Translations under genes and position numbers: made by a program | The notes under the pieces: generated by a model | The model's database searches: none | What the model saw: only the letters and a program-made list of their open reading frames with translations | What the model was told of the DNA's origin: nothing | In this document: piece by piece, positions 1 to 36,987 of the stretch | How positions within the stretch are numbered: position 1 is the stretch's first letter | Layout of the letters: the number at the start of each line of letters is the position of its first letter | Assembly (NCBI GenBank): GCA_016793875.1 | Contig: JAEULG010000087.1 | Coordinates: 1-36,987, forward strand | Reading direction: 5' to 3' | DNA from: Rhodospirillales bacterium | Lineage (GTDB): Bacteria > Pseudomonadota > Alphaproteobacteria > Rhodospirillales > Defluviicoccaceae | DNA length: 36,987 nucleotides

Positions 1-1
1 G

Positions 2-139
2 TTCGCCGGCGTCATCTCGTTCGCGGTGAGCCCGAAGACCAACGAAAAATATGCCACCAAGCTGATGACGGCGCGCGTCATCTGTCAGGCGGTGGCGATC
101 GCCCTGTTCGGCCTGATCGTCCTGTTCTACGTCGTCTGA
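2..139 (+). CDS. HIG1-domain twin transmembrane protein (3' end only)
   Basis: The window opens inside this gene; only the last 45 codons are present and the stop is TGA at 137-139. The visible part has the end of one hydrophobic helix, a short polar loop with the pattern N-x-K-Y-x-x-K-L-M-x-x-R-V, then a second hydrophobic helix (AIALFGLIVLFYVV) ending the protein. This loop and the two-helix layout match small bacterial HIG1-type inner-membrane proteins; mitochondrial members assist respiratory complexes, but the bacterial role is not established. It is followed after 38 bases by the corrinoid adenosyltransferase on the same strand, so the two may be co-transcribed. The family call rests on a short segment. 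Confidence 0.7.
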   Translation, partial: FAGVISFAVSPKTNEKYATKLMTARVICQAVAIALFGLIVLFYVV

Positions 140-177
140 ACCGCGACCCGCCGCTGGGTCTGCCCAGGAGCCCGGTT

Positions 178-741
178 ATGGTGACACTCACGCGCATTTA
201 CACCCGCGGCGGCGATGCCGGGCAAACCTCCCTCAGCGACGGCTCGCGGGTGAGCAAGCAGCACCTCCGTGTCGCCGCCTACGGGACGGTGGACGAGACC
301 AACGGCATCGTCGGTGTCGCCCGCCAGCATACGCAGGGCGAGGCCGACGCCATGCTGTCGCGGATCCAGAACGACCTGTTCGATCTTGGTGCCGACCTGT
401 GCACGCCGGAGGAGGGCCGAAAGGCGGAAGGGGCCTTGCGCATCGTCGATGCCCAGGTGGAACGGCTCGAGCACGAGATCGACTCGATGAATGTCGAGTT
501 GCAGCCGCTGACGTCCTTCATCCTGCCGGGCGGCACCGCCGCATCGGCCTATCTGCATCTGGCGCGGACGGTGGCTCGCCGGGCGGAGCGGCTGATGTGC
601 GAGCTGGCCGAGGGCGATCAGGTCAATCCGGCAGCGATCCGCTACATCAACCGCCTCTCCGACCACCTCTTCGTCCTCGCCCGCTGGGAAAACGAGAAGG
701 GCGTTCGCGACGTCCTCTGGGTGCCCGGCGCCAACCGCTAG
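178..741 (+). CDS. PduO-type cob(I)alamin adenosyltransferase
   Basis: 187 residues, the usual length for PduO-type ATP:corrinoid adenosyltransferases, cytoplasmic trimers that transfer the 5'-deoxyadenosyl group of ATP to cob(I)alamin to give adenosylcobalamin. The N-terminal ATP-binding motif TRIYTRGGDAGQTSL (about residues 5-19) is complete, followed by the conserved V-D-E-x-N segment. The C-terminal R-R-A-E-R and N-R-L-S-D-x-L-F-x-L-A-R motifs of the ATP and corrin site are also present. The ATG is preceded by AGGAG about 8 bases upstream. The gene follows a HIG1-type membrane protein. No cobalamin riboswitch is visible upstream and no other B12 genes lie in the window, so it probably serves cofactor salvage or late assembly. 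Confidence 0.93.
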   Translation: MVTLTRIYTRGGDAGQTSLSDGSRVSKQHLRVAAYGTVDETNGIVGVARQHTQGEADAMLSRIQNDLFDLGADLCTPEEGRKAEGALRIVDAQVERLEHEIDSMNVELQPLTSFILPGGTAASAYLHLARTVARRAERLMCELAEGDQVNPAAIRYINRLSDHLFVLARWENEKGVRDVLWVPGANR

Positions 742-1017
742 GGACGCGGATTGCTCTCCCCCTTCCTGGAGAGGGAGGGGCCGGTCGCCGCAGGCGACGG
801 GACGTGAGGGTGGCTAGCCCTTGCTTGAAGCGGCGGGCACGCAACCAGACCCTCACCCGTCGCTTTGCTCGCACCTGTCCCGAGGGAGCGGGTTTGGCTC
901 CGCCCCGGTGAGTCTCGGCTCCTGACCCGCAGCGGGTGCTGTGCCGGGGGTTGATTTGGCGCCGCCGCCTCCGCTTATTTCCTGCATGTGCATCACCACC
1001 GGCCGCGGGCCGATGCC
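742..1017. repeat. Intergenic spacer with palindromic dispersed-repeat-like element
   Basis: This gap between the adenosyltransferase and lhr holds no convincing gene. It contains a small palindrome, CTCTCC (754-759) facing GGAGAG (768-773). It also has a longer imperfect inverted repeat in which GACGGGACGTGAGGGT (near 797-812) faces ACCCTCACCCGTC (849-861). Such C/T-rich and G/A-rich arms with a CCCTCACCC box look like the dispersed intergenic repeats of many proteobacterial genomes. The stem at 6672-6696 shares the CTCTCC/GGAGAG theme. It may act as a transcriptional punctuation signal after the adenosyltransferase gene. Repeat status is inferred from appearance only. Confidence 0.4.
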
Positions 1018-4000
1018 ATGACCAGCGACGGCCTGTTCCACCCCGCCGTCGCCGGCTGGTTCGCGCAGACGTTTGGCGCGCCAACGGCGGCGCAGGCACA
1101 GGCGTGGCCGGCGATCAAGGGCGGCGCGCATGTCCTGATCGCCGCGCCTACCGGCTCCGGCAAGACGCTGGCTGCCTTCCTCGCAGCGATCGACGGGCTT
1201 GTACGGCAGGGCCTTGCCGGCGGCTTGGCGGACGCAACCCAGGTTGTCTACGTCTCGCCGCTGAAAGCCCTTTCCAACGATATCCGCCGCAACCTGGAAG
1301 CGCCGCTCGCCGGCATCGGCGCGGCGCTGCGCGAGCGCGGCCTTGCCGATCCCGGGATACGCACCGCCGTGCGCACCGGCGATACCCCGCCCGGCGAGCG
1401 CGAGCGCATGCGCCGCTGCCCGCCGCACATCGTCGTCACCACGCCGGAGTCGCTCTACATCCTGCTCGGCTCCGCCTCGGGCCGTGCCATGCTGTCGACG
1501 ACGCGCACCGTCATCGTCGACGAGATCCACGCGCTGGCGCCGAACAAGCGCGGCGCCCACCTCGCCCTGTCGCTGGAGCGGCTGGCGGCGCTGTGCGAGG
1601 ACCGGCTGCTGCGCATCGGCCTGTCGGCGACGCAGAAGCCCATCGAGACCGTCGCGCAGTTCCTGGTCGGCAGTGGCGCGGACGGTGGGTGGGCCGGGGC
1701 AGCCTGCACCATCATCGACGTCGGCCACCGCCGCGCCCGCGACTTGGCGCTGGAGGTACCAGCGGCGCCGCTGGAAGCAGTGATGTCGAACGAGGTGTGG
1801 GAGGAGGTCTACGACCGGCTTGCCCGCCTCATCGAAGCGCATCGGACGACGCTGATCTTCGTCAACACGAGGCGGATGGCGGAACGCGCCAGCCGCGCTC
1901 TCTCCGAACGGCTGAGCGCGGACCTGGTCACCGCCCACCACGGCAGCCTCGCCAAGGAGCAGCGCCTCGATGCCGAGCAGCGGCTGAAGGCGGGCCGGCT
2001 GAAGGCGCTGGTGGCGACGGCCTCGCTGGAGCTGGGCATCGATATCGGCGATATCGACCTCGTCTGCCAGCTCGGCTCGCCGCGCTCGATCGCCAGCCTG
2101 CTGCAGCGCGCCGGGCGCTCGGGACACGCGGTCATCGGCACACCGAAGTGCCGGCTGTTCCCGCTGTCGCGCGACGAGTTGGTAGAATGCGCGGCGTTGC
2201 TGGACAGCGTCGGCCGCGGCGAGCTGGACCGCCTCGCCGTGCCGGATCAGCCGCTGGACGTACTGGCGCAGCAGATCGTCGCCGAGGTGGCGTCGGACGA
2301 GTGGGGCGAGGACGCGCTGTGGCAGCGCTGCCGCCGCGCCTTTCCCTACCGCCACCTCTCGCGCGGGGACTTCGGCGCGGTGGTGGCGATGCTGGCGGAA
2401 GGCTACACCACCCGGCGCGGCCGGCGCGGCGCGCTGATCCACTTCGACGGCGTCAATCACCTGCTGCGCGGCCGTCGCGGCGCCCGGCTGACGGCGCTGA
2501 CCTCCGGGGGCGCCATCCCCGACAACGCCGACTACCAGGTGCTGTTGGAGCCGGAGAACCACATCGTCGGCACGGTCAACGAGGATTTCGCTGTCGAGAG
2601 CCTCGCCGGCGACGTCTTCCAGCTCGGCAATACCGCCTATCGCATCATCCGCGTTGAACGCGGCACCGTCCGCGTCGAGGACGCCGAGGGGCAGGCGCCG
2701 AACATCCCATTCTGGCTGGGCGAGGCCCCGGGCCGCAGCGACGAGCTGTCGGTCGCCGTCTCGCGCCTGCGCGCCGATGTCGAGGCGCGCCTGACGGGCG
2801 GCGGGGCCGCCGATGACGAGGTGCACTGGCTGGCGACGCTGCCCGGCGTCGGCGAGGCGGCCGGACGCCAGCTCGCCGAATACCTCGGCGCCGGCTATGG
2901 CGCGCTCGGCTGCCTGCCGACGCAAGCGACCATCGTCTTCGAGCGGTTCTTCGACGAGGTCGGCGGCATGCAGCTGGTCATCCACGCCCCGTTCGGCAGC
3001 CGCATCAACCGCGCCTGGGGGCTGGCGCTGCGCAAGCGGTTCTGCCGCAAGTTCAACTTCGAGCTGCAGGCGGCGGCGACCGAGGACAATATCGTCCTGT
3101 CGCTCACCGGCGCTCACAGCTTCCAGCTCGCCGACGTCGCCCGCTACCTGAAGGCGGCAAGCGTCCGTTCCCTGCTGATCCAGGCGCTGCTGGATGCGCC
3201 GATGTTCATCACCCGCTGGCGGTGGGTGGCGAGCGTGGCGCTGGCGCTGCCGCGCTTCCGCGGCGGCCGCAAGATGCCGCCACAGCTGCTGCGGATGGAC
3301 GCCGAGGACCTGCTGGCGGCGATCTTCCCCGACCAGGTCGCCTGCGCCGAGAACCTCGTCGGCGAGCGCGAGATCCCCGACCATCCGCTGGTGCGTCAGA
3401 CCATTGCCGACTGCCTGCACGAGGCGATGGACGTGGGTGGCCTGGAGCGGCTGCTGGCGGGGCTGGAAGCGGGGGCGATCGCGGTGGTGGCGCGCGATCT
3501 CACCGAGCCGTCGCCGCTGGCGCTGGAGGTGCTGTCGGCGCGGCCTTACGCCTACCTCGACGATGCGCCGCTGGAAGAGCGCCGCACCCAGGCGGTGATG
3601 AGCCGCCGCTGGCTGGCGCCGGAGGCGGCGGCTGACCTCGGCCGCCTCGATCCCGAGGCCATCGCCCGCGTCCGCGAGGAAGCCTGGCCCGATCCTGCCA
3701 ACGCCGACGAGCTGCATGACGCGCTGGTCTGGCTCGGTTTCCTCACCACCGATGAGGTGCCTGACGGATGGGGGGGCTGGCTGACGGACTTGGCACGGCA
3801 GCGGCGGGGCACCCGTTTGCATACCATGAACGCAACACTGTGGATTGCCGCCGAGCGGATCCCGCTGTTCCTGGCGGTGTGGCCGCAGGCCCGGCTCGAT
3901 CCGCCGATCAGCGCTCCCGATGCTGTTGCCGGCCGCATCTGGTCGCGCGACGAGGCGCTGAGCGAGATCGTCCGCGGCCGGCTGGAAGGCGAGGGGCCGG

Positions 4001-5418
4001 TCACCGAGGCGGCGCTGGCGGCGCGGCTGGGGCTGCCGCGCGCCGACATCGCCGCGGTGCTGGCCGGGTTCGAGGCCGAGGGCTTCGCCCTGCGCGGCCG
4101 CTTCTCCGCCGATGCGGACGACGAGGAGTGGTGCGACCGGCGGCTGCTCGCCCGCATTCACCAGTACACCGTCAAGCGGCTCCGCGCCGAGATTCAGCCG
4201 GTCGCTGCCCGCGACTTCCTGCGCTTCCTGTTCGAATGGCAGCGGGTGACGGCGGACGCGCGCATGGTCGGCCCCGATGCGTTGGAAGTCGTCGTCAGCC
4301 AGCTCGAAGGCTTTCCGGCGCCGGCCGCGGCGTGGGAGAGCGAGATCCTGCCGGCGCGCGTCGCCGGCTACGAGCCGGGATGGCTCGACGATCTTTGCCT
4401 TGCCGGCCGCATTACCTGGGCAAGGCTGGGCGGCGGTCCGGCCCGCCGGGAGGGCAGCGAGCGCCGCGTCGCGCCGGTACGTACGACGCCGATCACCCTG
4501 CTGCCGCGGCGATACGCCGCGTTCTGGACAGCGTTGTCGCCAGCGGACGACGCGAAGCCGGCGTCAGCCCGTGCCCAGGCGGTTGCCGAGTTCATCCGTG
4601 TGCACGGAGCGTCATTCTTCGACGAACTCGTCGACGGCAGCGGGCTGCTGCGCACGCAGGTGGAAGAGGCGCTGGCGGAGTTGGTTGCCCTCGGCCAGGT
4701 CAGCTCCGACAGCTTCTCCGGCCTGCGGGCCCTGCTGGTGCCCTCCGACCGGCGGCCATCGGCGCGCGGCGACCGGCACCGCCGGCGCGGCGTGGGCTTC
4801 GGCATGGACGATGCCGGACGCTGGGCGTTGGCCCGCCGCTCGCGCCCCGGTCAGCCGGCATCGCAGGCGGAAGCTGCCGTCGCAGAGCATGTGGTGCAGG
4901 CGCTGCTGCGCCGCTGGGGGGTGCTGTTCTGGCGGCTGCTGGAGCGCGAGGCCGAGTGGCTGCCGCCGTGGCGCGACCTGCTGCGCGTCTGCCGCCGGCT
5001 GGAGGCCCGCGGCGAGGTGCGCGGCGGCCGCTTCGTCGCCGGCTTTTCGGGAGAGCAGTTCGCGCTGCCGGAGGCGGTCGGCATGCTGCGCGAGGTGCGG
5101 CGCAAGCCACCCTCGGACGCCTGGATCGCGGTTTCCGGCGCCGATCCGCTCAATCTTGTCGGAATCCTGACGCCGGGGCCAAAGCTGGCGGCGCTGGGCG
5201 GCAATCGCGTGCTCTACCGCGCCGGTCTGCCGGTGGGGATGCTTGCCGGCGGCGAGGTGCGCTTGCTGCAGGAGCTGGAGGCTGCCGAAGAGTGGGAGGC
5301 ACGCAAGCGGCTGTTGCGGTCCGCGGCGGTGGGAGGGCGTCCGGCCACGCCGCCGAGCGGCGGCGTGGCGGCGCCGGCCGGAGCCGATATCATGGCGCAA
5401 CCGCGCGGCAGTTCGTGA
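1018..5418 (+). CDS. lhr: Large ATP-dependent helicase Lhr (long form)
   Basis: 1466 residues from ATG 1018. An in-frame GTG at 988 would add ten residues with a His-rich start; neither start has a clear ribosome site. Lhr is a superfamily 2 3'-5' helicase that translocates on single-stranded DNA and unwinds DNA or RNA-DNA hybrids, with roles in DNA repair. Visible motifs are Walker A APTGSGKT (residues 43-50), DEIH (168-171), SAT around 205, a second RecA domain with [14 protein letters not shown], and motif [10 protein letters not shown] (363-370). A winged-helix and Lhr-specific core domain follows. The roughly 600-residue C-terminal extension makes this the full-length bacterial form, not the shorter ligase-associated form. 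No ligase or exonuclease partner is adjacent. It ends 9 bases from the convergent ada gene. Confidence 0.93.
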
Positions 5419-5427
5419 GGTTCCGCT

Positions 5428-6537
5428 CTACGGTGTCTCGGTCGGTTTTCCCTTCGCCTCGCGGTGGAGCAGCCGGCGCTTGCGTTCGATGCCCCAGCGG
5501 TACCCGGACAGCGTGCCGTCGCTCCTGATCACACGGTGACAGGGAATGGCAACGGCGAGCGTGTTTGCTGCACAGGCGCCGGCCACCGCCCGCACGGCGC
5601 CGGGCGTGCCGATACGCCGGGCGATCTCGGCGTAGCTGGCGGTCGTCCCGGCGGGTATTCTTGAGAGCTCCTCCCAGACGCGGATCTGGAAGGCGGTGCC
5701 GCGCAGGTCGAGCGGCAACGACAGTCCCGACGCCGGCGCCTCGATGAAGCGGACGACAGCCGCCACCACCTCGGCAAAGCCGGCATCGTCGCCGATCAGG
5801 TTGGCCTGCGGAAATCGGCGGCGCAGATTGCGGACGAGGGCGGCGGGATCGTCATCCAGCGCGATGGCGCAGACCCCGCGTTCGCTGCATGCCACCAGGA
5901 TGCAGCCGAGGGAGCAGTCGCTGACGGCGAAGCGGACGTCGCGCCCATCGCCGCCGCGTCGATAGGCCGTCGGGGTCATGCCGAGGATGTCGCCGGCAAC
6001 CTGGTAAAAGCGGCTGCTGGCGTTGAAGCCGGCACTGTAGATGGCGGCGGTGACGGTGCTGCCGTCGGGACGCTCGAGCTCTTCGCGCAGCCGCCGGGCG
6101 CGCTGGCCGGCGGCGTAGGCCCGGGGGGTCAGGCCGGTGACCGCCTTGAAGATGCGGTGGAAGCGGGACGCGCTCAGTCCGGCTGTCGCCGCGAGCGCCG
6201 CCAGCGGCGGCGGTGCGTCGGCGGCGTCGATCGCCCGGCAGGCTGCCGCGACCGTCGCGGCATGCTGTTCGGCGCGCGAAGGCGCGTCCGGCCGGCAGCG
6301 TCGGCAGGCGCGGAAGCCCGCTGCCTGCGCGGCCGCCGAAGTCGCGAAGAAGTGGACGTGCTGCCGCTTGGCCCGCCGCGCCGGGCACGAAGGTCGGCAG
6401 TAGATGCCGGTCGTGGTGACCGCATAGACGAACGCGCCGTCGCAGGAGCCATCGCGTGACGCCACCGCGCGCCAGCGTGGGTCGCCCGCGACGGGGTCGG
6501 TCGCCTGGAAGGAGAGGTTGCTCGTCGCCTGGCTCAT
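5428..6537 (-). CDS. ada: Bifunctional Ada: DNA alkylation repair methyltransferase and transcription activator
   Basis: 369 residues from the ATG at 6537, which has a GGAGGGCGGAAG ribosome site; a longer open frame upstream lacks one and adds unrelated sequence. The order is that of Ada. A zinc-binding N-terminal domain carries C47, C51, C78 and C81; C47 lies in YCRPSCPARR and is the expected acceptor from methylphosphotriesters. An AraC-type helix-turn-helix spans about 95-185. The C-terminal O6-methylguanine methyltransferase has active-site PCHRVI with C333 and the following G-Y-R-W-G. Methylation of the N-terminal cysteine turns the family into an activator of its own regulon. No alkB or alkA lies alongside. 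The gene converges on lhr. All catalytic residues are intact. Confidence 0.95.
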   Translation of the reverse strand: MSQATSNLSFQATDPVAGDPRWRAVASRDGSCDGAFVYAVTTTGIYCRPSCPARRAKRQHVHFFATSAAAQAAGFRACRRCRPDAPSRAEQHAATVAAACRAIDAADAPPPLAALAATAGLSASRFHRIFKAVTGLTPRAYAAGQRARRLREELERPDGSTVTAAIYSAGFNASSRFYQVAGDILGMTPTAYRRGGDGRDVRFAVSDCSLGCILVACSERGVCAIALDDDPAALVRNLRRRFPQANLIGDDAGFAEVVAAVVRFIEAPASGLSLPLDLRGTAFQIRVWEELSRIPAGTTASYAEIARRIGTPGAVRAVAGACAANTLAVAIPCHRVIRSDGTLSGYRWGIERKRRLLHREAKGKPTETP

Positions 6538-6666
6538 TGCTCTTCCGCCCTCCGCTGCTCGGCTACGGAAGACTCTGGGGAGAATGGGCCGCCGCCGCAC
6601 TCCGTTCCTTGCCGCCAAATCTGCGATCAGATGCCGGATCGTCGACGATACGGGACGGCGGGCAGC

Positions 6667-6696
6667 AAAAACCCCTCTCCCGCAGGGGGAGAGGGG
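6667..6696 (-). terminator. Intrinsic terminator of the phosphofructokinase gene
   Basis: Read on the minus strand, CCCCTCTCCC, a 5-base loop, then GGGAGAGGGG forms a perfect 10-bp stem followed directly by TTTTT. It lies 70 bases beyond the stop of the phosphofructokinase gene and before ada, in the right orientation for a Rho-independent terminator. The stem resembles the dispersed repeat seen at 754-773. Confidence 0.8.
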
Positions 6697-6766
6697 GGTG
6701 ATCCGGAATGCCGATGCTCCCGCGCCGCGGCGCCGAAGCACGTGGAAAGCGGGGTTATCCCCCGGG

Positions 6767-8002
6767 TTACTCGGCTGGTGTGTTGAGGATCTTCGCAACC
6801 TTGTTGAGCCGCAGCCGCGAAACCTCGGGCATGCCCGAGCCGAGCAGCGGCCGCAGGTAGAGCAGGAACTTGTCGGTGACGTCGTGGCCGTTGTCGGCGA
6901 TGAACTCCGCCGGCATCACCTTGGTCTTGGCGGCGATCTCCTTCAGATCGACGAGGTGGTAGTCGACCGAATAGAAGCCGGTGCGGTGAATGGTGACCGA
7001 GCCCGAGTGGTTGCCGGCGGAATTGCCGTAGTGGGCGTACTGCACCGCCTTCTCGCCCACCTCGCGGGCCTCCCGCTGGTCGACGTCGGAGACGCAGCCG
7101 AGGAAGGAGCGCTGCAGATAGCCGAAGGTATCGCCGCGCACACGCTTGATGTTGGTGTGGGTCTTGATGTGGTCGGTGAGCAGGTCGGCCAGCGCGCCGG
7201 TGCCGGACAGCTGGACGTTGCCATGGGCATCGCGCTCGACGTTCTTGGCGAGCTTGGTGGCGATGGGCTGGCCGCTCTCGTCGTGCACGCCCTCGGAGAC
7301 GGCGACGATGCAGCGGCCATACTTGTTGTAGATGGCGCTCACATCCTTGACGAACTGGTCGAGGCTGAACGCCCGCTCGGGCACGTAGATCAGGTGTGGG
7401 CCGTCGTCCTCGTACTTGCGGCCCAGCGCCGAGGCGGCGGTCAGAAAGCCGGCGTGCCGGCCCATCACCACGGCGACGTAGACACCCGGCAAGGCCCGGT
7501 TGTCGAGGTTGGCGCCGGCGAAGGCGAGGGCGACGAACCGCGCCGCCGAGGGGAAGCCCGGGGTGTGGTCGTTGATCACCAAGTCGTTGTCGATGGTCTT
7601 GGGGATGTGCACGCAAGTTAGCGGATAGTCGGCGGCCAGCGCCTGCTCGTGCAGGATGCGCGCGGTATCCGAGGAGTCGTTGCCGCCGATGTAGAAGAAG
7701 GTCTCAATGCCGTGCGCCCGCATCACCTTGAAGATCTCGGCGCAATACTTCTCGTCCGGCTTGTCGCGGGTGGAGCCGAGACCGGAGGTCGGCGTATTGC
7801 CGACCATCTCGAGGTTGTGGGTGGTTTCGCGGGTGAGGTCGAGGAAGTCCTCGTTGATGATACCGCGAACGCCGTGGTAGGCGCCGTAAACCCGCTCCAC
7901 CGTCGGCACCTTGCGGGATTCGATGACCGCGCCAACCATCGATTCATTGATGACCGCGGTGGGACCGCCGCCTTGGGCGACGAGAACCTTGCCGTGCAAC
8001 AT
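6767..8002 (-). CDS. pfp: Pyrophosphate-dependent 6-phosphofructokinase
   Basis: 411 residues from ATG 8002; an upstream in-frame extension is disregarded. The enzyme interconverts fructose 6-phosphate and fructose 1,6-bisphosphate, using pyrophosphate so that the step is reversible. The nucleotide/PPi loop reads GGGPTAVIN (residues 11-19). GGNDS follows at 106-110, with Asp at the position that is Gly in ATP enzymes. PKTIDND (134-140) has Lys where ATP-dependent enzymes have Gly, and MGRHAGF (180-186) binds sugar phosphate. The Asp plus Lys pair is the accepted signature of PPi use. PPi-type enzymes are known from Rhodospirillum relatives. The gene stands alone with its own terminator at 6667-6696. 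PPi rather than ATP use is inferred from these residues. Confidence 0.9.
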   Translation of the reverse strand: MLHGKVLVAQGGGPTAVINESMVGAVIESRKVPTVERVYGAYHGVRGIINEDFLDLTRETTHNLEMVGNTPTSGLGSTRDKPDEKYCAEIFKVMRAHGIETFFYIGGNDSSDTARILHEQALAADYPLTCVHIPKTIDNDLVINDHTPGFPSAARFVALAFAGANLDNRALPGVYVAVVMGRHAGFLTAASALGRKYEDDGPHLIYVPERAFSLDQFVKDVSAIYNKYGRCIVAVSEGVHDESGQPIATKLAKNVERDAHGNVQLSGTGALADLLTDHIKTHTNIKRVRGDTFGYLQRSFLGCVSDVDQREAREVGEKAVQYAHYGNSAGNHSGSVTIHRTGFYSVDYHLVDLKEIAAKTKVMPAEFIADNGHDVTDKFLLYLRPLLGSGMPEVSRLRLNKVAKILNTPAE

Positions 8003-8226
8003 GTCGCTTCTTGCCCCTCTCTCCCTGCTGCTGACCAGCGGGCAACCGGCACCGGCGAGCACTTTCGTCGCAGGCTGCGGTGCCCAGAGCTATCGAGGGG
8101 CGGACCGTAGCATGCCGCCGCGGCGGCGCGGAAGCGCGAAAACCGGCGCCGCGGTGCGCTCATCTCGTTCGAGGCAAGCCGGGAGTGAGAGACGACACGT
8201 GCTCCCGCCGCTAAGGCCGGATCGGC

Positions 8227-9198
8227 TCATAGCCAGTGGCGGCTGCGGAAATAGAGGTAGGGGCCGATGGCCGAAATCAGCATCAGCAGCAGGGCAACGG
8301 GGTAGCCGAGATCCCAGTCCAGCTCAGGCATCAGGTGAAAGTTCATCCCGTAGATGCTTGCTACCAGCGTCGGCGGCAGGAAGATGACGGCGATGACCGA
8401 GAAAATCTTGATGATGTTGTTCTGTTGGATGTTGATCATGCCCAATGTGGCATCGAGCAGCAGCTGCAGCTTTTCCGACATCCGCTCGACGTAACCCATC
8501 AGCGAGATGATGTCGCGCTGCAGATCTTTGATGCGCACCCGCACCTGCTTCTGCCCGAGCAGCCGCATGTTGGCATCGAAGAAGGTGAGCAGGCGCGACA
8601 AGCCGACGAGGCTCTCGTCCACCTTCGAGCAGCGGATGGCGTTCAGACCGATCGTCTTGAGCTCTTCGCCATAGTCCTGGGCGCCGCTGTCGTTCAGCGG
8701 CGGCGAAAAGATCGACTTGGAAAGGCTGCCCACCTGGGCGTCGACCCCTTCCAGCGTATCGGCGGCGCGGTCGACGACCGCATCCAACAGTTCGACGAGC
8801 GCAATCTCGGCGCTGGCGCACAGTTCCGGCTGCGAGGCGATGCGTGTCTGGAAGGTGATGAAGGGAGTCGGCGTGGCGTAGCGAACGGTGGTCAGCAACC
8901 CATCGGCGAGAACGAAGGTGATCGCCCGCGTCTCCGGCGCGCCGGTATCGATCTGGTTGATGATGCTCGCCGTCATGAACAGGGCCATCCCCTCCCGGTA
9001 GAGGCGGCTCGATGATTCGATCTCGCGCATTTCCTCCTGGGTGGGGACGTCGATGCCGGCGATATGCTTGATCTCGCGGATGTCATCCGGTGTCGGCTCG
9101 AGCATGTCGGCCCACACCAAGCCGTCCGGCAGCGGTTCACCATGCATCCGAGGCTCGGCGACGACGCGGCCACCGCGACGGCAGTAAAGCGTCAGCAT
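8227..9198 (-). CDS. corA: CorA-family magnesium/cobalt transporter
   Basis: 323 residues from ATG 9198, which has GGGAGAGG about 8 bases upstream; the open frame extends 20 residues further without a ribosome site. CorA is a pentameric inner-membrane channel taking up Mg2+ and, in some members, Co2+ or Ni2+. The protein has the acidic cytoplasmic alpha/beta domain, a long helix region (about 130-255) and two C-terminal membrane helices. The signature YGMNF, with GMN at 284-286, ends the first of these. The basic C-terminus FRSRHWL is family-like. It lies 116 bases downstream of the oxygenase gene on the same strand. A weakly transcribed pair is possible, but no functional link is evident. 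Confidence 0.93.
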   Translation of the reverse strand: MLTLYCRRGGRVVAEPRMHGEPLPDGLVWADMLEPTPDDIREIKHIAGIDVPTQEEMREIESSSRLYREGMALFMTASIINQIDTGAPETRAITFVLADGLLTTVRYATPTPFITFQTRIASQPELCASAEIALVELLDAVVDRAADTLEGVDAQVGSLSKSIFSPPLNDSGAQDYGEELKTIGLNAIRCSKVDESLVGLSRLLTFFDANMRLLGQKQVRVRIKDLQRDIISLMGYVERMSEKLQLLLDATLGMINIQQNNIIKIFSVIAVIFLPPTLVASIYGMNFHLMPELDWDLGYPVALLLMLISAIGPYLYFRSRHWL

Positions 9199-9313
9199 CT
9201 GCGTGCCTCTCCCGGTTGACGCGGCCGGCAGAGCGGCCAGGGTTGTTGTCGACGGCACGCAGCCGAAGGTTCGTTAGGGAAATATGGCTTGCGCTTGGCG
9301 GCGGTACCCGAAC

Positions 9314-9937
9314 TCAGTGCCGTTTGAAGAGACGCTTGAGCCGTTTTTTCAGGGTGCCCGGTCCGCGTTCGTCGCGCGACTGCCGCTTCGGCTTGACCCA
9401 GTACATCTGCAGGGACCGGCGCTCGGCCTCGCACGGGACGAACCCGTGATACGAGTTCTCGGAGCGGCGGAAGGCGAGCAGCGTGCCCCGCTCCGGCGCC
9501 ACCTCGGCGGCATAGGAATCAATGTTCTTAGGCGAGCGCAGCAGCCGCAGCTTTCCACCTTCGTGCGGCCAGCTCTCGTTGAAGTAGATCAGCGCGGTGA
9601 CGATCTTGGTCCGGGAATCGTTGTGGATGGCGCCGTCGGACGCCTCGCTGAAGCGGCGGACGGTCGTCTGCAGCAGCAGATGGTCGAGATCGATGCCGAA
9701 CTTGCCGGCGAAGGCGCGGCGGGTCTCGTCGCTTGCCAGTTCCTCAAGGAGCGCCGCAAAGGTCGGGCCGTACCTCAGTTCGTCCGGCGGAAAGTTGCCC
9801 GGCTCGTCGATTCCCGGATAATCGCGGTTGATTTCCGCCAGCACTTCGCGATGAACGAACTCCGGGACGACGATGAAGTCGCACGGGTCACGCTGCAGCG
9901 GGGTGCGCGCAAACGATTGCAGATCAAGGATCGACAT
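9314..9937 (-). CDS. 2-oxoglutarate/Fe(II)-dependent oxygenase (prolyl-hydroxylase-like)
   Basis: 207 residues from ATG 9937; a GTG 13 codons upstream is an alternative. The double-stranded beta-helix fold is indicated by the iron triad H105-x-D107 (AIHNDSRTK) and H164 (SYHGF), with R174 (ERRSLQMYW) placed to bind 2-oxoglutarate. G-G-x-L and ALIYFNE are typical of the prolyl 4-hydroxylase-like group that hydroxylates protein prolines or small molecules. The substrate cannot be told. The C-terminus is strongly basic (LKKRLKRLFKRH), perhaps a nucleic-acid or membrane contact. Its start codon overlaps that of the divergent HAD gene within one CATG at 9935-9938, leaving no room for a conventional intergenic promoter. 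Confidence 0.85.
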   Translation of the reverse strand: MSILDLQSFARTPLQRDPCDFIVVPEFVHREVLAEINRDYPGIDEPGNFPPDELRYGPTFAALLEELASDETRRAFAGKFGIDLDHLLLQTTVRRFSEASDGAIHNDSRTKIVTALIYFNESWPHEGGKLRLLRSPKNIDSYAAEVAPERGTLLAFRRSENSYHGFVPCEAERRSLQMYWVKPKRQSRDERGPGTLKKRLKRLFKRH

Positions 9938-10733
9938 GCCTGAAAGTCCCGACGAATGGATGCTTTCGCCTACCACAACAGCGCAGGAGGCGCAAACGCC
10001 ATCGCTGCGCTGCGAAGAGGGAGGCGCTGCGGTCGCTGCGGTCGTGTTTGATGTAGGCGGCGTGCTGATCGAGTGGAACCCCCGCCACCTCTATCGCAAG
10101 CTGTTCGGCGGCGATGACGCGGCGATGGAGCACTTCCTCACCGAAGTGTGTTCGCCGGCCTGGAACCTGCGACAGGACGCCGGGCGAAGCTGGGCCGACG
10201 CGATCGCCGAGGGTGCCGGCCGCTGGCCGGAGCACGCGGCGCTGATCCGCGCGTTCGACGAACGTTGGGAGGAGATGGTTCCGGGGCCGCTCGACGCCAC
10301 GATAGCCCTGGTGGAGGCGCTGAAGCGTCGCGGCGTGGCGCTTTACTGCCTGACCAACTTCTCGTCGTCGAAGTTTGAGCTGACCCGTCGGCGGTTCGAT
10401 GTCTTCGGCCTGTTCGACGGCATCGTCGTCTCCGGTGAAATCGGCCTGGTCAAGCCCGATCCGGCGATTTTCCGGCATCTGCTGCAGCGCTTCCGGCTGA
10501 GCGCCGGGCGCTGCCTGTTCGTCGATGACGTCCCGGCGAATGTCGTGGCGGCGCGGCGGTGGGCATGCGCGCCCATCTCTTCCGCAGCGCCGCAGCCCTT
10601 GCGCAAGATCTCCGGCACTATCGGCTGCTGCCATGATGTAAGCCAATTGGAGTATTATCGCCGGGACGTGCCGTTTTTTGAACAAATTTTTGTGAAAGTG
10701 CGCGGCCGCACAGCGTTTAAAAACTTCAAGTAG
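9936..10733 (+). CDS. HAD-superfamily hydrolase (YihX-like) with probable C-terminal frameshift
   Basis: ATG 9936 has AAGGA at 9926-9930. As sequenced the frame gives 265 residues. HAD motifs are present: FDVGGVL with nucleophile D39, TNFSS, KPDPAIF and CLFVDDVPANV, so this is a haloacid-dehalogenase-like phosphatase of unknown substrate. Just after motif IV the frame turns into Cys/Arg-rich sequence and a Phe/Lys-rich tail unlike the family. Reading the other frame from about 10552 gives AVGMRAHLFRSAAALAQDLR and a stop at 10634-10636, exactly the expected C-terminal helix. A single missing base in the GC-rich run near 10545-10556 explains this. It may be a real mutation or a sequencing or assembly error. 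Catalytic residues lie before the shift. Confidence 0.85.
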   Translation: MPESPDEWMLSPTTTAQEAQTPSLRCEEGGAAVAAVVFDVGGVLIEWNPRHLYRKLFGGDDAAMEHFLTEVCSPAWNLRQDAGRSWADAIAEGAGRWPEHAALIRAFDERWEEMVPGPLDATIALVEALKRRGVALYCLTNFSSSKFELTRRRFDVFGLFDGIVVSGEIGLVKPDPAIFRHLLQRFRLSAGRCLFVDDVPANVVAARRWACAPISSAAPQPLRKISGTIGCCHDVSQLEYYRRDVPFFEQIFVKVRGRTAFKNFK

Positions 10734-10809
10734 CTATTGTTCCCCAAACATTAGTGTCGTGGTTGCGTCCTGGAGCGCGTCGAGCGGTCCAGGACGGGGG
10801 AAACAAGAA

Positions 10810-13311
10810 ATGGCGGGACGACGATCACGGCTTGCGCTGGCCGCACCGGTGTGGCTTGCCCTCGCGCTGCCGGCAGGCGCGCAAACGACCTTTTCCGATG
10901 CAACAACAACAGCTGGGCTGAGCAGCTCGGAACATCGCCTGGGCAGCAGCTGGGGCGATTTTGACGGCGACGGTTTGCCGGACGTGCTGATCGGCAGCCA
11001 TTTCTATGCGCCGCCGACGCTCTACCGCAACCGCGGCGGCGGCCGCTTCGAGGATGTGACGACGACGGTGATGGAGGCGCCGACCAACCTCGCGCAGTGC
11101 GTGGTGCCGGGCGAACCGGTCGGCCCGTGGGGCGACCAGCACGGCCGGGCGTGGGCCGACTTCGATAACGACGGCGATCAGGACCTGATCCAGCTCATCG
11201 GCGCCATGGCGGGGCGCGGCTGCGGGCCGAACCAGCTCTATGTCAACGACGGTGGCCGCCTCGCCGACCGGGCGATCGATTGGGGGATCGACTACCCGTA
11301 TTCCCGCGGCCGCATGCCGGTGTGGTTCGACTATGACGGCGACGGCCGGCTCGATCTCTATCAGGGGGCGCTGACGCGTCCCGATGGGCAGGCGCCACCG
11401 ACCCTCTTCCGCGGGACGCCTGACGGCTTCGTCGATGTGCGGAACGAGACCGGTTTCCGGCCGGTCGAGGATCGCGGCGCCTTCGTCGCCGACCTGCTGG
11501 GTGGTTCCGGGTTGGAGCTGCTGGTTGGCGGCCGGCTGGAGGTGCCGCTGCCGCTGGCGCCGGCAGCGGTGCGCGCGCCGGACACCTCGCTGCGCTTCGT
11601 CGATACCACCGTGACGGCGGGCCAGCCGCTGTTCAAGGAGGTCACGCCTCTCGATATTCCGCTCTCCGGCGCCTACGACATCGCCATCGGCGATTTCGAC
11701 GGCGATCTCCGTCAGGACCTGTTCATCGCGCAGAACTGGGCGGCGAACGCAACGCCGAAGGGGCACCGGCTCTATCTGAACCTCGCCGCGGGCTTCACCG
11801 ATGCCAGCGCCAGTTCCGGGATCAACGCCCTGCTGCGTTCGAGCACGCCGAGTACCGTTGCCGGCGACTTCGACAACGACGGCAATCTCGACATCTATTA
11901 TGACGGGGCCAGTGGCGACGGCGTGACGACCAGTGATCTCGCCAACGTCATCCTGTGGAACAAGGGCGATGGCACCTTTACTCCCGATCCGCTGGCCGGC
12001 GGCGCTCGGGGCCCGGGCGGGATACAGTCGCCGCCCGATATGGTCAGCCTAGCAGACTACGATGTCGACGGCCGGCTCGACATCCTGCTGACCTACTTCA
12101 AGGCGACCGGCAGCACCACCCAGCTTTACCGGAACACGGGTAACGGCAACCACTGGCTCGAGATCGATCTTGTCGGCGTTGCCGCCGACCGGGACGCGAT
12201 CGGCGCGAAAGTCTTCTTGACTGCCGGCGGCAAGACGCAGATGCGCGGCCAGAACGGCGGAGTCCACTTCGAGTTCGGTCAGAACCACCAGCGGCTGCAC
12301 TTCGGGCTCGGGGCGAATACGAGCGTGCAGGAACTGCGCGTCGTCTGGCCGGGCGGGCCGGATACGGTGATCGCCGATATTCCGGCGGACCGCCTGTTGC
12401 GCATCACCCAGGCGGCACCGATCGGCGAGGTGGGACGGATCGCGCGGCTCGACCATCGCGAGCGGACGATCCCGCTCACCCGGGCCTACGCCGATCCGGT
12501 GGTTTTTGCCCAGCCGATCAGCCGGCGCGGCCTCGATTACACGATTTCCCGTGTTACCAGCGTCGCCCGCGACCGGTTCACCGTGCGTTTGCAGGAGGCA
12601 GAGAACCTCGACGGCCTCCACCCGAACGGCGAGGACGTCAGCTACCTGGTAATCGAGCGCGGCAGCTTTGTTGCGGGCGGCAAAAAGCTGGAAAGCGGCA
12701 GCCGCTCGCAGGGAGGGACGGTTTGGCAGGATGTGGCCCTCGCCATGCCGTTCAGTACCGCACCGGTCGTCGTCAGCCAGACGCAGACGGCGGCCGACGC
12801 GAGGCTGGTGCAGAGCCGGCAGCGGCCGGTCGCCGGCAACAGCCGCGCGTTCTCGCTGATGCTGGAGGGGAGCGAGGCGCAGCAGCGCTCAGCCATCCCG
12901 CACGGCCCCGAGCAGGTCGGCTGGCTGGCGCTGGATGCCGCTGGCACAAGCCTCGGCGACCTGCCGGTGGCCACGATGACCGCGGCGGTCTCATCGACAG
13001 CGGCGAGCGTCCGCTTCCCGACGCCGTTCGCCGCACCGCCAGCGCTGATCGGCGGACTTGCCACCTTCAACGGCTCCGATCCTGCATCGCTGCGCTACCA
13101 GACGCTGACCGCCGCCGATGTCGTGCTGCGCATCGACGAGGACACAACGGCCGACAGCGAGACCACGCACGGACGCGAGACCGCGAGCGTGGTTGCCCTC
13201 GGTGTCGCCACCGGTGCTACCGCAACCATACGCGGCAGCCGGATCGAGTGGCTGTCGCCCGGATCGCCTGCGTCGCCGGCAGCGTTGCAGGAGGCAACGG
13301 CGAAGCGTTAA
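10810..13311 (+). CDS. Secreted FG-GAP/VCBS-repeat, ASPIC/UnbV and lectin-like domain protein
   Basis: 833 residues from ATG 10810, with GGGGGAAA upstream. A signal peptide ends near LPAGAQT (residues 20-27). Repeated Ca2+-binding loops follow: DFDGDGLPD, DFDNDGDQD, DYDGDGRLD, DFDGDLRQD, DFDNDGNLD and DYDVDGRLD, the beta-propeller blades of CRTAC1-type proteins. An ASPIC/UnbV domain lies at about 444-530 (NHWLEIDL, VVWPGG). Beyond 545 are two domains resembling the H-type-lectin-like modules of secreted bacterial proteins (R-L-Q-E-A-E-N-L-D-G-x-H and Y-L-V-I-E-R-G). It is probably exported and surface or matrix associated; ligand unknown. The preceding 75 bases after the HAD open frame (from about 10734) are locally AT-rich and likely hold its promoter. 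A glycosidase-like gene follows after 110 bases. Confidence 0.85.
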   Translation: MAGRRSRLALAAPVWLALALPAGAQTTFSDATTTAGLSSSEHRLGSSWGDFDGDGLPDVLIGSHFYAPPTLYRNRGGGRFEDVTTTVMEAPTNLAQCVVPGEPVGPWGDQHGRAWADFDNDGDQDLIQLIGAMAGRGCGPNQLYVNDGGRLADRAIDWGIDYPYSRGRMPVWFDYDGDGRLDLYQGALTRPDGQAPPTLFRGTPDGFVDVRNETGFRPVEDRGAFVADLLGGSGLELLVGGRLEVPLPLAPAAVRAPDTSLRFVDTTVTAGQPLFKEVTPLDIPLSGAYDIAIGDFDGDLRQDLFIAQNWAANATPKGHRLYLNLAAGFTDASASSGINALLRSSTPSTVAGDFDNDGNLDIYYDGASGDGVTTSDLANVILWNKGDGTFTPDPLAGGARGPGGIQSPPDMVSLADYDVDGRLDILLTYFKATGSTTQLYRNTGNGNHWLEIDLVGVAADRDAIGAKVFLTAGGKTQMRGQNGGVHFEFGQNHQRLHFGLGANTSVQELRVVWPGGPDTVIADIPADRLLRITQAAPIGEVGRIARLDHRERTIPLTRAYADPVVFAQPISRRGLDYTISRVTSVARDRFTVRLQEAENLDGLHPNGEDVSYLVIERGSFVAGGKKLESGSRSQGGTVWQDVALAMPFSTAPVVVSQTQTAADARLVQSRQRPVAGNSRAFSLMLEGSEAQQRSAIPHGPEQVGWLALDAAGTSLGDLPVATMTAAVSSTAASVRFPTPFAAPPALIGGLATFNGSDPASLRYQTLTAADVVLRIDEDTTADSETTHGRETASVVALGVATGATATIRGSRIEWLSPGSPASPAALQEATAKR

Positions 13312-13421
13312 CGTCCCGCGCCCGCCGGACGGCGACCAGCCGCGCCGGCGGGTGGCGGCCGCGAACCGGCAGGGGAGACGGTGCCGCCGTCGGGGGCCTC
13401 GCTGCAACAGCACGGAATGGC

Positions 13422-14861
13422 ATGATGAATGGCGGAAAAGACGGTTTAAAGAGGCGGGGAGGGCGCTTGCTGGCGCTGCTTGCGCTTGGCCTGATGCTGC
13501 TGCCGGCGGCGCCCTCGGGTGGTCGCGCGGCGGAAGTAGCGGCGCGCAAGGCCGGTGATTTCGTCCAATCCGTGGGCGTCGGCGGCCAGTTTGCCGAGAA
13601 GGAGGGCATCTATGCCGACAATATGTCGGCGCTGAAGGATGCGATGCGCGAACTCGGCGTCCTCTACTACCGCACCTCGGCGGTCGGTGGCCGGGCTGCG
13701 GCGGTGGCTGAGGACCTCTATCGTTCGCTCGGCATGCGCGGCGTTTTCCACGTCTCGAAGTGGGACGGCAAGAAGGCAAACGGACCGCTGATGGGCAGTG
13801 CCGCCGGCGTCATCAACAACCTGACCGCCAATGGTACCGCCGCGATCTTCGCCATCGAGGGACCCAACGAGCTGAACCAGGGCGGGCCGCCCAACTGGCC
13901 CGATCTGCTGCGCGACTACCAGAAGGAGATCTACACCGCCGTCCGCTCGAACCCGCGCCTCCAGGGCATCCTGGTGGCGGCGCCGACGCTGGTGACCAAT
14001 GCCGACAATCCGAAGCCGTCGGTCAGGCTCGGTGTGATCAGCGATCGCATCGATATCGGCGCCATGCATGACTACGTCAGCGACGGCGGCGCTACCGAGT
14101 CGCGGTTCCGCCCGTCGGCGGCGATGCTGCGCGCCAACAACTTCGGCGGCGGTCCGATCCTCGTCACCGAAACCGGCGTGTGCACCGAGTGGCAGATGGT
14201 CAAGGAGTTCTCGCCGAGCCAGAAGTGCATCAGCCAGAAGGCGCAGGCCAAGTATCTGCCGCGCAACCTGCTGGACAAGTTCGACGAGCATCCCGGCAAC
14301 AAGGCGTTCATCTTCGAGCTGGTCGAGCGCCAGCATGCGGCGGAAGGGGCGCGGGCGGTCGCGGCGGAACGCAGCGGCGGGGGAGGCAGCAGCGGCGGCG
14401 GCTCATCGGGGGGCGACGGCTGGTGGGGCTGGGGCATCATCGATGCCAGCATGAACCGCAAGCCGGCGTTCTATGCCATCCGCAACCTGATCCGGCTGCT
14501 GCACGACGGCGGCGGCGATTTCACTCCCGGCTTCCTTGACTACACCCTGAAGGGCAACGGAGCCGCCGGGCTCCGCCAGGTGCTGGTCCAGAAGCAGGAC
14601 GGCCGCTTCTACCTGATGCTGTGGCAGCCGGTGCGCAGTTTCGATAAGGACAGCAACAGCGATATCGATCCGCCGCCGGTGAACGCCACGCTGCACCTCG
14701 CGCAGCCGGCGAACCTCAAGCTGTACAAACCGACGCCGCTGGACGGAACGAGCCCGGAAGCAGCGTTGCAGCCGGCGGAGACGCACGCCGGTGTTGCGTC
14801 TGTCGACCTGAAAGTGCCGGACCACGTGCTGGTGGTGGAGATCAGCCCGGCCGGGCGGTAG
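13422..14861 (+). CDS. Secreted glycoside-hydrolase-like protein (clan GH-A type fold)
   Basis: 479 residues from ATG 13422 (a second ATG follows directly); the frame is open far upstream but only this start has GGA spacing and a signal peptide. Basic residues 10-15 and a hydrophobic core end near GGRAAE (residues 33-38). The mature protein has clan GH-A (beta/alpha)8 hallmarks: IEGPNELN with acid/base E150 after Asn149, and ILVTETG with nucleophile E250. The C-terminal part (365-479) looks like a beta domain. A Gly/Ser-rich segment at 318-331 sits between barrel strand 7 (AFIFELVER) and strand 8 (GWWGWGIID), an unusual flexible loop. Substrate is unknown; a polysaccharide is likely. It is probably co-transcribed with the upstream UnbV-type protein. 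Confidence 0.75.
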   Translation: MMNGGKDGLKRRGGRLLALLALGLMLLPAAPSGGRAAEVAARKAGDFVQSVGVGGQFAEKEGIYADNMSALKDAMRELGVLYYRTSAVGGRAAAVAEDLYRSLGMRGVFHVSKWDGKKANGPLMGSAAGVINNLTANGTAAIFAIEGPNELNQGGPPNWPDLLRDYQKEIYTAVRSNPRLQGILVAAPTLVTNADNPKPSVRLGVISDRIDIGAMHDYVSDGGATESRFRPSAAMLRANNFGGGPILVTETGVCTEWQMVKEFSPSQKCISQKAQAKYLPRNLLDKFDEHPGNKAFIFELVERQHAAEGARAVAAERSGGGGSSGGGSSGGDGWWGWGIIDASMNRKPAFYAIRNLIRLLHDGGGDFTPGFLDYTLKGNGAAGLRQVLVQKQDGRFYLMLWQPVRSFDKDSNSDIDPPPVNATLHLAQPANLKLYKPTPLDGTSPEAALQPAETHAGVASVDLKVPDHVLVVEISPAGR

Positions 14862-14868
14862 CGACGGC

Positions 14869-14890
14869 GGGGGAGGAAGGAGCCTCCCCC
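14869..14890. terminator. Hairpin between convergent genes
   Basis: GGGGGAGG (14869-14876), a 6-base loop, and CCTCCCCC (14883-14890) form a perfect 8-bp stem between the stop of the glycosidase gene and the convergent stop of the diiron protein gene. The position suits a two-way terminator, although neither side has a T-run. Confidence 0.5.
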
Positions 14891-14903
14891 AACCTCGACC
14901 GGC

Positions 14904-15734
14904 TCAAACGGGAATAGGACGGCGCTGGTGGCGCTGGACGTGCATCCAGGCGATGCTGCGGGCAACGCGGCCGAACCAACCGTCGGCGCTGACGCCGCAG
15001 GCCTTCAGCATCATCGCCGCCGCCCGCTCCACATGGCCGCGCCGGTAGGTCCGGGCGACGAGGCCGGTATAGGCGATGTTGGCGCGGACCCGGTCGTAGG
15101 GCTCGCTCTCCGCGTGATTGGCACAGTGGTAGGCGAATGACAGTTCGTCGTCGTCCACCTCCAGAAAGCGGCCGGAGGCGACCCGTAGCCGGCGCAGCCG
15201 GGTCGGCCGCTCGCTGGCGAGATAGCGCTGCAGGTAGGTGTAGAAGAGCTTGTAGTGGCGGAATTCGTCGGCGGCGATGCGCTGGCAGATCGCCTTGATC
15301 ACCGGCTCGTCGGTTCGATCGCGCACTGCCGAGTAGAACGAGCTGGTGCCGGATTCGACCACGCAGCGCGCGATCAGCTCGCCGCTGCGGGAACCGCGCA
15401 CCGATTCGGTGGCGGTCAGCGGCAGCCGGTAGCCGGCGACGAAGCGCCTCAGCGCGTCCTCGAAATTGAAGGCCGGATCGGCCATTCTGGCCCAGCGCCC
15501 GAGCGCGAGGCCGTGCTGGGTCTCCTCTGCCGCCCATGCCGTCGCGGCGGCGGTGAACTCCTCGTCATCGGCAAAAACGCTGCGCAGGTAGCTCGCATAA
15601 TCGGCGGCGTTGTGCTCGATCAGCGAAGCCGTCTTTGCCACCGTCACCAGGTCGGGGTCGACCTTGGTGGCATCGAAGCGATGCCAGGGGATATCGTCCA
15701 GCGTCCAGGTGCCCATGCCGATGCTCTCGTTCAT
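14904..15734 (-). CDS. Ferritin-like diiron protein of the acyl-ACP desaturase type
   Basis: 276 residues from ATG 15734, preceded by AAGGAAGGG; the open frame extends further upstream without a good site. Six diiron ligands are placed as in soluble acyl-ACP desaturases: E40, E71 and H74 (EETQHG), E127, E157 and H160 (ADEFRHY). The two ExxH pairs are about 86 residues apart. The family uses O2 at a mu-oxo diiron centre to desaturate or oxidise acyl chains with electrons from ferredoxin. This member is shorter than plant desaturases, so substrate and even reaction are uncertain. A flavin reductase is encoded divergently and a Fur-box-like site lies between them. That suggests either iron-controlled expression or an electron-donor partnership. 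Confidence 0.75.
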   Translation of the reverse strand: MNESIGMGTWTLDDIPWHRFDATKVDPDLVTVAKTASLIEHNAADYASYLRSVFADDEEFTAAATAWAAEETQHGLALGRWARMADPAFNFEDALRRFVAGYRLPLTATESVRGSRSGELIARCVVESGTSSFYSAVRDRTDEPVIKAICQRIAADEFRHYKLFYTYLQRYLASERPTRLRRLRVASGRFLEVDDDELSFAYHCANHAESEPYDRVRANIAYTGLVARTYRRGHVERAAAMMLKACGVSADGWFGRVARSIAWMHVQRHQRRPIPV

Positions 15735-15940
15735 CCCTTCCTTGCGCGCATCGCAACAGCCCGCCATCCGGGGCTCGACCATCGCGCGGTTGTCATTTAA
15801 TCTGGAATGGCATAGCAGCCAATCCTCCTTATTGCTTCTGCGGTCAGCTTTTTTTGCAGGTAACGCGTTGATCTCGTCGCTTCGGTGCGCCATCTCGCTG
15901 TCCATCAGCCGGCAGCGGTATGTCGCGATTAAATGAGATT

Positions 15941-15959
15941 AAGAATGAAAATCAATATC
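15941..15959. promoter_or_regulatory. Fur-box-like operator
   Basis: AAGAATGAAAATCAATATC matches the classical 19-bp Fur box GATAATGATAATCATTATC at 15 of 19 positions, counted by eye. It lies in the AT-rich part of the 295-base gap between the divergent diiron-protein and flavin-reductase genes, 71 bases before the latter's start. It stands out sharply from the GC-rich surroundings. No fur gene is in the window, so regulation by Fur is an inference. Confidence 0.55.
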
Positions 15960-16029
15960 TGTGCTGTAAAATGCATTTCTGCGCGGGCCGGCGGCTGGTT
16001 CTCCAGACGTCGAGCAGCGAGCGGACAGG

Positions 16030-16785
16030 ATGAGCGAGATGCTGGCTGAGTGCGAGGTCGCGGAGCAGCCGCGGCGGGTCCAGCGGCTGTTGTACCATGT
16101 TGCCGAGGTGATCGATCCGACGTCGCAGATCCGCCTGGTCCGGCTGTCCGCGCCTTCCGGCACTATGTTTCGTTTCGCGGCGGGGCAGTACGCCTTGCTG
16201 TCGTTCGGCGGGCACCGCGCCCGGCCGTTTTCGCTGGCGGGACGGCCGCAGGACCGGACCCTGGAATTCCATATGCGCCACGGCGTCGGCGAGCACGCGA
16301 TAACGCGGCTGCGGCCCGGTGATGGCGTCAGCGTGGAGGGGCCGTTCGGCGATGCGTTCCTGCGCGAGCCGCACAGCGGACCCATCATCGGCGTCGCCGG
16401 TGGTACCGGCATGGCGCCGCTGCTGTCGATCGTTGCTACCGCCCTTGCCCGCGACGCCGATCGCGACATCCGGCTCTACTTCGGCGCGCGCGATGAGGGC
16501 GACCTCTACGTCGCTCCCCGGTTGCACGCGCTCGCCGAACGGCATCCCCGCTTTCGCTGGATCCCGGTGCTGTCGGCAGCACGGGAGGTAACCGGGCTGC
16601 GCACCGGCATGGTCACCGAAGCGCTGGCCGAGGACATCGCCAGCGGGGCAATCGCGCGAATCGCCGGCTGCAAGGCCTACTTTGCCGGACCCCGTCCGAT
16701 GGTGACGACGGTGGCGGCGCTGCTGCGCGACGCCGGCATCAACGAGAGCGACATCCACGCCGACGGCTTGAGCGGCGGACGGTGA
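16030..16785 (+). CDS. FAD/NAD(P)H-dependent ferredoxin-reductase-family protein
   Basis: 251 residues. This is the ferredoxin-NADP+ reductase fold: FAD-binding barrel with RPFSLAG (R65-x-x-S68), glycine motif GVAGGTGMAP (121-130) for the NAD(P)H pyrophosphate, and the C-terminal YFAGPRPMV that places nicotinamide. There is no [2Fe-2S] domain, so it resembles NAD(P)H:flavin reductases or the reductase parts of multicomponent oxygenases. It transfers hydride from NAD(P)H to FAD and on to a soluble acceptor. The start ATG 16030 has only a close AGG. The divergent neighbour is a diiron oxidase-like protein, a plausible acceptor. The Fur-box-like site upstream alternatively suggests a ferric reductase role. 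Confidence 0.85.
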   Translation: MSEMLAECEVAEQPRRVQRLLYHVAEVIDPTSQIRLVRLSAPSGTMFRFAAGQYALLSFGGHRARPFSLAGRPQDRTLEFHMRHGVGEHAITRLRPGDGVSVEGPFGDAFLREPHSGPIIGVAGGTGMAPLLSIVATALARDADRDIRLYFGARDEGDLYVAPRLHALAERHPRFRWIPVLSAAREVTGLRTGMVTEALAEDIASGAIARIAGCKAYFAGPRPMVTTVAALLRDAGINESDIHADGLSGGR

Positions 16786-16998
16786 CGCCGCGGCCGGCAC
16801 CGCGACCGGCCTTCATTCCGCTGAGTCGAGGTCCTGCGCCGCCGCGGCGGCGGGAATGTCCCCAAGAGGAGCGACGGTGGGGCAGGCCGGTAATTGGCAA
16901 AGCAGGCGCTGTCAACGACTGATTTCCCGGGGGAGCCATGCGAAATCGCATAGCTCTCAGGGCGCCGGGGATGTTAGAAATTTCGTGGAGGTTCGACC

Positions 16999-17157
16999 AT
17001 GACCGGCCCCTGTTTCCCCTCTCAAATCGCCGTCGGCAATTACTGCTTGACCGCGTTCGCCTCGATACTGGCCTTGTACGCATCCGTTCTTGATCCCCGG
17101 CCCGATCTGGCGGTACCGGCCCGGCGGGTGCGCCTTCCCTACGCTTGGTGGTGGTAG
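16999..17157 (+). CDS. Possible small protein, 52 residues
   Basis: An ATG at 16999 with a good GTGGAGG ribosome site 8 bases upstream opens a 52-codon frame ending in TAG. It encodes one moderately hydrophobic stretch (NYCLTAFASILALYASVL) followed by a Pro/Arg-rich tail and terminal Trp-Trp-Trp. A single membrane helix is possible. I recognise no family. It lies in the 411-base gap between the flavin reductase and the RMD1 gene. The same gap has a hairpin, GAGC-c-ATGCG facing CGCAT-a-GCTC at 16933-16956, just upstream. The good ribosome site is the main support; it may be spurious. Confidence 0.35.
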   Translation: MTGPCFPSQIAVGNYCLTAFASILALYASVLDPRPDLAVPARRVRLPYAWWW

Positions 17158-17196
17158 CCGCTTGTCGCTGCCGGACTGACGGCTCCGTGATACGCC

Positions 17197-18066
17197 TTGA
17201 TATCGGGCGGCGAGGTTGGTGACCGGGCCGGCGCGGAGCACCGCGTATTGAACATCTCCTTTGACGGGTGGGAGCGGGTGCGCGTACACGCACTGCTGGT
17301 GGGTAAGCGCATCGATCTGCGTGCTCTCCACCGCGGCGACAGCCTGAAGACGACGCCGCTCGCCATCCCGGCGGGCGAGCACGGCATGGCTGTGCTGTTC
17401 CGCTACGGCGCCGTCGTCCTGTTCAATCTGCAGATCGTCGAGGAAGCGGCTTTCCTGCGCAGCCTGGAGAGCGTCATCGGTGATCCGCTGGAGGATGCCG
17501 AGCGGGAGGAAGTGCAGATCGCCGTTGACGCGGCCGGGGACGAGCGGCTGGACGGCAACGGCATCATCCTGTTGCGTGAGGTGACGACGGAGCGGCTGCT
17601 CATCGTCGCCGACGTGCTGGCGAAGAGCGTAAGCCTTGCGTGGGACGAGAACCGCGTAGCCCGTGTCTTCGAGCGCATCGAGCCGGTTGCCGAGGCGTTG
17701 CGACGAGATCGCGGCGGCCGCGCCTTCGCCCGCCAGCTTCTCGACCATATCAGCGACGTGCTGATCACCCAGCACCGCATGGTCGGCCGGGTGGAGGTGA
17801 CGGAAAAGCCCGAGCTGCTGTGGGACCGGCCGCAGCTCGAGCGGCTCTACCTGCGCCTGAAGGAGGAATACGAGCTGCCCGAGCGCGACCGGGCACTCAC
17901 CCGCAAGCTGGACCTGATCGCCCAGACCGCATCGACGGCGCTCGGCCTGCTGCAGGCCCGGCGCGCCCACCGGGTCGAGTGGTACATCGTGCTGCTGATC
18001 GTCGTCGAAATCTTCCTGACGCTTTATGAGATGTTCGTCGCGCACGTGCTGTGGCCGGCGAGTTAG
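17197..18066 (+). CDS. RMD1/DUF155 family membrane-anchored protein
   Basis: Up to 289 residues. No ATG fits: an in-frame TGA at 17188 limits the start to TTG 17197 or TTG 17248. The second has GGAG at 17236 and begins just before the conserved core (W-E-R-V-R-V-H-A-L-L-V-G), so 17248 is quite possible. The body is the DUF155 domain known from yeast Rmd1 and human RMND1. A single C-terminal membrane helix follows (WYIVLLIVVEIFLTLYEMF), giving a tail-anchored cytoplasmic protein. RMND1 supports mitochondrial translation; the bacterial function is unknown. The stop lies one base from the stop of the convergent SDR gene. Confidence 0.85.
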   Translation: MISGGEVGDRAGAEHRVLNISFDGWERVRVHALLVGKRIDLRALHRGDSLKTTPLAIPAGEHGMAVLFRYGAVVLFNLQIVEEAAFLRSLESVIGDPLEDAEREEVQIAVDAAGDERLDGNGIILLREVTTERLLIVADVLAKSVSLAWDENRVARVFERIEPVAEALRRDRGGRAFARQLLDHISDVLITQHRMVGRVEVTEKPELLWDRPQLERLYLRLKEEYELPERDRALTRKLDLIAQTASTALGLLQARRAHRVEWYIVLLIVVEIFLTLYEMFVAHVLWPAS

Positions 18067-18067
18067 A

Positions 18068-18862
18068 CTAGACGATCGAGCGGACGACGCCGCCATCCAC
18101 GCGCAGCGCGGCGCCGGTGGTGGCCGACGCCTGCTGCGAGCAAACGTAGACGACCATGCTGGCCACCTCGTCGACGCTCGCCAGCCGGCCGATCAGTGAG
18201 GACGGCCGCTCGCTGCGGACGAATTCCTTTTCGTACTCTGCCAGGGGCTGACCGCGTTGCTCGGCCATCTTGCCGAGGAAGTCGGCGACGCCCTCGCTGC
18301 GGGTCGGCCCCGGCAGCACCGCGTTGACGGTGACACCGCTGTCGGGGATGGTCTCGGCGATGCCGCGGGAAACCGCCAGCTGCGCTGTCTTGGTCATCCC
18401 GTAGTGCACCATCTCGCGGGGGATCTGCACGCCCGATTCCGAGGAGATGAAGACGATCCGGCCCCAGCCGGCGGCGAGCATGCCGGGCAGATAGGCGCGG
18501 CTCAGCCGGATGCCGCTCATCACGTTGACCTGGAAGAAGCGCTCCCATTCGGCGTCGTCGATCTCGAGAAACGGCTTCGGATCGAAGATGCCGAGGTTGT
18601 TGACCAGAATATCGCACGTGGAGACCTTCGCCACGAAGTCGCGGGCGCCGGCCGCGGTGCCGAGATCGGCGGCGACGCCCTCGATGCGGGCACCGGCCAC
18701 GGCGCCGGCAAGGCGCCGGGTTGCCTCCTCCACCCGTGCCGGGTCACGGCCGTTGATGACGACGCTGGCGCCGGCCGCAGCCAGGCCACGGGCGGTTGCC
18801 CAGCCAATGCCGCTGGTCGAGCCGCTTACCACCGCCCGCTTCCCGGAAAGATCGATGTGCAT
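18068..18862 (-). CDS. Short-chain dehydrogenase/reductase
   Basis: 264 residues from ATG 18862, with AAGGGA upstream. It is a classical SDR: glycine motif GSTSGIG (14-20), NNLG (88-91, NNAG variant), catalytic S141, Y154 and K158 (YGMTK), and the PG motif after the active site. Such tetrameric Rossmann-fold enzymes oxidise or reduce alcohols, ketones or acyl intermediates with NAD(P). The R at position 39 (NGRD) after beta-2 suggests NADP(H). The substrate cannot be inferred. The C-terminus A-L-R-V-D-G-G is typical. It is convergent with the RMD1 gene and divergent from the lipoprotein-like gene, so it probably forms a single-gene transcript. Confidence 0.9.
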   Translation of the reverse strand: MHIDLSGKRAVVSGSTSGIGWATARGLAAAGASVVINGRDPARVEEATRRLAGAVAGARIEGVAADLGTAAGARDFVAKVSTCDILVNNLGIFDPKPFLEIDDAEWERFFQVNVMSGIRLSRAYLPGMLAAGWGRIVFISSESGVQIPREMVHYGMTKTAQLAVSRGIAETIPDSGVTVNAVLPGPTRSEGVADFLGKMAEQRGQPLAEYEKEFVRSERPSSLIGRLASVDEVASMVVYVCSQQASATTGAALRVDGGVVRSIV

Positions 18863-19057
18863 GGTCTGTCCCTTGTTGGTTGCTCTCGGCTGCCCCCCGC
18901 GGCCTGCGTCCCCGGGGGGGCCGCACGTTGGAAATAATGTGGCCCCGCGACGGCGGAGTTCAGCCGGAACGTTGCGGGTTTTTGTTGAGCGGGCCTTAAC
19001 GGCGGTGTAGCAAGCGGTGAGCTGCTACTGCGGTAGCCCTGAATGGGGGGTATGGCC

Positions 19058-19486
19058 ATGCCGAAGCCGACGTCCGTGCGTTTCCGGTCCGCTCTGCTCG
19101 GGGCGGGGCTGTTATCGCTCGCAGTCACCGCGGGGTGCACGATGATCGAGCACCAGCAGGCGAAGAGCACCGAACAGTTGCTGGCCGCCGGCGGCTTTTC
19201 GATCAAGGCGGCGGACACGCCAGAAAAGCTGGCGGCGCTGGAGCGGATGAAGCAGCGCAAGCTGCTGCGGCGCAAGGGGCCGGACGGCAACCCGCAGTTC
19301 CTGTTCGCCGATGCGCAGTTCTGCCGGTGCCTCTACGTCGGCGACGAGGCGGCCTACCAGAACTTCCAGCGCCTCGCGGTCGAGCAGCAGATCGCCGACG
19401 ACAATAAGGAAGCGGCGCTGGATGCCTCGATGGACTCGCCGTGGGCCTACGACTGGTGGTCACCCGCCTATCCCTACCCGTATTGA
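19058..19486 (+). CDS. Small secreted or lipoprotein-like protein
   Basis: 142 residues if started at ATG 19058, which has GGGGGG 7 bases upstream; in-frame ATGs at 19043 and 19052 are alternatives. A basic N-terminus and hydrophobic core end in SLAVTAGC. The Cys suggests a lipoprotein cleavage site, though Thr at -3 is not ideal. The mature part has a Gln/Lys-rich helical region with FSIKAADTPEKLAALERM and a CRCLYVGDEAAYQNFQRL segment. It ends in an aromatic tail (DWWSPAYPYPY). I recognise this only as a type of small envelope protein seen in alphaproteobacteria; no function can be given. It is convergent with radC, 26 bases away. Confidence 0.75.
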   Translation: MPKPTSVRFRSALLGAGLLSLAVTAGCTMIEHQQAKSTEQLLAAGGFSIKAADTPEKLAALERMKQRKLLRRKGPDGNPQFLFADAQFCRCLYVGDEAAYQNFQRLAVEQQIADDNKEAALDASMDSPWAYDWWSPAYPYPY

Positions 19487-19512
19487 CCGGGCAGCAACCG
19501 CCAGCCGCCGCT

Positions 19513-20523
19513 TTACCGCGACTTGCTGTCGAGCAGGCCGAGCTGGCGGAAGCTGGTGTGGCCGCGGCGCGAGATGATCAGGTGGTCATGCAGGACGACG
19601 CCGACCCGGTCGAGCGCATCGCGCACCATCCGCGTCATCTCGATGTCCGGCTTCGACGGCTGCGGGTGGTTGCTGGGGTGGTTGTGGACCATCACCAGCG
19701 CCGAGGCATCGAGGGCCAGCGCCCGCTTGACCACCTCGCGGGGATAGACCGGCGTGTGGTCGATGGAGCCTTCGTGCTGCTTCTCGTCGGCGATGAGCAC
19801 GTTGCGGCGATCGAGGAACAGCAGCCGGAACTGCTCGACCATGCGGTGCGCCATCTGCGCGCGCAGGTAGGCGATCAGCTTGTCCCAGTTATCGAAGGCC
19901 GGCTGCTCGGTCAGATCCTCGCGCACCAGCCGCGCGGCGAACACCCGCAGGGCCTTGAACAGGGTGACGACGAAGTGGTTCATCCGCCCGATCTCGGAGA
20001 GCTGCTCGACCGGGGCGTTGACGACACCGGCGAGGCTGCCGAACCGGTCGAGCAGTTCCTTGGCGATCGGCTTGGTGTCGATCTTCGGGATGGCGAAGAA
20101 CAGCAGCATCTCCAGCAGCTCGTAGTCCGGAAGCGCCTCGTCAGCGCCGCTGAGGAAGCGCTCGCGCAGCCGCTGCCGGTGGCCCCAGTAGTGCGGACGG
20201 TTGGATCCCGGCGGCAGTACTTCGGCCGCCGCCGCGTCGGAAAGGCCGCCCAGCGCCGCGGCAGGGCACGCCCGGCTTTGCAACGCCTGCCGCGGGTCGG
20301 TCCCGTCGAAGATCCAGACCCGACTGATCCGGTCCCAGCGGCCGCCGAGTTCGCGCAGCAGGTGTCGGTAGGGATGGGTCTCCCCCTTGACCGTGTAGAT
20401 GGACGTCCCGCCGGTCGACGTCCGCACCGATACCAACAATCCCATGCTTCTGAAGTCTGTCACACTGGCGCCGGTGGCGGGATTGGCGAGGGCGTCCGCG
20501 GCGTCCTCCGATCGTTCGCTCAT
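19513..20523 (-). CDS. radC: RadC-family JAB/MPN protein with N-terminal extra domain
   Basis: 336 residues from ATG 20523, with GGAGG upstream; the ATG overlaps the nuclease stop (ATGA), so translation is probably coupled. The RadC core has a helix-hairpin-helix-like region (about 105-190) and a C-terminal JAB domain. Its metal motif is H280-x-H282-P with D293 (VHNHPS to PSKPD). Cellular function of RadC is unsettled despite its name; some members have been linked to replication or genome maintenance. The unusual part is residues about 20-85, with H-P-Y-R-H-L-L-R-E-L-G-G-R-W and V-W-I-F. This resembles the small W-x(5)-W/F modules found on plasmid and helicase proteins. Genomic RadC normally lacks it. 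Confidence 0.88.
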   Translation of the reverse strand: MSERSEDAADALANPATGASVTDFRSMGLLVSVRTSTGGTSIYTVKGETHPYRHLLRELGGRWDRISRVWIFDGTDPRQALQSRACPAAALGGLSDAAAAEVLPPGSNRPHYWGHRQRLRERFLSGADEALPDYELLEMLLFFAIPKIDTKPIAKELLDRFGSLAGVVNAPVEQLSEIGRMNHFVVTLFKALRVFAARLVREDLTEQPAFDNWDKLIAYLRAQMAHRMVEQFRLLFLDRRNVLIADEKQHEGSIDHTPVYPREVVKRALALDASALVMVHNHPSNHPQPSKPDIEMTRMVRDALDRVGVVLHDHLIISRRGHTSFRQLGLLDSKSR

Positions 20524-21077
20524 CGCTGCGCCTCCGTGCTCGACTCGCGGGCATGCTTGCGCCATTCCCAGGGCTCGACGAACGTGCCCTGCCAGAGACC
20601 GGCGCCGACAGCGCGGGCCTCCGCTTCCTCCGGGACGTAGTCCCGGCCGTAGCGGCGGTAGGCCAGAGCCCAGCCGTCACGCACCATCATCGCGTTCAGA
20701 TCGTCCTCGCCCGCGAAGCAGACGGCGACCAGCCGTCCGTAGCGGTCGCGCTTTTCCCCTTTACAGGTGATTATCTTGCCGGCGGTAGCGCCGGCCAGCA
20801 GGCGCTTGGCGTTCTGCCCACAGGCATAGCCGATGCCGGCGACGCTGCACGACTGCCTGGTCTCGGGCGCATCGATGCCTTGCAGGCGTACCCGTTCACC
20901 TGCGACCTGCAAGGTATCGCCGTCGATGACGTGCGCCTCGCCGATGACGTCAGCCCGGACGAATGTGGTAGGAAATGGCAATGTTGCAAGAAAAAAGGCT
21001 GCAAAAAGGTAATGAGCACCCCGCCGCCAGACGGGCGACAGGGGGGAGGACGGCCAACAGCAAGAGACGCGTAACAT
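20520..21077 (-). CDS. Staphylococcal-nuclease-like (thermonuclease) secreted nuclease
   Basis: 185 residues from ATG 21077. The open frame reaches 21242, but the extra N-terminus is not protein-like. A signal peptide or anchor (YLFAAFFLATLPFPTTFVRA) ends near residue 42. The SNase fold follows with the catalytic residues R64 and E72 (VRLQGIDAPE) and R115 (DRYGR), equivalent to R35, E43 and R87 of the staphylococcal enzyme, and the Ca2+-binding D-G-D-T. It should cut DNA or RNA by Ca2+-dependent phosphodiester hydrolysis in the periplasm or outside. Four cysteines in the core suggest disulfides. The last four bases overlap radC, giving a two-gene operon. An SNase-RadC pair is unexpected because one is exported and the other cytoplasmic. 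Confidence 0.85.
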   Translation of the reverse strand: MLRVSCCWPSSPLSPVWRRGAHYLFAAFFLATLPFPTTFVRADVIGEAHVIDGDTLQVAGERVRLQGIDAPETRQSCSVAGIGYACGQNAKRLLAGATAGKIITCKGEKRDRYGRLVAVCFAGEDDLNAMMVRDGWALAYRRYGRDYVPEEAEARAVGAGLWQGTFVEPWEWRKHARESSTEAQR

Positions 21078-21513
21078 CCAGAAGCACCCCGGGTCGGCAA
21101 ACGTGTTCCTGCACCGGCTGCCTCGTGATCGAGACCGCCAGTCGACGCACGATATCTTGTTGGCGAGTACCCATTTCCCCCATGAGGCCGTCACACAACA
21201 GCCTCCATACAAGTAACTATAGCGCGAATCGGGGTAACACACCAGCGGTACGCGAACGGGGTGGCAACGGCCTTGACGTCGCTGGCGGGAGGGAGCACAT
21301 CGCCCGGAGACGATGGGCGTCGCGCGGCAGCTGCCGATGGCCGGCGGCTGGGTGCCGCCGGGAGTTTTTCGGGCGGCACCTGCCGATGCGGTCAGGGGGC
21401 GGCGGCGGGACAGGCCGGTCGCGGAACGCGGCCGATGCTCCCTCCGGAGACGACGCCGCTGGCCGCCGCTGGCACGCCTGACAAAGCTTTCGGCCGGGCA
21501 CGGGGAGATTCAG
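21078..21513. other. Divergent intergenic region, nuclease/alcohol dehydrogenase
   Basis: No convincing gene in these 436 bases. On the minus strand TATAGT (21221-21216) is a good -10 candidate for the nuclease-radC operon, but no clear -35 is present. The plus-strand side leads into a GGGGAGA ribosome site for the alcohol dehydrogenase. Open frames here are low-quality extensions of the flanking genes. Confidence 0.3.
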
Positions 21514-22575
21514 ATGCAGACAAAGGCTTATGCAGCACAATCGCCGACGACGCCGCTGGCGCCGTTCGCCGTCGACCGGCGCGAGCCGGGACCGAGGGAC
21601 GTGGCGATCGACATCCTCTACTGCGGCGTCTGTCATTCCGACCTGCACACCGCGCGCGGCGAATGGCCGGGAATCCTCTACCCCAGCGTGCCCGGGCACG
21701 AGATCGTCGGACGGGCGACCGCCGTCGGCGGTGACGTCAGCCGGATCAAGGTAGGCGACGTCGTTGCCGTCGGTTGCATGGTCGACAGCTGCCGCACCTG
21801 TCCTTCCTGCGGGGAAGGTCTCGAGCAGTACTGTGAGAGCGAACCCGGTTTCGTCGCCACCTACAACGGTCCGCTGCGCGGCGGCGAGAACACTTTCGGC
21901 GGATACTCCGCGGCCATCGTCGTCGACGAGCACTTCGTGCTGACGGTCCGCCACGGCGCCGAGCATCTCGCGGCGGTCGCGCCGCTGCTGTGCGCCGGCA
22001 TCACCACCTGGTCGCCGCTACGTCAGTGGCAGACCGGTCCCGGCAAGAAGGTCGGCGTCGTCGGCATCGGCGGGCTGGGGCACATGGGGCTCAAGCTGGC
22101 GCACGCCCTCGGTGCTCAGGTCGTCGCCTTCACCACCTCGGAGTCGAAGCGGGCGGACGCGATGAAGCTGGGCGCCGACGAGGTGGTGGTATCCAAGGAT
22201 GCCGATGCGATGGCGGCCCATACCGGCAGCTTCGATTTCATCCTCAACACCGTCGCCGCGCCCCACAACCTCGATGCCTTCCTCGCCCTGCTCAAGCGCG
22301 ACGGCACGATGACGATGGTGGGCGCGCCCTCCACCCCGCATCCCTCGCCGAACGTCTTCAACCTGATCCTTGGTCGCCGCCGGCTCGCCGGCTCGCTGAT
22401 CGGCGGCATCGCGGAGACACAGGAGATGCTCGATTTCTGCGCCGAGCACGGCATCGTCGCCGACATCGAGATGATCGCGATGCAGGACATCGAGGCCGCC
22501 TACGCGCGGATGCTGAAGAGCGACGTGAAGTATCGCTTCGTCATCGACATGGCGACGCTGAAGCAGGCGGCCTGA
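21514..22575 (+). CDS. Zinc-dependent NAD(P) alcohol dehydrogenase, YahK/cinnamyl-alcohol type
   Basis: 353 residues from ATG 21514, with GGGGAGA upstream. It is a medium-chain dehydrogenase: catalytic zinc ligands C40 (GVCHSD) and H62-E63 (GHE), structural zinc cysteines C93, C96, C99 and C107, and Rossmann motif GIGGLGHMGL at about 178-187. This set and the G-V-C-H-S-D-L-H motif match the CAD/YahK group, which reduces a broad range of aldehydes with NADPH. It may detoxify aldehydes. Nothing in the neighbourhood fixes a substrate. A strong hairpin at 22642-22670 separates it from the convergent dicarboxylate transporter gene. Confidence 0.92.
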   Translation: MQTKAYAAQSPTTPLAPFAVDRREPGPRDVAIDILYCGVCHSDLHTARGEWPGILYPSVPGHEIVGRATAVGGDVSRIKVGDVVAVGCMVDSCRTCPSCGEGLEQYCESEPGFVATYNGPLRGGENTFGGYSAAIVVDEHFVLTVRHGAEHLAAVAPLLCAGITTWSPLRQWQTGPGKKVGVVGIGGLGHMGLKLAHALGAQVVAFTTSESKRADAMKLGADEVVVSKDADAMAAHTGSFDFILNTVAAPHNLDAFLALLKRDGTMTMVGAPSTPHPSPNVFNLILGRRRLAGSLIGGIAETQEMLDFCAEHGIVADIEMIAMQDIEAAYARMLKSDVKYRFVIDMATLKQAA

Positions 22576-22641
22576 CGCTGGCTCGAAGCCGGGCTCGCGC
22601 GTGCTGCGACAGCCTGCCGGCGGGGTGACGAGGCAACGGGG

Positions 22642-22670
22642 ACGATCCGGGCGAAGACCGCCCGGATCGT
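22642..22670. terminator. Bidirectional terminator hairpin
   Basis: ACGATCCGGGCG (22642-22653) and CGCCCGGATCGT (22659-22670) form a perfect 12-bp stem with a 5-base loop, followed by TT on the plus strand. It lies between the convergent stops of the alcohol dehydrogenase and DctA-like genes. The long stem suits termination in both directions, though the T-tract is weak. Confidence 0.65.
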
Positions 22671-22702
22671 TTGGGTCGCAAGGGCCGCGTGGTGCGGTTC
22701 GG

Positions 22703-24073
22703 TCAGCTCGGCTTGACCGAGGGGTAGCCCTTGGTCTCGGCGGCCACCAGGACCATTTCCGGCTCGTCCGCCTCCGCATCCGTCTCCTTGTTGAGGTGCT
22801 TGCGCAGCCGCTCCGTATCGAGCGCGTTCTCCCACTTCGCGACCACCACTGTCGCCACGCCGTTACCGACGAGATTGGTGAGGGCCCGCGCTTCCGACAT
22901 GAAGCGATCGACGCCGAGGATCAGCGCGATGCTGGCGACCGGGATGTGGCCGACTGCCGCCAGTGTCGAGGCGAGAACGATGAAGCCCGAACCGGTGACA
23001 CCGGCCGCGCCCTTGGACGTCAGCAGCAGGACGGCGATGATCCCCAACTCCTGGCCGATGGTCAGGTCGGTGTTGGTCGCCTGGGCGAGAAAGATCGCCG
23101 CCATCGTCAGGTAGATGCAGGTGCCATCGAGATTGAACGAGTAGCCGGTGGGGATGACGAGGCCGGCAACCGACTTTTCGACGCCGAGGTTCTCCATCTT
23201 GGCGATCATCCGCGGCAGCACTGACTCGGAGGACGACGTCCCGAGCACGATCAGCAGCTCTTCCTTGATGTATCGCACGAACTTGAAGATGTTGAAGCCG
23301 GCCAACCAGGCAATCGTGCCGAGCACGCCGAAGATGAAGATCAGGCAGGTGGTATAGAAGGCTGCCATGAGCTGGCCCAGCGACAGCAGCGTGCCGACGC
23401 CGTACTTGCCGATGGTAAACGCCATCGCGCCGAAAGCACCGATTGGGGCCGCCCGCATGATGATGCCGACGATGGCGAACATAATGTGGGACAGATCATC
23501 GACGAGCTTGAGAACAGGTGCCCCCCGCTCGCCGAGGGTATGGAGGGCAAAAGCGAACAGCAACGCGAACAGCAGAACCTGCAGGATCTCGCCTTCCGCG
23601 AAGGCCCCGACCACCGTCGTCGGAATGATGTGGAGGAAGAAGTCGACGGTGCTCTGGCTCTGCGCCTTGGCCGTGTAGGCGGCGATCGCCTTGGTGTCCA
23701 GGGAGGCGGGGTCGACATTCATGCCGGCGCCCGGCTGCCACAGGTTGACGACGAGGAGGCCTACGATCAGCGCCAGCGTCGTGAGCACCTCGAAGTAGAT
23801 CAGCGCCTTTATGCCGACGCGTCCGACCTTCTTCATGTCGCCCATGCTGGCGATGCCGTGCACGACGGTAAGGAAGATGATCGGCGCGATGATCATCTTG
23901 ATCAACTTGATGAACGCGTCGCCGAGCGGCTTCATCGATGCGCCGATCTCGGGGAAGAAATGCCCCAACAGCACGCCGATGAAAATGGCACAGACGACCT
24001 GGAAATAGAGGCTTTTGTAGAGCCGCTTCGGCTTGGGTGGCGAGTCAGGCTGAGTGGTGAGGGTATTGACCAT
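22703..24073 (-). CDS. dctA: Dicarboxylate/amino acid:cation symporter, DctA-like
   Basis: 456 residues from ATG 24073, with GGGAGG upstream. It belongs to the DAACS family of trimeric elevator transporters that import C4-dicarboxylates or Glu/Asp with H+ or Na+. Eight membrane helices and two re-entrant loops are indicated. The Ser-rich hairpin is [12 protein letters not shown] and the substrate motif is [25 protein letters not shown] and the terminal-domain N-L-V-G-N-G-V-A-T follow. The DctA-type hairpin and length (about 450) favour succinate, malate and fumarate over amino acids. No dctBD pair and no clear sigma-54 site are adjacent. A TAXI binding protein gene lies 145 bases upstream on the same strand. 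Confidence 0.9.
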
Positions 24074-24218
24074 CGCGGTTCCTCCCTGCGACAGGTAGCT
24101 TGGCTACATTTGAATGGCTGATATGAGGAAATCGCCAGACTGAGTGTTTTTTTGTACCAGCGGCTTTGCTTTCATAAGTCGTGCAAATACGGCCGGTACA
24201 TTCAGCGCTTTCGTTCCC

Positions 24219-25196
24219 TCAGTCGGCACGAACGACACCAGACACCATATTGTTGCTGTAATAGCGACTGGCACCGCTGTGGAAGGGTAGAAAGGTGTTC
24301 TGGACGAAGTTCTCCGGCACCGTCGCCGCGGCAGCGGGGTGAGCTTCCAGCAACTGATCATGGTAGGTGAAGACCGCTTCGACGATCTGGTATACCAGAT
24401 CGTCGGGCAGATCTCTGCGCACGACGGCGAAGTTATAAAGGCCGACGGTGGGGTAGGCTTTCATCAGCGACGGGTAAGTGCCTGCCGGGATGTTGACAAC
24501 GGCCAGCTCCGGGATAGCCAGCCGGATGGCTAGTACTTGTTCTTCTTCGACCGGGATGTAGCGGATATTCTTGTTTTTCTCCAGGCTGGCGATCGCCGGG
24601 AACGGCGCGCCAACTGCCGCCGCCAGCACGTCCACCTCGCCGTTCTCCAGCTTCGCCGCCATGTCTTCCCAGCTGCCCTCCACCAGGGTGGCCGAGAGGT
24701 TCAAGGCGCCGAGAATCCGCGGAACGTAGCTGCCTGAGGTGCCGCCGTGCGGCCCGACGCCGATGCGCTTGCCCGCCAAGTCGGCGAGGGTGGCGACAGG
24801 GGAGTTCTTCAATACGATGAAGTGGAAGGGTGTGCTGTACATCGGAAACGCGGCGCGCATGGCCCGGAATGGCTTGCCCTTGGTCCAGTCACCGGTACCG
24901 TTCCAGCCCTGCAGCGCAGCGCCGAGGGTAACGAAGGCGATCTGCGCTTCGTTGGCCTCGACGAGCTGAATGTTCTCGATCGGCCCCTCTGTCGTGCGTT
25001 CGATGACCGGCAAGCCGAGCGCGCGCGTCAGGAGGTTGGCGAGGCCGGCACCGTACGCATGGTAGGTGCCGCCGGGCGATGCCGTTGCCAGCGTCAGAGT
25101 GGTTGGCCAGTTCGGTTGCCTGGCCGCGACCGGCGCCGCCGCTGCCGCAAACGTGATGATGCAGAACAGCAGTAGCCCGCGTGAAGGTATTCGCAT
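24219..25196 (-). CDS. TAXI-family TRAP transporter solute-binding protein
   Basis: 325 residues from ATG 25196, with GGGAGC upstream; the open frame extends 32 residues further but misses the signal peptide. LLLFCIITFAAAAAPVAA is the signal core, cleaved near residue 25. The mature protein is a two-lobe periplasmic binding protein with the TAXI hallmarks: LTLATASPGGTYHAYGAGLA near the start, G-K-R-I-G-V-G-P-H-G-G-T-S-G, and the helical lobe ending. TAXI proteins deliver substrates such as glutamate or 2-oxoglutarate to a fused DctQM membrane protein. None is encoded here; the downstream gene is an unrelated DctA carrier. It may therefore be an orphan that partners with a permease elsewhere, or a sensor input. 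Confidence 0.88.
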   Translation of the reverse strand: MRIPSRGLLLFCIITFAAAAAPVAARQPNWPTTLTLATASPGGTYHAYGAGLANLLTRALGLPVIERTTEGPIENIQLVEANEAQIAFVTLGAALQGWNGTGDWTKGKPFRAMRAAFPMYSTPFHFIVLKNSPVATLADLAGKRIGVGPHGGTSGSYVPRILGALNLSATLVEGSWEDMAAKLENGEVDVLAAAVGAPFPAIASLEKNKNIRYIPVEEEQVLAIRLAIPELAVVNIPAGTYPSLMKAYPTVGLYNFAVVRRDLPDDLVYQIVEAVFTYHDQLLEAHPAAAATVPENFVQNTFLPFHSGASRYYSNNMVSGVVRAD

Positions 25197-25628
25197 GGAC
25201 CAGCTCCCATAGTATTTTATCGCTCGGCCTTTTGGCCTTCGCGCGGGAGTTTTCCTCCCTTTCAGGCGTAGACAATCTTGCACGGGTCGCAATCACGACC
25301 CGTCAGCCCCGCTTGCTTTCCTGTCCGGCACCCGTGTTCATTTGAGAAGCACGTGAGATCTGCAGGATCTCCGGAGGCTATCGCATACGAAAAACAGGCG
25401 CAATGTGATCGTCACCGGTGGCGTTGATGAGCGCGGCGCTCATACCTGACCGGCGCCAAGTGTTGCCTTGTGGCCGAGAGCAGTGGCTTGCCAGCAACAC
25501 CACATTGCGACGCTGCAGTGCAGCACCCACCTATTCGCTGTCAGGGGCCGGTGGTCGGCGCGTTAGTGGTTCTTTGATGGCGCCGGCAGAAACTTCCCGG
25601 TCTCGAACAGAGTTCGTGAGGTGATGTG
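25197..25628. promoter_or_regulatory. Divergent regulatory region with several perfect palindromes
   Basis: These 432 bases between the TAXI gene and the 55-residue membrane protein gene hold no other gene. They contain ACGGGTCG/CGACCCGT (25282-25289 and 25296-25303), GAGATC/GATCTC (25355-25360 and 25366-25371) and ATGAGCGC/GCGCTCAT (25427-25434 and 25436-25443). These are candidate operators or hairpins for the flanking genes. I see no convincing sigma-54 element. Confidence 0.4.
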
Positions 25629-25796
25629 ATGTTCGACCTGCACCCGATACTGATCTCCGCCGAAAGCATCCCGGACTGGCTGGCTGTGGCCTTCTTCGCG
25701 TTCTGGGCCGGGCTTCCGGCATTGGCCCGGTGGCTGCTGACCGACACGTCTGAGCCAGCGGAACGCTCCGTTTCGCCGGCTTCGGTAATTGACTGA
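25629..25796 (+). CDS. Small single-pass membrane protein, 55 residues
   Basis: ATG 25629 is preceded by GAGGTGA at a good distance. The 55-codon product starts MFDLHPILISAESIPDW and has one clear membrane helix (WLAVAFFAFWAGLPALARWLL) followed by a short acidic, Ser-rich tail; the stop is TGA 25794-25796. I recognise no family. The ribosome site, hydrophobic helix and isolated position between two minus-strand units support a real gene. It converges on the symporter-kinase gene, 33 bases from its stop, so it could be a regulatory peptide of a neighbouring transporter. That is a guess from location only. Confidence 0.55.
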   Translation: MFDLHPILISAESIPDWLAVAFFAFWAGLPALARWLLTDTSEPAERSVSPASVID

Positions 25797-25829
25797 GCAT
25801 CGGCGTTTGCTGAGGTTCAGGCGGTGAGG

Positions 25830-28607
25830 TTACGTCCCAGCAAGTTCGTCCTTCGTCCCGAAGGCATGGCTGGGCCCGGTCGCAAGCGGCACAGTGAAGA
25901 TGAAGGTCGCACCATGGCCGGGCTCACTTTCCACCCAGATTTGTCCGCCGAGGTGCTCGACGATGCCTCGGCAGATGGCAAGCCCAAGGCCGGAACCCAT
26001 CGGGTTGCCGGTACGGCCGGCACGAACCTGGTGGAACTTCTCGAAGATCTTCTCGTGCTCGTTGGCCGGGATGCCCGGTCCATTGTCGGCGACGCGAACG
26101 GCGACGGTGCCCTCCGCCTTGGTCAAGCCGACGCAGACCCTGCCGGTTCCGGCAGGCGAGAACTTCTGCGCGTTTGACAGCAGGTTGATGACCAGCTGGA
26201 TGAGCTGATCGCGGTCCGCCCGGATCAGCGGAATATCCGGCGGCAGCGCAGTCTCGATGGCAATCTGCCGCTCCTCGAACAATCCTCGCAGCGAGACGAC
26301 CGACTGATGGATGATCTCGCCGAGATTGACATCGGTTATCTGCCATTTCATCCGTCCGGTCTCGATCTTGGTCAGGTCGAGGACCTGGTTGATCAGCCGG
26401 GTGAGGCGCTCGCTCTCGCGAATGACGATGGTCAGAAAATGCTGACGCTCGGCGATGTCGAGGTCGGGACTGTCGTGCAGGATTTCCGAGAAGGAGCGGA
26501 TCGAGGTCAGCGGCGTGCGCAGCTCGTGGGTGACCGTCGATAGGAAATCGTCCTTGAGCCGGTCGAGTTCGGTCAGCCGCTCGTTTGCCGCCTTCAGCTC
26601 AGCCGTCGCGTTCTCCAGCGCCCGCGATTTCTGCTCGAGCTGGCGGCTGTACTCCAGCACCTGGCTGGTCTCGTCGAGGATCTGCATGATCTCCTCGACG
26701 CCAACCCCTTCGCCCTTGATCGTCGAGGCGACCATGACGCGGGCCGAAGCAGCCCCGATTGCGCCCGCCAACCGTCGTTCGACGAACTGCACGAGTTCGC
26801 CGTCGGCGAGGGCGCTGCTGTTCAGATCGATGCCGCGCCGGACGGCGTATTCGTTGAGCACCTCCTCGGTGCGCTCGCGCCCGAGGAAGCGCTCCGCCAG
26901 CGACCGCAGCTCTGGCAGCGAAACCGTGTGATGGAGCAACGCCGCCGCGGCGTTGCCGGCGTGCTGGAACACCTCGACGAACAGCGTCGACTGGATCCGC
27001 TCAATGGTGCTCTGCCGGTCGAGGAGCGAAACCGCGGCGAAGGCGCCGACATTGGCGAGAAGGCTCCAGAACAGCGAATGCGCGGTCGGGCCGAGGCCAT
27101 CCATCCCGAACAGCGCGTAGGGCTGCAGCAGGGCGATGCCGAAGGGGCCGGCATCGATGAAGCTCTCCGGCAGCCAGCCCGATCGTGCGAACGACGGCAG
27201 CAGCAGCGTGTAGGTCCACAGCAGGAAGCCGGCGGAGATGCCGGCAAGGGCGCCGTGCCGCGAGGCTCCCTTCCAGTACATGCCGAGGATCAGTGCCGGG
27301 GCGAACTGGGCCGCCGCGGCGAAGGACATCAGGCCGATGGAGACGAGGGCGTAGGATTCGCCGATGAGCCGGAAATAGAGGTAGCCGATCAGCAGGATGA
27401 AGCAGATGGCGCCGCGGCGGATGCCGAGGAGCAGGCCGGAGAGGTCGCGCCGCTCCGCCAGCTGCAGCCAAGCGAAACGCAGCAACATCGGCATGACAAG
27501 GTCGTTGCAGATCATCGTCGACAGCGCCACCGTCTCGACGATGACCATTCCGGTCGCCGCCGACAAGCCGCCGACGAACGCCAGCAGCGCCAGCGCTGGC
27601 TGCTGCTGGGCCATGGGGAGCGCCAGCACGAAGGTATCGGCATCAACGCCACCGGCGCGGAAGTGCAGCAATCCGGCCAGCGCAATCGGCAGCACGAAGA
27701 TGTTGATCAGCAGCAGGTAGAGCGGGAAGAGCCACAGCGCCTTGTTGAGGTGTTCTTCATCGACGTTTTCGACCACCGATACCTGGAACTGGCGCGGCAG
27801 GCAGATGATGGTCAGCATCGACAGCAAGGTGAACGGTATCCAGTCGGTGACCGGCTCCAGCGTCAGCAGCCGCGCCGTGTCTGGCAAGGAGGCGGCACGG
27901 CTGAACAGGTCGCCAAAGCCGTCGAACATCCCGAAGGTCACGAACAGGCCGACGCTGACGAAGGCAACAAGCTTGACGACCGACTCGAAGGCGATCGCGG
28001 CCACGAGGCCCTGGTGATGCTCGGTCGCATCGATATGGCGGGTGCCGAACAGGATGGCGAACAGGGCCATCAGCGCGGCGATCCACAGGGCTGTATCGCC
28101 GAACAGCGGCAGCACCGAAGAAGCGTCGGGCGCGCCGACCTCCGGGTAGTGCAGCAGCACGACAAAGCTGGCAGCGACCGCTTTGAGCTGCAGCGAGATG
28201 TACGGCATGATGCCGACAACGGCGATGATCGTCACGAGACCGCCCAGGAGGTGGCTCTTGCCGTAGCGCGACGAGATGAAGTCGGCGATCGAGGTGATCC
28301 GGTTCACTTTGCTGATGCGGATCATCTTGCGGAGCACGACCCAGCCGAGGGCGAACATCAGCGTCGGCCCGATGTAGATCGTCAGGAACTCGATGCCGCC
28401 GGAGGCGGCCCGGCCGACCGACCCGTAGAACGTCCAGGCGGTGCAGTAAACCGCGATCGACAGAGCATAGATCCAGGGGTTGGCGACCATCGTCCGTCCG
28501 GCCGCAGCCCTCCGGTCGCCCCAATAGGCAATGGCAAACAGCAGGAAGACGTAGCCGAATGACGCGGCGATGATCAGCCACGCCGGCAGGGCCGCGCTGC
28601 CGGTCAT
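25830..28607 (-). CDS. SLC5 sodium:solute symporter-STAC-histidine kinase (CbrA/CrbS-like)
   Basis: 925 residues from ATG 28607, which overlaps the preceding stop as TGATG. Residues 1 to about 520 are a sodium:solute symporter with about 13 membrane helices (R-I-T-S-I-A-D-F-I-S-S-R-Y-G-K in the core). A STAC region follows (about 545-660), linking transporter to kinase. A coiled coil and kinase come next: DHp TVTHELRTPLTSI with phospho-acceptor H694, N box NLLSNAQKF near 808, G1 DNGPGI at 841-846 and G2 GSGLGLAI at 871-878. There is no PAS or receiver. CbrA and CrbS relatives sense histidine or acetate/short carboxylates and control carbon use. Here the likely phosphate acceptor is the single-domain regulator at the head of the operon. 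Confidence 0.93.
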   Translation of the reverse strand: MTGSAALPAWLIIAASFGYVFLLFAIAYWGDRRAAAGRTMVANPWIYALSIAVYCTAWTFYGSVGRAASGGIEFLTIYIGPTLMFALGWVVLRKMIRISKVNRITSIADFISSRYGKSHLLGGLVTIIAVVGIMPYISLQLKAVAASFVVLLHYPEVGAPDASSVLPLFGDTALWIAALMALFAILFGTRHIDATEHHQGLVAAIAFESVVKLVAFVSVGLFVTFGMFDGFGDLFSRAASLPDTARLLTLEPVTDWIPFTLLSMLTIICLPRQFQVSVVENVDEEHLNKALWLFPLYLLLINIFVLPIALAGLLHFRAGGVDADTFVLALPMAQQQPALALLAFVGGLSAATGMVIVETVALSTMICNDLVMPMLLRFAWLQLAERRDLSGLLLGIRRGAICFILLIGYLYFRLIGESYALVSIGLMSFAAAAQFAPALILGMYWKGASRHGALAGISAGFLLWTYTLLLPSFARSGWLPESFIDAGPFGIALLQPYALFGMDGLGPTAHSLFWSLLANVGAFAAVSLLDRQSTIERIQSTLFVEVFQHAGNAAAALLHHTVSLPELRSLAERFLGRERTEEVLNEYAVRRGIDLNSSALADGELVQFVERRLAGAIGAASARVMVASTIKGEGVGVEEIMQILDETSQVLEYSRQLEQKSRALENATAELKAANERLTELDRLKDDFLSTVTHELRTPLTSIRSFSEILHDSPDLDIAERQHFLTIVIRESERLTRLINQVLDLTKIETGRMKWQITDVNLGEIIHQSVVSLRGLFEERQIAIETALPPDIPLIRADRDQLIQLVINLLSNAQKFSPAGTGRVCVGLTKAEGTVAVRVADNGPGIPANEHEKIFEKFHQVRAGRTGNPMGSGLGLAICRGIVEHLGGQIWVESEPGHGATFIFTVPLATGPSHAFGTKDELAGT

Positions 28608-28912
28608 CAATCCCGCCCCTCGCGTAACGCACGGGAACCCTCCGCCGGCTCGCCGCGGCGGCGACGTGCTTCGGACGCGCTCCTCGTGGAGAAAGCGATC
28701 AGCGCGATCAGCAGCGCCCAGGCGCCGAGCAGAAAGGCATACAGCGGCGGGATGCCGAAGACGAGGGAGCCAGCGCCGCGATCGAAGATACCCATCACCA
28801 GCGGGCTGAACAGCACCACGCCGAGGAAGAAGACACCCACCAAGCGCTCGCCCGCGCGCCCGGTGCCGCGGCCTGGCCGTCGTCCCGCGCTCTCGATGCC
28901 GTGCTTGACCAT
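28607..28912 (-). CDS. Two-helix membrane protein, DUF485/DUF4212-like symporter accessory
   Basis: 101 residues from ATG 28912. A basic N-terminus precedes two membrane helices (about 24-42 and 52-75) separated by an FDRGAGSLVFGIPPLY loop, then a charged Arg/Glu-rich tail. The size, loop and position directly before an SLC5-type symporter match small companions such as YjcH beside acetate permease ActP, though the sequence is diverged. A role in assembly or gating of the symporter-kinase is inferred. The start is 2 bases after the exonuclease-fusion stop and the stop shares a base with the kinase start. Coupled translation and fixed stoichiometry are therefore likely. Confidence 0.75.
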   Translation of the reverse strand: MVKHGIESAGRRPGRGTGRAGERLVGVFFLGVVLFSPLVMGIFDRGAGSLVFGIPPLYAFLLGAWALLIALIAFSTRSASEARRRRGEPAEGSRALREGRD

Positions 28913-28914
28913 CG

Positions 28915-31041
28915 TCAGATGCTCGCCTGCCGGGTCTTCGTCTGCATGATCCTCTCTGACACGGCGAGCGCCTGACCGAGGGTGTGGACGCCGTGCGCTT
29001 CCAGCATGTCCAGCATCTTCAGGAAGCAGCCGGCGGTGACGAGGGTATCACCGAGCGCCGTATGACGGTTGTGTACCGGTATCCCGAACCGCTGGGCCAC
29101 CACATCGAGATTATGCTTCGGCGTATAGTCGTGAAGAAAGCACGACAGCAACATCGTATCCAAAACCGCCATGTCGAACGCGACACCGCTTTCCGCCTCG
29201 TGCAGCTTGAGGAATTTCACGTCGAAGGCGGCGTTGTGGGCGACCAGAACAGCCTCGCCAGCATAGCTGCGGAACTGCGGGAGGACCACCTGGATCGGCG
29301 GCTTGTTCTTGACCATTTCGGCGGTGATGCCGTGGAAGCGGATCGATTCCTTGGGGATGCTCCGCCGGGGGTTGACCATGCGCTCGAAGGTCTCGCCGGT
29401 GAGCATCCTGCCGTTGACGATGCGCACGGCGGCGAGGGAGACGATCTCGTCGCCGCCCACCGGGTCCAGCCCGGTCGTCTCGGTGTCGAAGACGACATAG
29501 GTAAGTGACTTCAGCGGACGCTCGGCCAGTTCACCCAGGTCAAGCGGGCGGCGCAGCAGGTCGAAGTCATAGAACTCCGGGCGCGGCGGCACTGCCGGCA
29601 GCGCGGTTCCTGCCGCGCGCATGGCTGTCGGCAGCGGCAGCCGCAACCGGGCCCGGCCCGGGTGGTCGGCGAGGCTCCAGACGTCGGTCTTGTGCCGTTC
29701 GACGACGTCTCGCAGCGACAGCCCGCCCAGCACCTCCTCCTGCGGTTCCGTCAGCCAGCGGTCCAGTTCAGCCGCTGGCACCACCGGGCCCTCCCACGCG
29801 ATGTCGAGGTAGATCCACCGGCCGCCGGCCATTGCCTCCAGATCGACGCAGCGGGTGTTGTAGCGCTGGACGATGCGCACGATCAGCCGGTCCAGCAGCT
29901 CGACCAGCGAATAGCTGTCGCCGTGCAGCCATTGCGGCAAACCGAGGAGGGTCGCGGGGATGCCGCGCTGCTCGCGGAGCCGGTCGGCCAGATGCTGCAG
30001 CAGATTCGGCGAATAGATATCGCTCATCGGCCAGTGGCCGGTGATCACGTCGCGATACTGCGCCGAAAGCGATTCGAGCCGGGTGCACAGGAACTGGCTC
30101 TCCTGCAGCAGCACCTTCTTGAAGCTCGCCTGTTCCGCTGGCGCGAGGTTGGGGTCGGCCACCAGGATCTCGGAAGCCGCGCGCAGGTTGCCGACCGGCG
30201 CGCGGAGTCCCTCTGTCGCCTCGCGCAGCAGGCGGTCGCGCAGCGCCAGCGCCGCCAGTTCCTCGGTATTGTCCTCGAACGACAGCACATACCCGGCCGC
30301 GGACTCATCAGCCTCGATGATGAGGCTCATCCGACCCTGCAGGGTATGCCTGCCGTCGGTGGTCGAGCTGACTAGGGTCACGGTCGGGCCGCCGAGCGGG
30401 CTGTCGTAGCGGCCCTGCGCCAGTCGCGTCGTCAGACGGTTCAGCGCATGCACGATCGGTTGCGGAGTCAGAAAGCGGAATAACGACCGGTCGAGGCCTA
30501 TATCGCCGCCGATGTGCAGCAGCTGCACGGCCCGGTTGTTGTAGAGGAGGATGCGGTGGCCCATCGTGCAGACGATGACGCCCTCGTGCAGATCGAGCAG
30601 CACCGTCTCGAGCTGCGTCTTCTGCTGCGCGAGGCTCGCCGTCGCCTGCTCGATCGCCTCGTTGGTACCGGTGCGGGCGATGCCGAGTTGACGGATGAGT
30701 TCATTGACCGCTGCAGGCAGCCCGTCGAGTTGATGAACCTCCTCGATGTCGATGCGATAGTCCGATCGCGCCTGGACGACCGTCTCGATGCCCCTGACGA
30801 CGGCCGCCAGCGGCTGGGCAATGGCGTAATCGAGATAGGCCCACAGCACCGCGATCACCGCCACCAGGAGGAAGGCAATGCCGCCGCCGTAGACGATGAC
30901 GATGTCGCGGGCCTCGGTGCCGATGTCATCGGGCAGATTGCTGCCGATCAGCCAGGTCCCGGCGGCGACCGCAGCAAGCGTGGCGCAGGCAAGGGCGGTG
31001 AAGCAGGCGATCAGGAAAAGCCGGGGTGTCAGCGTCCTCAT
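28915..31041 (-). CDS. Membrane pseudo-histidine-kinase fused to DEDDh 3'-5' exonuclease
   Basis: 708 residues. Two N-terminal membrane helices (7-32 and 46-69) are followed by a HAMP-like linker (70-125), a coiled coil, a PAS-like domain (about 145-260) and a DHp-like helix pair (262-330). In the last of these, the kinase motif H-E-L-R-T-P-L reads E277-G-L-R-A-P-V, so the phospho-accepting His is gone; the ATPase part (about 350-470) lacks recognisable N and G boxes. The C-terminal 190 residues are a DnaQ-like exonuclease with all DEDDh residues: D519 and E521 (FDTETTG), D607 (HNAAFD), H660 and D665 (HTALGD). The protein would tether a nuclease to the inner membrane under sensor control. Its substrate, DNA, RNA or a nucleotide signal, is unknown. 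Confidence 0.88.
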   Translation of the reverse strand: MRTLTPRLFLIACFTALACATLAAVAAGTWLIGSNLPDDIGTEARDIVIVYGGGIAFLLVAVIAVLWAYLDYAIAQPLAAVVRGIETVVQARSDYRIDIEEVHQLDGLPAAVNELIRQLGIARTGTNEAIEQATASLAQQKTQLETVLLDLHEGVIVCTMGHRILLYNNRAVQLLHIGGDIGLDRSLFRFLTPQPIVHALNRLTTRLAQGRYDSPLGGPTVTLVSSTTDGRHTLQGRMSLIIEADESAAGYVLSFEDNTEELAALALRDRLLREATEGLRAPVGNLRAASEILVADPNLAPAEQASFKKVLLQESQFLCTRLESLSAQYRDVITGHWPMSDIYSPNLLQHLADRLREQRGIPATLLGLPQWLHGDSYSLVELLDRLIVRIVQRYNTRCVDLEAMAGGRWIYLDIAWEGPVVPAAELDRWLTEPQEEVLGGLSLRDVVERHKTDVWSLADHPGRARLRLPLPTAMRAAGTALPAVPPRPEFYDFDLLRRPLDLGELAERPLKSLTYVVFDTETTGLDPVGGDEIVSLAAVRIVNGRMLTGETFERMVNPRRSIPKESIRFHGITAEMVKNKPPIQVVLPQFRSYAGEAVLVAHNAAFDVKFLKLHEAESGVAFDMAVLDTMLLSCFLHDYTPKHNLDVVAQRFGIPVHNRHTALGDTLVTAGCFLKMLDMLEAHGVHTLGQALAVSERIMQTKTRQASI

Positions 31042-31068
31042 CGACGCACCAGGGCAGGAGTTTGCGCG

Positions 31069-31446
31069 CTAGAGGCCGGCGTTATCGAGAAGCTGCTTGA
31101 CCTTGTCGGTGAGGTCGCGAGTCGAGAACGGTTTGGTGACGTAGTCGTTGGCGCCGAGGGCGATGCCTTTCTCGCGGTCGACCTCGCGGCCCTTCGCCGT
31201 CAGCATGATGATGTAAATGCTTCCCCACGCAGGATTGGCTCTGATCGTCTGGCAAACGTCGTAGCCGTCCCGCTTCGGGATCATGACATCGAGAAGAATA
31301 AGATCGGGAGCTTTGCTCTCTACCGCTGCGAGTGCCTCATCGCCATCGCGGGCTACACGAACATCAAAGCCGGCCTTCTTCATCAGAAACTGCAGTGACA
31401 GAACGATGTTCGGCTCGTCTTCCACGACGAGAATGGATTTCGCCAT
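31069..31446 (-). CDS. Single-domain response regulator (CheY-like receiver)
   Basis: 125 residues, a receiver domain with no output domain. Acidic pocket E9/D10, phospho-acceptor D53 (LILLDVMIP), T83 (MLTAKG) and K105 (YVTKPF) are all present, so it should be phosphorylated. The ATG 31446 follows GGGAGGAAGGAGG. It is the first gene of the minus-strand operon, 27 bases before the pseudo-kinase/exonuclease. The likely phosphodonor is the symporter-kinase at the operon's end. With no DNA-binding domain, it probably passes phosphate on or acts by protein contact, perhaps on the exonuclease fusion. A -10 candidate TATACT lies 67 bases upstream. Confidence 0.92.
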   Translation of the reverse strand: MAKSILVVEDEPNIVLSLQFLMKKAGFDVRVARDGDEALAAVESKAPDLILLDVMIPKRDGYDVCQTIRANPAWGSIYIIMLTAKGREVDREKGIALGANDYVTKPFSTRDLTDKVKQLLDNAGL

Positions 31447-31780
31447 CCTCCTTCCTCCCGAAATGCGTCAGCCGACCGGCAACGCCGGCCGTTTCCTGCG
31501 CCCGGAACGGCAAGTATAGCACGTTTACGGGCCCGCATTGCCTTTTGGGCGGACGCCTTGTGGTTGTCAACGCCGATCATCAGGTCGCCGCCGCGTGCGG
31601 TTGCCGCCGACGCGACGCCCAATTGATGGGCGGAATTTCGCGGACAGCCTCGGGAGCGAATTGCGGCGGCTCGCGACGGGTTTGCCTCGCGGGATCCTGC
31701 CGCGGGCGGTGGGACGGTCGGCTGACCGGCTGACCGTCCCTGTTCAGTTTCGCATTCTTGCTACCGGCTCATCCGCCCCG
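31447..31780. promoter_or_regulatory. Intergenic region with promoter element of the signalling operon
   Basis: No gene is evident in these 334 bases. On the minus strand TATACT at 31518-31513 is a good -10 hexamer for the response-regulator operon; the -35 is weak (GGCAAT-like). The rest separates the KGG-repeat gene from the operon and includes the hairpin at 31711-31740. Confidence 0.35.
31711..31740. terminator. Stem-loop downstream of the KGG-repeat gene
   Basis: GGGACGGTCGGC and GCTGACCGTCCC form a 12-bp stem with one G-T pair and a 6-base loop, 40 bases beyond the stop of the KGG-repeat gene. It lies in the right place to end that transcript before the signalling operon, but the minus-strand side lacks a T-run. 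Confidence 0.5.
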
Positions 31781-32080
31781 CTATTGCGGGGCGGGCGCTG
31801 TCCGCTTACGGCTCCTGCTCTCCGACCGGTGTGAGGCCTGGCCGCCCTTGCGGCCGGCCTGCCGGGCCAGTTCCGGATCGCGTGAGAAGCTGCGATCGGC
31901 GCTGGCAACGCTCTCACCGCCCTTACGACCGGCCTCTGCGGCCAGCGCCGGGTCGCGTGCGAAGGTGCGCTTTTCTGCCGGGACGCTCTCGCCACCCTTG
32001 CGCGCGATCTCCCGCTGCTTCTCGGCATCCATCGCCGCGAAACCGCGGTGCGCCGCGTCGGTTCGATTGCGTTGGGGCAT
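31781..32080 (-). CDS. KGG-repeat stress protein
   Basis: 99 residues from ATG 32080, with GGAGG upstream. About three copies of a roughly 22-residue hydrophilic repeat carry the R-K-G-G core: IARKGGESVPAEKRTFARDP, AGRKGGESVASADRSFSRDP and AGRKGGQASH. This is the stress-induced KGG motif of GsiB- and con-10-like proteins, which are disordered and accumulate in general stress, desiccation or stationary phase. An N-terminal HRGFAAMD segment before the first repeat is family-typical. The C-terminus is Ser/Arg-rich and basic. It is divergent from ettA, 230 bases away, and upstream of the signalling operon on the same strand. The hairpin at 31711-31740 probably ends its transcript. Confidence 0.85.
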   Translation of the reverse strand: MPQRNRTDAAHRGFAAMDAEKQREIARKGGESVPAEKRTFARDPALAAEAGRKGGESVASADRSFSRDPELARQAGRKGGQASHRSESRSRKRTAPAPQ

Positions 32081-32310
32081 GACGGTCCTCCAGTTCGCCG
32101 GTTGTGCGGCGCCAACGTCCGGATTCCGCAAAATGTTCCTGGCGAAGGATCTTGAACCCTGCCCCGGCACTGGTCCGACCAGCCAGCGGCTAAGCCGCGA
32201 CGCACGGCCGCGGGGCGTGAGGCCCGTTCGCCTCCGGTTGCGGGAGCCCCCGGTGGCGGGCTAGAAACCAGCCGTCTCCACCCACCCGGCATCACGCGAG
32301 GACCAGAGCC

Positions 32311-33993
32311 ATGGCTGCGTATCAGTACGTCTACGTGATGAAGGGGCTGTCCCGGACCTACCCCGGCGGCCGCGAGGTCCTCAAGGGAGTGACCCTGTCC
32401 TTTCTGCCGGGAGCCAAGATCGGCGTCATCGGTGTCAACGGCTCCGGCAAATCGACGCTGCTAAAGATCATGGCCGGGCTCGATGGCGATTTTTCCGGCG
32501 AGGCCTGGGCGGCAGACGGTGCAAAGGTGGGGTATCTGCCGCAGGAACCGCAGCTCGATCCGGCGCTTTCGGTGCTGGACAACGTGCTGCTGGGGCTGGC
32601 GCCGACCAAGGCTTTGCTCGACCGCTTCAACGAGATCAGCGCCCGCTTCGCCGAGCCGCTCGACGACGACGAGATGGCGGCGTTGCTGGAGGAGCAGGGC
32701 GAGTTGCAGGAGAAGATCGACGCCGCCGGCGCCTGGGAGCTGGAGCGGACGGTCGAGATCGCCATGGACGCGCTGCGCTGCCCGCCCGGCGACGCTGATC
32801 CCGCCACCCTGTCCGGCGGTGAGCGCCGCCGGGTGGCTCTGTGCCGGCTGCTGCTGGAGCGTCCCGATCTGCTGCTGCTGGACGAGCCGACCAACCACCT
32901 CGATGCCGAGTCGGTCGCCTGGCTGGAGCGCTTCCTTCAGGATTACGCCGGCACGGTGATGGTGGTCACCCACGACCGCTACTTCCTCGACAACGTCACC
33001 GGCTGGATTCTCGAACTCGACCGCGGCCGGGGGATCCCCTACGAGGGCAACTACTCGGCGTGGCTGGAGCAGAAGCAGAAGCGGCTTGCCGTCGAGGAGA
33101 AGCAGGAGACGGCGCGGCAGCGCACGTTGGCACACGAGCTGGAGTGGATCCGCGCCAGCCCGCGCGCGCGCCAGGCCAAGTCGAAAGCGCGCATCCAGGC
33201 GTTCGAGACGCTTTACGCCCAGGCCGCCGACCAGGCGCCCGGCACCGCGCAGATTGCCATCCCGCCCGGCCCGCGGCTCGGCTCGCTGGTCATCGAGGCG
33301 GAGGGGCTGCGCAAGGCATTCGGCGAGCGGCTGCTGATCGAGGACTTGGGATTCCGGTTGCCGCCGGGCGGCATTGTCGGCGTCATCGGGCCCAACGGCG
33401 CCGGCAAAACGACGCTGTTCCGCCTGATCGTCGGGCAGGAGGCACCGGACGCCGGTTCCATCCGCATCGGCGAAACGGTGAAGCTCGGCTACGTCGACCA
33501 GTCGCGCGGCGCCCTCGATCCGCGCAGGAATGTCTGGGAGCAGATTTCCGGCGGTCTTGACGAGATCGAGCTCGGCAAGCGGCGGATGTCGAGCCGCGCC
33601 TACGTCGGCCAGTTCAACTTCCGCGGTCCCGACCAGCAGAAGAAGGTGGGCGATCTCTCCGGCGGCGAGCGCAACCGCGTGCACCTAGCGGTGATGCTGA
33701 AGTCGGGAGCGAACGTACTGCTGCTCGACGAGCCGACCAATGATCTCGACGTCGAGACGCTGCGGGCGCTGGAGGATGCGCTGGTCGAGTTTGCCGGCTG
33801 TGCGGTGATCATTAGCCATGACCGCTGGTTTCTCGATCGCATCGCCACGCACATCCTGGCCTTCGAGGGTGACAGCCGCGTCGTCTGGTTCGAGGGCAAC
33901 TACCAGGACTACGAAGTCGACCGCCATCGGCGCCTTGGTGCCGACGCCGACCAGCCCCATCGCATCAAATACAAGCCGCTCGTGCGCGGGTGA
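32311..33993 (+). CDS. ettA: ABC-F protein EttA, energy-dependent translational throttle
   Basis: 560 residues, the usual EttA length. It has two ABC ATPase domains on one chain and no membrane part. Domain 1 has Walker [10 protein letters not shown] (41-49), signature LSGGERRR and [12 protein letters not shown]. Domain 2 has GPNGAGKTT near 360, LSGGERNR and [11 protein letters not shown]. Between them lie an arm insertion and the basic interdomain linker ([17 protein letters not shown]). EttA binds the ribosomal E site and gates the first peptide bond according to the ATP/ADP ratio. The N-terminus M-x-x-Y-Q-Y-V-Y-x-M-K-G-L is characteristic. Start 32311 follows a GAGGACCAGAGCC tract. The gene appears monocistronic. 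Confidence 0.96.
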
Positions 33994-34111
33994 CGCCGAT
34001 CGCAAAAGCCCCTTGTGGCAACGCACTTCTCCTGGAAGTGGAACGAGTGGAGTGTTTTGCCGCGTTGCGGGCGCGATGGCGCTGGCAAACGACCTGCGGT
34101 TCCGCCATCAT

Positions 34112-34148
34112 CGACCCCTCGTGGAGTTTGTAGCTCCACGAGGGGTCG
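34112..34148 (+). other. Perfect 15-bp hairpin before the glycine-zipper protein gene
   Basis: CGACCCCTCGTGGAG (34112-34126), loop TTTGTAG, and CTCCACGAGGGGTCG (34134-34148) form an exact 15-bp stem. A second palindrome, CGCTTGCGCAAGCG (34147-34160), follows at once. Together they end about 5 bases before the AGGAGAG ribosome site of the next gene. There is no T-run, so this may be an RNA regulatory element rather than a terminator of ettA. Confidence 0.6.
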
Positions 34149-34178
34149 CTTGCGCAAGCGAGGACAGGAGAGAGTCCC

Positions 34179-34811
34179 ATGACCGAAGCGGGAGCCACTA
34201 AACATACGTACCGCGAGGCCGTCGGCGTCTTTCACCGGTGGCCTAACCTGCAAGCCGCGGTGGACGAATTGCTGCTGAACGGCTTTGACCGGGCGGAGAT
34301 CAGCATGCTTGCCGGCGAGAAAGTGGTAGAGCAGAAGCTTGGCCACGTTTATCGCCGGATCTCGGAACTGGAGGACGATCCGGAAGCGCCGCGCGTCGCT
34401 TTCGTCGGCAACGACTCGCTGACCGAAGGCAAGGCTTCGGCGGTGGGTGCGCTGGGGTATGTGGGGGCGGTTGCGGCGGTGGGGGCCGTTGTCGCCTCCG
34501 GCGGTGCGCTGGCCTGGGCGATTGTCGCGGGTGTCGCAGCAGGCGGCGGCGGCGCCGCGCTCGGCACCCTTCTGGCCCGCGCCGTTGGCCGTGGCCGTGC
34601 CCGCGATCTGGAAACCCAGATCGAGAAGGGCGGCCTGCTGCTGTGGGTGCGCACCGGGGATGCCGAGCACGAGAACCGCGCTACCGCGATTCTGCGCAAG
34701 CACGAGGCGGAGGACGTGCATGTCCATGAGTTCGAGGCGGTGGACATGCCCGAATACAACCCTCTGGACGGACTGCAGCCCGATCCGTTCCTGCCGCGCG
34801 CCCGCGTCTAG
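34179..34811 (+). CDS. Glycine-zipper stress-type membrane protein
   Basis: 210 residues from ATG 34179, with AGGAGAG upstream. An N-terminal domain (about 10-75) resembles the DUF1269/YflT-like general stress fold: VGVFHRWPNLQAAVDELL, GFDRAEISMLA. A Gly/Ala-rich double hydrophobic segment follows (about 90-135) with repeated small residues, typical of glycine zippers in membranes. The C-terminal domain (WVRTGDAEHENRATAILRKH) with VHVHEFE suggests another small alpha/beta unit. The role is unknown; such proteins are often induced by stress. Its leader contains two strong palindromes (34112-34160), so post-transcriptional control is possible. A hairpin CGCGCCCG/CGGGCGCG (34797-34821) spans its stop codon and may be its terminator. 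Confidence 0.7.
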   Translation: MTEAGATKHTYREAVGVFHRWPNLQAAVDELLLNGFDRAEISMLAGEKVVEQKLGHVYRRISELEDDPEAPRVAFVGNDSLTEGKASAVGALGYVGAVAAVGAVVASGGALAWAIVAGVAAGGGGAALGTLLARAVGRGRARDLETQIEKGGLLLWVRTGDAEHENRATAILRKHEAEDVHVHEFEAVDMPEYNPLDGLQPDPFLPRARV

Positions 34812-34847
34812 GACGGGCGCGGGAAGGGCGGCGGCATAGCGGCCGAG

Positions 34848-35978
34848 CTAGACCTCCGCCGTCGCCTTTTCGCTCTGCACCTCCACCAACAGGTCGCAGA
34901 CCTCGCGCACCGCGCCGAAGCCGCCGTTGGCGGTGGTTGTGAAGTCCGCGATGCGCAGGGCGAGGGGATGCGAGTCTGCGGGGGCGATGGCGACGCCCGC
35001 AGCCTCCATGCACGCGAGGTCGTTGACGTCGTTGCCCATGTAGGCGATCTCGGCGAGGCTGATACGGCGCTCTGCCGCCATCTTGCGCAGCTCGCCGATC
35101 TTGTCGTCGATCCCCTGCACGTGCGGAATGCCGAGCTTGCGGCAGCGGGCACCGACCACCGGATTGACCTCCTTCGACAGCACCGCTACCGGCACGCCCG
35201 CCGCCGTCAGCAGGCCAATGCCCATGCCGTCACCGCGACTGCACAGCACCGCCTCGCGGCCATCCTCCAGCACGAGGACGCGGTTGTCGGTCATCACCCC
35301 GTCGAAGTCGAGGACGAGCAGCCGGACGTGGCGCAGCAGTGCCTTGGTCCGCGTCCGGCTCGCCCGCGCCACCAGCCGCTCTGCCTGCGGCCAGTCGGCA
35401 CCGTCGCCGAGGCGCAGGGCGGTCGCCGCGGGCACCTCGTAAAGGACGACCCGGCCGGCCGGCAGATCGCCGGTCTGCTCGAACACGCCGACCCGCACGA
35501 CGCTGATCGCCGGCGTCTCGACATAGCGGCGCTCGTTCTCCCAGCTTTCGAGCGGCCGCGCCGCGCCCCCTTCGTCCTGCAGCCAGACGGGCTCGCTGAG
35601 GGCATAGACGGCGATGAGCGAGTCGGCGCCGCAGCGCAGCAGGTGTGCCAGGGCGCCATCGATGGCCTCGGTACCGAACAGGGGGCAGGCGGCATCGAGC
35701 AGGGCCACGAAGGCGGGCGCGAGGCCATCCCTCGCGGCGGAGGCTTCCAGAGCCGCACCGACCAGCGCGCCGCGATCACCGTCGGGCGGTGGGGTGATGA
35801 CGTCGGCACCGGCATCGGCCGCCAGCAGGGCAAGGTCGGCATCCGCCGTGACGAGGCAGGTGCGCACCACCGCCCGTGCCGCCCGCGCCTTTTCCAGTGC
35901 CTGCAGGGCAAGGGGTCGGCCGGCAAAGTTGCGGCCGCCGCTGCCCGATGACGCCGCTACGACGGCCAGAACGTCCAT
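34848..35978 (-). CDS. Acylneuraminate cytidylyltransferase-like/KdsC-like HAD phosphatase fusion
   Basis: 376 residues from ATG 35978, with GGGGAG 6 bases upstream. The C-terminal domain (about 215-376) is a KdsC-type HAD phosphatase: DFDGVMTD (D224, D226), R-G-D-G at 248-251, LSKE and GNDVND (D317, D320), all intact. Residues 1-205 have the layout of NeuA/KdsB-like CMP-sugar synthases, but the nucleotide-binding signature expected as A-R-G-G-S-K-x-I-x-x-K-N reads AASSGSGGRNFAGRPL. The usual Q-P-T-S-P-L reads DAACPL. Related fusions make activated sialic-acid-like or 8-carbon sugars and remove the 9- or 8-phosphate. Here the phosphatase should work, while cytidylyl transfer is doubtful or altered. 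No other nonulosonate genes are nearby. Confidence 0.75.
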   Translation of the reverse strand: MDVLAVVAASSGSGGRNFAGRPLALQALEKARAARAVVRTCLVTADADLALLAADAGADVITPPPDGDRGALVGAALEASAARDGLAPAFVALLDAACPLFGTEAIDGALAHLLRCGADSLIAVYALSEPVWLQDEGGAARPLESWENERRYVETPAISVVRVGVFEQTGDLPAGRVVLYEVPAATALRLGDGADWPQAERLVARASRTRTKALLRHVRLLVLDFDGVMTDNRVLVLEDGREAVLCSRGDGMGIGLLTAAGVPVAVLSKEVNPVVGARCRKLGIPHVQGIDDKIGELRKMAAERRISLAEIAYMGNDVNDLACMEAAGVAIAPADSHPLALRIADFTTTANGGFGAVREVCDLLVEVQSEKATAEV

Positions 35979-36162
35979 GATCATCTCCCCGTGAATGGAT
36001 TGGCAGCGCCGATCCTTAAGGCCCGGCACCGGCAACGTCAATTCGCCGTCGGCCGAGTGCACCGGCGCTTGCGCGGCATATGTGGAGCCCCTTCGCCAAG
36101 GTGAGGAAAAATGACGACGCTGTCTGTCGATATCCTCCGGCTGGAGAACGCCGGGGCGGTCG

Positions 36163-36192
36163 TTGACGCTCACCGGCTCGGCGGGGTACATC
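36163..36192 (+). promoter_or_regulatory. Likely sigma-70 promoter of the tRNA-Thr gene
   Basis: TTGACG (36163-36168) and TACATC (36187-36192) are separated by 18 bases, placing transcription start about 20 bases before the tRNA. The -35 matches consensus at 5 of 6 positions; the -10 matches at 4 of 6. Confidence 0.5.
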
Positions 36193-36218
36193 TAGGGACA
36201 CTGGCAGCCAGCCATCCA

Positions 36219-36293
36219 GCCGCAGTAGCTCAGGGGTAGAGCAGCGCATTCGTAATGCGCGGGTCGGGGGTTCAAATCCCTCCTGCGGCACCA
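36219..36293 (+). tRNA. tRNA-Thr(CGT)
   Basis: A complete cloverleaf can be folded by eye: acceptor GCCGCAG/CTGCGGC, D stem GCTC/GAGC, anticodon stem GCGCA/TGCGC with loop TTCGTAA, and T arm with TTCAAAT. The anticodon is CGT, reading ACG threonine codons. The 3' CCA is encoded at 36291-36293. A sigma-70-like promoter lies just upstream. Confidence 0.96.
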
Positions 36294-36791
36294 TTGAAAC
36301 ATGGCTTAGTAATCGCCGCATGGCACAAACACTGCTCCGGAAATCCCCGGGGCATCACGGCGAGCCTGCTCAGCCTTCCAGCCCAGCGTGGGGCCGTGCA
36401 CGTCCTTGGTAAGGACGGGACAGTCGCCCTTGGTCGAGGCTTGGTCTTCTTGTCCGCCCCTGCTGGCGTCCCTTCAGAATTGCCGGCTGGTGAAGTGCCG
36501 CGATGCGCGCCGCAAGGCGGTGGGTATCGTCGTCGCGGAGATTTTCTAGCCCGCGCAGCTCGATCAGCGTCGAGCGCTTATTGACGTTTCTGACTTTGCT
36601 CGCCGTTTGTTCGCTGCGACGACGATTCACGGTTGCCCAAGCCGGTCAGAAACGCGATCCTGACCTCGAAGCCGCCGGCATATGGCGAATATCGGTTTCC
36701 AACGTGACGATACGTTGCGACGGATGCTGTAGCCACGACGGCGATTTTTTACGAATACGAAGACTGAGCAGGAGCAAGAAAAATAGCGACA
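36294..36791. other. Non-coding stretch downstream of tRNA-Thr
   Basis: I find no supported gene in these 498 bases. Open frames are short, lack ribosome sites and show no recognisable domain. Base composition is more AT-rich than the rest of the window, notably near 36570-36790. No tRNA-end direct repeat or integrase is visible, so an integrated element cannot be claimed. Confidence 0.4.
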
Positions 36792-36987
36792 TTGAAGCTG
36801 CATATTATTTCCGACCTGCACTTGAGCGTGCACCCTTTTGCGCCACCGCGCACCGACGCTGATGTGGTGGTACTGGCGGGTGACATTGCCCGCCCGCCGG
36901 AGGCCATCTGAAGGTTGTTCAGCCCGGCATTGGCGCGCAGCATTGCCCGCAGCTGGATGAGCAAGATCTCCGGATGGTCCAGGGTCA
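36749..36987 (-). CDS. Open frame entering from the right edge (unidentified, partial)
   Basis: On the minus strand a frame is open from the window edge to a stop at 36749. Its first 25 or so codons (DHPEILLIQLRAMLRANAGL) look like real amphipathic protein sequence. From about 36911 leftward it is merely antisense to the metallophosphoesterase fragment. This suggests a protein whose own C-terminus was replaced at the same junction. I cannot name the family. Confidence 0.3.
   Translation of the reverse strand, partial: TLDHPEILLIQLRAMLRANAGLNNLQMASGGRAMSPASTTTSASVRGGAKGCTLKCRSEIICSFNVAIFLAPAQSSYS
36792..36911 (+). pseudogene. Truncated calcineurin-like metallophosphoesterase
   Basis: A TTG at 36792 opens 39 codons reading LKLHIISDLHLSVHPFAPP and then VVVLAGDIARPPEAI before a TGA at 36909. 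These are the first two metal-binding motifs (D-x-H in SDLHL and G-D in LAGDI) of calcineurin-like phosphoesterases of the small YfcE-like/UDP-hydrolase-like group, normally 230-280 residues. The G-N-H-[ED] and later His motifs are missing. The homology stops abruptly at the TGA, after which the sequence looks unrelated. The normal ATG start is also TTG and no well-spaced ribosome site is present. It is very probably a dead gene fragment. Confidence 0.7.

What the first reader, a model, noticed from the sequence alone, without database searches (positions are those of the whole stretch)
19513..21077. Exported SNase overlapping a RadC with an extra N-terminal module
The nuclease stop and radC start overlap by 4 bases, indicating co-translation. 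RadC carries a 65-residue N-terminal module with an L-G-G-R-W...W-I-F pattern otherwise familiar from plasmid-type proteins. RadC function is unknown, and pairing with an exported nuclease hints at a role in DNA uptake, defence or acquired DNA.
Basis: partly seen in the sequence, partly recalled or inferred. Interest (0 to 1): 0.5.

Follow-up and report, generated by a model that had tools for sequence, protein, structure and literature searches.

The report
Second RadC with DNA-binding-like N-terminal module
In one family of bacteria a spare copy of the poorly understood protein RadC carries an extra front module of a type also found on DNA-handling proteins, and its gene often sits directly behind a gene for an exported DNA-cutting enzyme, which makes RadC's unknown job easier to test.

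Summary
SNase (21077-20520, minus strand) and RadC (20523-19513, minus strand) overlap by ATGA, and RadC has a ~65-residue N-terminal module. Both parts recur. The module is on RadC in 8 of 11 genomes of the window's family (named relatives: Defluviicoccus and other Rhodospirillales MAGs) and in 17 loci of other alphaproteobacterial families. Of these 17, 11 show map upstream, as at the ordinary sfsA-map-radC locus, and none shows SNase. SNase lies directly upstream in 6 of the 8 family copies; of the other two, one is cut by a contig end and one lacks it. I saw no such pair outside the family, in capped lists. The window RadC belongs to a family-specific second RadC group (support 100/99), with HPSN at its metal-site loop in 14 of 14 against HPSG in 48 of 48 others. 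The module, predicted beta-beta-alpha-beta-beta-alpha, matches by profile a C-terminal module of ERF-type annealing proteins (92.7%; shuffles at most 19%) and, more weakly, DUF5710 (58.8%; at most 6.7%). Best reading: a nucleic-acid-binding module on a duplicated, specialised RadC, co-expressed with an exported nuclease. Its role is not shown. New variant of a known kind.

The parts
19513..20523 (-). second RadC (336 aa): N-terminal module, linker, HhH-type region, JAB/JAMM domain
   Evidence: family-specific group
20260..20454 (-). N-terminal module, RadC residues 24-88; predicted beta-beta-alpha-beta-beta-alpha; signature VxGxT...R...R..GG.WD.....W.F
19990..20187 (-). UPF0758_N / helix-hairpin-helix-like region, residues 113-178 (below Pfam cut-off: 25.5 against 27.1 bits)
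19537..19893 (-). RadC JAB domain, residues 211-329
   Evidence: Foldseek match to RadC 2qlc, E 2.2e-10
19645..19686 (-). JAMM metal-site motif HNHPSNHPQPSKPD (residues 280-293), with the HPSN loop of this group
20520..21077 (-). staphylococcal-nuclease-type protein, exported by its sequence features
20589..20894 (-). SNase domain; four cysteines at offsets 27, 36, 55 and 70 from the DGDT segment, same in all six linked SNases
20520..20523 (-). ATGA overlap of SNase stop and RadC start
21216..21237 (-). promoter-like site TTACCCCGATTCGCGCTATAGT; perhaps a degenerate form of an operator-like palindrome next to a -10-like box seen upstream of several relatives
   Evidence: the window copy does not fit the strict pattern

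Best explanation
Shown by sequence: this is a second RadC of one bacterial family. It carries a small module ahead of the ordinary HhH-plus-JAMM RadC body and is encoded in a tight two-gene unit behind an SNase with export features in 6 of the 8 family genomes that have the module. Inferred: the module is a nucleic-acid-binding adaptor, because related modules sit on an ERF single-strand-annealing protein, a conjugative ArdC/Toprim protein and (weaker match) a strawberry-notch-type helicase. It would bring the RadC metal site to DNA (most likely single-stranded, branched or end-bearing DNA) in the cytoplasm. Inferred: the SNase cuts DNA in the periplasm or outside, and the shared message makes both when the cell meets or takes in foreign or released DNA, the cytoplasmic RadC then acting on DNA or nucleotides. 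The last step, that the two act on the same DNA, is the weakest.
For: Module on RadC in 8 of 11 family genomes, in 10 further loci of the order (297 genomes searched) and 7 of the class (385 searched). Predicted fold at mean pLDDT 81.8. Profile match to a C-terminal module of ERF-type proteins (five rows), 92.7% over 50 columns, against at most 19.0% in 200 column shuffles; to DUF5710 (five rows), 58.8% over 28 columns, against at most 6.7%. Hosts of the module: an ERF protein (6.3e-33; one of six such frames scanned), an ArdcN/MPTase/Toprim_3 protein, a Helicase_C_4 protein, and a protein with a below-cut-off DUF4062 match. SNase-RadC pair in 6 of 8 family module copies with touching or near-touching genes. 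Second-RadC group 100/99, HPSN loop 14 of 14 against 0 of 48, JAMM motif intact in 62 of 62. SNase segments DGDT, RL..ID.PE and D.YGR align with staphylococcal nuclease (that these are catalytic is recalled). Published context arguments that RadC-type JAB domains may be nucleases: passages of PMC5512222 and PMC3482391.
Against: No activity of any RadC was reported in the passages I read. A 2025 review of DinG-like proteins (passages, PMC11981726) finds the RadC-like domain fused to a helicase structurally like metalloproteases and not nucleases, and calls RadC's function apparently unrelated to repair. The module has no confident structural match: best Z 4.6, to translation factor eIF1, and Foldseek E at least 0.42. 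One family genome has module-RadC without SNase (G006), and in three (G001, G009, G010) I found only module-less second RadCs, not next to SNase. The linked SNases are not a resolved clade, and similar four-cysteine SNases occur unlinked. On the RadC tree the module-bearing RadCs do not form one group, so the module was gained or lost more than once, or is old. The two proteins would lie in different compartments. Outside the family no SNase was seen beside module-RadC (0 of 17).
Confidence: 0.4

Rival explanations
1. Operon of convenience: the exported SNase is a scavenging or matrix-remodelling nuclease, RadC does an unrelated job inside the cell, and the two share a promoter without acting together.
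For: Different compartments; module-RadC without SNase in G006 and in the 17 loci of other families; unlinked SNases of the same type.
Against: The pair persists in six genomes with partly differing further neighbours, with touching or near-touching genes.
Confidence: 0.35
2. Competence operon: SNase trims incoming DNA and RadC handles the imported single strand during natural transformation.
For: radC is described as induced in competence in other bacteria (PMC6237807 passage); ComEC in 9 of 11 family genomes; module shared with an ERF annealing protein.
Against: The same passage says radC appears dispensable for transformation in three species. ComEC rings in 10 of 14 control genomes, E. coli included. 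No pair seen outside the family.
Confidence: 0.12
3. Defence or counter-defence unit, or a piece of a conjugative element left in the chromosome.
For: Module family also on a conjugative-type ArdC/Toprim protein; [quoted passage not shown]
Against: No plasmid or phage record covers 80% of the protein. A second, non-map RadC (module or third type) was found in 11 of 11 family genomes (10 of the 11 hold rows of this group in the tree or module copies). The module-bearing RadC has map upstream in 11 of 17 loci elsewhere. PADLOC gives only general JAB and SNc matches.
Confidence: 0.08
4. The module is only a lineage-specific N-terminal extension of RadC without binding function.
For: No Pfam family reaches its cut-off; paralogues without it persist.
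Against: Invariant G, T, GG, W and W and two nearly invariant arginines over 23 sequences; confident fold; recurrence on other DNA proteins.
Confidence: 0.05

Closest known systems
RadC family (TIGR00608, PF04002, UPF0758), usual sfsA-map-radC copy
   Same: HhH-like region plus JAB/JAMM domain; motif HxHP-x6-S-x2-D intact
   Different: extra N-terminal module (shared by some map-linked RadCs of other families), HPSN instead of HPSG, second copy away from map, next to SNase
RadC domains in larger proteins: polyvalent proteins of conjugative elements and RadC-like DinG (passages of PMC5512222 and PMC11981726)
   Same: RadC-type JAB domain combined with nucleic-acid-related domains
   Different: there the partner is ArdC-N, a helicase and others; here a small N-terminal module on an otherwise ordinary RadC
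DUF5710 (PF18974), seen here twice in a conjugative-type ArdC/MPTase/Toprim protein (L058)
   Same: core R/K..K..GA.WD.....W and a profile match over 28 columns
   Different: window module lies below Pfam's cut-off (12.2 against 26.5), is longer at its N-terminal side, and sits on RadC
C-terminal module of ERF-type proteins (L056, L057, L059-L061, L063; Pfam ERF tested for L060 only, the others alike by eye)
   Same: profile match over 50 columns, 92.7%, five of the six used
   Different: C-terminal on an annealing protein rather than N-terminal on RadC
Secreted thermonucleases (PF00565)
   Same: SNase domain and export features; secreted Nuc of Neisseria degrades extracellular DNA (PMC12221376 passage)
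   Different: linkage to radC; four cysteines conserved in the six linked proteins
HARP / XPB damage-recognition type domains
   Same: beta-beta-alpha-beta-beta arrangement and an R.(Y/W)D...W.F-like core (recalled); weak match to archaeal XPB 2fz4, Z 3.8, rmsd 2.3 over 47 residues
   Different: Z tied with many unrelated rows; no sequence match found

Membership tests
RadC family | curated HMM score | tested here: met
   TIGR00608 198.3 (cut-off 133.85), NF000642 198.1 (180), PF04002 133.9 (22.1)
RadC family | JAMM metal-site motif | tested here: met
   intact in 62 of 62 rows; fold match 2qlc E 2.2e-10
RadC family | UPF0758 N-terminal HhH region | tested here: inconclusive
   25.5 bits against a cut-off of 27.1
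SNase family PF00565 | curated HMM score and catalytic segments | tested here: met
   54.6 bits against 21; DGDT, RL..ID.PE and D.YGR align with 1ihz (their catalytic role is recalled)
DUF5710 PF18974 | Pfam gathering score | tested here: not met
   12.2 bits against 26.5 for the window; no hit for four other family modules; distant kinship by profile only
HARP domain | sequence or fold match | tested here: inconclusive
   no HARP hit in Pfam at E 10; fold search of the module not decisive
Natural competence gene set | effect on transformation | not testable with these tools
   needs mutants
Plasmid or phage gene | same architecture on a plasmid or phage record | tested here: not met
   0 of 2,253 matching plasmid records and 0 of 43 matching phage records cover 80% of the protein in one place

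The most novel reading that the evidence does not exclude
The second RadC group is a neofunctionalised nucleic-acid enzyme: module for substrate capture, altered metal-site loop. With the exported SNase it would form a dedicated pathway for handling extracellular DNA, under its own operator (CCC-N4/5-GGG beside the -10 box) shared by SNase-linked and unlinked members of the group.
Probability: 0.15. Interest if true: 0.7.

Novelty: new variant of a known kind. Interest (0 to 1): 0.42.

Why it matters
RadC is widespread, yet its function is disputed (passages of PMC5512222, PMC6237807 and PMC11981726): nuclease-like by context, metalloprotease-like by fold. A natural fusion to a module shared with an annealing protein and conjugative-type proteins, and a duplicated form with a changed metal-site loop, give direct and cheap tests of whether RadC acts on nucleic acid and on which structure.

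Tried and rejected
SOS control: no GTTC-N7-GTTC, GAAC-N7-GAAC or GAAC-N7-GTTC box, Pho-like box or CtrA site in the 360-440 bases examined upstream of SNase in the six loci (the consensus forms are recalled).

Regulon search: the exact core ACCCRAWYGGGGT gave 18 sites in 11 genomes (none in the window's own) against 4 for the reversed control. Only 3 of the 18 lie before this operon or the G006 radC; the rest gave no coherent gene set, several being inside coding frames. Six of 13 upstream regions of the second-RadC group carry the stricter pattern (Markov shuffles: mean 0.16, at most 2 in 2,000) and 0 of 8 map-linked radC regions do. The pattern was drawn partly from these same regions, G002 was left out as a near-copy of G005, and 7 of 13 do not fit, the window and the G003 pair among them. 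I leave it as a lead.

Fold search of the module: nothing decisive. Best rows are eIF1, topoisomerase pieces and others, all Z 4.6 or less; XPB 2fz4 at 3.8; HARP domains were not among the 50 rows listed. PDB sequence search with the module profile gave only chance-like hits (best E 0.013, 16 residues of a lyase). PHROGs gave nothing convincing for the module (best E 0.15) and a DNA-repair family for the RadC body (8.2e-31).

Obligate co-inheritance of SNase and module-RadC: not supported. The SNase tree does not resolve the linked ones as a clade. A first SNase tree showed the five linked rows it held as one group, but a faulty filter had dropped 13 of 21 loci, so I discard it. One search used 20 of the 21 (L120, a partial match, left out).

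Literature: in the listings (open-licence PMC only) I saw no title or abstract on this RadC architecture or on a RadC-SNase pair. Passages were read of PMC5512222, PMC12221376, PMC6237807, PMC11981726 and PMC3482391; no paper was read whole.

Full report
What is there. On the minus strand, an SNase gene (21077-20520) is followed by radC (20523-19513) with an ATGA overlap. RadC passes the curated RadC cut-offs, and its best structural match is RadC 2qlc. SNase passes Pfam's SNase cut-off, and its DGDT, RL..ID.PE and D.YGR segments align with staphylococcal nuclease. A hydrophobic N-terminal stretch and four cysteines at identical offsets in all six linked SNases fit export and disulfides (inference).

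Whose genome. The window is contig C125 of a 3.43-Mb assembly. Named relatives carrying the module are Defluviicoccus and other Rhodospirillales MAGs: seven loci, whose contig lengths equal those of family genomes G002-G008.

Recurrence of the module. Eight of 11 family genomes have RadC with the module (matches start at residues 1-26). In the order, 27 of 297 genomes match the module profile: these 8; 10 further loci (families f26 and f28), of which 9 read on into a RadC body and one (L045) meets the contig end after the module, behind sfsA and map; one genome with fragments only; and 8 with weak hits in other proteins. In the class, 12 of 385 match: the window, 7 RadC loci (f89, f96, f161) and 4 weak hits in other proteins. 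At phylum level 4 of 299 match: the window, one f96 genome (G361) already seen in the class search, a protein with a below-cut-off DUF4062 match, and one weak hit that was not identified. Of the 29 RadC loci L122-L150, the best-scoring ones and two of them family copies, one carries it (L128, G035). So it is a minority architecture inside Alphaproteobacteria, as far as these samples go.

Recurrence of the pair. SNase lies directly upstream in 6 of 8 family copies (G000, G002, G003, G004, G005, G007), with gaps of -4, +4, +13, +2, +4 and -4 bases. G008 is cut by a contig end, and G006 has no SNase at that place. Further neighbours differ in part: a valS-like gene upstream in G002 and G005, other genes in G004 and G007 (which share a downstream fasciclin-like gene), and a downstream lipoprotein and short-chain dehydrogenase shared by the window and G003 (my reading of the translations). 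G002 and G005 are near-identical, so the independent number is about five. Outside the family the module-RadC has map upstream in 11 of 17 loci (8 of 10 in the order, 3 of 7 in the class; E at most 1e-5). The rest are short contigs or have other neighbours. None of the 17 has an SNase match to the window protein within the up to 1.5 kb held. In 120 genomes of the order I compared the listed RadC and SNase places by eye: six family genomes have the pair within 2 kb. Among the 100 other genomes with RadC I saw none; the nearest was about 3.7 kb apart on opposite strands (G020). The weakest SNase matches were not listed, so pairs with those are not excluded.

A family-specific second RadC. All 9 family genomes have two or more RadC matches. 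Of the 100 other genomes with RadC 6 have two, and in 4 of those at least one match is partial. Nine of 11 family genomes also show a sfsA-map-radC copy, and one search found just one module per family genome that has it, in the second copy, so the map-linked ones lack it. A tree of 62 RadC proteins, drawn with a midpoint root, puts the family's module copies together with module-less, longer-branched copies ('third type') on one side of a branch, support 100/99, apart from the map-linked family copies, which form their own group, 98/98. The group carries HPSN at the metal-site loop in 14 of 14 rows, the others HPSG in 48 of 48; the JAMM motif is intact in 62 of 62. Module-bearing RadCs of other families do not join the family's module copies on this tree and are themselves scattered (4 changes of that label on the best tree). 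So either the module is old and often lost, or it was gained more than once. The tree does not decide. Within the family the simplest history is an early duplication, with loss of the module in the third type.

What the module is. It is about 65 residues, predicted with mean pLDDT 81.8 as beta-beta-alpha-beta-beta-alpha, and again in the full-length model. Invariant columns are L, G, T, G, G, W and W, with two nearly invariant arginines, over 23 sequences. No Pfam model reaches its cut-off; DUF5710 gives 12.2 against 26.5 bits for the window and nothing for four other family modules. Profile comparison links it to a C-terminal module of ERF-type proteins (92.7%, 50 columns; five rows, one of which was confirmed as ERF by Pfam) and to DUF5710 (58.8%, 28 columns; five rows). 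Two hundred column shuffles of each reach at most 19.0% and 6.7%. Other bearers are an ArdcN/MPTase/Toprim protein (its KfrB match is below cut-off), a strawberry-notch-type helicase protein (module E 1.6e-4) and the DUF4062-like protein (module E 5.2e-10). A guess of nucleic-acid binding follows from this company; no binding was tested. Structure searches were not decisive.

How it may work. The order of certainty is: co-translation likely (shown geometry); exported SNase likely (sequence features); module as nucleic-acid adaptor plausible; common task of the two proteins speculative. I give the combined reading 0.4, and a mere shared promoter 0.35.

Known and new. RadC and SNase are known families. 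[quoted passage not shown] a 2012 paper also holds the nuclease idea (passages of PMC5512222 and PMC3482391). A 2025 review of DinG-like proteins instead finds the RadC-like domain topologically like metalloproteases and not nucleases (passages of PMC11981726). The present architecture favours the nucleic-acid side by context only. I found no report of it in the listings named under Tried and rejected. I rate it a new variant of a known kind.

Noticed in passing
window 21216-21237; L034 5390; L030 5257; L035; L171, L172, L175: Operator-like palindrome CCC-N4/5-GGG next to a -10-like box upstream of some SNase-radC units and some unlinked third-type radC genes (6 of 13 regions); the window copy is degenerate and does not fit the pattern.
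   Followed up: partly
L169, L174, L175: Third-type radC genes (no module, no SNase) lie beside a gene for an outer-membrane protein that looks FadL-like by eye, in three genomes.
   Followed up: no
L024/L029 and L026/L028 (G003): Two radC copies of G003 are split over frames; transposase-like genes lie near one of them.
   Followed up: no
L056, L057, L059-L061, L063: ERF-type annealing proteins of the same order carry a C-terminal module related to the RadC one (Pfam ERF tested for L060).
   Followed up: partly
L099: A protein with a below-cut-off DUF4062 match ends in the same kind of module, perhaps a sensor or defence protein with a nucleic-acid-binding tail.
   Followed up: partly
L118, L121: SNase-like proteins in G008 and G007 whose DGDT and YGR segments are altered, possibly inactive relatives.
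   Followed up: no

Follow-up and report, generated by a model that had tools for sequence, protein, structure and literature searches.

DivL of Caulobacter crescentus binds DivK~P through its DHp domain without kinase or phosphatase activity, and the substitution R553A weakens this binding (PMC4211667). Because DivL works without either activity, there is precedent for a dead kinase with a purpose; in histidine-kinase modulators of the RetS type, too, the fold has a modulating role in signalling instead of a phosphorylating one. In P. putida, the RNase_T gene pp_0353 shares an operon, controlled by MxtR/ErdR, with a CBS-domain gene, and deletion of pp_0353 slows growth on pyruvate (PMC9927547). 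What has been reported of the PP_0353 protein is limited to its RNase_T assignment and its transcriptional control by this SLC5/STAC kinase system, and the published partners of the SLC5/STAC kinases, CrbR and RpuR, are LuxR-type DNA-binding regulators.

Here we describe a gene from a Rhodospirillales bacterium in which a dead histidine kinase is fused to an exonuclease, next to the genes for a response regulator that consists of a REC domain only and an SLC5-type kinase. It lies in a stretch of 36,987 nucleotides, which we call the window. The reading frame opens with an ATG at 31041, and an ORF check found strand and coordinates exact. Its domains and neighbouring genes are as follows.

28915..31041, minus strand: pseudo-histidine kinase / DEDDh exonuclease gene (708 aa; 90 full-length relatives aligned)
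30817..31041, minus strand: residues 1-75, two transmembrane helices (about 7-25 and 45-73) and a short loop, predicted from hydropathy
30637..30816, minus strand: residues 76-135, HAMP-like or coiled-coil linker, from a reading of the sequence only
30277..30624, minus strand: residues 140-255, PAS-like domain (sub-threshold PAS_8 in the window protein; weak-to-moderate PAS matches in relatives)
30046..30258, minus strand: residues 262-332, pseudo-DHp (E277 at the phospho-His site; R280 conserved)
29626..30024, minus strand: residues 340-472, degenerate CA domain (N-box Asn lost; G1 Asp replaced by W416)
29002..29511, minus strand: residues 511-680, DnaQ/PolC-type DEDDh exonuclease (RNase_T 1.9e-35; PDB 2p1j 6.2e-31)
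31069..31446, minus strand: REC-only response regulator, 125 aa, acceptor Asp53 present (Pfam Response_reg 2.3e-30; 27 bp upstream)
28607..28912, minus strand: small membrane protein, 101 aa (homologue L110 matches DUF3311 at E 0.0013, below cut-off)
25830..28610, minus strand: SLC5-type (CrbS/MxtR-like) sensor histidine kinase, 926 aa, intact H695 (HELRTPL), HisKA and HATPase_c
32311..33993, plus strand: EttA-like ABC-F ATPase, recurrent divergent neighbour (genomic context)

A Pfam scan of the window protein placed RNase_T at residues 516-671 (E 1.9e-35) and gave a weak PAS_8 match, with no match to HAMP, HisKA or HATPase_c. Among solved structures, the C-terminal domain matched the T. maritima PolC exonuclease (2p1j, E 6.2e-31) and E. 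coli DnaQ epsilon (1j53), and alignments to both assign D519 and E521 to Exo I, D607 to Exo II, and H660 and D665 to Exo III. An earlier note on this DNA had listed these five residues as intact and E277 as the replacement for the phospho-His; all six are present as named. Across the 90 full-length relatives, D519, E521, D607 and D665 are kept in 87 and H660 in 82, so a loss of the DEDDh residues from most orthologues, which was looked for, did not occur. With five catalytic residues and an RNase_T fold, the C-terminal half is, by its sequence, a DnaQ-like DEDDh 3'-5' exonuclease whose nuclease appears intact. It shares fold and catalytic residues with PolC and DnaQ epsilon but lacks polymerase or replisome parts and carries membrane and signalling domains instead. 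An anti-phage role was dropped: the PADLOC matches were to generic DEDDh models, and the gene context is unsuited.

The predicted transmembrane helices and the intact DEDDh site would also suit a membrane-tethered nuclease that degrades small RNAs, nanoRNA or DNA during uptake, as the earlier note had proposed. We regard this as very improbable. The closest solved relatives are the PolC/DnaQ proofreading exonucleases, with no oligoribonuclease among the matches, and the surroundings are those of a two-component and monocarboxylate-transport module (SSF/DUF294), where neither competence genes nor nanoRNA genes were identified. Moreover, given two predicted helices, about 20 residues would lie outside, and hydropathy suggests a cytoplasmic position for the nuclease.

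The middle domain is a histidine kinase by descent, because profile matches, profile-profile comparison and a fragment model agree. A profile of residues 250-476 from 40 members matched solved histidine kinases over DHp and CA (best E 3.4e-8; DivL 4q20, 4.7e-6), which places the domain in the histidine-kinase superfamily. In hhalign, the same region aligned over 206 columns with the kinase domain of its 926-aa neighbour (98.7% probability, E 1.6e-16), compared with 0.1% for the unrelated EttA used as a control. Matches to HisKA fell below the cut-off in 15 of the 40 members, and Pfam scans of the window protein and the members gave no match to HATPase_c. A 227-aa model of the middle fragment (pLDDT 67.6) shows a pair of long helices and, after them, a small alpha/beta domain; its best PDB matches were HK853 and DivL, and RetS structures were also among the fold matches. 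The superposition is loose overall (TM about 0.4), as expected if the domain orientation differs. A full-length model, for which the alignment consisted of the window protein and its orthologue L005, had a pLDDT of 39 and was kept out of the fold search.

The residues of this domain indicate that kinase chemistry has been lost throughout the family. Position 277 is E in 64 of the 90 full-length relatives, R in 10, Q in 4, D in 4 and T in 3, with singletons besides and His in none, which bears out the earlier note's reading of Glu277. The G1-box Asp is replaced by Trp (W416) in 90/90, and R385/R389 stand in place of the N-box Asn in the window protein. Thus, to judge by sequence, neither the phospho-acceptor His nor the N, G1 and G2 boxes of an active histidine kinase are retained. 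The remark that no N or G boxes are visible holds for the catalytic positions, but the CA fold itself is still detectable by profile, as a degenerate form of an ATP-binding-type domain; a comparison with kinase families that had been proposed as a check thus found kinase homology and no complete ATP-binding domain. None of the 90 relatives is an intact kinase-nuclease fusion. We do not claim that the pseudo-kinase derives from the neighbouring SLC5 kinase, which is nearest by profile, but the tree leaves the pseudo-kinase outside the SLC5 clade.

DivL is among the known systems closest to this arrangement. Both proteins have a histidine-kinase fold without the phospho-His, a PAS domain, a retained Arg three positions C-terminal to the missing His and an associated REC-only regulator, and both lack kinase activity, DivL by experiment and the window protein by its residues. 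The Arg in question, R280, aligns with DivL R553; it is kept in all 71 copies with an intact DHp hairpin and is E, Q or N in all 18 hairpin-deleted copies, and the other contact positions are family-specific. The two differ in that DivL lacks a nuclease and has CckA as its target, whereas the window protein ends in a DEDDh exonuclease and is encoded in an SLC5-kinase operon.

On the minus strand, the genes run in the order REC regulator, exonuclease fusion, 101-aa membrane protein and SLC5-type kinase, separated by 27 bp, by 2 bp and by an overlap. The window copy of the kinase matches HisKA and HATPase_c only, and the L005 orthologue also matches Pfam SSF (27.2 bits against a cut-off of 22.8); reading the SLC5 part from the orthologue, we take the 926-aa neighbour to be an SLC5 domain fused to HisKA and HATPase_c. 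CrbS/MxtR and RpuS have this kind of architecture, and the pseudo-kinase domain is most like the kinase domain of this neighbour; in place of LuxR-type partners, the locus encodes a nuclease and a regulator made of REC alone. Copies of the block occur repeatedly in Rhodospirillales and outside this order, in many families and classes, and relatives of the same architecture are spread across Pseudomonadota. A REC gene adjoins 60 of 90 members across that phylum and an SLC5 kinase gene lies within 6 kb of 39 of 90, although in a few members the REC is only 34-44% identical and possibly a different one. In a paralogue group (L002/L080/L083-L085/L087) and in L025/L026, the DHp is intact and no REC gene is adjacent. 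In other lineages, the exonuclease gene sits with DUF4212, an SSF transporter and DUF294/CBS, a context that fits the P. putida operon. PP_0353 is comparable by description: it too is an RNase_T protein, with links to a CBS-domain gene and an SLC5/STAC kinase system. The co-operonic REC and SLC5-kinase genes, which the earlier note did not mention, suggest what purpose the dead kinase has.

The conserved gene set suggests that a two-component signal controls the nuclease directly. In the explanation that we consider best, and that we judge to be close to evenly balanced, a DivL-like pseudo-kinase reads the REC protein and gates the fused exonuclease; binding, activity and substrate are all putative. 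The protein would be an exonuclease tethered to the membrane, and its regulatory half, a dead histidine kinase, would now receive signals. By analogy with CrbS/MxtR and RpuS, the SLC5-type kinase encoded downstream would sense carbon status, perhaps acetate or pyruvate, and phosphorylate the REC-only regulator encoded upstream. The regulator may then dock on the pseudo-DHp helices, presumably in a phospho-dependent manner like DivK~P on DivL, and the resulting change of shape would be passed to the DEDDh exonuclease, turning 3'-5' trimming of cytoplasmic RNA or DNA up or down. In the fuller version, the phosphorelay would have a nuclease as its end point: a fused pseudo-kinase reads REC~P and switches a membrane-tethered exonuclease, carbon status acts post-transcriptionally or at the level of DNA without a transcription factor, and reader and nuclease have been split naturally between paralogues of one family. 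We hold this version tentatively, at rather less than an even chance. Exposed DHp positions usually set the choice of partner; they read ANLRAAAE in the exonuclease family and TSIRSFSE in the neighbouring kinase. Because they differ, sequence leaves a REC partner common to pseudo-kinase and SLC5 kinase unproven.

The neighbouring kinase could itself be the target. If the pseudo-kinase formed mixed dimers with the SLC5 kinase or otherwise blocked it, as RetS does with GacS, it would be mainly a kinase modulator and the nuclease a second, separable output. RetS has no nuclease and targets another kinase, and its structures are among the fold matches of the middle fragment; in 11 of 12 genomes tested, no non-self protein matches the pseudo-kinase profile better than the SLC5 kinase, and SLC5-linked copies with a dead nuclease persist. 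We nevertheless find this reading unlikely: the exonuclease gene is adjoined by REC more often than by the kinase gene (60 versus 39 of 90), adjacency to the kinase gene needs 13 changes on the tree and adjacency to REC 6, and the pseudo-kinases fall outside the SLC5 kinase clade.

Paralogues in family f16 bear on the coupling of reader and nuclease, and eight f16 genomes carry both kinds of copy. The REC-linked copies (n=8), with the SLC5 kinase also adjacent in seven, keep the DHp hairpin and R280, and have lost nuclease residues (H660R in five, all five catalytic residues in three). The REC-less copies (n=18) keep DEDDh, have lost part of the DHp hairpin and carry E, Q or N at position 280. 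Consensus identity follows the same division, at 0.71 versus 0.34 for the DHp core and 0.53 versus 0.82 for the exonuclease in REC-linked and REC-less copies, respectively. In nine f16 genomes that have a hairpin-deleted copy only, we found no close REC (best about 45%) and no SLC5 kinase. The tree shows one event for the hairpin deletion and one for the catalytic losses, and the two kinds of copy form separate clades; because each loss is a single event, the complementary pattern amounts to essentially one comparison, on which independent-pairs tests have no power. It is strong as a pattern and weak as statistics. The earlier note had held that selection keeps the nuclease and the sensory scaffold but not kinase chemistry. 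The family-wide kinase loss, the conserved scaffold and the D-E-D-D residues in 87 of 90 support this, but selection does not always favour the nuclease, because these eight paralogues, three without all five residues and five without the catalytic His, have lost nuclease residues and kept the pseudo-kinase.

The REC-less hairpin-deleted copies also keep PAS and nuclease near consensus (0.77 and 0.82), as would be expected if the PAS-like domain directly sensed a cytoplasmic metabolite or redox state and gated the nuclease, with DHp and CA as an inert dimerization rod and REC serving another target. Several members give weak-to-moderate PAS matches, and PAS-exonucleases without a kinase-like middle exist (L135, L100, L101 and G200). 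Yet DHp and CA are conserved as well as PAS in the main family (consensus identity 0.84, 0.82 and 0.82), and an inert rod fails to explain the eight REC-linked copies that keep DHp while losing nuclease residues. We consider direct PAS sensing fairly unlikely.

Each part of the protein was known already; for the combination, a literature search covering open-access papers found no description. If the reading of REC by a pseudo-kinase is true, a nuclease joins the known outputs of two-component signalling, and information flow from response regulator to pseudo-kinase gains a second clear case. It would also suggest a role for an exonuclease gene repeatedly tied to acetate/pyruvate sensing, a question left by the P. 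putida work. Thanks to the complementary paralogues, ordinary genetics could test the reader and nuclease functions separately.

Several variants and neighbours were seen besides. A second full-length copy in the window's own genome (L002, G000:C10:34072-36132; 34% identity, E277 and DEDDh intact) has no adjacent REC gene and adjoins a TPR-protein gene. In L086, L095 and L096, kinase and nuclease residues are both lost and the gene still lies between REC and the SLC5 kinase; these doubly dead proteins are possibly pure adaptors. Shorter forms (L089-L093, about 294-355 aa) consist of the exonuclease and a short N-terminal part, and L139:7179-8687 encodes a related exonuclease domain that is joined to an EamA-type transporter domain and not to a sensor module. 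The Defluviicoccus SSA4 orthologue L005 has an apparent frameshift near its N-terminus (around 8001-8200; open frame from residue 65), which may reflect an error in sequencing the MAG. Family f11 has a gene for a calcineurin-like phosphoesterase (L113:7191-7979) immediately after the exonuclease gene, instead of the SLC5-kinase gene, which is located elsewhere in the genome. In many genomes, both within the order and outside it, the REC/exonuclease block has the EttA-like ABC-F gene as its divergent neighbour. This gene is probably outside the signalling unit, although EttA responds to energy charge and a functional link to the block is conceivable. Between the REC gene and EttA, at 31781-32170 of the window, lies a gene for a KGG-repeat (stress-induced acidophilic repeat) protein.
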